Below, in pieces: positions 1-64,000 of a stretch of 64,000 nucleotides of DNA. Every line of letters starts with the position of its first letter. Position 1 is the stretch's first letter. Source of the DNA: Chrysomallon squamiferum. Lineage: Eukaryota; Mollusca; Gastropoda; Neomphalida; Peltospiridae. The position numbers were made by a program, and so were the translations under genes. Location: the NCBI GenBank assembly GCA_012295275.1, contig CM022673.1, positions 14,310,788 to 14,374,787 of the forward strand. Reading direction: 5' to 3'. Below the pieces are notes generated by a model. That model worked only from the letters and a program-made list of their open reading frames with translations. It searched no databases and was not told the origin of the DNA.

Positions 1-543
1 TGAAAATTAAATTCAAATTTTAAATTATTCATTGTGTACGAATGATGTCTATTACAAGCGTTGTAAGTTTAACTGACAGTGTTAAACTGTGAATCATTAG
101 AAATGATTCTATCTTCTTCAAAGTTTAATGTGAAATTTGTCTTTCAAAGTTGAGAATTGTGAATTATATCTAATTAAAAAAAAAATTCAGTTTGAAAATG
201 TTTCTGTTAAATACTGTGATGTCAGTTTGTCAGATTTATTCAAGAACTTTTTTATGATAATTAAATAGAAGAATTATGTTTTTTGTTTTCTAATTATCAT
301 TTTTATCGTATATATATATATATATATATATATATGTTTTGGCAGTAGATAGGTCAGCTTTATTTTATTTTTTTGATTATGTTTTCGTTCTGTTATGTAT
401 AATGATTAAAAGACTATGTATATATTGTTCAAAATAATAGCTTTTTTCACTTTTTTGAAATATATTTGTTTATTCAGTGGATTTTAATTATTATTATTAT
501 TTCTTTTGAATTATTAATATACAGAGGTTCTTTCTCTTTAGCT

Positions 544-545
<2 letters not shown>

Positions 546-618
<73 letters not shown>
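546..618. repeat. (GA)n microsatellite
   Basis: An uninterrupted GA dinucleotide run of 73 bases. It produces spurious RERE or SLSL open reading frames on both strands, which are not genes. Confidence 0.97.
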
Positions 619-620
<2 letters not shown>

Positions 621-1873
621 CAGATTATATTTTTCATTTACTTTTTTTTGTTTGTTATGTTGCACAGAAAATAGGTAAATTAATAAGGATTGTAAATGAA
701 CATGTCAGCACCCCCATGTTTGTAATTTAATTATTATCTTATAACTGATTGTTGAAAAAAATAAAATTAAATAAAAATCTCTAAAACATCTTTATTATTT
801 ATTGTAAATATTATGAATTAATGTGAATTGTAAAGTTTTTATGTTTTGATGTTTGTATGTATCTGTATATACAGTGAATGTGTCATATATCTGTATGTAT
901 AGTTAGTTGATTAGTAGATATTATAATAGGTACGTTGCTCATCCTAAAAACCAAAAAATTATTCATAAGATTATTAAACTTAAGAATTATACTATGTGGT
1001 GCGGGATTTTTTGGGGTGGCTGGGGGTGTTGTTGTTGTTTTTTTTGTTTTTTGTCTATGTATGTATATATAAAAACACACACAGACACACACATATGCAT
1101 GCATAAAATAGTTGTTTTCGTATCGTTGTTGCTTGTATTACATATCTGTGATATAATTTGTATACGTAACGATGTTATCTAAAAGATACATTGGTTAACA
1201 ACTAGAAGATACTCGTCTGACACTGTCAGTGTTTTTGATTTGTGTTACAAAACAAAGTTTATATTTAATTCATCGTATTCTCTTCAAGAAGGGAGATTAC
1301 TCTAATACATTTTATTACAAAAGATTATTGATGCTTGGGACGTTTTTAAAATTAATGATTAATATTGCCTGGTTAGATGTCTTGTACAGTATTCTGAATC
1401 AAACAGAAAATATTTAAAAATATAACAGTGAAAAAATGTAAAAAACAGGAGATTTTAAAAATCATCAAACGGTAATGTTTATTATTGAGTATCTTTCTTT
1501 TAGATAGCATTATATTGCAAATGAAATCATGTACGTACTGTACAAACCTAAATGTCTCCGATACGATAATAAGATCTTTCTTTTTTCTATTTTTAATTTT
1601 TAATTTTTTTTTTTTTTTTTTTCTCTCAGTGTAGGAAACTTATCACATGTGCACGACATGTGATACAAGGAATACGTCATACGTGATGTTGATAAAGTGC
1701 AGTGCATGACAACATCGTGGACATTGACATTAAAAAATAATGAGTTATAACATTTGCACTAAGAACGAAGATAACGTGTGACCTCATTTAGTTTTCTTCT
1801 GGCTAACAGGTTCTGTGGTACTTGCACTTAATCCGAGAAGCAAACAACAACAACAATAATAATTACATCTGTT

Positions 1874-1880
<7 letters not shown>

Positions 1881-1960
<80 letters not shown>
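1881..1960. repeat. (CT)n-(CA)n compound microsatellite
   Basis: CT repeats from 1881 to 1945 switch directly to CA repeats up to about 1960. It belongs to the same purine/pyrimidine-asymmetric family as nine other arrays in the first 42 kb. Confidence 0.95.
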
Positions 1961-2431
1961 TACACATGCATGTATACCCCCCTCAAAAAAAAAAAAAAAA
2001 AGTCTTATAATCGTGATTTTAAAAAAAAAAAAAAAAAAGATTCCTTTTATTATGTCTGTGTGCGGGTATGTTGTATTAGTCGGATTTCTGCAGACAAATT
2101 TATCTGTTTCAAACATTTTATCAAAATCTTCTTATTTCATTTTATTAATTAACGAAAGCGTGTTCTGCTGAATTTTCTGTTGACAGTTTTGTCGTGTGTG
2201 TGTGTGTGGAAATGTATTTTATCTATTAAATAATGCACGTATCTATGTCATTGTTAGATAATACTGTTTTGTCTTACTGTTGTAACCTCTGACCCAGTCA
2301 GCTCCCAGAATTCCTCACCAGACATTGTCTAAGCACACAATCTGTGAGTTAAGTTCTCATTTTGGAGTTCTTCAGTTTGGTTTTACAGACGACTGTTATT
2401 ACTGTGGCTATTTGGCCAACAGTCGTCAGTT

Positions 2432-4535
2432 ATGTTAAGTGGTAACCTCTTATCAGTTCTTTGTGGCGTTTGGTATCTTAGTAACGTTTGTAACAAACAC
2501 GACCAAGCAACGACGACACCAGCTGCTCCAACGACAAGCCATGATGATAGAGGGTTTGATCTGCTGTTTACAACAAACCGTGAAGAGATGTTGGACGTAC
2601 CAATTCAGTTTGAAAAGCGAGTACCTCGCTGGTTGAAAGGAACTTTGGTAAATGTATCACTTGTGTCGTTATGTAATGTAATATTTCTCTTTCAAACTAA
2701 TTTGGAAAATAGGTATAAAACAAAATAACTGAAGTGAATGAATAAGATTACTTCTAGAGATATTCTAACCAAAATGATGTAGCTAAATTGTTTCAGCCTG
2801 TGTTGGTGTTAAGTAAAGTAAGTTCTAGTACACTGTAACAGGTTTAAAATTATACAAGCGTCAACGTCGTTTTTTACATCTTGTCTGTTGACGACATTAG
2901 TTTAATTCAAACAGCAGTAAAATTTTACTTTTTTAACGCTTTGTTAAGTGTATATATATATAGATATCATACGTACATGCAAACATACACAAAATACATA
3001 GGTACGTACATGCACACATATATACATATGCATATGTATGCACACTCATATATCTATAACAAATAAATAAATAAATAAAATTCATATGATGACGGTGTAC
3101 TGTCTACACTCATTTAATAAAATATTTATTTAAAATTATTCAGATCCGTAATGGACTCGGAGTGTTTGAAAACGGAAACAGGAAGTTCAAACACGCCTTT
3201 GATGCTTTCAGCAAGTTGACAAGCTGGCGATTTGAGGGCAAGAAAAGAGCCTATTTTTCTACACGCCTGCTGCGGAGTCAGTTTTACAACGAATCCATGA
3301 AAACGAAGACGATAGCGCCATTTTTGATGTTTGAAACTGTGGAGCCTCCTTTCAACCAGATGCAGAAGATGGAGGCTCTGCTGAGAGGAATCGACAACTT
3401 GAACGTCAACGTTTATTCGTTCAACAAGAAAAAACAGTACGTCGTGTTGAGCGACTTCTGGAAGCTGTACGAGATAAATCCCAGAAATCTCACGACTGGG
3501 AACGCGATCTCCAATGCGCCGACTCGTGGAATGTTCGAGCCAAGATACTTTTTGAATTTTCTTAACCTAATATCCACAGCGCATCCTCTTCCGTTTCCGG
3601 GCACCGACTGGCATTTGTCTTTTCTCAGCAGCGTCAGTCTGTTGCCCTGGGTGAAGAGCGCAATGAACCTGATAAAAATAAAATCTGCAGAAGACAGAGA
3701 AATCATTGCTAGGTGGGAGGTTGATAAAGTTCCATACATGCATTCGTTTTCTGTCACGCAACACTACGCCGTTCTGTTTGCCTCCCCTTTTTACGTGAAC
3801 GTGCTAAAAATGGCGATGAAAGCCGAACCGTTTCGCTGTTTGGACTGGCACCCGGACGAAGAGACAACAGTATACGTCGTCAATCTGAACACTGGAAAGG
3901 TGCACACTCTGAAAACAGGGAACGTGTTTATCATGCATCATGTAAACGCGTATGAAGTGTCCATGGACCACTTGGTAGTGGACGTGTCAGCATACACAGG
4001 ACCGGAAGCTATGTATAACTTTGAAATGAAGATCATCATGGATCCAGTGGCGAGAAACAAATTCGATCCCCAGGCGCGCGTGCAGCGATACGACATATTC
4101 CTGGACAAACAGGAAATCAAAATGAAAACGTTCCCAGGGGGCCCGGATGCACCGTATACCCCCAACCTCGACCTGCCGACAATTAACGAAAAGTACCGAT
4201 CTCGACCATACTGCATCACGTACGGGGTGGTGATGAAGAGAGACAACTCGTCCCTGTCAGACGCGGCTCTCGTCAAGAAGAATCTATGCAATCACCTTGA
4301 CGACAAGGCCTGGTTTAAACCTTATCACTTCCCAGAAGAGGCGTGGTTCGTACCCGACCCCAAGGGAACACGGGAAGACGACGGCATACTGCTACTGCCT
4401 ATACTGAACGGACTGAAAAACCGATCGTTCCTGGCTATTATGGACGCCCGGACTCTGACGATTGTCAGTCGTGCTTATCTGCCCACTGTTCTCCCTTTCT
4501 CATTCCATGGACGACTTTTCCCCGAAGTTGTCTAA
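2432..4535 (+). CDS. BCO-like carotenoid cleavage oxygenase (two exons)
   Basis: Coding exons 2432-2647 and 3144-4535, joined by a GT-AG phase-0 intron, give 536 codons including the stop (535 aa). The junction rebuilds the family motif WLKGTL|IRNG near aa 67-76. This is the carotenoid oxygenase / RPE65 superfamily, non-heme Fe(II) enzymes that cleave the polyene chain of carotenoids or related apocarotenoids, for example to make retinal. The four histidines expected to bind iron are visible: TAHP (H219), MHSF (H272), the HH pair of IMHHVNAYE (337-338) and FHGRLF at the C-terminus (H527). The acidic EDDG motif is also present. Length matches the family. The first ~45 residues precede the conserved core and start with a hydrophobic stretch (aa 5-18), so a signal peptide or anchor is possible but unproven. 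BCO1, BCO2 and invertebrate paralogues cannot be separated by eye. The start is the first ATG in frame with the exon. Confidence 0.93.
2648..3143 (+). other. Intron 1 of the carotenoid oxygenase
   Basis: The donor is TTG|GTAAAT and the acceptor is TTATTCAG|ATC. The intron is 496 bases, AT-rich, and contains ATACAT/ACATA-type simple sequence around 2950-3060. Splicing keeps the frame (phase 0). Confidence 0.9.
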
Positions 4536-4644
4536 GTAGTTTTTTTTATAATGTTTCCCATACTGCACGTTGTAGTGAAGAATGGGCACAGCTTGCTTGA
4601 ACATGGTAAAGGACATATCATGTTAAAAAAGGTTATTTCAATGA

Positions 4645-4650
4645 AATAAA
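4645..4650 (+). promoter_or_regulatory. Probable poly(A) signal AATAAA of the carotenoid oxygenase
   Basis: The first AATAAA lies 110 bases after the stop codon. This spacing suits a short 3'UTR. In an AT-rich genome the hexamer also occurs by chance, so this is moderate evidence only. Confidence 0.5.
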
Positions 4651-4749
4651 ATACTGTCGTTTAAATTTAACAAATGCGAAATTTAAATAATGATTCGAAT
4701 TAGTACTCAAAGAATCAACTGTAATAATAATAATAATAATATAAGGTCG

Positions 4750-4960
4750 AAGATACTACTACTACTACTATTACTACTCCTACTACCGCTACTACTAGTA
4801 CTACTATACTAGATCTACTGCTACTACAATATATACTACTGTTGCTGCTACTACTACCACTCTACAGCTATTACTATTATTGCTACTACTTCAGCTACTA
4901 CTAAAACTACAACTAGTACCACATCTACTACTTTTACTACTAACAACAACAACAACAGCA
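4750..4960. repeat. Imperfect (ACT)n triplet repeat
   Basis: ACT/ACA/GCT triplets with many substitutions run from about 4750 to 4960, preceded by (AAT)n near 4723. Translated products are low-complexity leucine or tyrosine strings, so it is not coding. Confidence 0.85.
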
Positions 4961-5269
4961 ATAATAATTGGAAAAAAGTTACAACTAAATTACGTTGTAT
5001 TTTTCTGTTGTTCTTACTTGAAAAGTGGATTTATGGACAGACTGACAAAGTTACGTTCTTCTTTTCACGTGTATTAATAGATGATAAATTAATGAACCAT
5101 ATAATTAGTATTTTGGGTAAATATTTCATTTTATCTTTCTCTTCCTTCCTTTCATTTATTTTTTATTGTATTGTATTTTTCCAATGTTTTATTTATTTTT
5201 TTATTTTTTAAATTTTTTTTTTGGGGGGTCCCTCCCCCCCCCCAGTTCAGTTATTTCTTCTCTGTTTTT

Positions 5270-5580
5270 TTTGTTTGAAATATCGGAAACCTGCAAATTT
5301 GGCCCATTAATCACATACTGCGGTAACCTGCATAATGAGGACTATTGTTATATGATCGGGTTGAAACGGAAAATCGATTACGTGGACAGGGTTGCACGCG
5401 CCAGATCGATTGTGTAACAATAAACAACTGGCACGAATTAATTCGTCAACAAAATGTCTTTGTTCTCCCTCACCTCACCCAACTGCAAACAGCCGAGCAC
5501 AACGAGCGGCGAGATAAATAATTGTTTGATCTATTTCCCAATCCAACCAGCAGCTCGCAGATATTTATTTACATGTAGTA
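5270..5580. other. Complex non-coding island, possible regulatory element
   Basis: About 300 bases of balanced, non-repetitive sequence stand out from AT-rich surroundings. They carry a homeodomain-like CCATTAATCA core (near 5303-5315) and ATCGATTA. No reading frame longer than about 80 codons exists and none looks protein-like. Conservation between species is what would make this an enhancer; I cannot test that here. Confidence 0.3.
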
Positions 5581-6064
5581 TCCTGTCAGTGAGTTAAATA
5601 TATAAACAGTCACATACACACACATGCACACGCACAGAATATGTATTTCTAATTATACAAGACTAGACATACTCTAAGAGTATGTGTTTAGGCATGTATA
5701 TGTATTGTTTTTGTAACAATGAGAGAAAAACTAAAAGAGAAATAAACTAGTTTTTGTGATTACGACCTGGCGACTTTAGTTCTTTCTTTTCAAAGCAGAA
5801 TAACACTATAAAAAAGAAAAATTTAAATAAAATAAAACAAGCAAATAAATAGATAAATAAATAAATAGAAAACACATCATTTTCAGAAAGAAATGTTAAT
5901 TACTGAAAATGAACACAATTATAAAATCATATCTTTTTAATATTAATGATGTTCACCTGATACATGGTGTTTGCTTCCCTTAGATATTCATGTAATGTAC
6001 TATTTGTAAACAACCACAGCAATAATAATATGTCAAAAATTACATTACGATTATTTATTATTTC

Positions 6065-6065
<1 letters not shown>

Positions 6066-6120
<55 letters not shown>
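6066..6120. repeat. (ATT)n microsatellite
   Basis: A near-perfect ATT triplet run of about 55 bases, followed by ATTT-type tetranucleotides. Confidence 0.95.
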
Positions 6121-6121
<1 letters not shown>

Positions 6122-6739
6122 TTATTTATTTATCTATTTATTTTTATTATTTCAATAACGACAACGACAATAATTATGTTTAACAAAATAGATAAAAAAA
6201 ATAATTTGACCTCTGTCACTCTAATAACAGCTTACTAAATCATGAATAAAATTTGTGTTTATTTTATCAGTGTATAGTTAGTTAACCGAGCTGTTTGATA
6301 TTCGATATACACACCAGTGACAACCACACATTTATAAATAAAGCAGTGATCCGAAAAAGGGATTATATCGTGATTAGGTTCCACAAGCTTATTCTTTTAA
6401 GCGCCGCCATAGTTTTTATTATAATAAGTACTTTATTCGGTACTAACGGTGAAGTAGTTTGGGTGCGCACACAATGCTGTCGGGCCTGTTTCCAAATGAA
6501 ACAAATTATGGTTTGCTTTAAAGGTAAAGTAATATATATTGATATCACGTACATCGTAGACCTGTACCCTGTGCAGAAGTTAAATAGTTTGTAAATCTGC
6601 ATATATAAATATGGTAACCATTAGCTACGTTTATGTAGATTTTTAAACTAAATAGATCTGAAGTGGATGAATATTTTTGTATGTTCATATAGCAAATATG
6701 TCTGATTTGTTAACTTTGTGATTTGAATGAATATGTATA

Positions 6740-6744
<5 letters not shown>

Positions 6745-6777
<33 letters not shown>

Positions 6778-6950
6778 TTGTTTGGTTGTATGCTATGTGT
6801 GCATAAATATACATATGTACAAATGTACGTATGTGTGTTTATGTACAACTTATGTATGCATATGTATTGTATATATATATATGTACATATGAATGTTTGT
6901 GTGTTTATGTATGTATATGTTTTTGTGTATTTATGTATGTAAATATGTAC
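6745..6950. repeat. (TG)n followed by degenerate TATG repeats
   Basis: A TG run at 6745-6776 is followed by TGTATG/TATATG-type degenerate sequence to about 6950. The reading frames through it are cysteine/valine/tyrosine strings typical of TG repeats. Confidence 0.9.
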
Positions 6951-8237
6951 GCTTTTATAGTGCTACTTTTCTTTTTTCTTATTTAAATATGTTTAAATAT
7001 CTAGACATTTACGTTGTGAACATAATATAACGTAATCATATTGGAGTGTTTATTAACTCTGTGTGTGATTGTGATTTTTTTTTCCCCGTTCTGCGGTATA
7101 AATATATCAACTAATGTTACAATATCTCCTCTAACGTCAGTATAATCAACTTTTAGATAACCCTAACAAATCCGCTACAAAGGTGGGTCACACTCGAGTG
7201 TATGGGTTCATTGTCGTTAACACCGATATTAGATAGGTCCTTCTCATGTCAACGTCGATTATAGAGGTAAAATGAGTGGAACACCGAGGTGCACGGCAAA
7301 TAGAAAATGCAGATAACAGGTGTTGTGTTTCTAATGTGTGGCATGATCATCAGTTGTCTAATATTGACTTTCCCACTGCAGTGTTAAAACATTTTAAAAA
7401 TTAAAATAAATATAAATTTAATGAAACAATAATTAAGTTTGACAACAAACAAACAATAAAAAACAAAGCAAGCAAGTAAATAATAAAAAGAAAAGAAAAA
7501 GATAAACAAATAAATACGCAAGCAAACAAACAAACAAACAATAAATAAATAAATAAAACCCATTTTCAGCTGCTGTTTTTATGTCCATACATAAATATAT
7601 AGATATATGCTCATGCGAATTTAACAATGCAGTCATATGAGACTTCTATGATTGTTTTTAAGCTTGTGAATTATTATATGTGTTTCCTCTCGTAACTTAA
7701 TAAAATAATAAATAGCAAATGTCTGGAAAAAAAAAAAACGAATCAATGAGCTCTAGCGGTGTTGTTTTTAAACAACCGTGGTTTTTTTTATTTTACTGTA
7801 CACACGCAATCCGCTAATTGACATAACAAGTTTCTTTGTGGTTCTTGTATTGATTCCAGTCTGGGCGGGTGCAACATGAACGTAATCACAGAAGAAACTC
7901 GACTTCAATTCATCGCCAACAATCAATTTACGTCTGCAATAGAAGTACAAAAAAAAACAAAAAAAAGAAATGTAAAATAAAAAAAAGTAATTTCCATATT
8001 TCAGCTAATATAAAACGACCGGACACAATCAGAGATTATTCATTTTATTCCACTTCATTAACTTGTAGGTATCTTTATGATTATTTCTTTATTTTTTTCT
8101 TTATTTATTATTTTCATTTTTTTTTTTTTATGATTATAATTATTTTTTATATTTTTTATTGATTCTTTGTTTCTTGATTGATTGGTTAATGTGCCTATCT
8201 GAGTATATAATATCAGTAATTTTTATTAATAATTTAT

Positions 8238-8268
<31 letters not shown>

Positions 8269-8648
8269 ATTGTGTGTGTGTGTTTTAACGGTTTTTTCTT
8301 TTCCGTTTATTCCTCTGTTTTCTAGAAAAGAGATTAATCTGTATTTAATATATCACCGTCATAAAACAAAATCTAAAATAAAATAAAATCAGAATTTTTT
8401 ATTATTTTTTAGGAAACACAGAACAGAAGGACGCTGACTGTTTATTCTGTTGTGCAGGAAAAACGTGAAATCCAACAACTCCTAAACGTACTGATTTGTG
8501 AAGTCAAAATAATTTCTGACTCTAAGATAATACTCGGGTCAAAACCCGTTTCTGAAACAAAAATATACCTAATTCTCGAAACATCCCATCAGATTAAATA
8601 CATTTTGTTTCCAGAAGTAGTTTAATCTCTGAATACTGAAAGTCAGCC

Positions 8649-10156
8649 ATGCCAAAAGCTACCGGACTTCAGTTCTTCAGAAAGCGACAGAATCTAGACT
8701 GTCTGGCGCTGGAGAGACCTCAGAATCTCACAGCTGTTTACGATATCGTCAATGACAGCATCCAGGGGATCGAGATGAGGCTGCAGATGCTGATAACGTC
8801 GTTCTACGGATCGGGTAAGACGATAGACGACGAGGTGAAGAAGTATCTGCCGTCTATCGAGGCTGTCATCAAACCTGCGCGATATTCCAGCCTCGTGTCT
8901 CGATCCCAGATCGAGGACATCTCGGCGAGACACAACGACTCGACAGACAAACTACGTGTCGATGTTCAGTGTTTCGCCGTCTTGCAGGACTGCGTCAACA
9001 AAACCATGACGACACTGCGACTCGGCTTTGCTGACATGATCAACGTGGTCGACAAATTGTTGATCTACATGCACAAATACCTGCTGAGCTTCAGCAACGT
9101 TGAAGGCGATGAGTACCTGGAGACAGCCACCAACTACGAGAAGCAGCGACGTGAACTGGAAGCGGCGATCAAAGCGAGCACCAAACACATCACGCACATG
9201 GCTGACAGCTTTGACGGAGATGGTTTGACTATCGACATGATGGATTTTGACGCCAAACAGATAGCTGAGCGGTGTGATTGCCTCCATGTTTCTCTGCTAG
9301 TAGCCTTCCCGGCAGCCATTAACAGCATGCGCACTGCATGCAAAGGATTGTCAGCGTGGCTAGAAGCGGACGAGACGTACACGACGTACTTGCAGTATGA
9401 TATTGATAATCTAGAGAAGAAACGCGAAATCCAGGCGAAGAAAACGCGAGATCTTCAGCTCAAAGCCTGTAACGTGGAGTACAGACTGAAGTCTGTGAAA
9501 AAGGATTACGAAGAGTACAACGAGGCGTTGTCGCGCCTGGAACAGAAGGAACATACTCTGGTTAACGACGAAAGTCTTCTGCAGGTGGTGCACCACGACG
9601 TCGCGTTTGATTTGGAAATTAAAGAGTTTAGAATGGCCGAAATGAGACGTCAGGCTCACAAAAATAACTCGAGAGAATTCAAAGAGTCGTACGAACGTCT
9701 AGTCAGTGAGATCAACGTTCTCAAAGAGAAGAAACCCGCCATTGACCGCAAACTGGAGGACATCAGGAAGAAGACGAGTTGGATCAAGGAGAAAAGAGAG
9801 AAAGGAGAGGAGAAACTCAGACAGATGGAGTCTCTGAAAACTGAACTGAAAAACTACAAGAAAGCAGCCTGGAAGGCCGAGGTGGAGTTAAACAGACAGG
9901 ACACGTGTCTGTCCAGACTGAAAGATATCCACAGAATGAAGTCGTGTCCTGAAATTCTCAAAAAAATCTTCCACAATCTTCCGTTTACACCTCGTCCTTC
10001 TCACACACGAAAGAAAACAGGTAAACATTTTAATCTTTCTCATCCTTCGTCTTTCCTTCCTTGTTTTTACAATTACATAAACATGTCATCATCACCACCT
10101 TCATTACGAACACAACTCTAAAAGAAACAACACTGAAATTATTGAATATATGTGTC

Positions 10157-10226
<70 letters not shown>

Positions 10227-10825
10227 TTATAGATTCCGTAGTTGTTAGTTTTAAGATAGTATCCAAAGTTTGTCATCTTCTATTACTTAAACAAATAGTG
10301 GTACTTAGTGTGTGTTAGTGTCCTACTGAAAGTGAATAATTATAAAAAGATTCATCACAACTAATCAGATATAACAGACGAGTTTCTTGTCTGTTTATGA
10401 AAGATTGTACGAACAAGAAAAGTTAATGCACAATAAGAGTTGATTTTAAACAGAGATTAACTTGCTGTTTTATTACAGATTTACTACAGCGAGCTCTTCG
10501 ACTCATTGCCAATCATATAGACGGTGACTGGATAAAACTGTACCGAGAACTTCCCTTCTATCCACCACGGGGACAGGAAACCGTCAACATGGACATCGAC
10601 GACATCGCCAGCACATACATGCGACACACATCGGAGGAGCAGGCAAAACAGTGTTTGGCGCGGTGGAGACGCATGCACACACGTGCAACACTGGACGACA
10701 TTCGCACAGCGCTGTTGTCCATCCACAGGAAGGATCTAGTAGAACGTCTGGAGGAACACCTCCCCGTAACAGAAAGTTTCAGATGGAACCGAAGCAGTTC
10801 AGAACGGTTCACTTTCCAAAACTGA
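8649..10825 (+). CDS. Coiled-coil and death-domain protein (two exons)
   Basis: Exons 8649-10020 and 10479-10825 join in phase 1 across a GT-AG intron and give 572 aa plus stop. Residues 1-~240 are predicted helical and match no family I recognise. Residues ~240-445 are rich in E, K, R and L with heptad-like spacing (for example EKKREIQAKKTRDLQLK and later segments), so a long coiled coil is likely. Exon 2 encodes almost exactly a C-terminal death domain (aa ~458-555): DGDWIKLYRELPF resembles helices 1-2, EEQAKQCLARWRR plus ATLDDIRTAL resembles helices 4-5, and a final helix carries DLVERLEEHL. Death domains are homotypic adaptor modules in apoptosis and innate immune signalling. The full architecture points to a cytoplasmic adaptor or scaffold (inference). 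It has no caspase, DED, TIR or kinase domain. Start chosen at the first ATG of the open exon. Confidence 0.85.
10160..10223. repeat. (GA)n microsatellite inside the intron of the death-domain gene
   Basis: A pure GA run of about 64 bases. It lies within the 458-base intron (10021-10478), the only long GA array in this window that sits inside a gene. Confidence 0.95.
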
Positions 10826-11000
10826 CTGCTTAATAACTAGTGCTAAATGTCGGAACTAAGTTAAAAGTGATTTAGTGAGTTCACTTTAGTTTTCTCTCTT
10901 GATAAATATCAAAATTCTTTTCTGTCTTTGAAATACGTATTCAGATCATTCACTGTTAGAATATTAAACTTAAATTTTAAAATTTTGCCGTGTAGCTTTT

Positions 11001-11006
11001 AATAAA
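11001..11006 (+). promoter_or_regulatory. Probable poly(A) signal of the death-domain gene
   Basis: AATAAA lies 176 bases downstream of the stop at 10825 and just upstream of the CRE-bearing repeat, a plausible 3' end. Confidence 0.45.
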
Positions 11007-11039
11007 ATGTAATATAAAAACAGAGATTCCTTTCCAATT

Positions 11040-11640
11040 TATTACGTCGTAAGTGACGTCAAAATATCACTGTACTCATGACGTCATATTATAATTACGT
11101 CTATGACAGGATGTATTTTCATTGTTTGTGCTAGTGACGTCATTTGATCAGTTTACCCATGATGTCATACGTACTGTCGCTACTTCAATGACTTATATTT
11201 GTATATGTGACTTCGTATTATCACAACTGTTATGTGTGACTGCATTTATCAGTGCTTGTATAGTTTTGTGTCATCTTTTTATACGTGAGTACATATTATC
11301 GTTATAATTGTGCGTGACGTCATATTATCATTAAGCGTGTTTTTATTATCATTATATTTATGCATGAATTCATTGCGCTTACGCGTGATTTCATATTATC
11401 ATTACGTTCATACGTGATTTCATATTATCGTTATGTCATGCGTGAGCTCATATCATTTTAATTAAACTTATTTTCTCTATGTGCGACTATATGTATATCA
11501 CTGTCATTTATACTGGTGTTTGTATAAACCATTATTTATATGCATGTGTTCATGACATCATGTATTCATTATATATATATGCATGTTTTTATGTTATTGT
11601 TTATTTGACGTCATATTATCATTAAATATGTTTCGTCGAA
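11040..11640. repeat. Degenerate tandem repeat carrying CRE palindromes
   Basis: The segment is built from diverged units around the theme GTGACGTCATATTATCATTA. The perfect cAMP-response palindrome TGACGTCA occurs at 11054, 11079, 11135, 11315 and 11606, with one-mismatch versions between (for example TGATGTCA near 11161 and GTGATTTCATATTATC near 11390 and 11415). TGACGTCA is the established CREB/ATF site. Whether this cluster binds anything is inference; it could equally be a decaying minisatellite that happens to contain the palindrome. Confidence 0.75.
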
Positions 11641-12164
11641 ATATTGATACTTACTAGTTTTTAATCAAATGTTTGTTTTAATCAATAATACTCGCTAACG
11701 TTTAATAATTCAGAGATCGGTTATATCGGTATATCAGGTCTCTGCTTTTAGTTTTGTTCAGTTTTAAACAATTTAATTTATAAAAATGACTGATAGAAGC
11801 TATATTTACTGTATTTTATTTATTATTATTACTATTATTATTATTATTATTATTATTATTATGTCTAATCTTTGCTTATTCTCCACGTTAACCGCACTCG
11901 TGCACGTCAAATCTTTTAATTATTACTTCCAACGTATTTTGAATTGTTCGTCAGTATCATGCCATTGTTGTATTTGTTATTTTCCCAAACTTAGCGACTA
12001 ATGACGAGTTAATCTCGGTGTCAGACGACGATCATTTCTCACAATGAAAGATTTCATCTTGTCACTGTTCTGACCTTCACGTCCAGACTGAAGTAAGTAA
12101 GTGTGGTTAACAACAGGCATTGTTCCTTTACTGGAGTGTTCAAACACAGCTGTCGTCGTCATAA

Positions 12165-12495
12165 CTGCAGCTATGCAGACAGTCTTGTATATATATATAG
12201 AGGAATTATTACTGTACGATATTTATCGATAGATAGGAGTCATTTTAGTACGATATTTATTAGTGTATTTATCTCAGTGTTAAAACTCAATTACGTCTAT
12301 CTGGTTATAACTACAACTATGCAGACAAATTTGTAGTAGATAGGAGACTATGTAGTACGACATATATCAATGTTTAACTCAGTATTAAAACTGAACTACG
12401 TCTGCCGTGGTAATAACTACAACAACGATGACATCTTTGTAGCTGATAAGAGTCATTATAGCACGATATCTATTAAAGTATTAACTCAGTATAAG
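12165..12495. repeat. Diverged ~125-bp tandem repeat, about 2.5 copies
   Basis: The same order of motifs recurs: GCAGACA...TTGTA, GATAGGAGTCATT, AGTACGATAT, a TATTAA stretch, CTCAGTATTAAAACT, ACTACGTCT, then ATAACTACAAC. Copies begin near 12175, 12320 and 12440. Identity is moderate, so this is an old minisatellite. Confidence 0.75.
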
Positions 12496-13429
12496 AAATT
12501 TGTTGTTTTGACGGAATAACAACAAAATCATCTCCATATTCTACCCAACACCGCCTCTTTAAACGTTAACTATTAACAGGTGTCAATCAGCATACAAAAT
12601 CCGTTACCACCCGCAGCGCCGCACATACCATTGTGTTTGGTAAACTTATAAATAATTCCAGCTAAGACGGATAGATCCTTTGACTTAAGGTTTTGATTAT
12701 TAAATTACCGACACGTTGTAACAGGTCGTAACACGCAGGGTAATAAACTTTAATGTAGGAGATAAAAAAAAAGCTTTACACCGGTTTATTATGATTACCA
12801 TATTAAACACACGGCTGTGTAACAAGGGTTGATTTGTAATAAAGCAGACACGACAAAACACGTGACATGTATAATCTATATTTAATGTCAGCTGGATTTA
12901 GTGAAAACATTAAATGAAGATCTTACTGTATAAATAAGAACAAATTTAATGTATTGTTTAAGTCTGAAGACGAGACTGGTTTTTGCAAGGATTTTTTTTT
13001 TTAATGGCTGTCTGTTCTTAAATATTTCAGTATTTACAGGTTTGTTTGTACCTCACAGCGAAGTGGTGATATGAAACCCTGCCCTGTCTCAGTTTTCTAT
13101 ATGACAACAACACTAATTCTATTCCATGAAGTTATATAATATTCTAAAGTCAACACGCGACAGTGTCTACACATAATTATTAATTCCAGACACGTTTTAC
13201 TATACAGTACGCTGAATTCTGTTTCATTATGATAAAATACAGCCGAAAAAAAAAAAAACACTGAAAAAGTCAAACAAAATAAAAAAAGAAAGAAGAAGAA
13301 AACGAAGAAATAAAACAACAAAAACCAACAAAGAGACTAAAACAAAACAAAAACAAACAAAAAAACAAATGGAAACAGGCAGAAGTAATTCTAGAACGGT
13401 TTATATTTTGCAGTTTTTTGTTTTACTAC

Positions 13430-13431
13430 TG

Positions 13432-13474
<43 letters not shown>

Positions 13475-13527
13475 AACTACTACTACTATTATTACTATTA
13501 TTGTTATTATTATTATTATATTATTAT

Positions 13528-13559
<32 letters not shown>

Positions 13560-13560
13560 T
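13430..13560. repeat. (TAC)n-(TAT)n-(TAG)n compound triplet repeat
   Basis: TAC triplets grade into TAT and then TAG triplets. Apparent tyrosine and serine strings in translation are artefacts of the repeat. Confidence 0.95.
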
Positions 13561-14037
13561 TAGTATTTTTGATCTTATTCTTGTGTATTTATTTATTTTG
13601 TGTGCTTTATTTTGTTAGCCTATTAAAAACTGTTTCAGTTCTTTAAGTATTATTCGATTTTCCTATAAATCAACGACCTGATATCGCCGCAGTTTGATCA
13701 CAAAGTTTACACCTGGGAGCCATTTTAAACATAAATTCTGCTGCGCCTTCTTTTTATTGAAAATGCTGAACAGAACATCGATAAAATGAACTAAGAATCT
13801 GTTTCTTTAATACTTTGTCTTTGAACATTTCGTCTAGAATTTCATGTTTTATGGTGGTAGTAAAATTTGAAGAAATATATTAGCAAGTTAATATAAAATG
13901 AAAATAGCAACGTTTCTGTGAATTAATTTTATTTAGTAAAATCTAAATCTAGTGCAGTTAGGTGAAGAAACAAAAAGAAAAATTATAATAATATAGTTGT
14001 ATGAGTGTATGACAGAAATAGAGATATACACACCAGA

Positions 14038-14202
<165 letters not shown>

Positions 14203-14673
14203 GTGTGTGTTTGTGGAAGTTGCAACTAATTACAGAAAACAGATTTCATTAAATCCAAAGTCTACAAAATATTTTCTTTTAGTTAGGGTCAAATTATCAA
14301 GTCTGACTAAACTGAAGTCTAGGGGCCTATCATTCTCAAACGCTGATACCCGCAGCAGCGGAGTGACTGACGGATAAGCTGTTTTCTCATTCATGTAAAT
14401 CAAAATGATTTTGTAAGCCAAAGAAAATTAAGTAACATTTGATTGCTCTATCTATAATTTATGACTTAAACCAGACACACAAGATTCGTTACGTACACAT
14501 AATTTTATCAAGCTGATTTACAATGAACAGTAGTAACCTATATCAATATAATGTATACCGTTTACTATACCCGGCTAGAAGTGTCATGTTTCTGATATAA
14601 ACACGTATTGTGCGATTTAAACGTCATTTGCAGGAAGATTTAGAGACTGTGTTTTGAAGGCACAGTGTAAATT

Positions 14674-15597
14674 TTAAAATGGATACCAACGACACGACTT
14701 CAAGTTGTCTCTTTTAACAAGCCTCTGGTTAATATTCAAATCTGTTATTTGTCTCATTTCTTCGTCTGTCAGTGTAAAGTCACAGACGTCAAAGTTTTCC
14801 TTGATGCGCGAAACAGTGCAGGATTTGACCATCACTGCGCAGCCCCGCTGTAACGTCCACTGAATAACAACTTGAGCCGCGGTTTTCGAATGTTTCCTCG
14901 ATATTCTTGTAATGACGTCATCCTCAAGAATATTGAAAGTCTTTTCTCCTTGATAATTGGCTACGCCTTTGGTGAGTGGAGAATATGACGTCACAGAGAT
15001 ACCTTGGCGATGGCAGAATGTCATCAGCTGTGTGTTGGTCAGGTACGGACTCATTTCGATCTGCAGATTGGCGGGTTTGTACTTCAGATCGTCTGCCTCT
15101 AGAAGCCTGGTTACTTGTTCTAAGTTAAAGTTGGATATTCCTATTGCACGTGCTTTTCCGCAGTCCACGAGTTTCTCCATCGCTCGCCAGGTGTCAAGAT
15201 AATCAGTATCTTCAAACACAACACCACGTGGAGTTTTTCTGAGCGACAGTGGCCAGTGCATTAAGTACAAATCAACGTAACTCGTCTGAAGCTGTTCCAG
15301 CGACTCCCTCATGCCCACCGGTACCTCCTCTGGGTCGTGGAAGTAGTTGGCGAGTTTTGTAGTAATAAAAACATCTCCTCTGTCTATCACTCCATCTTCT
15401 ATCTTCTCTTTAAGCGCACTCCCGACATCACCTTCACTTTCGTACACCCACGCAGTGTCGATATGACGATAACCGACGTCAACAGCAGACTTGACTGCGT
15501 CGTACATGCCTGGCAGACGATAGTTCCACGTGCCGAATCCCAACGCAGGCATCAAATGTCCGGAATTTAGTTTGATAGACGGAATCGAATTTGTCAT
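14674..15597 (-). CDS. Aldo-keto reductase, single coding exon
   Basis: A complete 307-residue reading frame of the aldo-keto reductase superfamily, NADPH-dependent (beta/alpha)8-barrel enzymes that reduce aldehydes and ketones in the cytosol. The catalytic tetrad is present: D47 and Y52 in YRHIDTAWVYE, K81 in FITTKL, H114 in LMHWP. GFGTW near the N-terminus, AIGISNFN in the middle and VMVKSCTVSRIKEN near the C-terminus match the family signatures, the last being a VMVKS variant of the usual IPKS. Length is normal. The exact substrate and AKR subfamily cannot be told from sequence alone. The coding part has no intron, unlike the other genes here, but a good acceptor lies 15 bases upstream of the ATG, so the gene probably has a 5'UTR intron and need not be a retrocopy. 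Confidence 0.95.
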   Translation of the reverse strand: MTNSIPSIKLNSGHLMPALGFGTWNYRLPGMYDAVKSAVDVGYRHIDTAWVYESEGDVGSALKEKIEDGVIDRGDVFITTKLANYFHDPEEVPVGMRESLEQLQTSYVDLYLMHWPLSLRKTPRGVVFEDTDYLDTWRAMEKLVDCGKARAIGISNFNLEQVTRLLEADDLKYKPANLQIEMSPYLTNTQLMTFCHRQGISVTSYSPLTKGVANYQGEKTFNILEDDVITRISRKHSKTAAQVVIQWTLQRGCAVMVKSCTVSRIKENFDVCDFTLTDEEMRQITDLNINQRLVKRDNLKSCRWYPF

Positions 15598-15612
15598 TTT
15601 ATGGAAATTTTA

Positions 15613-16653
15613 CTGAAAATAATAAAATAAAATAAAATAAAATGATAAATAAATAAATAAATAAATAAATGATTGTTTAACAGCTGTTTCAAAGTTAATT
15701 CCCAAAGGTTATTAGATTTCAGTTATGTAATATTCTGTTATTTTTCTAGAAATGACTGAATTAGAGGCGCTTCCAGCTTCTGTACGCTATAAATTAATCT
15801 TACTGACAAATTAATGCGTTGGAAAATATTAACTCTTTTGCTGCTTGTTGGAGATAACATTGATTGTCTCAGCAAAGTCTTCTAAGTCTACTGATCTAAC
15901 AGTGAAGTGAGACCAACCCAGTTGTGAAAAAGTCATAGTAAAACATTTCTGATAAATGAGCACAACAGCTATAGCTGATGTATAAGATGTAAACAGCTGT
16001 ACTGTTTTTAAAATAATTATGTTACAGGTTTCTAAAGGACAGACGTTAGAGTTAAGAATATTGCAAAACCTGCCATCTGTGGACAGTTTGTTACAGCTGA
16101 CTGTTGAGTGAAACATAAAATAATAAAATATGTAATATAAATACTCTGTTTAAATTAAAAATAATTTAAATATCAGTGTATATTTGAAGTACTGGTTAAC
16201 ATCACCACTAATGAAAATTGAATTGACGGAAGTCATCCTAACGATTTCGTAGTCCAAGGGAGACAACTAATGTTTACAAAAGACGAATGAAAACGCAAAA
16301 GAAAAATATAATTACTAAAATAATCTATTCTATTTTCATAAACCTTTTGTGATAAATTTATTGATAAAATCATTTAAAATGAACTAAATAAACAAAACTT
16401 ATTTGTTAATTCAAGTACTGATGAAAAAAGATATCACTTCATTTGCCGTTGTGTTACAAAAACGGTGATGATAAAAACTAATTCGGTTAGAACTAAATGA
16501 ATACACGTGGGTGTGATTTCTGTGAATATAAACGAAACCATTTCTACATCATATCAAATACCGAGTCAAAAACAAACAATGAACATTTAAATATCTGTAA
16601 TAAAAATGTAATAATTCAATGCAAACGTAAAACAAAACACTGAAAATACTCAC
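15613..16653 (-). other. Possible 5'UTR intron of the aldo-keto reductase
   Basis: On the minus strand a pyrimidine-rich acceptor ATTATTTTCAG ends at 15613, 15 bases before the ATG. A strong donor TTCG|GTGAGTATT sits with its G at 16653. Together they would define a 1041-base intron and a 5'UTR exon upstream of about 16654. This is inference from splice motifs only. Confidence 0.35.
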
Positions 16654-16751
16654 CGAAAGTAACCGGTGATCTATCCTAAAACAGCCCTGTGACAGAAATA
16701 TTTTAATCGAACTTGGAATGAATGAAATCTATAATAGTTGAAGAAACTTGT

Positions 16752-16753
<2 letters not shown>

Positions 16754-16802
<49 letters not shown>
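16754..16802. repeat. (AAT)n microsatellite
   Basis: A pure AAT triplet run of about 48 bases. Confidence 0.95.
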
Positions 16803-17168
16803 TTTGTTTGTTTCTAAAACACAAATTAATTCTAAGTCTAAATTTAAATTACAGTGAAGAATTCTGTATTAATAGCACGTGACGTGGAAACGACATATTT
16901 GATTTGAATGGCTACAGCTGACAGATGCTGCTCCGTCTTTTCAGTCGATGTTAAAGTAACAAGCAGCATATAAATATTTTAGATATGGTTATTATTGCAG
17001 TTTTATTTTCACCTAAATACATATCCATTAATATTGTTTTCATATTTGATTAAATTATATCTTGAAAACTTGATTGTAAATAAATAAATAAATTGTGCAC
17101 TGAAAAAGAGCCTGTATATATATGTCTGTGTAGCAATACTATCACCAACAGAAACAATAATAATAATA

Positions 17169-17172
<4 letters not shown>

Positions 17173-17236
<64 letters not shown>
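17173..17236. repeat. (CT)n microsatellite
   Basis: A pure CT run of 64 bases, preceded by AAT triplets. Another AAT run followed by TAG triplets lies at 17323-17385. Confidence 0.95.
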
Positions 17237-17245
<9 letters not shown>

Positions 17246-17318
17246 TCCATCTTTCTACTGACATCTCTCAGTTTGTTCGTATTAGCAAATGACGACTGAT
17301 AATATGAAGCAAAATATT

Positions 17319-17360
<42 letters not shown>

Positions 17361-17960
17361 TGCAGTAGTAGTAGTAGTAGTAATTATTTTTATTATTATT
17401 ATTATAAAATTTGCTGATTTATCTTTTTTTAAAAAATATTATTTCATTTCTGCTCAAAAGAGATATATTAAAAGGCAAATAATAATAAGAGTTTTAATAA
17501 CAACAACAACAATAAATAACAAAACAAAAACAGAAAGAAGAAAAACGAAAAAAGAAAGAAAAAGGGCAAAAATCATTACTATTCGCTAAGATCTGATGAA
17601 CAGAAAATTAATTTCACTGATATTTATTTCTCTATTTCTTCTTCTTCAAATTCTTTTTTTTTTTTTTTTTTTTTTTTTTTCCCCGTTTACTGATTCCAGC
17701 TTCTTTATAACAGTTAATAAAAGTTTGAAGAAAAATGTTTTTTGTGTGATAATTTTGTGTAATAAATAAACAGTTTGTTAATAGTGAAGTCCAGAGAGGA
17801 AGGAGGACATTTGTATTTATTAAAACTGTCAGGCTTGAGACAGGATAATTAAAGTGTAAGAAATATTGCTCAGAATCGCAGCATCCCACACAACACCAGA
17901 CTCTAATACAGACAAGCGTGCTTGTCATTAGACACAAATTGATTATTTGTCGTTCCCGTC

Positions 17961-18008
<48 letters not shown>

Positions 18009-18084
18009 TCGGATTTGGTTTATAAAAAGGTAGTACTTTCCTACCTGTGAGAAAATATATATTTAAAAATCCTTTGCTGTTGAG

Positions 18085-18088
<4 letters not shown>

Positions 18089-18169
<81 letters not shown>
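18089..18169. repeat. (GA)n microsatellite
   Basis: A pure GA run of 81 bases. It lies about 80 bases after a 45-base poly-T tract (17963-18007). Confidence 0.95.
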
Positions 18170-18171
<2 letters not shown>

Positions 18172-18289
18172 GAGGAGGGGTTGGCCTATGAACCTATTGT
18201 ATTTTTCTTATTTACTTCAAAATTTTAAGAATGTTGATAATATAACATAAGTAAAGATAAAAATTGTTCTTTCGTTCAATCTACGTTCA

Positions 18290-18560
18290 CGTACACCCAT
18301 ATCCCCATATCAGACGCTGGCAGGCACACACACTGGTATTTAAACGATCAGATTGTACTGAATGAACAAATTTAGAACACCCGGAATAAAATGTGATGTT
18401 TCTCAGAGAAAGCCAAATCGAGCAGAGACATTTGTAATTAAGCTGCGATGTGTAAGTAAATGTTTTATGACGACAGTTTCAATATGTCTGCTGGCAAAGT
18501 GAGCAAATCCCATGCGAGTTCATTTCAGTTATAATCACCGAGTTAATTATTATAGATCTT
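18290..18560. other. Complex non-coding island
   Basis: About 270 bases of mixed-composition sequence without reading frames or internal repeats. No specific motif allows a call; listed as a conservation candidate. Confidence 0.2.
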
Positions 18561-18589
18561 CTTCTTGACAATCATATATTTTGGTATAT

Positions 18590-18870
18590 GACATATAGGC
18601 CCTGGTCAAGTATAAATCTCATCTTCTCCGTGTTGGCGTTCACTGATGTAAGTTATATAAACCCTCATCGAGCATTCATCTTTCGTTTTCTGTAATGCCT
18701 TAATATTATTGCCCTGGTAGAGTACTTTCATCATTTTTGTTTTCTGATATTATGTTCTCATATAATTCTGCCACCATAAATATAAACGTTATTTTCTGGT
18801 GTAACTGTATTCGAGTATAACTCATTTTGTCTCGTTTGTGTTAGACTGGCCCTGGTCGAGGTTAAATGCC
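18590..18870. repeat. Degenerate ~80-110-bp repeat with a GCCCTGGTCGAG core
   Basis: The words CCCTGGTCAAGTATAAATC, CTCATCGAGCATTCATC, CCCTGGTAGAGTACTTTC, TTCGAGTATAACTC and CCCTGGTCGAGGTTAAATG recur at intervals of roughly 60-130 bases. The copies are strongly diverged. Confidence 0.5.
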
Positions 18871-19079
18871 ATTCTTATGCATTTTTGAGTATACAAATTT
18901 TGGATCATGTCGGATTAGTTAAATATGGCCACATTTTGAAAGTAGACAATGAACTGTATTATCGTTATTGTTGTTTTTATTGTTATTGTGGTTGTTGTGG
19001 TTGCTGCTATTGCTGCTGGAGCTGTTGATGGTTGTGGTTTAGAACGTTATAAGTTCATTTTTTTATTTTAATAAATAAA

Positions 19080-19440
19080 TGGTATGATCTCTTGGTTTTT
19101 GAGTTGAAAAAGGTGACGTCAGTTGTGACGGAGTTATCTGTTTCCGTTAAACGTTTCACTGCATCACAACACAGATAGCGTGTTGGACATTTTATTGTCT
19201 CCAAACAACAAAAAAAAATAATTGTTATTACCATTAATCGGCAATAAAAACGACTCGGTAATAATGTAGCTGCATCTACCTGATCCCGATGGAATATTCT
19301 GGAAGCTTCACTCTGGTGAACACATAAACACGCTGAACATAACTACATAGATTGTATGATATACAGTCACGTGACGGCAAGCTGTGGCTACATTTTCCCC
19401 AGGGACACCTTTTTCAGTTATTAGACTCTCGCTCTCTTTC
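19080..19440. other. Complex non-coding island with CRE and homeobox-like words
   Basis: Contains TGACGTCA (near 19115), TTTTATTG, CCATTAATCGG and CAATAAAA (Hox/Cdx-type words) in a few hundred bases of non-repetitive sequence. Regulatory function is inference. Confidence 0.28.
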
Positions 19441-20135
19441 TCTCTGTGAATCTGTGTGAACAATTACCAAACTCATTCCGCGAGTTCGCTGCATTTCACA
19501 TACATAAATATCAACTACATGACGTCATAATTCTATTTTGCTTGTGTTTGTCTGGGAGGTGCTAAAACCTGATGCATCATTCATGTGAACGTTATTCAAT
19601 AATTTTTAAGTCGGAGGCAGCAGAAGTAAATATTCCATTCCACCGAAGCTTAAAATTTAATAAGAGCAGTGAATAACGTCCTCAAATAGAAACTGAACAG
19701 AACTGAGAAAAGTTTATTCATACAAGTCAGTCAACCAAGTGAAAACGTAACTTTCTTCCACTGAACATTCCAACACGTCTCAGTATGCAAGTCTATGACG
19801 CCTGTCAAACACGATGTTAGTTTGTTAGTTTGTTAAAGAGAAGTGAACATTTGGTCGTTTCATTTAGTTCCAGTTAGCCACATTGTAATAGTGTATATTG
19901 TAAACGCAGATATGATTATAGCAGACTGTAATTGGATGTTGGGCCAGTTTCTTTTCTCACCAAAGCTAAAAAGCTAATAACGTCAGTTATAACTTTGAGT
20001 CAGTTTTCTCGTTCCAGCTGTGGTGAAATTGATCCTCCTCGCTCGTTAATATGTATATATGTATGCATAGTATGTTGTTTATGTGTACATTCGTGTGTAT
20101 ATGTGCATCAGGGTATGCGTACGTGTGTGTGTGTA

Positions 20136-20140
<5 letters not shown>

Positions 20141-20192
<52 letters not shown>
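20141..20192. repeat. (GA)n microsatellite
   Basis: A pure GA run of 52 bases directly after a short TG run. Confidence 0.95.
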
Positions 20193-20196
<4 letters not shown>

Positions 20197-20638
20197 TTTA
20201 TTGTTGTTGTTGTTTGCTTCTCGGAGTGAATATTATTTTTGTTTCAGAGTGAATATTTGTGAGTGTGTATGGGTTTTTGTGAGAGGGTGTATATATATAT
20301 TTCTGTAAAACAGGTATGTGAGTGCACAATGTCCGCAACGTGAGATATCGAGAATTAACTTCATCTATCAGTTTTATATTAAAAACATTCATTAAGAAGA
20401 TACATTTTCATACTAGGAAATAAATGTTTCTCTGACATGTTGGTGCAAAACTACTCTTGCTAGGAAAACGTGGATCATGATTGATTTTATTTTGTTTTAG
20501 ACAAATTTCCTAATTAGATCTCATTAAAATAAGTTTATTAATTAAAAACAGATGAAGTGATTATTTTTTTATTATTATTTATTTATTTTTTATTTAATTA
20601 TCTATCTATTTTTTTATTTTTTTATTAATTATTATTTG

Positions 20639-20642
<4 letters not shown>

Positions 20643-20690
<48 letters not shown>
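20643..20690. repeat. (ATT)n microsatellite
   Basis: A pure ATT triplet run of about 48 bases. Confidence 0.95.
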
Positions 20691-20691
<1 letters not shown>

Positions 20692-21424
20692 TCAAACAAA
20701 ACTTCTCCTTCTTTTCTTCTTTCTGATTATCAAGTTTGTATCACAGTTCTACATTTCCTTTTGCCTGTCTGTGAAATCTTTCAGAGTTCCGAGTGCTCGT
20801 GCACGGAAAGCCTGCATGCTAATTTTTGCATGCACACACTGTGTTCATTTTCGTCAAACATCTGTCAGTCCGTTCTTCGGTCTGTTTGTTTGTCCGTTCA
20901 CCAGATGAATACTTCTGCCTGAATACAGTCGACTGCACAAGACGTGCGTGTTCATTTCGCTGATAACAACTTAACTTTCACCTGTCTGTCTGACTGTCTG
21001 TCCTTTCGCTTGTTAGTGTGTCCGACTCTGAAGATACGTATTCTGTTTCTGCGTGCACACACCACCGCCGACTGTCTGTTTGACGTGCAGGTTCGTCAAA
21101 CGAGATAACGATTTATTTGTTTTTCAGTCACTCGTTTGCATGATTTAGTCTCACGGTTCATTTGCCGTCTTATAACGAAGTAGCAGCTTCCTGAGTTTTA
21201 GTGAAATTTTAATAAAAGCGACAATTACGCTCTGTTAGTTTAATCGATTCTGCTAGGAGTTCAGTCTTGTTCAGTCCTGTTACGACATTACGTGAACTGT
21301 TAACATCTCAGTTCACGATGCCGACTTAATGGATACGAAGGTTACACCGACACACTGTCAACGCTAACTGATTTTAATGTGACAGCATCCCTATAAAGCT
21401 AACCATTACATGACATTATTTCTG

Positions 21425-21550
21425 GTTAATGTAGATAACTGAGTTTGTCTAATGTGTTAATTTCAGTATCATGTTTAAAATTAATTCAGTTTGGTTGATG
21501 TATTGGTTTCTGTATCGTGTTTAAAATTAATTCAGTTTGGTTAATGTACT
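21425..21550. repeat. ~62-bp direct duplication
   Basis: A unit containing TTTCTGTATCGTGTTTAAAA and TTAATTCAGTTTGGTTGATG is present twice in tandem (about 21462-21505 and 21507-21550), with a partial, more diverged third copy before it. Confidence 0.8.
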
Positions 21551-21625
21551 AAGTGATTTACTTGGCTGAAACTTTAAAAGAGGTGACACGTATAACTGAC
21601 TGACTTGTGAAGAATTTAGTTTACA

Positions 21626-21656
<31 letters not shown>

Positions 21657-21856
21657 CAATTTCATACTTTTCACTAACTTATTTATTTGTTTGTTTGTTC
21701 GTGTCTTTGTTTGTTTTATGTTTATTTGTTTGCTTGGTTGCTTTGTTTATATATATTATTTATTTTATTTTTTTGTTTTCATGTATTTGATTATTTTTTA
21801 TTTTCTGTTTGTTTGTTGTTGTTATTTGTATGTTTATTGGTTTGTTTATTTCCTTG

Positions 21857-21859
<3 letters not shown>

Positions 21860-21922
<63 letters not shown>

Positions 21923-22030
21923 ATTATTTTGTGTTTATTTGGTTATTTATTTTATTGTTTGTTTGGTTGGTTGTCTCTTTTGTTTGTTTATTTATTTATT
22001 TATTTTGTTGTTGTTGTTGTGGTTTGATTG
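21860..22030. repeat. (TTTA)n/(ATT)n/(GTT)n simple-sequence block
   Basis: TTTA tetranucleotides, an ATT run (about 21888-21920), then TTTA and TTG triplets. The phenylalanine/leucine/tyrosine reading frames through it are repeat artefacts. Confidence 0.9.
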
Positions 22031-22382
22031 TCTCTCTCTTTGTTTAATAGTTTTTTTCGTATATTCATTCGTTTGTTTACAGGACTGGCAGACTGTTTTT
22101 TCACATACCTGTCAGCTGTTGCATGGTTAAAACCTGAGAGTTTATACATTAATAAAGAGACTACATCGTGTTTTTCTGTGTAAGCTAACGCGCGTTGTCT
22201 CTTTGTATGTTTATTTATTTATGGAGTTGCTCTTTTCATGGAGTCAGCGTATTTTCCAAATCATGATTACGTGCATAATTAACAGAAAATGTCTTTAATT
22301 CATAACACTGGGTGTTGTTTTTCTTCTCCTAGTTTTAAATATTATTATTCATTTCGTCATTTTGTTTCTCTTTCTCTCTTTC

Positions 22383-22386
<4 letters not shown>

Positions 22387-22460
<74 letters not shown>

Positions 22461-22810
22461 TTCTTTGTGACTGTATAGACGTTTCTTTTATTCCTTTCTG
22501 TTTAATTTTCTTTGTTTGTCCCTCGTTCTCTATCTATAAAGCCTATTTCCCTGTCTATCAGTCTTCTGTGTGTCTATAAACTCACAGTATGCCTGCCTGA
22601 TTATCTCTCTTTTTTTTCCCCCTCTCCATTCTCTCTCTTTATCTTTCTCTTTCTCTCTGTCGCTCTGTCTTTCTTTCTCTCTGTCGGTCCGTCTCTTTTT
22701 CTTTCTCTCTCTCTCTGTCTGTCTGTCTCTCTTTCTTTTTCTCTTTCTCTCAACCTGTCTGTCTCGGTTTTTCTCTCTGTGTCTCTCTCTCTGTCTGTCT
22801 GTCTGTCTCA
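22387..22810. repeat. (CT)n followed by degenerate TCTG/TCTT repeats
   Basis: Pure CT at 22388-22456, then a long pyrimidine-rich stretch of TCTCTG, TCTTTC and GTCTGTCT units to about 22810, probably an older, decayed part of the same array. Confidence 0.9.
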
Positions 22811-23168
22811 CTCGTCACACACATAAAGAAATATTTGTAATTATTTTGTATTTTAATATCGAGGTATTATTTGCCAGACATTCAGAAATATTACAATATA
22901 TTCAGTATTGAATTACGCTTTCCAGGCTGCTTTTTCCAGAAATTAATTAAAATTGATTTTCTTCTCATTTGATTGTATCCATGAGTGAAAACGTAGAACT
23001 CTGCAAAGCAAGATATCACTGCTTCTTTATTCTCTTTTTTATTATTATTTCTAGATTTAGACCGCATTCTTTCTCATCCGATTTCGCTCAGGGGTGGGGT
23101 ACGTGATGTTTTGAACGTGAACTGAAGAAATATTTTCAAGTGCTGTAAATATAATGAGATAATTATTA

Positions 23169-23199
<31 letters not shown>

Positions 23200-24067
23200 G
23201 TATTAAAAAAAAAAAATTATTTTTTTTATTTATATGTATGTTTGTTTGTTCGTTTATTTACTTATATTAGTATGGCTAATTAGATATGTTAATTAAAAAG
23301 TTTGGTTTTGGTTATTATTTTGTCGTATTTTATACATTTATAATGTAAAGTAGAATATATGGGAATATGTGTTTGTCTATGGTTATGTGTGTTTATTATG
23401 TCTATGTATGCGTATTTTGTTATGTATGTGTTATGTCTTGTGTGTGTGTATGTATATATGTGTGTATATTTGTATGTGTGTGTACATTTATTTATTTATT
23501 TATTTATTTTATTTTATTTGTTTATTTCTTACTAGTCCTCAATTTATCATGAATTATTTGAATAAATAAATGTGTATTTTGTTTATGTAATTTATACTGA
23601 TAATACTGGCCATAAATATCATTTTTAAAATGACGTGACATGAACACCCAAAATAAATATATAAAATAAATAAATAAATAAATATTAACACCTAATATAT
23701 ATCTGATATACTGAGCTGTTGTTTTCGATTTTAATATACATACATACGTTTCTGTTATTATAGTTACGCAAAAAAAAAAAAAAAAAAAAAAAAACAAAAG
23801 TAAACTGTAATAATCGTCTGTTTTAAGGCATATTTTATTATTAACAAAGATTTCGTGCAGTAAAATTCAAAATTATTACTTGGGAATATACAACATATTT
23901 AAGCTGTTATTCACTTCATCATAGCTACGTTTTAGCAACACGAAGTCTGACATTTGCAATAGAGAATCGTACATCTCGAGCAAATTGAGCGGATTTTGAC
24001 TGATCGTTCACAAACACTCCATAACCAATGTTTACACAGACGTAACATTTCGATGTGCGATAAATTA

Positions 24068-24320
24068 CTGTCATTTTGTACAAAGACTCGATAGATATAA
24101 CTGTCCGTTTGTACAAAGACTAGACAGAGATAACTGTCCGTTTGTACAAAGACTAGATAGAGATAACTGTCCGTTTGTACAAAGACTAGATAGAGATAAC
24201 TGTCCGTTTGTACAAAGACTAGATAGAGATAACTACGTTTGTTCGGATTCTAGATACTGATAACTCCGTTTGTACAAAAACTAGATACAGATAACTGCCG
24301 ATTTCTATAAAGACTAGAAT
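24068..24320. repeat. 33-bp minisatellite, about 8 copies
   Basis: The unit is GTCCGTTTGTACAAAGACTA followed by GATAGAGATAACT. The middle four copies are near-identical and the flanking ones diverge (GATACAGATAAC, GGATTCTAGATACTG). A 63-codon minus frame crossing the left end is not a gene. Confidence 0.93.
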
Positions 24321-25063
24321 ATTACATTTGTTTTGTCAGTTTGTGTTATTAGTAAGATGTAATTTACATTATTCACTTAGTCATTTCATATTCCACTCAG
24401 TTGTCCAGAAATGTTTTTTTTCCAGTTCCAAACACTGTTCACTAGATTCAGCACGTTGTTAAACTAAATTACAAAAATCTAAAATTCGCACCTAACATTG
24501 CTCACTGTTGACATGATGTTAAATATTAATTTGTTCAACACAGCCAGGTCGTTGTTGTAGTTCTCACGTGATAACGTAGTACACATTGAAAGAATTGTCT
24601 GGCACGTTTTAGCTTTGGGGAGTATAGAAAATCACTTTAAGCTGAAAAGTGTTATTAAAAATTAATCTAAACAACAGGAACAAGAGAAGAAGAAGTAAAA
24701 AAGTGAATCTGAAATTCTATCTCCCTATCAAATGGCTAGATTAAAACATTCACATGAGTAATGTAATTCACTGGAAATTAAAAAAACAACAACAAAAAAA
24801 CATGATAGATTTACTTAATTTTTTTTTTTTTTTTTTTATCGATGTCATTAGAGTATTGTAAAGGAAACTTTCTGCCGACACAGAGCTGTCGTTCTTTTAT
24901 CTAAAAGAAAAAGGTTTCACTGAAGATTATGAAAGTATATTTTCGTCTTTGAATATTAAGTCACAAGTGAAACCCTTCATCACTGAGTACTGACATAACA
25001 GGCGAGCTTTACTTTACTGAATTACACAAACTGCAGAGGGCGCTCTCATGACAATGAAGAGCT

Positions 25064-25225
25064 TAAGTCAAACTCATCTGCGCAGTGCATTCACTCGTAA
25101 GTCAAACTCATCTGCGCAGTGCATTCACTCGTAAGTCAAACTCATCTGCGCAGTGCATTCACTCGTAAGAGAACTATTCTGCGCAGTGCATTCACTCGTA
25201 AGTCAAACTATTCTGCACAGTCTGC
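25064..25225. repeat. 34-bp minisatellite with a CTGCGCAG palindrome, about 4.5 copies
   Basis: The unit is AAGTCAAACTCATCTGCGCA followed by GTGCATTCACTCGT. The first three copies are essentially identical; the last two replace CTCAT with CTATT. Each copy holds the 8-base palindrome CTGCGCAG next to TGCAT. The neighbouring sequence to 25320 repeats a looser theme (GGCGAGCT, GCATAAGGCGAGC). Confidence 0.93.
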
Positions 25226-25239
25226 TGTGGCATTAGGCG

Positions 25240-25770
25240 AGCTCTCCTCCGTTGCAGCGTTCTGAGGCATGAGGAGAGTTCTTTATCGCCGAGCAGTGAA
25301 GCATAAGGCGAGCTATATCCGCTTGTCATTTTCTAGATTAGATTCAATCTTGTTCCCCCCGACTCATACTTCGCACGTTCTTAACTTTCTCCATCGACCT
25401 GCTCGCTAGATTCCCTGCGTTGAGACGTTGCCAGCAGTTTTTGATAATCATTTCCCTCTGGCCGAATTGCATGCACCACAAGTGATAATTTTTTCAAATT
25501 AGTCGGACGTTTTCAAAGCGAGTTTTACACAGAGGAAATCTCACAGAGTAAATGCGCCGCGAAGTGGAGCGTCCAGGGAACCCGCTAACACCGAAACTTA
25601 TGAATAATGGCTTGATTTGTCGTGTGGCCCAGTCCACGTCAGCACGTGACTCCTGGCCAGCGATCAAGACGTTAGCGGAGAAATGAGCTGCATGAAATTT
25701 TATTGCGTTTGACCGCGACGTCGCTGCTTTTATACTCATCACAGACTCAGTGATACGTTTATACACAGCG
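25240..25770. other. GC-richer complex island
   Basis: Roughly 500 bases with clearly higher GC and no simple repeats. The best frame, 90 codons on the minus strand (25494-25766), starts without context and shows no known domain. Either an unrecognised exon or a regulatory island is possible. Confidence 0.25.
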
Positions 25771-25789
25771 ATGATTACTTCTACGTTCT

Positions 25790-26140
25790 CTCTGTGTGTG
25801 TCTGTTTGTCTGTGTACGTACTGTGTGTGTGTGTTTGTATGTATGTATCTATGTACAGTGTGTGTGTGTTTAAGAATGTATGTATCTATGTGTATCTATG
25901 TATGTATGTAGGTATGTGTGTGTGTATATGTGCGTGTATGTATGTATGTGCGTGTGTGCATGCATATATGTTCAGTGTATGTGTATGTATGTGTGTGTGT
26001 GTATGTATATATGTATGTGTGTATGTGTGTATGTGTGTATGTATGTATGTATGTATGTGTATTTGTGTGCATATGTGTATGTACAGTGTGTGTGTTTGTA
26101 TGTATGTTGGTATGTATGCACGTGAATTAGTATTTGTGTT
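25790..26140. repeat. Degenerate (TGTATG)n array
   Basis: About 350 bases of TGTG, TATG and GTAT words. Frames on both strands are C/V/Y/M or H/T/I strings, so not coding. Confidence 0.93.
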
Positions 26141-26929
26141 CATACACTAATAAACTATCTGTTTCTATCCAGTCTTCTTATCTGTTTGTCTGTAGAACAA
26201 TTATGTAGGTGTCAGACAATGTCAGTTGTGTAAATGTCAATTTGGGTCCGTTATTGTGTCTGTACAACAATTAGTCTGATGTTAGTGTCAGCATAATTAG
26301 ATATGAATGTCTACTGGATTCCACACGTGTCGCTGTGTATATATACAGATAGTGAGGTACGTAACATAAGATAGCTAGCCGAGCAAATAATCGTTTTGAT
26401 GTTGAAGTTTTATGCCGAAATCCTCAATATTTTTGTCAAACTAATTGTCTGTTTGAATTCAAACAAATTTCTAACTCACTTTACAATTTGGTATTGCGAT
26501 AACACACACGTTTTAGTATTACAGTGTAGCTTCGGTGATACGTAGAGATATTCTAAAAGTATTTTACTTTCTTGTAAGCTGTTTTGTTTGTTTTTCACTG
26601 TTAAATCTTAATTCAAATAAAGCAATTATAGAATACAATTTTTGTTCTTCTAATTGCTTATTACAAATCTAAATGGATAAACAGATAGAAAGATAGACAG
26701 AAAAATGGTAATATAAACAAACAAACAAAAAAAAAAAAAAAGAATAAATAAAGGTGGTTCTCTTTTGTGCCTATGTGGGTGTGTATGTTATATTTTTCAA
26801 TTTATTATAATTTAGGCATATAGATGACAGGTAAATAGATGTCGATACAGATATACATAATATCTTTGTAGCTGACATAATTGAAACACACACTTTTTCG
26901 ACTGTTTTTTTTTTTTTTTTTATAAAAGT

Positions 26930-27660
26930 TACTAAAGACAAGAATTATGAAATTTACAGTTAACCTTCCAACGCTTCGCTTTTCTTCGTTTGTTAATTAA
27001 TAGCGGCTTGCAGTACAGAGAAGCGTGGAAGGTGTCAGTATAAACAGTGGAGAGTATTCGAGCTGTTTTGTTCCTGCTAGATAATGTCTTGTTAAACAGG
27101 GAGTGAAGGTTATATTGTGTTTTCAGCATTAATAATTAACTCAGAGTCGATAAAGCTAACATCGCAACAAGAAACGAGGCGCTCGATGATATACGTGTTT
27201 GACTGGTACTCGATCATCCGACAACAAGCAGCACAGGGGAAAAGGCAACAAGCGGTACGTCAAATAAAAGCACGGTTTTGAAATGTCCGAGGTCAGTTTT
27301 GTACGCGGCGTGGCGAAATCGATAGTAAATCAACTATTTTTTCATCATTGCTTCCTTCGTAGAATTTATCAAATGTCCCGTAGGGACGTACAGTTTTTTA
27401 ATTATTTTTTTTTTTTAAAGGCAATTTCTTCAGATTTCTGTCTCTGGCTGAGTCGAATTAAACCTTTCCTCGGCTGGTTAATTCCTGTGGTCACTGCAGG
27501 GCGATTGGCTTCATCAGTGATCGATTGACGGGGGTGATAAGGTGAAATCGCCAACTTGTTATTCTCTGTATGGCGCTTCCATTCGTCCGTCCGTCTATTG
27601 ATCCGCCGCTTATTTACCCAAGCTTCTGGAATCTCAATGAAGCACTTACATCTTTCCACT
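26930..27660. other. Complex non-coding island with PBC/Meis-like words
   Basis: Balanced sequence with few repeats. It includes ATCGATTGACGG (TALE/PBC-type core TGATTGAC variant, near 27520), GTGATAAGGTG (GATA-like) and ATCGATAG. Frames here reach about 85 codons but show no family signatures. Confidence 0.28.
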
Positions 27661-27889
27661 TTTCATTATAAAATATCAGCTGTCCATGAGTTTACATCTG
27701 TGAGTTCTTTTACGTTATATTTACATTTTATGTGTACAGCTTTTCAGTTTAATAAATAAATAAATAATATGTGTTTTCTTATTTAATAATGAAGTTTATT
27801 TGTTTGTTTTTTTCGTTCGTTTGTTTACTTGTGTGTGCAAAGTGTCAGACCTCAACAGATAAATAATTTCTTTTTGCTTTTGCACTCTT

Positions 27890-28240
27890 AGAATATGAGA
27901 ATAACAAAGATACATACGCGCAAACACAAGAATGCACACAATAACATGAATACATACATACATACACAGATACATACATACACACATACATCAATATAGA
28001 CATACAGACATAAATACACATATACATACACACGAATACACACATATAAGCATAGACACACCCACGCATACATATATACATACACACATATATATAGATA
28101 TATACATACATGCACATATACACAGATATACACACATAGATATACACATACATACATACATGTATATGGATACATATATATGTACATACACACATATTTA
28201 TACACACATATATTCTTACTTACATATACAAAATAAAAAT
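27890..28240. repeat. Degenerate (ACATAC)n array
   Basis: About 350 bases of CATACA/CACATA/TATACA words, the complement in kind of the array at 25790-26140. Confidence 0.93.
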
Positions 28241-28459
28241 TACAAGCATACAAAACATAATTCTGTTAGTGCAGAGACGTCAACAAGCTTGCTGACTAAA
28301 TTAGTGCTAAAAAAACCAAAAATCGAATTCAGTTTATGATTTTCAGAAAATTCATAGAGAAAGTGAAACATATTTAGTTATGTCATTCCAGTTTTAATAA
28401 TGCAAACGTGATCTGGGAAATATTAAATATTTAACAAAACATTTTCGTTTTTGGTGTTT

Positions 28460-28727
28460 TCCAGCAAATGGGAAAAAAAAGAAATAATAAAATTCTTGTG
28501 GGAATGAAACGAACTCGGCTGACTCGCCATGCATTAAATAAAACATTTTCATCCAGCGAACAGCACCAGCGTTTCATTTATGCGTTTTTTTGCGGTCATT
28601 TCCGGGACGCAACGACTCCAGTTAAAAAAGAAATTTTAATTTTTTTTTTTTTTTTTTTGTTCAGGGACTTAAAGAAAGGTGGGGGAGTGTAACTTGATTC
28701 CGAGTATCTTTTTATTTTAATATTACT

Positions 28728-28767
<40 letters not shown>

Positions 28768-29150
28768 TTATCTTTTTTTGTCATTCTTCTTTTTTTTGGT
28801 AGTATAAAAGTGGAAAGAAACTATCGCTGCTGAGTTTTCGGGTTAGAATAACACAGCAGAAATATCTAAAAACAAACAGAATTTTTGTTCATGCCTCGGT
28901 GGGTAAAGTAGAAATCAACGAGGACAAACGGTTACACAAACGTACGGGGCAGGAGGAGGAACGCGACCCTTACAGCCCTCCTCTTTAATCGGCGCCTCGT
29001 TTCCATGCACTAATTTCCCTTGTCGTGATTACGAAGGCGGCAGTCGGAGCGAGCAGGGTTGTAATTCAGTTATACTCAGATCGATTTCAGCCCCGCTTAC
29101 ATCATGTCAGTTAATGACACGCCTTGTGAAGAAATTAAACCCCCCCAAAA
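28460..29150. other. Complex non-coding island
   Basis: Apart from a poly-T/TTTA block at about 28640-28770, the sequence is balanced in composition, with TTTAATCGGC, GCACTAATTTCCC, CGTGATTACG and CAGTTAATGACA, which look like homeodomain-type words. No coding exon is visible. Confidence 0.28.
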
Positions 29151-29439
29151 AAAAAACATTTGAGAGAAATAGTAAAGAACGATAACTCATCTGTCAGAGA
29201 GCTCTTCGGTGCGTTCTCCAGAGGAGGTAATAAAATTGGGGAGTGTTAGTGGTGCTGGGAAACAAAGACGTTCAAACATCATCTCACTCAGACAATTACC
29301 CAGAGCTCTGGAGAGTTTACCACTCGTCTCCTGGTTACACTCGTAACCAAATTTCAGCTTTTGTTATTTGTCTGGGTTACGCAGTGTGCCATCTTATTCA
29401 AAGTCCTATTAACCTTAGGAGAGGTTAAATCGAAGTTTG

Positions 29440-29790
29440 CATCTGTATTCTGGTAACCTCAGTGACATCACTAAGGATATATCGTGACTTACAATTAACA
29501 TCAGTGACGTTGCGTAGGATATATTGTGACTTACAAATGTAGGACTTTTAAACTCAGTGACGTCGCGAAGGATAAATTTTGACTTACACAGTAGTATTTT
29601 TAACCTTAGTGACGTCACGTAGGATATACTGTGACTTACAATCGTCGCACTTTTATACTCAGTCACGTTGTGTCGGATTTATCGTAATTGAAAACTGTAA
29701 TCGTTTAACCTTAGTGACGTCATACAGGCGATTACGAATCAAGTCTTACAACTATATTAATTTTAATCTCAGTAATGTCAAGACAGATGT
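29440..29790. repeat. Second CRE-bearing degenerate repeat, ~60-bp unit
   Basis: Units read roughly AACCTTAGTGACGTCA, GTAGGATATA, CTGTGACTTACAA, then a variable TTTT stretch, with about five or six copies. TGACGTCA is perfect at 29610 and 29715; others are TGACATCA, TGACGTTG and TGACGTCG. Its unit differs from the 11-kb array, so the two are not simple copies of one another. Confidence 0.8.
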
Positions 29791-30739
29791 AATTTTCGGA
29801 TTGCAGTAGTTTTATTCTTAAGCTCAGTAACGATGTTTTTCAGCTCAAATGAGCTTTGCTTTTGAAATCTAATCTCAGAAGAATGGAATAGCGAGGCGGG
29901 GTGATAGAGAGAAAGGGGGAGAAACAAAAAAAAAGAACATATCCTTAAATTAGTGAATATAATTACGTGTAAAAGAGAACCGTAGAAACTCCAAGATTTT
30001 GAAATTCGAATACATTTAAACTATGTAATTTGAAATACACTAAATAGATCACTTTGAATAAATGAACTGTTAAAACAAGTTCTTTTTTACGTTTGACTTT
30101 GTGGTGTTTCAAGGACAAATCAGTCTCCTCTTTTTAGATATTTTGCGGCTCTTCCCGTTGATTATAGCGTCAGTGTATGAAGTGATAGACTCGCTACGCG
30201 TTGTGTAATTAGTGCAATATATTGATTCTTTTTTTTTATTATTAACTTTCACACATTTATCTCTGCTTTGAATTATATCTGTCTATTGATTTTTTTTTCA
30301 CATATGCGAATTCTGAACCTTTCTGTACTTTGTGATTAACAGTTTAAATATAAATAAACAACAATTGTTTAATAAATACTGTTTATTCCTTTTTCAGTGA
30401 AGATTTCCCCCATTAATAACTGAGATATAATAAAATATTTGTTAATTAATAACGAAATTTAATACTTATGTTCTAACCATTTATTTCATATTTCAGTTTA
30501 CGGTTCAAATATTTAACTTTTATTTAATACGTTCATATAATAATGATTATGAATTTATTTAATATTGTGCAACGTAACATACTAAATTATTTACATAAGA
30601 GGATATTGTCATCTAACTTAATTAGGTAATATTTAGGTAATCTTATTTGTTTTTAATCCTTATTAAATTTAATCCGATAACAATTTATCATTTATCATCC
30701 TTCCCAGGCAAAATTAAACTGTAGTTATTTAATATATAA

Positions 30740-30905
30740 ATACATTGCTGTCTGCAGTTAGATACTGGTTAGAGGAATCAATCTTCAGTCACTGAACGAA
30801 CGCACTATTTAAGTCAGAACGCAATATGACGCTTTCAGCGCCTGACAAAGACCTTCAACAAATCCGATTTCCGGAAATCCTCGCCGTAAGGAGGATTATC
30901 AATAT
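30740..30905. other. Short complex island
   Basis: About 165 bases of GC-richer sequence within a highly AT-rich stretch, containing TTTCCGGAAAT and AGGAATCAATC. It could be a small conserved element; nothing more can be said from one sequence. Confidence 0.22.
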
Positions 30906-31089
30906 TTTGAATTCTGAACATAAAAAGTATTAGACGTTTTTGAAAAATATATAGCGAAAAAAGGTAAAAAAAAAAAAAAAAAAAAAACCCACAAACAAAA
31001 CAAATGGATCTTGATTACAACCAGAGACTTTTATATGACTGAGAAAACGAGAGAAAAAAAAAATGTCATTGATGGTTGAAGTCCAAATC

Positions 31090-31345
31090 CATTGACCCTC
31101 TCTGAATTCTCGCCTGATATCATATAATGTCAGTATGTCGTGGGTCTGTCTGTTTGAAAGTAAATGTATGTTTGGTGTAATGAAGTCGTTAGCGCGAAAT
31201 GGTGATGTGACATCACATGTAATTAGATGGTCTATGAGGACTGCTCGCGGCTGTCAGCGCGCAACAACGTGGTCAGCGTATGGCGATTTTTATCACGAGC
31301 ATTTATCAACGTGTTCAACTCATACTAAGTTGTTCTCGCGTCGTA
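31090..31345. other. Complex island ending at an (AAT)n run
   Basis: About 250 bases with ATGTAATTAGATGG, GGCTGTCAGCGCGC and TTTTATCACGAG. An 82-codon plus frame covers part of it but runs into the AAT repeat and has no motif. Confidence 0.25.
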
Positions 31346-32846
31346 GTGATAATAATATTAATAATAATAATAATAATAAATAATAATAATAATAAAAAAT
31401 ATCACTTTATAAAAAGACTAGATGAAGATTACCAAAAAAAAAAAAAAAAAAAAAATTATCTTTATGAAACAGATCATCAAATCAATCATAAACATTTTTT
31501 TTTTTTTTTTTTTTTTTTTTGTTTTGTTTTTTGAATGAAGAACACAGCAATTTTCTTCTATAAACTGCTTGCAACAAATAACATATTTGTGACACACAAT
31601 ATTCTGTGACTGTGCTTAAACACTATTATTAACACACATATTAAAGAGAATATTTGAATATATATATCCTGTGGCTCAAACAGTTCACATTTACAGTATC
31701 TGACCACAGACAATGTGTATATAAAATACAAAAGTCTGTAGTGTATTGATTTATCATCTGTATTGTATTTGCTTTGGTTACCGAAAGTAACATATTCCCG
31801 AACTCCAGTCAACAAACGAAAAGAATAATTTAAAATATGCTGTGTAATATGATATCTACAAACAATTAAAATCCATTCCAGTTATTGTTAAACGAATATT
31901 GATTAGTAAATTCAGTGTGATAGAAATATTCTGCTGCAGTTGTAAATAAATATTTTATTTTTATGTTTCAGTCTGTCTGTGGCTAACTGACCTATTTTCG
32001 TGAAGCAGCTGTTTCCGGTTGTCACCTGGCTAACTGTCACCGACAGCAGGTCGTTGCTGACATCTGTACGAGCATGTTGACGTTGTTTCCTAGACACCTC
32101 CACGATCTTCTCAACAAATTATTTATTTATTTGTTTATCTATTTAACACTGTGTATTTTAATAATGTGTTTAGTTACATAGTTCACACAGAAAATACAGA
32201 ACACACTAAGTATGACTTACACTGGTAAATAAACTGTTAACGTAAAACTGTGTTAACTGTCTTTTGCACGCAGTGAACTATTTGTTACGTTCGTGAATTG
32301 TCTCGAAGGTTCAACCACGCCTGTCGTGCATGCTACACGATGCACTGTGTGACTGAACATCTGTGTTTTATTACATAAATTAAAATCAATAATTACCGTA
32401 CGGTTTACATTTCGTTTATGACGTGGTCATGTGGTTAGAAAACACGTGACGAACACTGTTTCCTTCCTAATCGTTGCTTCCTTTCGGCTTTTTTCTCGTT
32501 CCAACCACTATGCGGCTTTGCTGGTTTATTAAAGTTACCTGCTTTGCTGCTGTCAAGAAGCTGAATATAAAATATCTTACTTCTAATAGAAAACAACGTC
32601 TGTGGAGTCTTAGCATTGAATTTCCTCTTTCATATAATCAGAATAAAAATAACATATTGATGTTTGTCGTCTAGTAATCGTGATTAGAGGAATATTCATC
32701 CCTTTAAAACACAATAATTGTTGATACTGTCTTCATATTCCTGACAAAAACTGTCGTGTCAATAGATAACAGTAAATTTGTTCAAATAGATCATTATTTT
32801 ACCCTATATATCTATATTTATGTCTATCTAACAATTTTTCTATCTA

Positions 32847-32847
<1 letters not shown>

Positions 32848-32877
<30 letters not shown>
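32848..32877. repeat. (AT)n microsatellite
   Basis: An AT run of about 30 bases; TAAA-type simple sequence and A-rich tracts follow to about 33110. Confidence 0.9.
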
Positions 32878-32884
<7 letters not shown>

Positions 32885-34141
32885 ATGTCCATTTGAAACC
32901 TTTACAAGAATTATTATCAGTGACAAATAAATAAATAAGTAAGTAAATAAATAAATTAATTAAATAACAAATAAGTAAATAAATAAATAAAACAAACAAA
33001 CAATAATAAAAAAAAAAAAAAATTATAAATATTCACAGAACGAAATAAGAAAACATTAAAAAGAAAAAGAAAAAAAAGAAAAGAAAAGAAAAAAGAAGAA
33101 GAAAAAAATTATCCCGTATTCAGGCCATAAAGTTTTCTCTTCTATAAAATTACTGGAAATAGAATTTCTAAAAAAGATTCTTAATTTAAAACAAATGACG
33201 AAGATAAAAACATGCCCACACAGTAATTAAATAACGAAAAAAAAAAAATTAAATGAAAAGTTCAAATAATCATCATAAAACATTAATTCATTATTTCCTA
33301 TGAAACAGTTGATATAATGGCTTTCTCAAATATATTAAAATCAAACTGAATGTTAGTCTGATTCTCCGTAAACGTTTTGATAATTATAACTTGATATAAG
33401 CTTCAGATATTATTTATTTATTATTATTTTTTTAAGATTATTATTATTATTATTATTATTATTGTTATTACTATTATTAGTATTATTTTTCCTTTCTCTC
33501 TTTTTTTTATTCATTCTTTTAATTAATTTCGTTTCAGCCGTAATGTATATTCAACAATAATTGTGTCTTCGCTTTCTGCAACCAGGTCTTCCTGATAATA
33601 AAAATATTATTTTTCAAAAACCATCAGTTTTCTTGACTGTATTAGAGACTCGAGTAAAGACATTTGATATTCAGTCGTTTTTATCTTTACAATATCTTTT
33701 TCTCTTAGTTTTCGTTCGACAAACAGCTTCTGTTACTGTTTATTGAGTAACAACATTAAAAAACAAAAAAAAGTGGATTTACTTGTTTTTTCTTTCAGCT
33801 CGTTAAAAACTATGTAAATTGCGTAGAAAATAACACGCGAAGAAAATCGAAAGATACGTTCTAAAAAATAAAAAACAAAATAAAATACTTCTAATGTTAC
33901 TGAAATGAATTCTGTACTGTGTATATGCGAATATACTACACACACACACACACACACAACACACACAAACACACATATCTATATATGTCAGTCTGTCTAT
34001 CTGTATATCTGTCTGTTCGTCTGCTTGCATCTCTGTCTATTTATGAGTATACGCCCGTGTAATTATATTTATGTATGGATATTCATCTGTTTATCTATCT
34101 GTCTATATTTCCATCCATCCATCCATCCATCTATCCGTTCA

Positions 34142-34143
<2 letters not shown>

Positions 34144-34231
<88 letters not shown>
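34144..34231. repeat. (CT)n microsatellite
   Basis: A pure CT run of 88 bases, preceded by CCAT tetranucleotides (34111-34130). Confidence 0.97.
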
Positions 34232-34233
<2 letters not shown>

Positions 34234-34234
34234 C

Positions 34235-34670
34235 CTCGTCTCTAAGCCGCTTCAGAAATTTAGCTCGGTAATAGGATGCCTCGCTCCATATGGAATTGCA
34301 TTTAGCAAATCGGTCTGAAGCCGTGTAAAAAATCAATAGAATAGTGACATCTATTTAACCAGTGTGACAGTTTATGAGCACCGCACTAACAAACCGAGTG
34401 ATAAAACCAGTTAATTTAATCAGAACCAGTGAAATGATATCGCTGGATGAAATAGTCTTTCTGCACACGACGGAGCGAAAAGGTTATTTTAATAAGCAAT
34501 CAAAGCCTTAATTTAATATCAACAGTTTGAAGTCGTGTCTCACTGGCACAGGTACTTTAGAAGCGGACTGGAGGAGCTGATCTGTTGATTCACCCTGATA
34601 TAACCAGTGCACCGCAGTTACTACATCAAAGTGTGCGTTAACTGCTTCCATGTTTTCCACGTGGCCCTAT
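34235..34670. other. Complex non-coding island
   Basis: About 430 bases without repeats, including CTCCATATGGAATTGCATTT, a POU/octamer-like TTGCATTTAGCAAAT neighbourhood, and CAATCAAAGCC. It contains recurring AACCAGT words (AACCAGTGTG, AACCAGTTAA, AACCAGTGAA, AACCAGTGCA), which may be a weak ancient repeat. Confidence 0.28.
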
Positions 34671-34797
34671 AAAATACTTATTATTAATATTACTGGTTGC
34701 ACACATGGTTCCCCTCTCCTACTTTCATTATTAAAACATCTGCTTGACCATAATATATATATGTGTGTGAGTGTGTGCGCGTGAGTGTCTGTGAGTC

Positions 34798-34828
<31 letters not shown>

Positions 34829-35472
34829 TTTTTCATTTAGCACTGTATTCACTTTGTGAAAATATAAATCAAAAACAAAAACACAATGAGACATGGGAAG
34901 AGTGTTAAAATTTAATAAACTGGAAAATTAACTTCATCTGAAGAATTCGTCGTGAAAAAAAAAAAATTGAAAACTTGAACAGTTGTGAAATATTGAAATG
35001 CATTTAAACAGCAAACCACCTCGTTAATATATGTAAAGTACTTAAGAAACAAAACACCCTGCAAATGTACGTAAAAATCATTCAAAGAGCAAATCATCTC
35101 GCCCAAATATATATGTAAAATATTTAAACACGAAATACACCAGCAATATATAAATAACGAAATACACCTGAAATACATATAAAATATTTTAAATAACAGA
35201 AAGTAAAATGGATTGTTAAAATATCTAAACAGTTCAGAAGGATAAACACTTTGGAATCAATAACGATATGTAAATGTGAATGAATTATGAATGCCAAATT
35301 TAATGTATGATGAAGAATATATGAAAAATAAAATAAGTAATTAATCAAAACTAAATGAAAAAAATATATATATTAGTGTAGACTTTTATATTATAGAAAG
35401 AATGAAAATCTGAAAACAACAACAACAACAACATACAATAAATAAATAAATAAATAGGAAAAATATAGTTTA

Positions 35473-35550
35473 AAAAAAGGATAAAAGCTCATAAATTTAA
35501 TCTACATTATGTCCATGATTTCATATTACAGTTTACCATAGTATTCAAAC
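35473..35550 (+). repeat. Dispersed ~78-bp repeat, copy 1
   Basis: The shared core TGTCCATGATTTCATATTAC is followed by AGTTTACCATAGTATTC. A second, closely similar copy lies 7.9 kb away at 43340-43415 in the same orientation, including the AAAAAAAGGAT...CTCAT lead-in. Confidence 0.8.
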
Positions 35551-35969
35551 CAGCTTAATGATAGGTATTAGAAATGAATTAAAGACATGAATAAATAATG
35601 CTTTGGAAGTATTTCAAGTAAATAAATAACAAAATGAAAATGAGTCAGAAACAGGAGAAAATGTACACTGAAAGTGCGTATACTTATAACAGAAGAATAG
35701 TACTTTAAACGTATATGATTAACGAAAGTAAACTTCAGGTACATCAACAATAATATGAATGACTTTTTTCTCTTTTTTTTTTTTTTTTAAATTTTAGAAT
35801 GATTAAATAACGTACTGAAGTAAATTTAGAATATGCAAACAAAAAAATTAATACTGAATTAAAATTTCTTTTATGAATATTGTATTAATATTTTCGTGAT
35901 GTTATTTAAATAAAAGCACAAACGAATGAACAAACGAACGAATGAATGAACCGAATGTAGAATGAATGA

Positions 35970-35994
35970 ATGAATAATAATAATAATAATGATA

Positions 35995-36079
<85 letters not shown>

Positions 36080-36092
36080 AATAATAATAATC
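35970..36092. repeat. (AAT)n-(GAT)n compound microsatellite
   Basis: GAAT units, then AAT triplets, then about 45 bases of GAT triplets, then AAT again. Confidence 0.95.
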
Positions 36093-36479
36093 TAAGAACT
36101 GGTGTTATTTACAAAAGGTTAGAAAGAATACACACATAAAGACAACACACAAAACAAGAATATTTCAAACAAAACATTATATCAAAATGTTGAAAGAAAA
36201 TCACACAAACCAATACGTCACTAAGGCAACCATTCTTTGTCCAGAATTCGCTGTTACATTCCATCAATATATAAAAAAAAATGACCACCATTATTTGCCT
36301 GGCAAACAAACTAAGGTACTTCCGGTACGAAGTCACGTTATCTACGTAGCTTTTCCTGTCTAAATATTACTTCCGGTGCTTAATACTTAGCTACTTCTGC
36401 AAGCGGAAATGACGTTGTTAGCACTAATTGATATGAAGAATGTTGTAATAACACTGACAGCTCCGTGATGTGACGTGAG

Positions 36480-36560
36480 GTGTAACATTTTTTGTAACAT
36501 ATGTAACTGTTGTTGTAACATGCTGATTAATCCTTTGGTGTAACATGTTGTGCAACTTTG
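36480..36560. repeat. Degenerate TGTAACAT repeat
   Basis: TGTAACATTT, TGTAACATAT, TGTAACATGC and TGTAACATGT recur at about 15-40-base intervals. Confidence 0.5.
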
Positions 36561-36849
36561 TGAAACCAAAGGTAAAGCTTGTTTCTCTTCTACAAAACAT
36601 GTCTGCGATCATTGTCCCAAAATAGCTGAATAATTTCTACTATTGAACCAATATTCGAGATAAATCACTAGCAATTTATTTTAATATTCGTGTTAATCAC
36701 TAATCAGCTGGTGATTTACATTAGTTTGATTTCACAAATAATATCCAATTACTAATCTTCGTGTAAGATGGTAATCCGTGTTACTGGTCCTTTTTCAAAG
36801 CTGGGATGTAACAACTGTTCGTAAATAGGTGTGATCACAGAGTGATGTG

Positions 36850-37040
36850 CTGTTTGTAATACTGTTAACCAATCACTAATCAGTTTAGTAACCACGAAGT
36901 GGTATAGTGCGTGTAATACTAGTATCCAGTCACTATTCAGTTTAGTAATCACTCATTAATGTAGTGTTTGTAATACTAGTATATGCAATCACTATTCGGT
37001 TTAGTAGTGGCATAGTACGTGTAATACTAGAATTCGCTCG
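36850..37040. repeat. ~68-bp degenerate tandem repeat, about 3 copies
   Basis: Units share AATCACTATTCAGTTTAGTA, GTGGTATAGTGCGTGTAATA and CTAGTAT. A more diverged copy may extend left to about 36650. It ends just before the small membrane-protein ORF (read from the minus strand, just downstream of it). Confidence 0.75.
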
Positions 37041-37082
37041 ATGAAGTGTACTGAAAGAGCTGGGTAGAAGAAGGTTCAACAC

Positions 37083-37421
37083 TCACACATAAAACTCCTG
37101 CTCTTTCCTCACTTTGAGTTTAATGGCGTCAGCAGGAAGAAGGTTTTCCAGCGTCTCTGTGGAATCAACGAGTCTCTTCTCGTCGTCCATGCGTCTGTTC
37201 CTCGACAGACGCGCCAAAGGGTTCGACTTGCTCCGGCACTGCACGAAGATGTACACGAGACACACGATGATGACGACGCCGCCGATGACGAGGATGATGG
37301 ACAGTTTGATTTCCGACAGAAGGTGTTTGTTTCTGATCAACAGATGGTGAAAGCGGGTAGCACCCGACAACACGTTCTGTGTTGCTTTCATGTCGTCGTC
37401 CATTTCGTTCGATGAATACAT
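37083..37421 (-). CDS. Small single-pass membrane protein, unknown function
   Basis: A 112-residue frame with ordinary codon composition, unlike the repeat-driven frames around it. Residues ~1-37 are hydrophilic (MDDDMKATQ..., LLIRNKHLLSEI). A strong transmembrane helix follows at about 40-62 (LSIILVIGGVVIIVCLVYIF), then QCRSK and a basic, positively charged tail with RLSRNRR, so the tail is probably cytoplasmic. No signal peptide. I do not recognise the family; SNARE-like tail-anchored proteins were considered, but the 50-residue tail after the helix does not fit. The frame may be one exon of a longer gene: TGT|GTGAGT overlaps the stop codon, and splice-like AG and GT signals occur just upstream of the ATG. 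Confidence is moderate because only composition and the helix support it. Confidence 0.5.
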   Translation of the reverse strand: MYSSNEMDDDMKATQNVLSGATRFHHLLIRNKHLLSEIKLSIILVIGGVVIIVCLVYIFVQCRSKSNPLARLSRNRRMDDEKRLVDSTETLENLLPADAIKLKVRKEQEFYV

Positions 37422-38279
37422 TGATGTTTACCTCACCTGTATTCCCGAGTGTCTGTTAAAAATGTGCTTAATGACAAACGAGAACAAACGTTGTGTAAAT
37501 TGAACTCACTGTAATGGATCCATTGGTTTGGTGGCACTTAGAGGCGCCTTGTTTCGTGCTGCATTTTGTCAGTAATATGAAAATGAATGTATGGATAATT
37601 TCTGCTGCAGATTTCACAGTTTGCCGCTACTTTATTACGCTAATCACTTTTCCATTACTCTACGCGATGCCGTTAAAGCAGCACGTTCCAAAACCTTTGA
37701 GAATTGAAACAAAAATCAAAATATAAATCCCCTGTCGTCTGGTTCTAACACGTTTGTCCGTCTGCTGTTTCAGTACACACGTTCGGTCAGCGGAGGAAGG
37801 ATTGCTGATTTGCTTGACTTTAAAAGCCGACCAATCGCCGTTTTCAATCACGAATATGATGCATAATTTACATTTATTCCCAGACTCCACTTTCAACTGC
37901 CATCAGTTTAATGGCGCGGTTTCTGTAGCTGTTTGTAGAGCAGGATCGTTACCGATGCAGAAAACGTTGAGAAACACGTAGTTGCCACATGTGGCCAGCG
38001 CAGACCTCGTTTCTCACGTGTCTATGTGCAGTTTAAAACACACAGGATGTCTGCAAACAAATAAAATCTTTATAAAATAAATGTTTATCACGTCTGATTC
38101 GTGCTCTCTATATGAGAATTCTGCATCCGATCAAAAAAAAATTTGAGCCTAGAGCTGAATATTAATTCGACAAATAATGCGTTTTCCTACAAACACTGGA
38201 AAATAATATCAGTAGTTTAGATTATCGTCACAGGTGTACTGCTGTTGTTATGTCACGCGTTAACGTTTTTTTTACGCGA

Positions 38280-38525
38280 GTAGACAATATCCCTGTCCAC
38301 GTGGTAAAATATATATTACTTGAATTAGATAAAAAGATAATACTGCAATCGCTTAGTAAATATTTATCACTTAAATTATTTATACAGATACTGTTATGGC
38401 CCCCATGGTAAAATATATATTTTGAATTAAATGTACAGCTATTATTACAGTCGCATATCAAAATATATTATTTGAATTAGATATATGAATAATAAATAGT
38501 ACAGACACATGGTAAAATGAGATAG
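38280..38525. repeat. ~62-bp degenerate tandem repeat, about 4 copies
   Basis: Units carry CATGGTAAAATATATATT, TGAATTAGAT/TGAATTAAAT, then AATA and a CAG-containing stretch. The first copy has CACGTGGTAAAATATATATT. Confidence 0.7.
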
Positions 38526-39189
38526 TATTACCGTTACATGGATACGTGTATGAATGTATATCTAATAATAAGATTACAACTGATAAGTGATAATTCGTTT
38601 TACACGAATACAATTGAAAAATACTATTGTTGTGACTTGAATTTATAAAGAAAACATTACTCTAAAGAGGATTATATCGTGGCTCGTACTTCTGTTATTA
38701 TAAATATTTTATAAAAACTGGGGCAGATGGAGAAGAGGTAATCGATGAGACTTACAGTGACACAACGTGATCGCTTGTCTGTTTATCCGTTTGTCTGTCA
38801 GCACACCACAACAATAGTCAATCTTCTTAAACGTTTAAACCTTGTCTTCAATTCCGAACAGAGAATAAAATACACTCCGACATCTCATTTCATTCCCAAT
38901 CGATTTTGCAATCACCTACGTTATTTCAAAAACCGACGTTAGTTATACTTTTTCATTTGTAAAACGCTTAACATTGATTTTTGTTTTCTGACATTACGTA
39001 CAGAAAAATAAAAGTAAAAAATGATTTATGCATTAACACAGCGCCCACTATTTGTCTCTTCATTAAGCAGAAATATAAAAATCATTGTTCCAAGAACGAA
39101 TAATGACTCATAACCACTGAAATATTTCTTTTAAAAATCCATTGCTCCTCTCAGACCAAACACATCGGTTTTGCCTGCTTGAAACACAC

Positions 39190-39440
39190 ACACGTTTCGT
39201 TGTCTTCACGTCAGGCGGAACAGCTGTAGCAGCGACAAGGAAAAACCAACTTTACGGAACAGTCACTTCGATAAGATCTGTCTTTTGCGTTATTGGCTAA
39301 ATTTGTCGTTCAAGGGCGGTAATTGGATTTAACTCTGACTAGTGCAGCGATGTGATAGGCGCGTTGCCTCAGAGGACGTTCGCTTGTGAACCGAGGAAAA
39401 CGAAGCCGACTGCCCGCTTCGCAGACCCAACCTGCACGAA
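39190..39440. other. Complex non-coding island
   Basis: GC-richer sequence with TGCGTTATTGGC, GGCGGTAATTGGATTTAACT and TTCGCTTGTGAACC. Homeodomain-like TAATTGG cores are present. No recognisable exon. Confidence 0.28.
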
Positions 39441-40103
39441 CTGGTGCTCAGAAAAAACGAGGAGGAGAAAAAAAAAAAAAATAACGACTTCCTTATGTTT
39501 TTACTTACGGTTGTGTTTGGCGGAGCAGATGTGTCGATGCTGTCTGCTTATCCCCTGCGTCCAGACAACAATTTCCAGTTAATTATTTTATCGATGGTTA
39601 GTGCGGACTAGCTTCTTGAGCAGGAAATTCGTGTAGCCTGTTCGCGACTGCTGCTTTGTGCAACATCAAAAATTCATGTTTGATCTTTTACAAGCGAAGA
39701 GAACACGTGGCGCTGAATAAACGCAGCTGGAGATTGCAGTCGTAGTCGTTTTTCTTATTTCCTTTATCCGACAACGTCGCTTTCTGCATGTTAGTGATGT
39801 GGACGACGTATGAACATCATGATAATCAATACACGTAGCTGTGTAAAACACAGAAACCGAGAGTTGTTTGAAGATGTTCTTTATAGTGTGCGTTTTAATT
39901 GTTATTCTGAACAGGCTATCGCGTGATAGCTTGACGCTTTGAATAATCTGTCATCTCGTCGTTTTTTACTGTCACATGACAACAAATATTTAATAGAGAT
40001 TAATGGTTTTTATATTCAAATAATTATTACTGTATTGATGATAATAAATGGTCCATGTGTCAGCGCGCTTTTGTTTTTCTAATACTTCAGGCGTATAATA
40101 AAT

Positions 40104-40245
40104 ATGTGTGTGTGTGTGTGTTAGAAAATAAATGTACTCATTTTATTCTCATAAGAAAAATATATAAAACATAATTCATATGTTAATGTGTGTGTGTGTG
40201 TGTTTGTGCGTTAGAAAATAAATATACTAATTTTATTCTGATACG
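40104..40245. repeat. Tandem duplication with (TG)n
   Basis: The block (TG)n-TTAGAAAATAAATGTACTCA-TTTTATTCTCATA occurs at about 40104-40155 and again at 40187-40245 with a few substitutions. Confidence 0.85.
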
Positions 40246-40448
40246 AACAGTTAAGAAAACATACCAATACACCTGACCAGTGCAGCAAGATAGAATTGCC
40301 CTTGTAGGTGGACTGCAGTGGCACCTGACAAAAACACGATGACGAGTTGTGAATCTCCGGGAGTCTATTTAGATTACTCCAACAAACGAAACGAATCTGA
40401 ATTTTCACGGAGAAGATTCATAATATAAAGCATTCACAAAATATCAGT

Positions 40449-40449
<1 letters not shown>

Positions 40450-40485
<36 letters not shown>

Positions 40486-40510
40486 TTTTTTTTTTTTTTT
40501 TTTTTTTTTT
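40450..40510. repeat. (ACT)n plus poly-T
   Basis: ACT triplets at about 40453-40485 run into a poly-T tract of about 26 bases. Confidence 0.95.
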
Positions 40511-40839
40511 AACTAAAACCAATTTTAAGTTCAGGACTCTCTAATCATATATTTATAAAATTATTCGCAAAAGTACAAAACTGTAATGCTTGAAAGATCT
40601 TTTTTTGAGTTTTAGAAGAATAATATTTCTTCTTCGTAGCGTTTCAGAATGCCCAGCTCAAGATCTTGTAATTTCGTGTGATTGTGCTCAGTTCAGTCTG
40701 TCTGTATTCCTCGCGGTATACCCCCCGCCTCCCCAAACACACACACCACTTGTACAACCTACTGACAGCCAAGACGTTAAAGAGTTCAATTCCAGTTGTC
40801 ACAAACACATTAAGCTTTAATTGCGCCACACATTACTCT

Positions 40840-41250
40840 GCAATTCAAATGCCTTCGATCTTATTGTGTGTGCGGAGAGTCTTCCGGTTTGAATGATGGA
40901 GTAGCGCGGTCCACAAGTTGCCGTTTGACACTTGTTTAAAAAGCGCGCAGGAAACGACGGCATTAACACGACTGCTGGTAATTGCCATTTCTAAAATGTT
41001 AACGCGAAGAAAACGTCTTGAGTTCATTCGTAAAGAAATAAAATGTCCGCGGAGAGAAAAGGGCGGGTGATAATCAAGGTTGAGAGATTCGTAGTTTATC
41101 GAACTAATAGTAGACAATACTTCTCATTGATCGAGAGAGAAAAAAATAAATAAAAGAGTACAAAGAAGCTATAAAACCCGGAAATCGTGAAAGCATCGTT
41201 AAACGTGGTAGATAGAAGAGGCCATTAAGCATGAAAAAAGATTGAGAGAG
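40840..41250. other. Complex non-coding island
   Basis: About 400 bases with GGTAATTGCCATT, AATGTTAACGCG and TGATAATCAAGG. A 90-codon minus frame (40845-41117) crosses it but has no motifs. Confidence 0.28.
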
Positions 41251-41527
41251 AACATACAAATTAAACTCGAAATTTTTTTTTTTTTTTCTTTTTTAAGGGA
41301 AATGAGTATGGCTAAGGTTTGATGTCAAATTTGTTACCGAAATAACTGTAATACAAATTCATATAAATTTTATAATAGATTTCATACATTAGAAGAAGAT
41401 TATTTTTGGTTATTAACTTTATCATTTTGCATTGTTTTAAATGTATTTAACGATGCTGGTAGATACGTTCTAGATAGGTAAGCAGGTAGATGGAGGTTGG
41501 AGGATTTGGAAGAAAGGGTATGTATCT

Positions 41528-41531
<4 letters not shown>

Positions 41532-41573
<42 letters not shown>
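41532..41573. repeat. (TG)n microsatellite
   Basis: A pure TG run of about 42 bases; TATG-type degenerate sequence follows to about 41760. Confidence 0.95.
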
Positions 41574-41575
<2 letters not shown>

Positions 41576-42280
41576 ATACGCATGTATAATCATACATGTT
41601 TGTAGATATTCGTGTAAAGGAACGGGGAGAAAGGTGTATCTCTATATGTATATATGGGTACATATATCTCTAGGTATGTATGTTTGTGTATGTACCTGCA
41701 TATAATTATATATGAACGTATACATGTAGACCTATATGTTACTCTGTATGTAAATGTACTTGTGAGCGTGCGTACGCTAATATCAGTCTTTAAACCCTAG
41801 TATATCGTTATGAAACGTGTTCGAAGTTCAGACTTTCAGCAGTGTGTTGTTACACGGCTGTGTGTCCATGTTTTGCATCTCTCTGTGTTGTTAATACTGT
41901 TATTAACGATGTTATTGTTTCCCTCTCTTCTGTGTATGTTTGTTCAGAGACCCGCCTGACAGATGTGATAAACTAAGTAAACACAACCATCAAGTGAGTG
42001 CTATCGATTTCTTTGATATGTCACTGCCATTAGATTAATAATCTCTTTCATTTCTTCCACTTACGTACGCTGATAGGTCTACCGACATCAGTCTATTCTG
42101 TAGACTAACTTCCACCACAAAGAATCGAGCATCTGAGATAACTTTAATGTAACCAGATTAACTGAAGTGTCATGACAACGATAGAAAGTGAAAAGCTTGT
42201 TTGACTAAATTTACATGTTAATAAGTACAGCTCTTCAAATGAAGATTCATCAGTATAGTCTGTCAATGAGTCGTAGAAAT

Positions 42281-42281
<1 letters not shown>

Positions 42282-42357
<76 letters not shown>
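42282..42357. repeat. (CT)n microsatellite, last GA/CT array in the window
   Basis: A pure CT run of 76 bases. No comparable GA/CT array occurs in the remaining 21 kb. Confidence 0.97.
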
Positions 42358-42361
<4 letters not shown>

Positions 42362-42796
42362 TTAGCAGAGAGAAAGAAAGAAAAAGATCATGAATAAAAT
42401 ATTTATTTCTCTGCTACAAGATCGTAATTTATTTATCAGGGGCAGACAACTCGGCCGTTAGAAGGTTTCAAGTATGTGAACTCTTTGACTTCATTTCCTT
42501 AACGAAACAAATCGACCAACTTCAAACCGATTTGTTTCTTTACCCGTCGTCTTAGTTTCCATTTTGCAATTAACCATTCTTCTACGACTTCATAAATAAA
42601 GAAAGACTTTTTTTTCCCGTTTACAGATTTACTGTTTCTTAACTAGGGGTTTATGCCATGTCCATTAGTTTCTTCTGAAAGATTTATCATTTTAATAAAA
42701 CAAAAAAAAAAACTAAAAATTAAAAAATTAAAATATATATTTAAAATTTTCATTTATAGTTTTAAATAAATTACATTATGATAGTTCTGATAATAA

Positions 42797-43088
42797 TAAG
42801 TAGTAGTAGTAGTAGTAATAATATTAATAATAGTCATTGTAATAACAGTGGCTGTAGTAGTAATTGTATAGTAGTAGTAGTAATAGTAGTAGTAGTAGTA
42901 ACAGTAGGAGTAGATGTATCAGAAGCAGTAATAGTAGTTGTAGTAACTATTGTTGTAATAGTAGTAGTAGTAGTAATAGTAGGAGTAGTAGCAGTAGATG
43001 TAACAGAAGCAGTAATAGTAGTTGTAGTAACTATTGTTGTAATAGTAGTAGTAGTAGTAGTAGTAATAGTAGTAGTTGTAATAGTTAA
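42797..43088. repeat. (GTA)n array with a higher-order unit
   Basis: GTA triplets with interruptions. A ~108-base block containing CAGAAGCAGTAATAGTAGTT, GTAGTAACTATTGTTGTAAT and AGTAGTAG is present twice (about 42919-42970 and 43000-43060), so the array has been enlarged by block duplication as well as slippage. Valine, serine and tyrosine frames through it are artefacts. Confidence 0.93.
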
Positions 43089-43339
43089 TTAAAATTAAAA
43101 TAACTAATATCAACCATTGGATACTGACTATTATTGTTATGTATTAATTTATTTAGTTAGTTAGTTAACTGATTAGTTAGTTAGTTATATAATTTAATCG
43201 TTATTAAATCATTCTTATTGACTTATGCCCATATCCCCAGCATTTTATTTAAACATAGTTATATAAGTTCTTAACATCGGTTTTTAAAAGTTGTTTTATT
43301 TCAGTCTGTAATAATGATGTATATTTATAATAGAAAGAA

Positions 43340-43415
43340 AAAAAAAGGGATGAAAACTCATTTATATAATCTGCATCATGTCCATGATTTCATATTACAG
43401 TTTACCACAGTATTC
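43340..43415 (+). repeat. Dispersed ~78-bp repeat, copy 2
   Basis: Matches 35473-35550 in the same orientation: CATGTCCATGATTTCATATT then ACAGTTTACCACAGTATTC. This points to a dispersed element of unknown type. Confidence 0.8.
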
Positions 43416-43973
43416 TTGTAATACGTTTTTTTTTTTTTTTTTTTTTTTTTGCTCCAAATATATGAAACATAATTAAATTTTCGGCTGTATTTGTCGCTTC
43501 CTCTTCCAATTTAACGTGAAATCCATAGCAGGTCTGCCTTCGATGATTCATCATTTAACCCAAAACTCACACACCATCACTTCAGTTTAACTCTTAATCT
43601 CTTTTTATTTATTTCGTTAATATTCTTCCGTTTTTTTTTTTTTTCACACATTTATTTCTTGTCTTATTATTCTTTTTTTTTTTTTTTTTTTTTCTTCGGT
43701 TTTTTTTTTTTTTTTTTTTTTTTTTGGGAAAAACTATCGGAATGCAGTTGTACGCATAACAGGAAACAGAGATAATGGGGCGTAGATTAACGACGGATAA
43801 CCATCGATCTTTTCCGGACAGCTATTTCCACCACACAGCTGCGATCCGCAGATAACGTTCACGGAACCAGCTTAAATGGACTTTTGCTGCTTAGATAATC
43901 AACACTGTACATTTATAAGCGATTGATTAAAATATATCGGTTTTAGTCATAAACTGCGTAATGGTTTTCTGTC

Positions 43974-44005
<32 letters not shown>

Positions 44006-44183
44006 GAAATGTTCTTGTAATGTTTTGTAGTTCATTGATCAAAAATTCATTCATCTTTTATATATTAAAGAATTCTTCCTCTGTTTGTGTAAAAAGTTCA
44101 GAAAGTAATTACCTAGATGATCCGCGATTACATTTCAAAGTGAAATTTATTTCATCTTGAAATTAACTGCCAGCACATTTATG

Positions 44184-44625
44184 TTTTCTCCATAAATCTG
44201 AAACCGGGGTTATCGGTGAAATTTAAGCTGATATAATTTTATCTTAAAACCTGACAAATATTTCTTCTTCTGATTTGGGTTCAGTGACAGCAACATGGAA
44301 TAAAAGTTTTTAAATAATCTTAATAATATCTTTATCGCTTTATTCATCTATTTCTCTGTCTTCTTTCTGTTTCTCTATCTATATGACCGCATGTGTGGGT
44401 ATCTTACAAGCCTTTTATTATCGGTGTTTCTTTGCATATCATATATAAAAATTGTTATATTTATAGATGAATAAACTAATAAAGATGTTATTAAGATTAT
44501 TTTTAAACTTATATTCCATGTTGTTGTCACTGAACCGTGAAGAATAAATATTTGCCAGTTTTTAAGATAAAATTAATACAGCTTAAATTTCAGCGGTAAC
44601 TGCGGTTTCAGATTTATAGGGAAAA
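44184..44625. repeat. Inverted repeat (foldback), ~160-bp arms
   Basis: The left arm (about 44184-44352) and right arm (about 44463-44625) are reverse complements over their whole length with occasional mismatches and small gaps. For example, ATAAATCTGAAACC, GAAATTTAAGCTG, TTTTATCTTAAAA, TTCAGTGACA and CAACATGGAAT in the left arm all reappear inverted in the right arm. The spacer is about 110 bases. A transcript would form a long hairpin. It may be a foldback/MITE-type element or an inverted duplication. No coding sequence inside. Confidence 0.88.
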
Positions 44626-44633
44626 AACATCAT

Positions 44634-44644
44634 CATCATCATCA

Positions 44645-44679
<35 letters not shown>

Positions 44680-44682
44680 TAT
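44634..44682. repeat. (ATC)n-(ATT)n microsatellite beside the foldback
   Basis: ATC triplets switch to ATT triplets immediately outside the right arm of the inverted repeat. Confidence 0.9.
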
Positions 44683-45037
44683 TATTTAGTAAATCCCGAC
44701 AATACATTACGTTAATTAGTTAATTTCCATTCGTAAGACCGATAACTCTCATAACAAAATAACAAATAATCCTTCAATAGTACTCTCCCTTAGTTTATGA
44801 ATTTCTTTTTATTTATTTCACGTTTTCGCTTGTATCGTGATAAAATGGCAAACTGTGTGAAGTCATTAAGCTGATATATAGTTTTGTCTGCATGTGAGTT
44901 GATTATGTGCATTTGTTATTTGTTTCTTTGAATTAGCAGCATTAAACAGCTTTGGCTGGGATAATGTACCAGCTGGTTTCCTATTTTTACCAAAACCAGA
45001 CAAGCAGGCATAGCAGATCAATTTTAACTGTTACCGG

Positions 45038-45038
45038 C

Positions 45039-45101
<63 letters not shown>
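45038..45101. repeat. (AAT)n microsatellite
   Basis: A pure AAT run of about 64 bases. An apparent poly-asparagine frame is an artefact. Confidence 0.95.
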
Positions 45102-45575
45102 CAGAAGAAGAAGCAGAATAGCAACAACAACAACGATAATAATGGTATAGAAAGACAGAAAGGATTGGCTTCTGTTATTTCCAGAGTAAACTTGTTGCTT
45201 GCCATTTTCATACCAATCAAACCTGATACTGCGAAATTAACTGAATCGAATACTAAAACAAATATATATATATATATCTGACTTTTTTGCACTATTTCTG
45301 CAATTTAATATCTTATGTACGTTTTATTTTTTATTTTATTATTATTATTTTTTAAAATATTATTAACATTATATGGTATGAATTATTAATTGCCTATAAA
45401 AAAGATGAAGAAATCTTTCTTAAATAAAACAAATAATAATGACAATAAAACAATAATCTGCAATCCAAATGAATGAGGTTTTGAATCGTAACTGCACAGT
45501 TTGGACACTAACAGGTATGAAGAAGACAGCACCGAGCGTAGACATTTCCGTATAATTTCTGGAAGTTATAGTATT

Positions 45576-45576
<1 letters not shown>

Positions 45577-45624
<48 letters not shown>
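45577..45624. repeat. (CA)n microsatellite
   Basis: A pure CA run of about 47 bases. Confidence 0.95.
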
Positions 45625-46849
45625 ACCACCACACCTTATCCGTCTGATTTTTAAGTTTATATGACAGTGGTCTAACGGTCAGAATTCTAATTGGGATTTT
45701 TTTTGCTTGCAAGAAACTGATGTCTTTTATGAGTTAATCTTCCATATGATTTTCCGCCCCATGTCGGTTTAGTCAAGAATCTGACTTCACATGTTGTATT
45801 AAGTGTCACTGCGGAATCAATGATATGTTGATTTCTTGTATATATATATATCTGTATTCAGTATCGTCTTCTTCCGTTCAGTTAGTTAATGTTTAAACTG
45901 CTAAAATACGATTCAGAACATCAAGCTGTAATTGTCCATAGCCTGGTATCTCACACTCAAATGATAGTCCAAATGACGTCACACAATGGATTCGATTAAT
46001 TCTAAGTAGAACCATTAAAAATGAAATACAAATATTGAAATAAAATAATTAAAAATAAACAAAAATTGTTACAGCTTTATACAGAAAAACTAAATCAACA
46101 GAATGACTCATATATCGACTGTGGTGATATAAATACATCATTATATCTGCTTATTTTTTATTTTTGTTTTTATTCGTATACATACATGTTATTAAAGTAT
46201 ATAAATACATTAAAAATCAAGACAAAGCGTTAAAGTGAAACCATTTATTTCAGTTGTGCACCTAATCTATAATGATAAATTATTCACCTTTCTCTAAACC
46301 CGTGCTATATGCACACAGTAATAAACTGCATTTGAAACACTATGTGTGTGTTGTATATATTTCCTACTTTTAATACTAAAGAACTGGTAATTTTGGGGAT
46401 CAAAATAACTGGTTAATTAAATTATTTTATATTTGCAGATTATTAAACTGTTAATCTACTGTTTGCTAATGCAGATTTCAAATAACTACAGCAATTATTT
46501 ATCAGTACTAATTATAAAACGAAAAGGAACAACACAATATTAATAATAATGATAAAAAGAAAAGACTGCTTGACTGTCTCTGTTCCTGGACATACTGACT
46601 TTTGCAGTGAAATTTAATTTGACAAATTATAACGCTTTTGTTTGACTCGCTAGAATACATGATTGATGGTCAATGGGCAAGTACGTAAGTTAATTTGTAG
46701 CTCGAAAATCTTTTGATTTACATATTGGCTGACTTTATTTCTGTTAGTAAATGAAACACAAGTTTATTAAATTACGTATTAATCTAATTCAGATAAATAA
46801 TTTCATTAAACTTAAATTTGATTGCCATTTCTTCTGATGAAGACAGAGA

Positions 46850-47021
46850 AAGTCCGTCTTTTACGTGTTACCCTTCTATGCCCATGCGTAATAGCATTTA
46901 AGAGTTACCGCATGCGCAGGTTTACAAAAACAAGCACGAACTCAAAATGGTTGTTCATCGCGGAAATGGGGTTGTTAAAAACAAACAAAAATCATTTATA
47001 GTGCAACCTTAGGGTTTAAAA
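46850..47021 (+). promoter_or_regulatory. Likely TATA-less promoter and 5'UTR of the AF10 gene
   Basis: The ~170 bases before the AF10 start codon have higher GC than their surroundings. They carry CCCATGCGTAATAGC and GCATGCGCAGG, the latter close to an NRF-1 half-palindrome, and CAAAATGGTTG, which resembles a YY1 core. No TATA box is at a suitable distance. NRF-1 and YY1 sites are typical of housekeeping chromatin-factor promoters; occupancy is inference. Confidence 0.45.
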
Positions 47022-50000
47022 ATGAAAGCGATGGTAGGGGGTTGTTGTGTATGCTCTGATGAGCGAGGATGGGCTGAAAATCCACTTGTTTATTGCGACG
47101 GACATGGCTGTAATGTAGCCGTTCATCAAGGTTTGTAAACGTGTTTTTCTCGTGTTCTTTGGTGATGTCAGATCGTTTCGTTATGAAAGAATATCATATT
47201 ATTTTATCTCTTCAATTGTTACACGTTTAATTTACAGCGTGCTATGGTATAGTACAAGTTCCTACTGGACCATGGTATTGTAGAAAGTGTGAGAGTCAAG
47301 AAAGACAGGCTAGAGTGGTAAGTTGTACCACTACTTACCTGTTGTCGTTGAATCGTATTGTCGTACAAATATCCATGTTGCATAGTTAATATTTTCATAC
47401 AACGAACGGTATCTGAAGCACAGCTAAATATTTTATTTATTCATAATCTACTAATATCAACATTGTTTGATTGTCCATTTTAAAAATGTCTTTTATCTGG
47501 TGATTAATTTTACAGAAAAAAAGATGAAATATTTGAGATTTTTTACAATATTTTATACATCATTTTTCATATCAGTTTCAGTTTATAAATCTCTATGTCA
47601 TCAGGTAATTTTCATTTAATACTAAAATTGTGCAGGTTTTGTTTCTATTAAACAGTCTTGTGAAATAGAATCAGAAATGTGCTCCTCTTTGCATAATTGT
47701 TAGTGTTAAAATTGTATTTGATTTTATTATTTTTATAAAAATAATTCTTTATATAATATATATATTACTCATTTTTTCCATTTTGATAGAAATGTGAACT
47801 TTGTCCTCAAAAAGATGGTGCATTAAAACGAACAGACACTGGAGGTTTGTTTATATGTATTTAAAATTTAATATTAATATTAATCAAATCAAAACTTTTA
47901 TATATTATTTAACATTAGTATTAACAAAAAATAAATTTTCATATCAGGTAACAATAACTGTCATTTGCTATATTTGTCTAGCATATTAAAAGGAGAATAT
48001 TACAAATATCTAAATAAATAATCTTACTGAAGAAAAAAAAATGTAGTTGATTACTGTCACTAGCTTATGCAGAATTAAACATTTCAGTTTGACTGTATAA
48101 TTTATGTTGTTTCCTTTTCATTTATGTAGGTAATGATAATGTACAAGTAGGATTTCACAAGACATTTTATGACATTAAAAACTAACAAGTAATTTACTCT
48201 TTTTATTTAATTAATGTTTCTTGTAGGCTGGTGCCATGTTGTATGTGCTTTGTTTATTCCTGAAGCTTGGTTTGCCAATGTTCAAACGATGGAACCGATT
48301 GTGCTGAAGAATGTTCCTGGAGATCGGTTTAATAAGGTGATGAATAATGAGAATGTTTATTATAACAAAATCCATTAGAAAGATTGAGTTGAGTTGTTTT
48401 AAAATAATATAAAACCTATATTAGATTGGATTCTCCATAGTTCATGTTTAATACACATACCTTCATATGTCATATTTTGAAGCTGTTTATAAAGCAATAA
48501 CTTTAAACAAATATAGTTTAAATTTTAAAAAATCATCAAAACAAATGTTTCTCCAGCATTCTGAGATGTTTGAAAATTGATATGATATTTTTGTTTTATT
48601 TTACACAAAGTCGTACATAGAAAAACTAATATTATTTTTTAACAGGTTTGTTACATTTGTGAGGAACATGGGCGTGAGACCAAGGCCACCAGTGGTTCGT
48701 GTATGACATGTAACAAGAATGGATGTAAACAGAACTTTCATGTTACATGGTTAGTTACTTGTTACATTTGTAGTTTTGCTGAGCTGTTGTAATTTATAAC
48801 AATGCATTGGCTGTCATGTAAAGTGGTTGCACATTGTTATACAGCAGGGAAAACAAGCTTGTAAAATAAAATTTGAAATTTGAAATTTCTATGCAATATT
48901 AATAAAATTATTTTTATTTAAATTTAATTATTATTATTTTATTATTTTTTATTTTTTATAAAATTGGTTTGCTCCATAATTTAAAATTTATAATTACATA
49001 TGCAATGTGCATAAAATTATTTTCATTTAAATTTAAAAAAATTTATTATTTTTATTTTTGACTACTTTATGCATCTGATAACTAACATTAAGGATTATAT
49101 TAAAAATAATATATTTCATTTTCTATAGTGCACAAAGTCAGGGTTTACTTTGTGAAGAAGCTGGTAACTATGGTGACAATGTCAAATACTGTGGTTATTG
49201 TGTTTACCACTACAAGAAATTGGTAAGTTTATTATGTTTAAACAGCTTGCCTTTCTGGACATTTATTGAACAATAATTTCAGAACAGCTCATATTCAGTC
49301 TGAAGGAATTGTTACCTACATAGGCAAACATAGAAAACTTTTAAATATTTGTATTTAAATGGTTCACAAATAAATATTACTGACTTGTTTAGACCTGACT
49401 TTGAGTGATCTTCTTTTAAAAAAATTATATTTTATTGTGTGCTGAAATTACTTTTGTTAACATAAAATTGATTGTAACTGAGAATATGTAATTATCAACA
49501 ATTACTTTTACATTTAACATTCTCTTTGTTCTTCAGTATGAGTTTCTATGTATATTTACATGATTTATTGATTTATTTACTTTTTAATTTTTTCAGAAGA
49601 AAGACGCTAACATTAAAATAATTCCAGCATTTAAACCAATACCTTCGGAAAATGCTACCCCTGATTCCACGCCGGAGAAACACACATCATCACGGTCTGA
49701 CAGAGAGGAAAAGGTTTGTACTCACTTTATTAACATTAAACTGGTGAGGAAATATATGTTTTCCTCAAAACATATATAAACTGTCCCTCACAGCACATAT
49801 AGCCCACAGGATGACCAGACTAGCTGTGTTTATTAATTTTGTTTTATACAGTGGTAGATGACAGTGGTAATGTCTCGTGCTTTAATTTCAGTATCATGTA
49901 ACTGTTAGTTGAGAAATTGTACACGTCTTTACTTTACACTCACTATCAAGTTTTAATTTAACTTAATCTTTAAGGGGACACACTAGGCAAAAAATGACAA

Positions 50001-53000
50001 TATTTGAAATAAAATAGTTCAGAAAATGTACATAAAAAATATAATTTTTCAGATATATGTTTCATATTTTAAAAACTATTTGGGCTAGAGTTTTCAAATT
50101 TGGAATATATATAATTTAAAATATGAATTAAAAGCAATATTTTTTTTTTTTTAAATATTTCTTTTGAAGTATGTAAACAAAGACAAATTTCTTTCTTCTA
50201 TGTTGTAGAAGTACATGTCTGTTATGAACCCCAGCAGTTTGAATGATATTTATATATTGGTTTTGGTTGGAGAGGTTCATGAAATGGAGTACTGTAATAT
50301 TTAAAAAAAGCCAAAAATAAAAGTTATCATTTGTCATAAAAAAAAATAAACTAGTACTAGTTTCAGTTCTGTAACAGAAAAAATTGCAATTTTTTGTTTT
50401 TGCCACATGTGTTCCTTGGACACATTTATGTCCATATGTCCATTCATTTGTAATGTATTTTGAAATAACATAGCAATTATTAAGTTATGTTTTTTTATAA
50501 ATTTTTATTATAAATGTCATTTCACCCAGAATGTGAGAATGAAGAACTCTGATGTAATGGACCCATCTCTGTGTGGGAGGACGAATATTGGTTCCTGTAG
50601 TGGTCAGCGGCCGCAGATGACCCCACCAGCCATTCTCAACAACAGTGCTAATTCTGACTCATCTCTGAAGTCTCCAGACTTCGCAGGCTTCACAGAAGCC
50701 GACATTAAAAATCACATTACAAATGGTGTTGCTACTGAAACAAAATTTGACACTACTGTGACATCATCATCATCATCAACATTATCAGCTGTTTCAACAG
50801 CAACTGCCACTTCAACTCTGTCCAGTATATCAGCTGCAGAGCAAAAGTTTATTTTTGATGCTCGTTTTAAAGTGACGGAACCTAACAGCAGCAGTATGTT
50901 TACAAAGGTGGAAAAGTCGGTCAGTCCACACAGTAGTGCTAGTGACCGATCAAGTCCGAACCACGATGAGAACACTTCGTTCGCTGGTTCTTACGACACC
51001 TTCGCCACCAATGGACCAACAGCATCATCAGAAGACACAGGCACCACAAACAGCAAAACTAATGATTCAGAATTATACGGTTCTAAGCGTCAACGGTCAA
51101 GGTATTTATCTGAGCAAATACCTCAATTTATTTGCCATGCAGATCAGTACATAACTTAAGTGTGAAAATAAAGATAGTATTCTGTTACATATTGTTGATC
51201 AAACCATGATGAAATATTTCAGTTTTCATAATTATTGTTACAGATGTCTTTACTTAAACCTGCCTTTGTATAAAAAGTGTTTGTTAGAGATCTCTGTTAA
51301 ATTGTATTTGAATTTATAAAAACAGTTTAATTAATATTAGATATCTGTTCATAAACTGCATTTGAGTTCATAAAAACAATTAAATTTAGCTAAACTATAT
51401 ACAAGTTTATAACAAACAGTTTAATGGTTGTTAGAGATCTGTGTGTGTTGTAAAACTGTATTTGAGTTTATAAAAATAATTTAATTATTGTTACATATCT
51501 CTGTACACAGTTAAACCTGTATATGAGTTTATAAAAACAATTCAGTAGTTATTACTCTGTACATTGTTAAACCTGCATTTGACTTTTTATAAACAGTTTA
51601 ACTGTTACAGATCTTTGTACATAATTAAACCTGTATTTCAGTCTATAAAAACAGGTTTAATTATTGTTGCACATCTCTGTACATAGCTAAACATGTATTT
51701 GAGTACAGTTTAATTGTTGTTACAGATCTCAGGACACTGTGGATAAGAAGAAGGCAAAGCGAGGAAAGCAGATGCAGGCGTCTGCAGCAAAAGTGAAATC
51801 TGGGAAGGACAGTTCAGGGAAGACAGTTCTAACTCTGGGTGCAAAGAAACACACACAGAAGAGAAAGAACGGAGCAGCAAACAGTTCCGTTCAGTAAGTA
51901 ACTACACTGTCAGTGGTTAGTTTTACACTTCTGTTCAGTAAGTAACTACACTGTCAGTGGTTAGTTTTACACTTCTGTTCAGTAAGTAACTACACTGTCA
52001 GTGGTTAGTTTTACACTTCCATTCAGTAAGTAACTACACTGTCAGTGGTTAGTTTTACACTTCCGTTCAGTAAGTAACTACACTGTCAGTGGTTAGTTTT
52101 ACACTTCCGTTCAGTAAGTAACTACACTGTCAGTGGTTAGTTTTACACTTCTGTTCAGTAAGTAATTGTCAGTGGTTAGTTTTACACTTCTGTTCAGTAA
52201 GTAATTGTCAGTGGTTAGTTTTACACTTCTGTTCAGTAAGTAATTGTCAGTGGTTAGTTTTACACTTCTGTTCAGTACACTTCTGTTCAGTAAGTAACTG
52301 TCAGTGGTTAGTTTTGTTCAGTAAGTTTTACACTTCTGTTCAGTAAGTAACTGTCAGTGATTAGTTTTACACTTCTGTTCAGTAAGTAACTGTCAGTGGT
52401 TAGTTTTACACTTCTGTTCAGTAAGTAATTGTCAGTGATTAGTTTTACACTTCTGTTCAGTAAGTAATTGTCAGTGGTTAATTCTGTTCAGTGTAATTGT
52501 TGGTTATTTTACACTTCTGTTCAGTGTCAGTGGTTAGTTAGTTTTATTTTACTTCTGTTCAGTAAGTAACTGTCAGTGGTTAGTTTTACACTTCTGTTCA
52601 GTAAGTAATTGTCAGTGGTTAGTTTACACTTCTGTTCAGTAAGTAACTACACTCAGTGGTTAGTTTTACACTTCTGTTCAGTAAGTAACTACACTGTCAG
52701 TGGTTGGTTTTACACTTCTGTTCAGTAAATAATTGTCAGTGATTAGTTTTACACTTCTGTTCAGTAAGTAATTGTCAGTGGTTAGTTTTACACTTCTGTT
52801 CAGTAAGTAATTGTCAGTGATTAGTTTTACACTTCTGTTCAGTAAGTATCTACACTGTCAGGGTTAGTTTTACACTTCTGTTCAGTAAGTAATTGTCAGT
52901 GATTAGTTTTACACTTCTGTTCAGTAAGTATCTACACTGTCAGTGGTTAGTTTTACACTTCTGTTCAGTAAGTAATTGTCAGTGATTAGTTTTACACTTC

Positions 53001-56000
53001 TGTTCAGTAAGTAATTGTCAGTGGTTAGTTTTACACTTCTGTTCAGTAAGTAACTGTCAGTGGTTAGTTTTACACTTCTGTTCAGTAAGTAATTGTCAGT
53101 GATTAGTTTTACACTTCTGTTTAGTAAGTAATTTTCAGTGATTAGTTTTACACTTCTGTTCAGTAAGTAATTGTCTTCTGTTCAGTAAGTAACTGTCAGT
53201 GGTTAGTTTTACACTTCTGTTCAGTAAGTAACTGTCAGTGATTAGTTTTACACTTCTGTTTAGTAAGTAATTTTCAGTGATTAGTTTTACACTTCTGTTC
53301 AGTAAGTAATTGTCAGTGGTTAGTTTTATACTTCTGTTCAGTAAGTAACTGTCAGTGGTTAGTTTTACACTTCTGTTCAGTAAGTAATTGTCAGTGGTTA
53401 GTTTACACTTCTGTTCAGTAAGTAACTACACTCAGTGGTTAGTTTTACACTTCTGTTCAGTAAGTCAACTGTTCAGTAAGTAATTGTGTCAGTGGTTAGT
53501 TTTACACTTCTGTACACAGTTTTACAGTCAGTGTGGTTAGTTTTACACTTCTGTTCAGTAAATAATTGTCAGTGATTAGTTTTACACTTCTGTTCAGTAA
53601 CTAATTGTCAGTGGTTAGTTTTACACTTCTGTTCAGTAAGTAATTGTCAGTGATTAGTTTTACACTTCTGTTCAGTAAGTATCTACACTGTCAGGGTTAG
53701 TTTTACACTTCTGTTCAGTAAGTAATTGTCAGTGATTAGTTTTACACTTCTGTTCAGTAAGTATCTACACTGTCAGTGATTAGTTTTACACTTCTGTTCA
53801 GTAAGTAATTGTCAGTGGTTAGTTTTACACTTCTGTTCAGTAAGTAACTGTCAGTGGTTAGTTTTACACTTCTGTTCAGTAAGTAATTGTCAGTGGTTAG
53901 TTTTATACTTCTGTTCAGTAAGTAACTGTCAGTGGTTAGTTTTACACTTCTGTTCTGTAAGTAATTGTCAGTGGTTAGTTTTACACTTCTGTTCAGTAAG
54001 TAACTACACTCAGTGGTTGGTTTTACACTTCTGTTCAGTAAATAATTGTCAGTGATTAGTTTTACACTTCTGTTCAGTAACTAATTGTCAGTGGTTAGTT
54101 TTACACTTCTGTTCAGTAAGTAATTGTCAGTGATTAGTTTTACACTTCTGTTCAGTAAGTATCTACACTGTCAGGGTTAGTTTTACACTTCTGTTCAGTA
54201 AGTAATTGTCAGTGATTAGTTTTACACTTCTGTTCAGTAAGTATCTACACTGTCAGTGGTTAGTTTTACACTTCTGTTCAGTAAGTAATTGTCAGTGATT
54301 AGTTTTACACTTCTGTTCAGTAAGTAATTGTCAGTGGTTAGTTTTACACTTCTGTTCAGTAAGTAACTGTCAGTGGTTAGTTTTACACTTCTGTTCAGTA
54401 AGTAACTGTCAGTGATTAGTTTTACACTTCTGTTCAGTAAGTAAGTTTTACACTTCTGTTCAGTAAGTAATTGTCAGTGGTTAGTTTTACACTTCTGTTC
54501 AGTAAGTAACTGTCAGTGGTTAGTTTTACACTTCTGTTCAGTAAGTAACTGTCAGTGATTAGTTTTACACTTCTGTTCAGTAAGTAATTGTCAGTGGTTA
54601 GTTTTACACTTCTGTTCAGTAAGTAATTGTCAGTGGTTAGTTTTACACTTCTGTTCAGTAAGTAACTGTCAGTGATTAGTTTTACAGTTCTGTTCAGTAA
54701 GTAATTACACTGTCAGTGATTAGTTTTACAGTTCTGTTCAGTAAGTAATTACACTGTCAGTGATTAGTTTTACACTTCTGTTCAGTAACTAATTGTCAGT
54801 GGTTAGTTTTACACTTCTGTTCAGTAAGTAATTGTCAGTGATTAGTTTTACACTTCTGTTCAGTAAGTAATTGTCAGTGATTAGTTTTACACTTTTGTTC
54901 AGTAAGTAATTGTCAGTGATTAGTTTACACTTCTGTTCACTAGATGTCATATTAGTATGTGTAATATCAGTATATATAACATCTGTGTGCAATATACATA
55001 CATACAGTATCAGTATGGGTAATATTTATATACATAATAACAGTATATGTAATTTCACTATATTTAATACTGGTAGTTCTGTAATGAGTTTTGTCTGTAT
55101 GGCAGATCTGTTCTTTGAGTGTGTTCTTGTACAGTGATTTCACATTCCAACCAGTGCATCAAATACTGCTTTTACTTGTTACGCTTAAATTTTAAAAATA
55201 ATGTTTTTGTTACAGACCTACAAGTTTAAGTAGTACCAGTGTGTTCGGTGGGTCACCCTATTTCCAAAGTCTCACAGCTCCTGGTCCAGTCTCTCTCTCC
55301 ACTCAGGGTAAGTGTGATACTGTACATCCTCTCTGCATGTAAGGAATGATGTGTGTGTTACCTCTGTCTGAGTGTAAAGAGTGATGTGTGTTATCTCTCT
55401 CTCTGTTTAACAAAAGGTTGAAGAACTTGTCATTCTCTGTTCTTTCTCCGTCCATAAAATAAAATATTTGAAATTATTCTCTTTTTTTTTTTTGTCTCTG
55501 TAGACTATGATTTATTTATTTATATATGTGACAGGTTCTACAATGACATCATCATCCAGGGTGGTGTCTGGAGCGGGGGATGCCAGTAACACGGGCGAGA
55601 CAAATGATGTTGTTAATGGTATCAGCAGGTTTGTTTGTCCACCCAAAATCTTCCCCTCACAGCAGAAACCAGCGGATTCTAACACAGGGTAAAATAAAAT
55701 AAATTTTTATTTTTTATTTTTATTAATTCAAAAATGTGTAATGGAAATATTTCACACAAATCTTAATAGATACAGCTTTTAAGTTAAACTATTTAATTTA
55801 AGATTTTGGTAAATGTTACTGGGACTAATTTGTATAATGTGTTTATTTTGTTTCTTTGGGTATTACTGTGGACAGTTCATATTATGTCAGTAGGAAGATA
55901 TATATAAAAAATTGCTGTTAATGAATGTCTCTTTGTGTGACAGTAGCAAGCATTATTAAGAACTAAGCTGCCATAATCACTCTATTTTATTTAATTCATA

Positions 56001-58484
56001 TATCTACAAAAAAAAAAATCTTCAATTTTTTTTTTTATTTTCTTATTTTTTCAAAATAAATGTCCATTCATTTGTTGGTTTTGTTACACTGTTAGAGAAC
56101 ACACACACACATTGCTGTATTGACATGTGAAATATTTACTCAGTAATTCATTGTCTGTGTTTCCAGGTTTCCACAGACGATGGAGCAGTTGTTAGAGAGA
56201 CAGTGGGAGCAAGGTTCTCAGTTTCTAATGGAACAAGGACAGCATTTTGACAGTAATTTTACTTTCACATCACAGTATTAGAATTTGATTCACAGACTAT
56301 GTTGACTGTTAACATATAACAACTCATTATAGTTAAACTGTTATATATTAAACTGTTACAGTTAAACTATTATTATAATTTGTTTTACAATTAAATTGAT
56401 GTGTTTGAGTGTGTGTATAAAGGAATAACAATTATGTACATTTTTACATGAATTACAATTAACTGTTATGTTTACAGTCAAACTGTGTAGTGAATTACAT
56501 TTAAGTGTTATGTTTAGTTATACTATGTAGTGAATTACAGTTTATTTTTAAGTTTACAGTCAAACTGTCTAGTGAATTACAGTTAAGTGTTATGTTTATG
56601 GTCAAACTGTGTAGTGAATTACAGTTAAATGTTATGTTTACAGTCAGACTGTATTGAGTTACAGTTTATTGTTATGTTTACAGTCAAACTATAATGAATT
56701 ACAGTTAAGTGTTATGTTTACAGTTGCCTCTCTGTTGAACTGTTTAAATCAGCTGAAGAGTGAGAATCAGAAGTTAGAGGAGTATGTGAAAAACCTCACT
56801 GACCGGCGTGACCACTTGCTGACCGTCAACGCTCGGCTATCTCTGCCTTTCTCCAACATCAACAACATCGTCAACACATCACTTCCTGACTCATCTGACC
56901 ACAAGGTAGATTTAGTTTTTTTTATCATTTATTACTGGTTTTTAATTAAAGCAGAATAAAAGTGTTTAATTTTTTTACTTAAAACTGACATTAGTACATA
57001 TTAATTTGTTATAAGAAAAAATATATAAATTTAGAAAGTTAATTTAGGTTAACCCTTTCCTTGCAATAAGGAGATAGGTCTGTTAATTTGCTGTTAATTG
57101 CAGAAAGCAGATTTACCCTCAGCCAGTATGTGTCCTGACAGCTTTGTTGATTTTGCCAGGAGATAATTTAATTACATACTGAAAGTTTTGAGAATGGTTT
57201 AATACAAATATTACTGTAATTTCATTTTTGACACTGTCTTTGTTACAGTGTTTGAGACCATGAAGAAAAATAAAAGATAATTGTTGACAGTTAGAATTAA
57301 ACTGATTATCAACACTGATATTTTTTGTTTTCTGCAGGATCCAAGCTGTCCCATTTTAAGTCCGGCCATAATTGACAGTGTCCCCAGTCCTGTAGGTTAG
57401 TGAACATTTCACTTAGAACTGTTTTACTTTCTCCTTTACTCATGTAAATAATACATTTTTTGAAAATCATTGAATTTTCATTCTTTCTTCTGTATTACTA
57501 TATCAGTTAAAATTATCAGATGGATGCAGGTACGTGTGTTTTCGTGTGTGAGTGTTTAGGTATATGTTTTTGTGTATACATTGTGTGTGTGTGTGTGTGA
57601 CTAACAATTTTATTTCATCCAGTCAGTAATTAAACTGAAATTCACTGAAATGATAATTTTTCACAACAGAAAACTGACTTTAGAAACTTGTAGATAAATT
57701 ATTATTATTATTATTATTAAACTTTGGTTCTTATGTGATGTTACAACTTATGTTTGCTGTTTCAGAGTCTGATTCTGTGAGTGTTTACTCACATTCTAAG
57801 ATGTCCGACATCTCTCTCACTTCAGATTCCTCCGTCTCAACTAGGGTAAGATTTTCAAACTGTTTAATCATTTGGTAACGTGTTATGTTTAAAATTAACG
57901 TCAGTCTTCATGTGACGAATGGTGTAATAGACAGTTTTAATATTCCAGTTTGGTAAACTGTTTATTCAGACCTCACTTGACTGTTCTTTTTAACAGAAAT
58001 TAATGTTGTGAACTGAATTATATTTAATTAAAATACATTATTATTGAAAATGGTTTTAATTAATTAGCTTTTATAGAGTGCTTCCAGTCTCATTAAATGA
58101 AACTGCCTTTATAGACAAATGTAGCATATCTTTTCTAGATATATACACTCATATACACACAGATATAGATATAAATATAGATTTAAATGTAGTTATATCT
58201 ATAGATATAGATATATATAGACATATGTAGGTATAAATATAAATATAGATGTAATAGGTATATAGATACATGAATGGATAGATACAGATATATATAAACA
58301 CAAAGAATTATTTTGATGATCTGTTTTTTTATCAGTTTTATTCTTTCTGTTTCAGGACCCTTCATCTCAAGTTTTGAGCTCCTCGACAAACTCTCCACTG
58401 ACCAGTTCCCAGTTCTCATCTGGTCACTCTCTCACTAACAGTACAAGTGCTATCAGGGACACACAGACAAAAGACAAAACGTGA
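47022..58484 (+). CDS. MLLT10: AF10/AF17 (MLLT10/MLLT6) orthologue, PHD-zinc knuckle-PHD and leucine-zipper chromatin factor, 16 exons
   Basis: Exons: 47022-47130, 47238-47317, 47790-47844, 48227-48336, 48646-48749, 49129-49222, 49597-49713, 50530-51101, 51726-51893, 55216-55307, 55535-55688, 56167-56252, 56724-56905, 57338-57395, 57766-57845, 58356-58484. They total 2190 bases (729 aa plus stop) with every GT-AG junction in phase. Residues ~7-185 form the PHD1-zinc knuckle-PHD2 module (GGCCVCSDERGWAENPLVYC at the start, then KCELCP and CYICEEHG), which in vertebrate AF10 reads histone H3 unmodified at K27. Exon 8 is Ser/Thr-rich with FTEADIKNH; exon 9 is Lys/Arg-rich. Residues ~556-641 carry the octapeptide motif EQLLERQW and the leucine zipper that recruits DOT1L in vertebrates. 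Nuclear, linked to H3K79 methylation (family knowledge). It is shorter than human AF10 (over 1000 aa) and lacks the Gln-rich tail. AF10 and AF17 are paralogues in vertebrates; this looks like the pre-duplication gene. The ATG matches the vertebrate start. Confidence 0.96.
48880..49080. repeat. Two-copy ~130-bp duplication within AF10 intron 5
   Basis: The words ATGCAAT, ATAAAATTATTTTTATTTAA and TTTATTATTTTTATTTTT occur twice (from about 48891 and 49001). AT-rich and modestly diverged. Confidence 0.55.
49973..50416. mobile_element. Possible MITE-like insertion in AF10 intron 7
   Basis: The left end AAGGGGACACACTAGGCAAA and, inverted, the right end AAGGAACACATGTGGCAAAA are similar but not identical. 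The ~440-base interior is AT-rich and non-coding, and intron 7 is longer than most of its neighbours. No clear target-site duplication. Weak call. Confidence 0.3.
51235..51730 (+). repeat. Minisatellite in AF10 intron 8 carrying the exon 9 acceptor, ~9 copies of ~60 bp
   Basis: Units read approximately TTGTTACAGATCTCTGTACA, TAGTTAAACCTGTATTTGAG, then TTTATAAAAACAGTTTAA. The last copy supplies the genuine acceptor TTGTTACAG|ATCTCAGG at 51725/51726, and earlier copies hold near-identical words (TTGTTACAGATGTCT near 51240, CTGTTACAGATCTTT near 51608, TTGTTAGAGATCTGT near 51430). The unit therefore spans the intron/exon boundary. Confidence 0.88.
51885..54942 (+). repeat. 3.05-kb minisatellite in AF10 intron 9 made of 5'-splice-site copies
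   Basis: It starts inside the last nine bases of exon 9 (TTCCGTTCA) and continues to about 54942. Units of 38-44 bases read CACTTCTGTTCAGTAAGTAA, an optional CTACACT, then TTGTCAGTGGTTAGTTTTA; roughly 75 copies. Each has the donor-type word TTCAGTAAGT, identical to the authentic exon 9 donor CA|GTAAGT. Two copies near the exon keep the exonic spelling TTCCGTTCAG exactly and another reads TTCCATTCAG; distal ones read TTCTGTTCAG. Longer units (with CTACACT) dominate next to the exon, which suggests waves of local expansion. Confidence 0.96.
56452..56723 (+). repeat. Minisatellite in AF10 intron 12 carrying the exon 13 acceptor, ~6 copies of ~40 bp
   Basis: Units read GTTATGTTTACAGTCAAACT, GTGTAGTGAATTACAGTTAA, GT. 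The genuine acceptor GTTATGTTTACAG|TTGCC (exon 13 starts at 56724) is the last copy. Earlier copies end in TTTACAG or TTTATGG at about 56477, 56556, 56599, 56642 and 56683. Confidence 0.9.
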
Positions 58485-58619
58485 TGCTACGACTTTGATG
58501 TAACCTATTTCTCCTGTCAATCAAATTTTTCTCTTCTTGTCAGTCATGTGAAATCCCAGTTATACACAGACCAGTGATATAACAGTGTCAAAACCTGACT
58601 CAGTGCTTGTTATTATTAA

Positions 58620-58662
<43 letters not shown>

Positions 58663-60214
58663 TTTTTTTTTTTTTTTAGGCTTTATTAATTTAAAAGTTT
58701 ACCAAAAAAAAAAATAACATTTAAAGATAAAGTTGAGTTTGATGTCACAGTTAAAATTACAATTTAATGAATTTAATGACATAATCTAGATTAAATTGAT
58801 TTTCTAACTAGTTACTGGGAGTCAAATCTTTGCTCATTTTAAAAAAAAAATAGTTTTTGACAAACAGAACAGCAAGTACCTTTGATTTTTAATTTAATTG
58901 GGTTTGTCTTGATAGTTTTTAAAGTATAATTTCACAACAAATTATTACAAATTATACACAACACATAAATATATATATTATTTTTTAAATAAATATATAT
59001 ATATATATATATATAACATGTTAATAAAATGCAGTAAGATATGTTTTTATTACTGAACTATACTAAATAATTTTACTACATATGCCAAAAAAAGTTTTTA
59101 TTTGAACCATATTTAATTACACACATGAAATGTTCACATCTTCATTCTTATTTCTAGGATCTCACTGTAAACAAATTCTGACTTTGTTTTAAATATTTCT
59201 CAATATAACAAGCATGAGAAAAGACCAACAGACACAAACAAAATTCCCAATATTCTCTGCACTTTTTATTTATTTATTTATTTATTTATTTTTTTGTTTT
59301 CCTTTATGTTGTCATTTTCATCATGTGTACCATTCACTTTCAGAAACAGCAATTCTTCTAAAATGTCTAGATAGCAATGATTTTTTTTATGGAAAATCCA
59401 TACTTGCCATACTTAAACTTTTCAGTGAAAGTCTGATCAAATGTGTCACTTTTTCAAGCAGTCAGTATAGACAGGCCTAGAGTGTAAATGATGTTTCTAT
59501 TCCATAGTGACAGAATATTATGTGAGTAACACAACTGATTGAAATCCAGAATTCTGCAACATTCATTTTTACTATTCACTGTTCATCTTATATATTTTTT
59601 ATTAATACATACATCCTCAAACGTCATCATGCTGATTTTAAATATATATTTTTTTCCAGTCTGTATATTATATTTCTGAGTGTTATTTTGTACTAATTTT
59701 CTTTACATTTATATTTGACCTGGAGTAGCAGAAATTCTTTTTACATAACACCCTAATTTTCATAGTAAATATGATTCATTTTAACATTTTTGTTTTATCA
59801 GATGTTGAACAGTATAATAATAATAATAATGATATATAGACACACTCACACATTCATTTCATTCTTTGTTGGTTTCAGAATTGCATGTTTTATGACAGTT
59901 GACATTTTCTCAGTGTGACCAAACATAATGTATTCCACATTCAGATGATGGAAATAAAGGCAGCACTGTTCATTTTAAAATGTTTGTATATAAAAATGTT
60001 TTTTTATTCTCACTGGCATTCACAGATTGACCCAACTGTGTATAGACATATTTTATCTACTGCTCTGAGCTTGTTTGTTGCATGTTTTGAGAGGTGAGAA
60101 AATAATAATAATGAACTAAAGTCTTATAATAGAGGTTCCATAGCTCCAGGGTTCAGTTCTTGACTCTGGAGATTTGTCCTAGATTTGAAAGTAAAACTTT
60201 TTTTAATCTCCAAA

Positions 60215-60335
60215 GTTGAAGGTCAAACTATTTTACTGGATATTTTCTAAGGTCAAACCTCGTTTATGGGATATTTTCTGAGTTAAAGGTCAAACTGGTT
60301 TTACTGGACATTGTATAGATTAAAGGTCATTCTAT
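60215..60335. repeat. ~44-bp tandem repeat, about 3 copies
   Basis: AAGGTCAAACTATTTTACTG, AAGGTCAAACCTCGTTTATG, AAGGTCAAACTGGTTTTACT and AAGGTCATTCT mark successive units, each followed by GGATATTTTCT or GGACATTGTAT. Confidence 0.8.
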
Positions 60336-61735
60336 AATCACTGGGGGTTACAGAGGTGAGAATGTGAGTGAGAGACTGAAAATGATTTCAGATAACAGAA
60401 ATGCAAGGAGCAATACTTGAAGGAAACTGGCTAGATTATTTATTAATACAATACTGATTGCTTACAACACTTTCAGTACGTGAAAACTTTTGTTAGACTG
60501 TGTGAGGTGATTGTGTTATTAATTAATTTTATAGCAGGGTATAGCTTGGTGTGAGTTCAGTATATTATCTACTGAATACGATAAAACTGAGTTGTTTCTC
60601 GAAAGTTATCCTTAGTGTTTGAGCAGGATAGTGTTTGTAGTTCTGTAGCAGGAACTGTGTGTTACGGGTAGCCTGGCTGCGCAGGTTATTAAATTACCAA
60701 ATAAACAGCAGAAACTGCTGTAGTCTGAGCAGGATACAACTTGGTACACCACAGACATTCACAGCAACACTAAATACTACATCCTAAGTCAAAACAGTTA
60801 GAATTTTAAAGTAAAATTTTTGGAATACAGAAGTTGAGTAGGAAACAATCTAGTGATCAAAATAGATAAACTAAATGGCCAAACAGGATTAGATTGTAGG
60901 ATTCAGTATTACAGGATACTAACTAAATGACAGAATAGGATGGTTTGTAGGACAAATAGTTAAAAATGTTTACGAAAACAACTGAAGGTGTACAGTTGTG
61001 TATCATTGTTTACATATATAATATATATATATCAGGCTTTTGTTGCTGTTTGTACCGTTTATTGTGTTCAGTAATACATTACTTCAGTTTCAGCATAAAT
61101 GTTTTCATGTACATAAATGTACATACAATGTTACTTCATTTTAAATGTTTTGATATACACTTGTATATATACATCACACATTTTATTGTCACTAAATTCT
61201 ATCTTTGTTTCCTGTGATTTTCTTCTGTAAATACTTTCAGTGGCTTATAATTTCATTTCTTCGTTTTTGTCTTTTACTTTTTTTCTCTTGGTAAATTTTG
61301 TTATTTTGTTAAAATAGGGTTTTTTTCTTTAAAAATGTTTTTATTTTTTAATAATTTTATTGTTTATGTTAATGTATGTTGTTTGACTTTGTTATATCAA
61401 GTTATGAAGTACAAGAGAAATGAAAATCTATAAATGAACAAAGAAAACTAAGTTAAAGATCTGTATTTTCACCAGAAAAAAAGAAATTTCTTAAAATGTT
61501 GGGTGACAATTTCTGCCATAATGCCATACAAGAAGGAAAGAAAATCAATTTTTTTTTTCCCATTATTTTCATTTACAATAATTTTTGGAAAATTGTTTTG
61601 ATTTTTAAAAAATTAAGGGAGAATATAAATGATGTAAAATCCAATTTTATGAAAACTGTTTTCTATAATAATATTTATTTCTAGTAACTTTATTATTTGT
61701 TTTAAAATCTGATTCCTTTTTACATATTTGGACAT

Positions 61736-62134
61736 ATGTGACCCATCACATCAAGTCAGGTCTTAAATCACATGACCAAGTATTCAGCTTTAGCCAACAG
61801 TAGTGAAATGACCAAAATGAATACATATTTTGTTAAAACATGGTTTATGTATGTGAGTGTGTGTGTGTATGTATATGTATACCTGATATCTTTGATGCAG
61901 TCAACAAATTGATAGAAATTAATCTAATGCATTTTTTAGAGCACTTTCATTCGCAGGGTCCCTCTTCTTTCCAAGAAAAAGAAACCATTTTTCACATTAT
62001 CTCTAGAACTAAAACCAAATATGAGGATGATTTAGATAACAGAATGAAGCTTGTGGAACAGGGAATCGGAAAATGTTCATAACCCAATTAGTGAAAATGC
62101 TGCATAAGACTAGAATCATTGTGATGGGTCACAT
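61736..62134. mobile_element. MITE-like element with perfect 15-bp terminal inverted repeats
   Basis: ATGTGACCCATCACA at 61736-61750 is the exact reverse complement of TGTGATGGGTCACAT at 62120-62134. The 399-base interval has no transposase. The only frame inside, an 80-codon one at 61840-62082, begins in a TG repeat and has no known domain. Non-autonomous DNA transposon is the natural reading. A target-site duplication is not obvious, so superfamily cannot be assigned. Confidence 0.6.
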
Positions 62135-63398
62135 GTTTTCAAAATTATTCAAACTCTAAAGATTCTGTAATGTAATTCGTCTTGTATTGTTTCTTAAAAT
62201 ATTTTAATTAAATTATTGCTACTAATAAAGTGCATTGTTTTCTATAAGTGATTGATACAAAAAGAGTTTTTGCTCAAGAAGTTTGATTTGAAATGTAATA
62301 AAATTCATTAAATAACAATAACAAACAAATTTAATACACAATATATTATTGTTTGGTCTTGTAATTTTGTGTTTATTGCAGCTTGGTTTACAAACTTTGT
62401 TTTGATTTTGCTTAAATACTAATATATTAGAAAAAACTGTAATTCAAGAACAAAATGTGTAAAGAAACTGCTTGAAAAAGAAAACAGTATTATGATAAAT
62501 CTGTTTTGTTGTATTCTGTTGACTGTTCTATGTTTTGTTGTTGTCTGACATTGTTTTTATCTCACTCTGGGGTCACATGAGGATTTTTCTCTTGAATGAA
62601 AATGTCATATTTTCCAGATGTCTTGAAAAAACAGACTTTCTGTTATCAAGATTATTTTTTTTTAACTTGTTACATTCTTGTAAAATAAATCTGAAATGCC
62701 AGTCTATTTCTTTGTTTTGTTTTATTTTTATTCATTTATTACAAAATTCTGTTTCACAATCTAAACAAAAAGTTTTACATACAAATGTAGTTAATAATAA
62801 TGTTTGATTCAAAAACAAAAAATAATAATAATAAATAAAAAAATAAAATTTCTTACTACAATCCATCAACAGAATGACCATCACAGCTACATTACTGGGA
62901 GTAATGTTCTAGACATATTTCTGAATGACACAGAATTTGTCCCATAGAAGGTCCATCCTATTTGCAAGCAAAGATGGGAACAAAAAAAAAAAAAAAAAAA
63001 AACCCTCCATACATTAGAAATGTTGCTTCATTATTTTATAAAAACCATAAAGTGTGAATCTGCAATTTTATCTGACAGTGATCAACTCAGTGCACAATAA
63101 AACCTTGTTTGATAAAAACAATATTATATTTTTTGACAAAATCACATTTTTCATATTGTTATGTTCTGTTTGTATTTAACACTATATTATGAGAAACAGT
63201 CATCGGAACAGAAAAGAACAGTTCTACACAAATTTTTAATTAATGCTGATAATTAGAAATGTTAAATAAAAATTATGATTATGTGTAGTAAAAAAATTGT
63301 CAAAAAACCAAATAAAAACTCCAATAATAATAAAAATATATATATGTACTTAAAGTGTGAAAAATCACAGTATCACATGAGTGGTATAATAAACATAT

Positions 63399-64000
63399 TT
63401 AACATCCAGGATATTCAAACACTGCAGCAGCACCCATTCCAGTCCCTACACACATTGATACCACTCCATAACTCCTACAAAACAAAAACATAACAGCACT
63501 GTATTTCAATTTTAAATTATGTTTTTTATATATTATTTTTAATTTAATAATTTAAAAAAAAAAAAAATTCTCTGATATTATTATAAAGTTAAAAATAAAA
63601 ATATATTTTTAATCACTCACTAATATAAAAAAAAAAATTTTTTTATTCTTTATATATTAGTTTAACCCTTAAGTTTTATTTTGTTAATATATGTGAGTAT
63701 TGACAATTAATTTCAAGAATATAATAATTATCAAAAAATTTTTTTTTTTTATTTTTTAAAAAGATTTAGGACATTTATAATGGAAATTCTCGTCACCTTT
63801 TTCCTCTACGTTTCAGTTCATGCAGTAATGTTGCAATCTGCCTCACCCCAGTGCAGCCCAGGGGGTGACCCAAGGCCACAGCCCCGCCCTTAGGATTCAC
63901 TTTCTCATATGGAATGCCTAGTTTTTCAATACAGTAAACAGCCTGGCTAGCAAACGCCTCATTTATTTCAAACACATCAATGTCGTTTATAGTGAGTCCT
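63399..64000 (-). CDS. ACAA1: Peroxisomal 3-ketoacyl-CoA thiolase, last two exons (5' end outside window)
   Basis: On the minus strand, exon 64000-63797 and last exon 63474-63399 join by a GT-AG intron in phase 2. The window holds the C-terminal ~93 residues: [17 protein letters not shown], then [25 protein letters not shown], then [20 protein letters not shown] and YPGC before the stop. The catalytic histidine is in GHPLG and the catalytic cysteine in CVGTGMG. The wording is much closer to ACAA1 (peroxisomal beta-oxidation, cleaving 3-ketoacyl-CoA to acetyl-CoA plus shortened acyl-CoA) than to mitochondrial ACAA2 or ACAT. The C-terminus lacks a PTS1, as expected because this enzyme uses an N-terminal PTS2, which is outside the window. 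It converges with AF10. Confidence 0.95.

Follow-up and report, generated by a model that had tools for sequence, protein, structure and literature searches.

Human genes provide described examples of minisatellites that adjoin an exon and repeat its splice donor. The VNTR in intron 18 of human ABCA7 is made of 25-bp units from the exon-18 donor in about 12 to 427 copies; one unit is retained in 2 +/- 1% of transcripts independently of VNTR length, a longer VNTR goes with more skipping of exon 19, and ABCA7 expression is 33% lower between extreme VNTR allele pairs (PMC5954066). A minisatellite in human IFI6 (6-16, G1P3) is summarised as supplying multiple splice donors (Turri et al., 1995; PMC4526556), and internal tandem repeats at exon-intron boundaries of human duplicated genes are summarised with 27 intron modifications (PMC2812944). 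The donor array described below belongs to the ABCA7/IFI6 kind, which is already known, because the human ABCA7 and IFI6 minisatellites, as far as these accounts describe them, have the same arrangement; the first-pass annotation of this DNA, which knew of no named system like it, is to be amended on this point.

The array lies in a stretch of 64,000 nucleotides from the snail Chrysomallon squamiferum, called the window here, in a gene with the following relevant parts.

47022..58484, + strand: AF10/AF17 (MLLT10-type) gene with 16 coding exons and 729 aa, from the gene model and protein matches
51726..51893, + strand: exon 9, 168 bp, ending in phase 2, from the gene model and protein alignment
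51890..51899, + strand: authentic exon 9 donor TTCA/GTAAGT, which is array unit 1, from the reading frame, the G. aegis junction and U1 pairing
55216..55307, + strand: exon 10, 92 bp, from the gene model

Joining the 16 exons on the + strand, with exon 7, which the motif search had missed, placed by hand, yields one single open frame over the 729 residues. Among the best 120 of 2240 protein matches the nearest is the AF-17-like protein of Gigantopelta aegis (lineage Neomphalida), with 78% identity to the gene product in the alignment. The N-terminal PHD module is present (PDB AF-10 chain 5dag, query 1-187, E 3.2e-107), as is a C-terminal coiled region (PDB AF-10 chain 6jn2, query 555-623, E 1.1e-17) that is conserved in the G. 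aegis alignment. We take this coiled region to be the OM-LZ, which binds DOT1L. By its protein matches the gene is a mollusc AF10/AF17 (MLLT10/MLLT6) orthologue, and the G. aegis protein, the two AF-10 chains and the alignment agree with the AF10 identity originally proposed. Exon 9 is joined to exon 10, which starts at 55216, and over this junction (SVQ/P) the alignment with the G. aegis protein has no gap; judged by this junction and by the frame, rather than by transcripts, the donor at 51893/51894 is the authentic one. According to the frame computation, skipping of exon 10 would lead to a stop after amino acid 487.

The repeat that begins at this donor has three nested levels.

51881..54940, + strand: donor-site minisatellite of 78 tandem units, beginning with 13 bases at the end of exon 9 and the authentic donor
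51890..52153, + strand: founder-like sub-array of six units of 44 bp that agree fully in their first 42 bp and hold the three of 80 anchors in the TTCCGTTCA (TTCCG) state
52597..54432, + strand: higher-order blocks of ~480 bp, with outer limits judged by eye

The array measures 3.06 kb, and TRF calls arrays with a 39-bp period over 51908-54939. When the array is cut at each donor, 80 anchors result, which become 78 units once two false splits are merged; most units are 39 or 44 bp long, and 69 of the 78 fall between 38 and 44 bp. Within 51881-54940 GTAAGT occurs 69 times and CAGTAAGT 66 times. The resulting GTAAGT density is 22.6/kb, as against 0.23/kb elsewhere in the window on the + strand (~100x), and in 200 mononucleotide shuffles of the array the word occurs 1.04 times on average and at most 4 times. 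Unit identity extends over 13 bases of exon 9, with 11 of the 13 matching the majority base, and falls to 0.01 at the base just beyond them; given this abrupt drop we place the start of the array at 51881. Deeper into the array 39-bp units and ~480-bp blocks predominate, the blocks matching at 200 of 200 bases when offset by 480 or 1313 and at 199 of 200 when offset by 833. Of intron 9, which is 3,322 bp long, the array occupies 3,047 bp, leaving 275 bp where the other 14 introns have 107-816 bp. Frame, G. aegis junction and unit splitting agree with the first-pass annotation that the real donor of exon 9 (51893/51894) is the first unit of an array; its 3-kb repeat of about 75 copies at 51885..54942 stands as an array, while limits and counts change to 51881-54940, 78 units and 69 GTAAGT, and the exon's share of the unit reaches 13 bases instead of ~9.

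The distribution of the unit variants bears on which end of the array is the older. Exon 9 ends in TTCCGTTCA, a word found at 3 of the 80 anchors (units 1, 5 and 6); TTCCATTCA, the TTCCA state, is found at one anchor, in unit 4, and TTCTGTTCA, the TTCTG state, at 68, with the other 8 differing from all three. TTCTG and TTCCA are both CpG-decay products of the exon state, and the exon CpG survives in early units only. Since the CpG state is confined to these early units and the exon 9 border is conserved at the protein level in G. aegis, the exon border is the likely founder, and the array most likely grew from it, not the reverse.

We predicted the pairing of the donors with the 5' end of U1. 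The authentic exon 9 donor has a predicted pairing energy of -7.2 kcal/mol, equal to the median for all 15 donors in the gene, and 66 of the 80 anchors (unit 1 counted) are predicted to pair at least as well, in line with the dozens of equal-strength donors first described. The products would differ: all 79 downstream anchors, if used, bring in an immediate in-frame TAA, with the stop after amino acid 470, directly past exon 9 and ahead of the OM-LZ, which begins at 558. By frame computation only donor 1 gives the full-length protein with OM-LZ. Across the unit, 3 of 9 donor columns are substituted vs 10 of 30 other majority columns; the donor columns show no greater conservation than the others, and thus there is no sign of donor copies being retained for use. 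AGGT has a count of 0 in the array, so the AG/GT junction of recursive (ratchet) splice sites does not occur there and a recursive splice array in the AG/GT sense is ruled out. As acceptors, the array's 77 TTCAG sites score between -9.8 and 3.1, with -7.6 as the median, and the exon 10 acceptor scores 11.8 when left out of the matrix; the matrix holds 15 acceptors, of which the authentic exon 2 acceptor, left out, scores just -7.3. Given the low scores of the TTCAG sites, hidden pseudo-exons from units with both acceptor and donor are unlikely, though no more than that, since the authentic exon 2 acceptor scores equally poorly.

Composition and folding give a mixed answer to the question of whether donor 1 can be told apart. 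The purine fraction is 0.68 in exon 9 vs 0.43 in the array. With a 4-mer exon score, exon 9 reaches 0.98 (15 other exons, 0.06 to 0.96) and the array units a mean of -0.27 (n=67; 14 other introns, -1.24 to -0.34), a 4-mer composition that is intermediate between exons and other introns and not cleanly intronic. GAA, GAG, AGA and GGA are present 10, 3, 8 and 7 times in exon 9 and are all absent from the 3,047-bp array; AAG is present 11 times in the exon and 70 times in the array. We infer that this composition fits exon definition ending at donor 1. By predicted RNA accessibility donor 1 does not stand out, with 14 of 69 donors predicted to be more open and a median of 0.011; RNA folding z-scores of five array pieces are -2.9, -2.6 and -2.1 near the exon and -1.8 and -1.0 further in. 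Competition of equal donors often favours the donor nearest the acceptor; in the DOK7 case the donor nearest the acceptor was also the stronger. On the DNA level, hairpin-prone units were considered as seeds of the repeat and rejected, as four unit consensuses average z-scores of -0.43 to 0.68 over their rotations; the DNA hairpin z-score of the donor border is -1.8, and among 295 background windows 6.1% lie below -2 and 10.5% below -1.5.

Two further arrays in the same gene, like the immediate stop from every downstream donor, had not been recorded in the first-pass annotation; they run into acceptors.

51238..51733, + strand: intron 8 acceptor array of six or seven diverged ~56-bp copies with TTGTTACAG/ATCTC, from TRF
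56449..56724, + strand: intron 12 acceptor array of six copies at a spacing of 40-42 bp with TTTACAG/T, from TRF

The last copy in intron 8 is the exon 9 acceptor itself (51725/51726) together with about five exon bases, and a single BLAST hit (E 0.002) extends across the site. In intron 12 the exon 13 acceptor (56723/56724) forms the last copy, the array sharing about one base with the exon, and BLAST gives no hit spanning into the exon there; in this test for spanning copies, 28 of the gene's 30 splice sites, the exon 13 acceptor included, are without a copy. With matrices from which the site being scored was left out, three upstream sites in intron 8 (51244, 51290 and 51611) score above the authentic acceptor, as do five in intron 12 (56478, 56560, 56644 and 56684 in the array and 56362 outside it). 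All 26 non-authentic acceptor sites listed, 13 per intron from 31 AG in intron 8 and 28 in intron 12, would lead to a stop. The two acceptor-side minisatellites running into the authentic acceptors of exons 9 and 13 are new here; a narrow literature search yielded no title describing acceptor arrays of this type, which is not proof of absence. With them, three minisatellites in the gene have a TRF score of at least 100 and all three contain a splice site, while a fourth array, a simple AGATAT-rich one in intron 15 (58163-58257), has a score of 98 and contains none. A random seed would overlap a splice site with a chance of ~4-5%, and three of three would do so at ~8e-5; sliding the arrays within their own introns leaves them flush at either end in 1.5%, 0.7% and 1.0% of cases, both tests having been framed post hoc.

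The analyses above establish the anatomy of the donor array, its likely founder and its reading-frame effects. As to what the array is, we favour, at a probability of roughly two in three, a tolerated tandem duplication of exon-intron borders with possible effects of length, yielding in intron 9 a donor-site minisatellite of the ABCA7/IFI6 kind; a tolerated expansion had been among the options named at the outset, and it is the one that gains support. The last 13 bases of exon 9 and the first ~31 bases of intron 9 would have been duplicated in tandem and then amplified, at first as 44-bp units and later mostly as 39-bp units and ~480-bp blocks, and the duplication would be tolerated because a copy that crosses the border spares the exon and one donor. 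Exon definition on the purine-rich exon 9 would favour donor 1, the only productive donor, and leakage to nearby donors would give transcripts with the immediate TAA that are either decayed or translated into protein without OM-LZ. By analogy with ABCA7, a longer array may increase exon 10 skipping and reduce AF10 expression. On the opposite side of their exons, the acceptor arrays in introns 8 and 12 would have the same origin. Several observations pull against this reading, namely the near absence of shared exon sequence at the exon 13 acceptor together with its lack of a spanning hit, the general preference for the donor nearest the acceptor, the composition of the units, and an accessibility that leaves donor 1 undistinguished.

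Tolerance has to be weighed against readings in which the extra donors do something. The stops ahead of the OM-LZ, and the match of most downstream anchors to donor 1 in predicted U1 pairing, would suit a regulated poison extension, that is, a controlled switch, tuned by array length, to truncated AF10 with PHD fingers and no OM-LZ or to mRNA decay; ABCA7 with its one unit retained at about 2% offers a parallel. In the ABCA7 account, however, this retention is constant across lengths, and such a switch sits poorly with donor columns that are kept no better than their neighbours, so that we hold it to be unlikely. The same lack of special conservation weighs on the suggestion, made in the first-pass annotation, of a U1 sink or timing device, in which tandem donors would bind many U1 snRNPs and so prevent early polyadenylation (telescripting) or slow splicing. 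The ~100x excess of GTAAGT speaks for it; however, neither AATAAA nor ATTAAA is found in the array or the intron 9 tail (the gene's other introns have 2.35 and 2.86 per kb), so that there is no such signal there to suppress, and predicted RNA structure leaves few sites open. We consider this idea most improbable.

Other readings concern the origin of the repeat. Exact recurrence of 200-bp blocks could point to an array expanded or collapsed by the assembler, but the mosaic of many unit types and the distinct sub-array at the exon make such an artefact very unlikely. The occurrence in one gene of three arrays that include authentic splice sites, and the low figure for three random seeds under its post hoc framing, would also follow if seeding from splice sites were a general habit of the genome, in which borders repeatedly spawn minisatellites and introns grow from their ends. 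Against this stand the large majority of splice sites without a spanning copy, an array just below the score cut-off that has no splice site, and evidence from one gene, and we judge so general a habit quite unlikely. A related proposal, rather doubtful but worth stating, is that splice sites seed minisatellites in this genome, that introns lengthen from splice sites inward and that the working donor is renewable from its array. Border duplications would then go unseen by selection because only the copy nearest the exon is used; and since units 1 to 6 do not differ over 42 bp, a stretch that includes the working donor, this donor shares in the turnover of the array and could be replaced from it. 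If true, this would be a self-renewing splice site.

The snail array stands beside the human cases, with differences of detail. As in the ABCA7 VNTR described in the source, the minisatellite adjoins the exon, the authentic donor is its first unit, many donor copies follow, the size lies in the range from hundreds of bp to several kb, and the next donor leads to a premature stop; in the snail, too, units of minisatellite size carry intact donors. The 25-bp unit of ABCA7 is described as beginning at GT, without exon bases, unlike the unit here, and length polymorphism, exon skipping and expression effects are reported as measured in human, whereas the snail array is known as the sequence of one haplotype. 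With IFI6 it shares a minisatellite that offers several donors to one exon; downstream units are reported to be used there, giving three mRNA species, whereas use in the snail is predicted from sequence. The repeats of PMC2812944 are likewise minisatellites at exon-intron borders and alter splicing, but the variable ones, as summarised, average 30-bp units x4, lie in segmental duplications, form novel introns and were found through comparison of paralogues. The three splice-site arrays in one gene make minisatellite seeding and intron growth testable genome-wide, and the donor array, with its 69 intact copies of GTAAGT, brings a mollusc into the ABCA7/IFI6 kind and offers an extreme natural experiment on the spliceosome's choice of one donor among many equals.

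The end of exon 9 of the AF10/AF17 orthologue (51867-51893) is predicted to fold into a 9-bp hairpin directly before the authentic first donor, and the downstream units of the intron 9 donor array are without this predicted hairpin. Such a structure could possibly aid in marking the first donor. The same gene also contains two minisatellites ending in an authentic acceptor:

51238-51733, minisatellite whose last unit is the authentic acceptor of exon 9
56449-56724, minisatellite whose last unit is the authentic acceptor of exon 13

Elsewhere in the window, GTAAGT is repeated (n=3 each) in minisatellites at 25064-25221 (+ strand) and 29495-29722 (- strand), with no adjoining gene noticed at either.

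Within the donor array, the reverse strand holds an ORF of 108 aa (53757-54080, - strand), for which no coding signs were found. The 39-bp units remain open on this strand and read as 13-aa repeats (YLLNRSVKLTTDN-like), as is expected of a unit length divisible by three. Further ORFs in the window gave Pfam hits:

3093-4532, + strand, RPE65-type carotenoid oxygenase (stop-free over 480 aa)
10427-10822, + strand, Death domain
14677-15609, - strand, aldo/keto reductase (stop-free over 311 aa)
63796-63999, - strand, thiolase C-terminus
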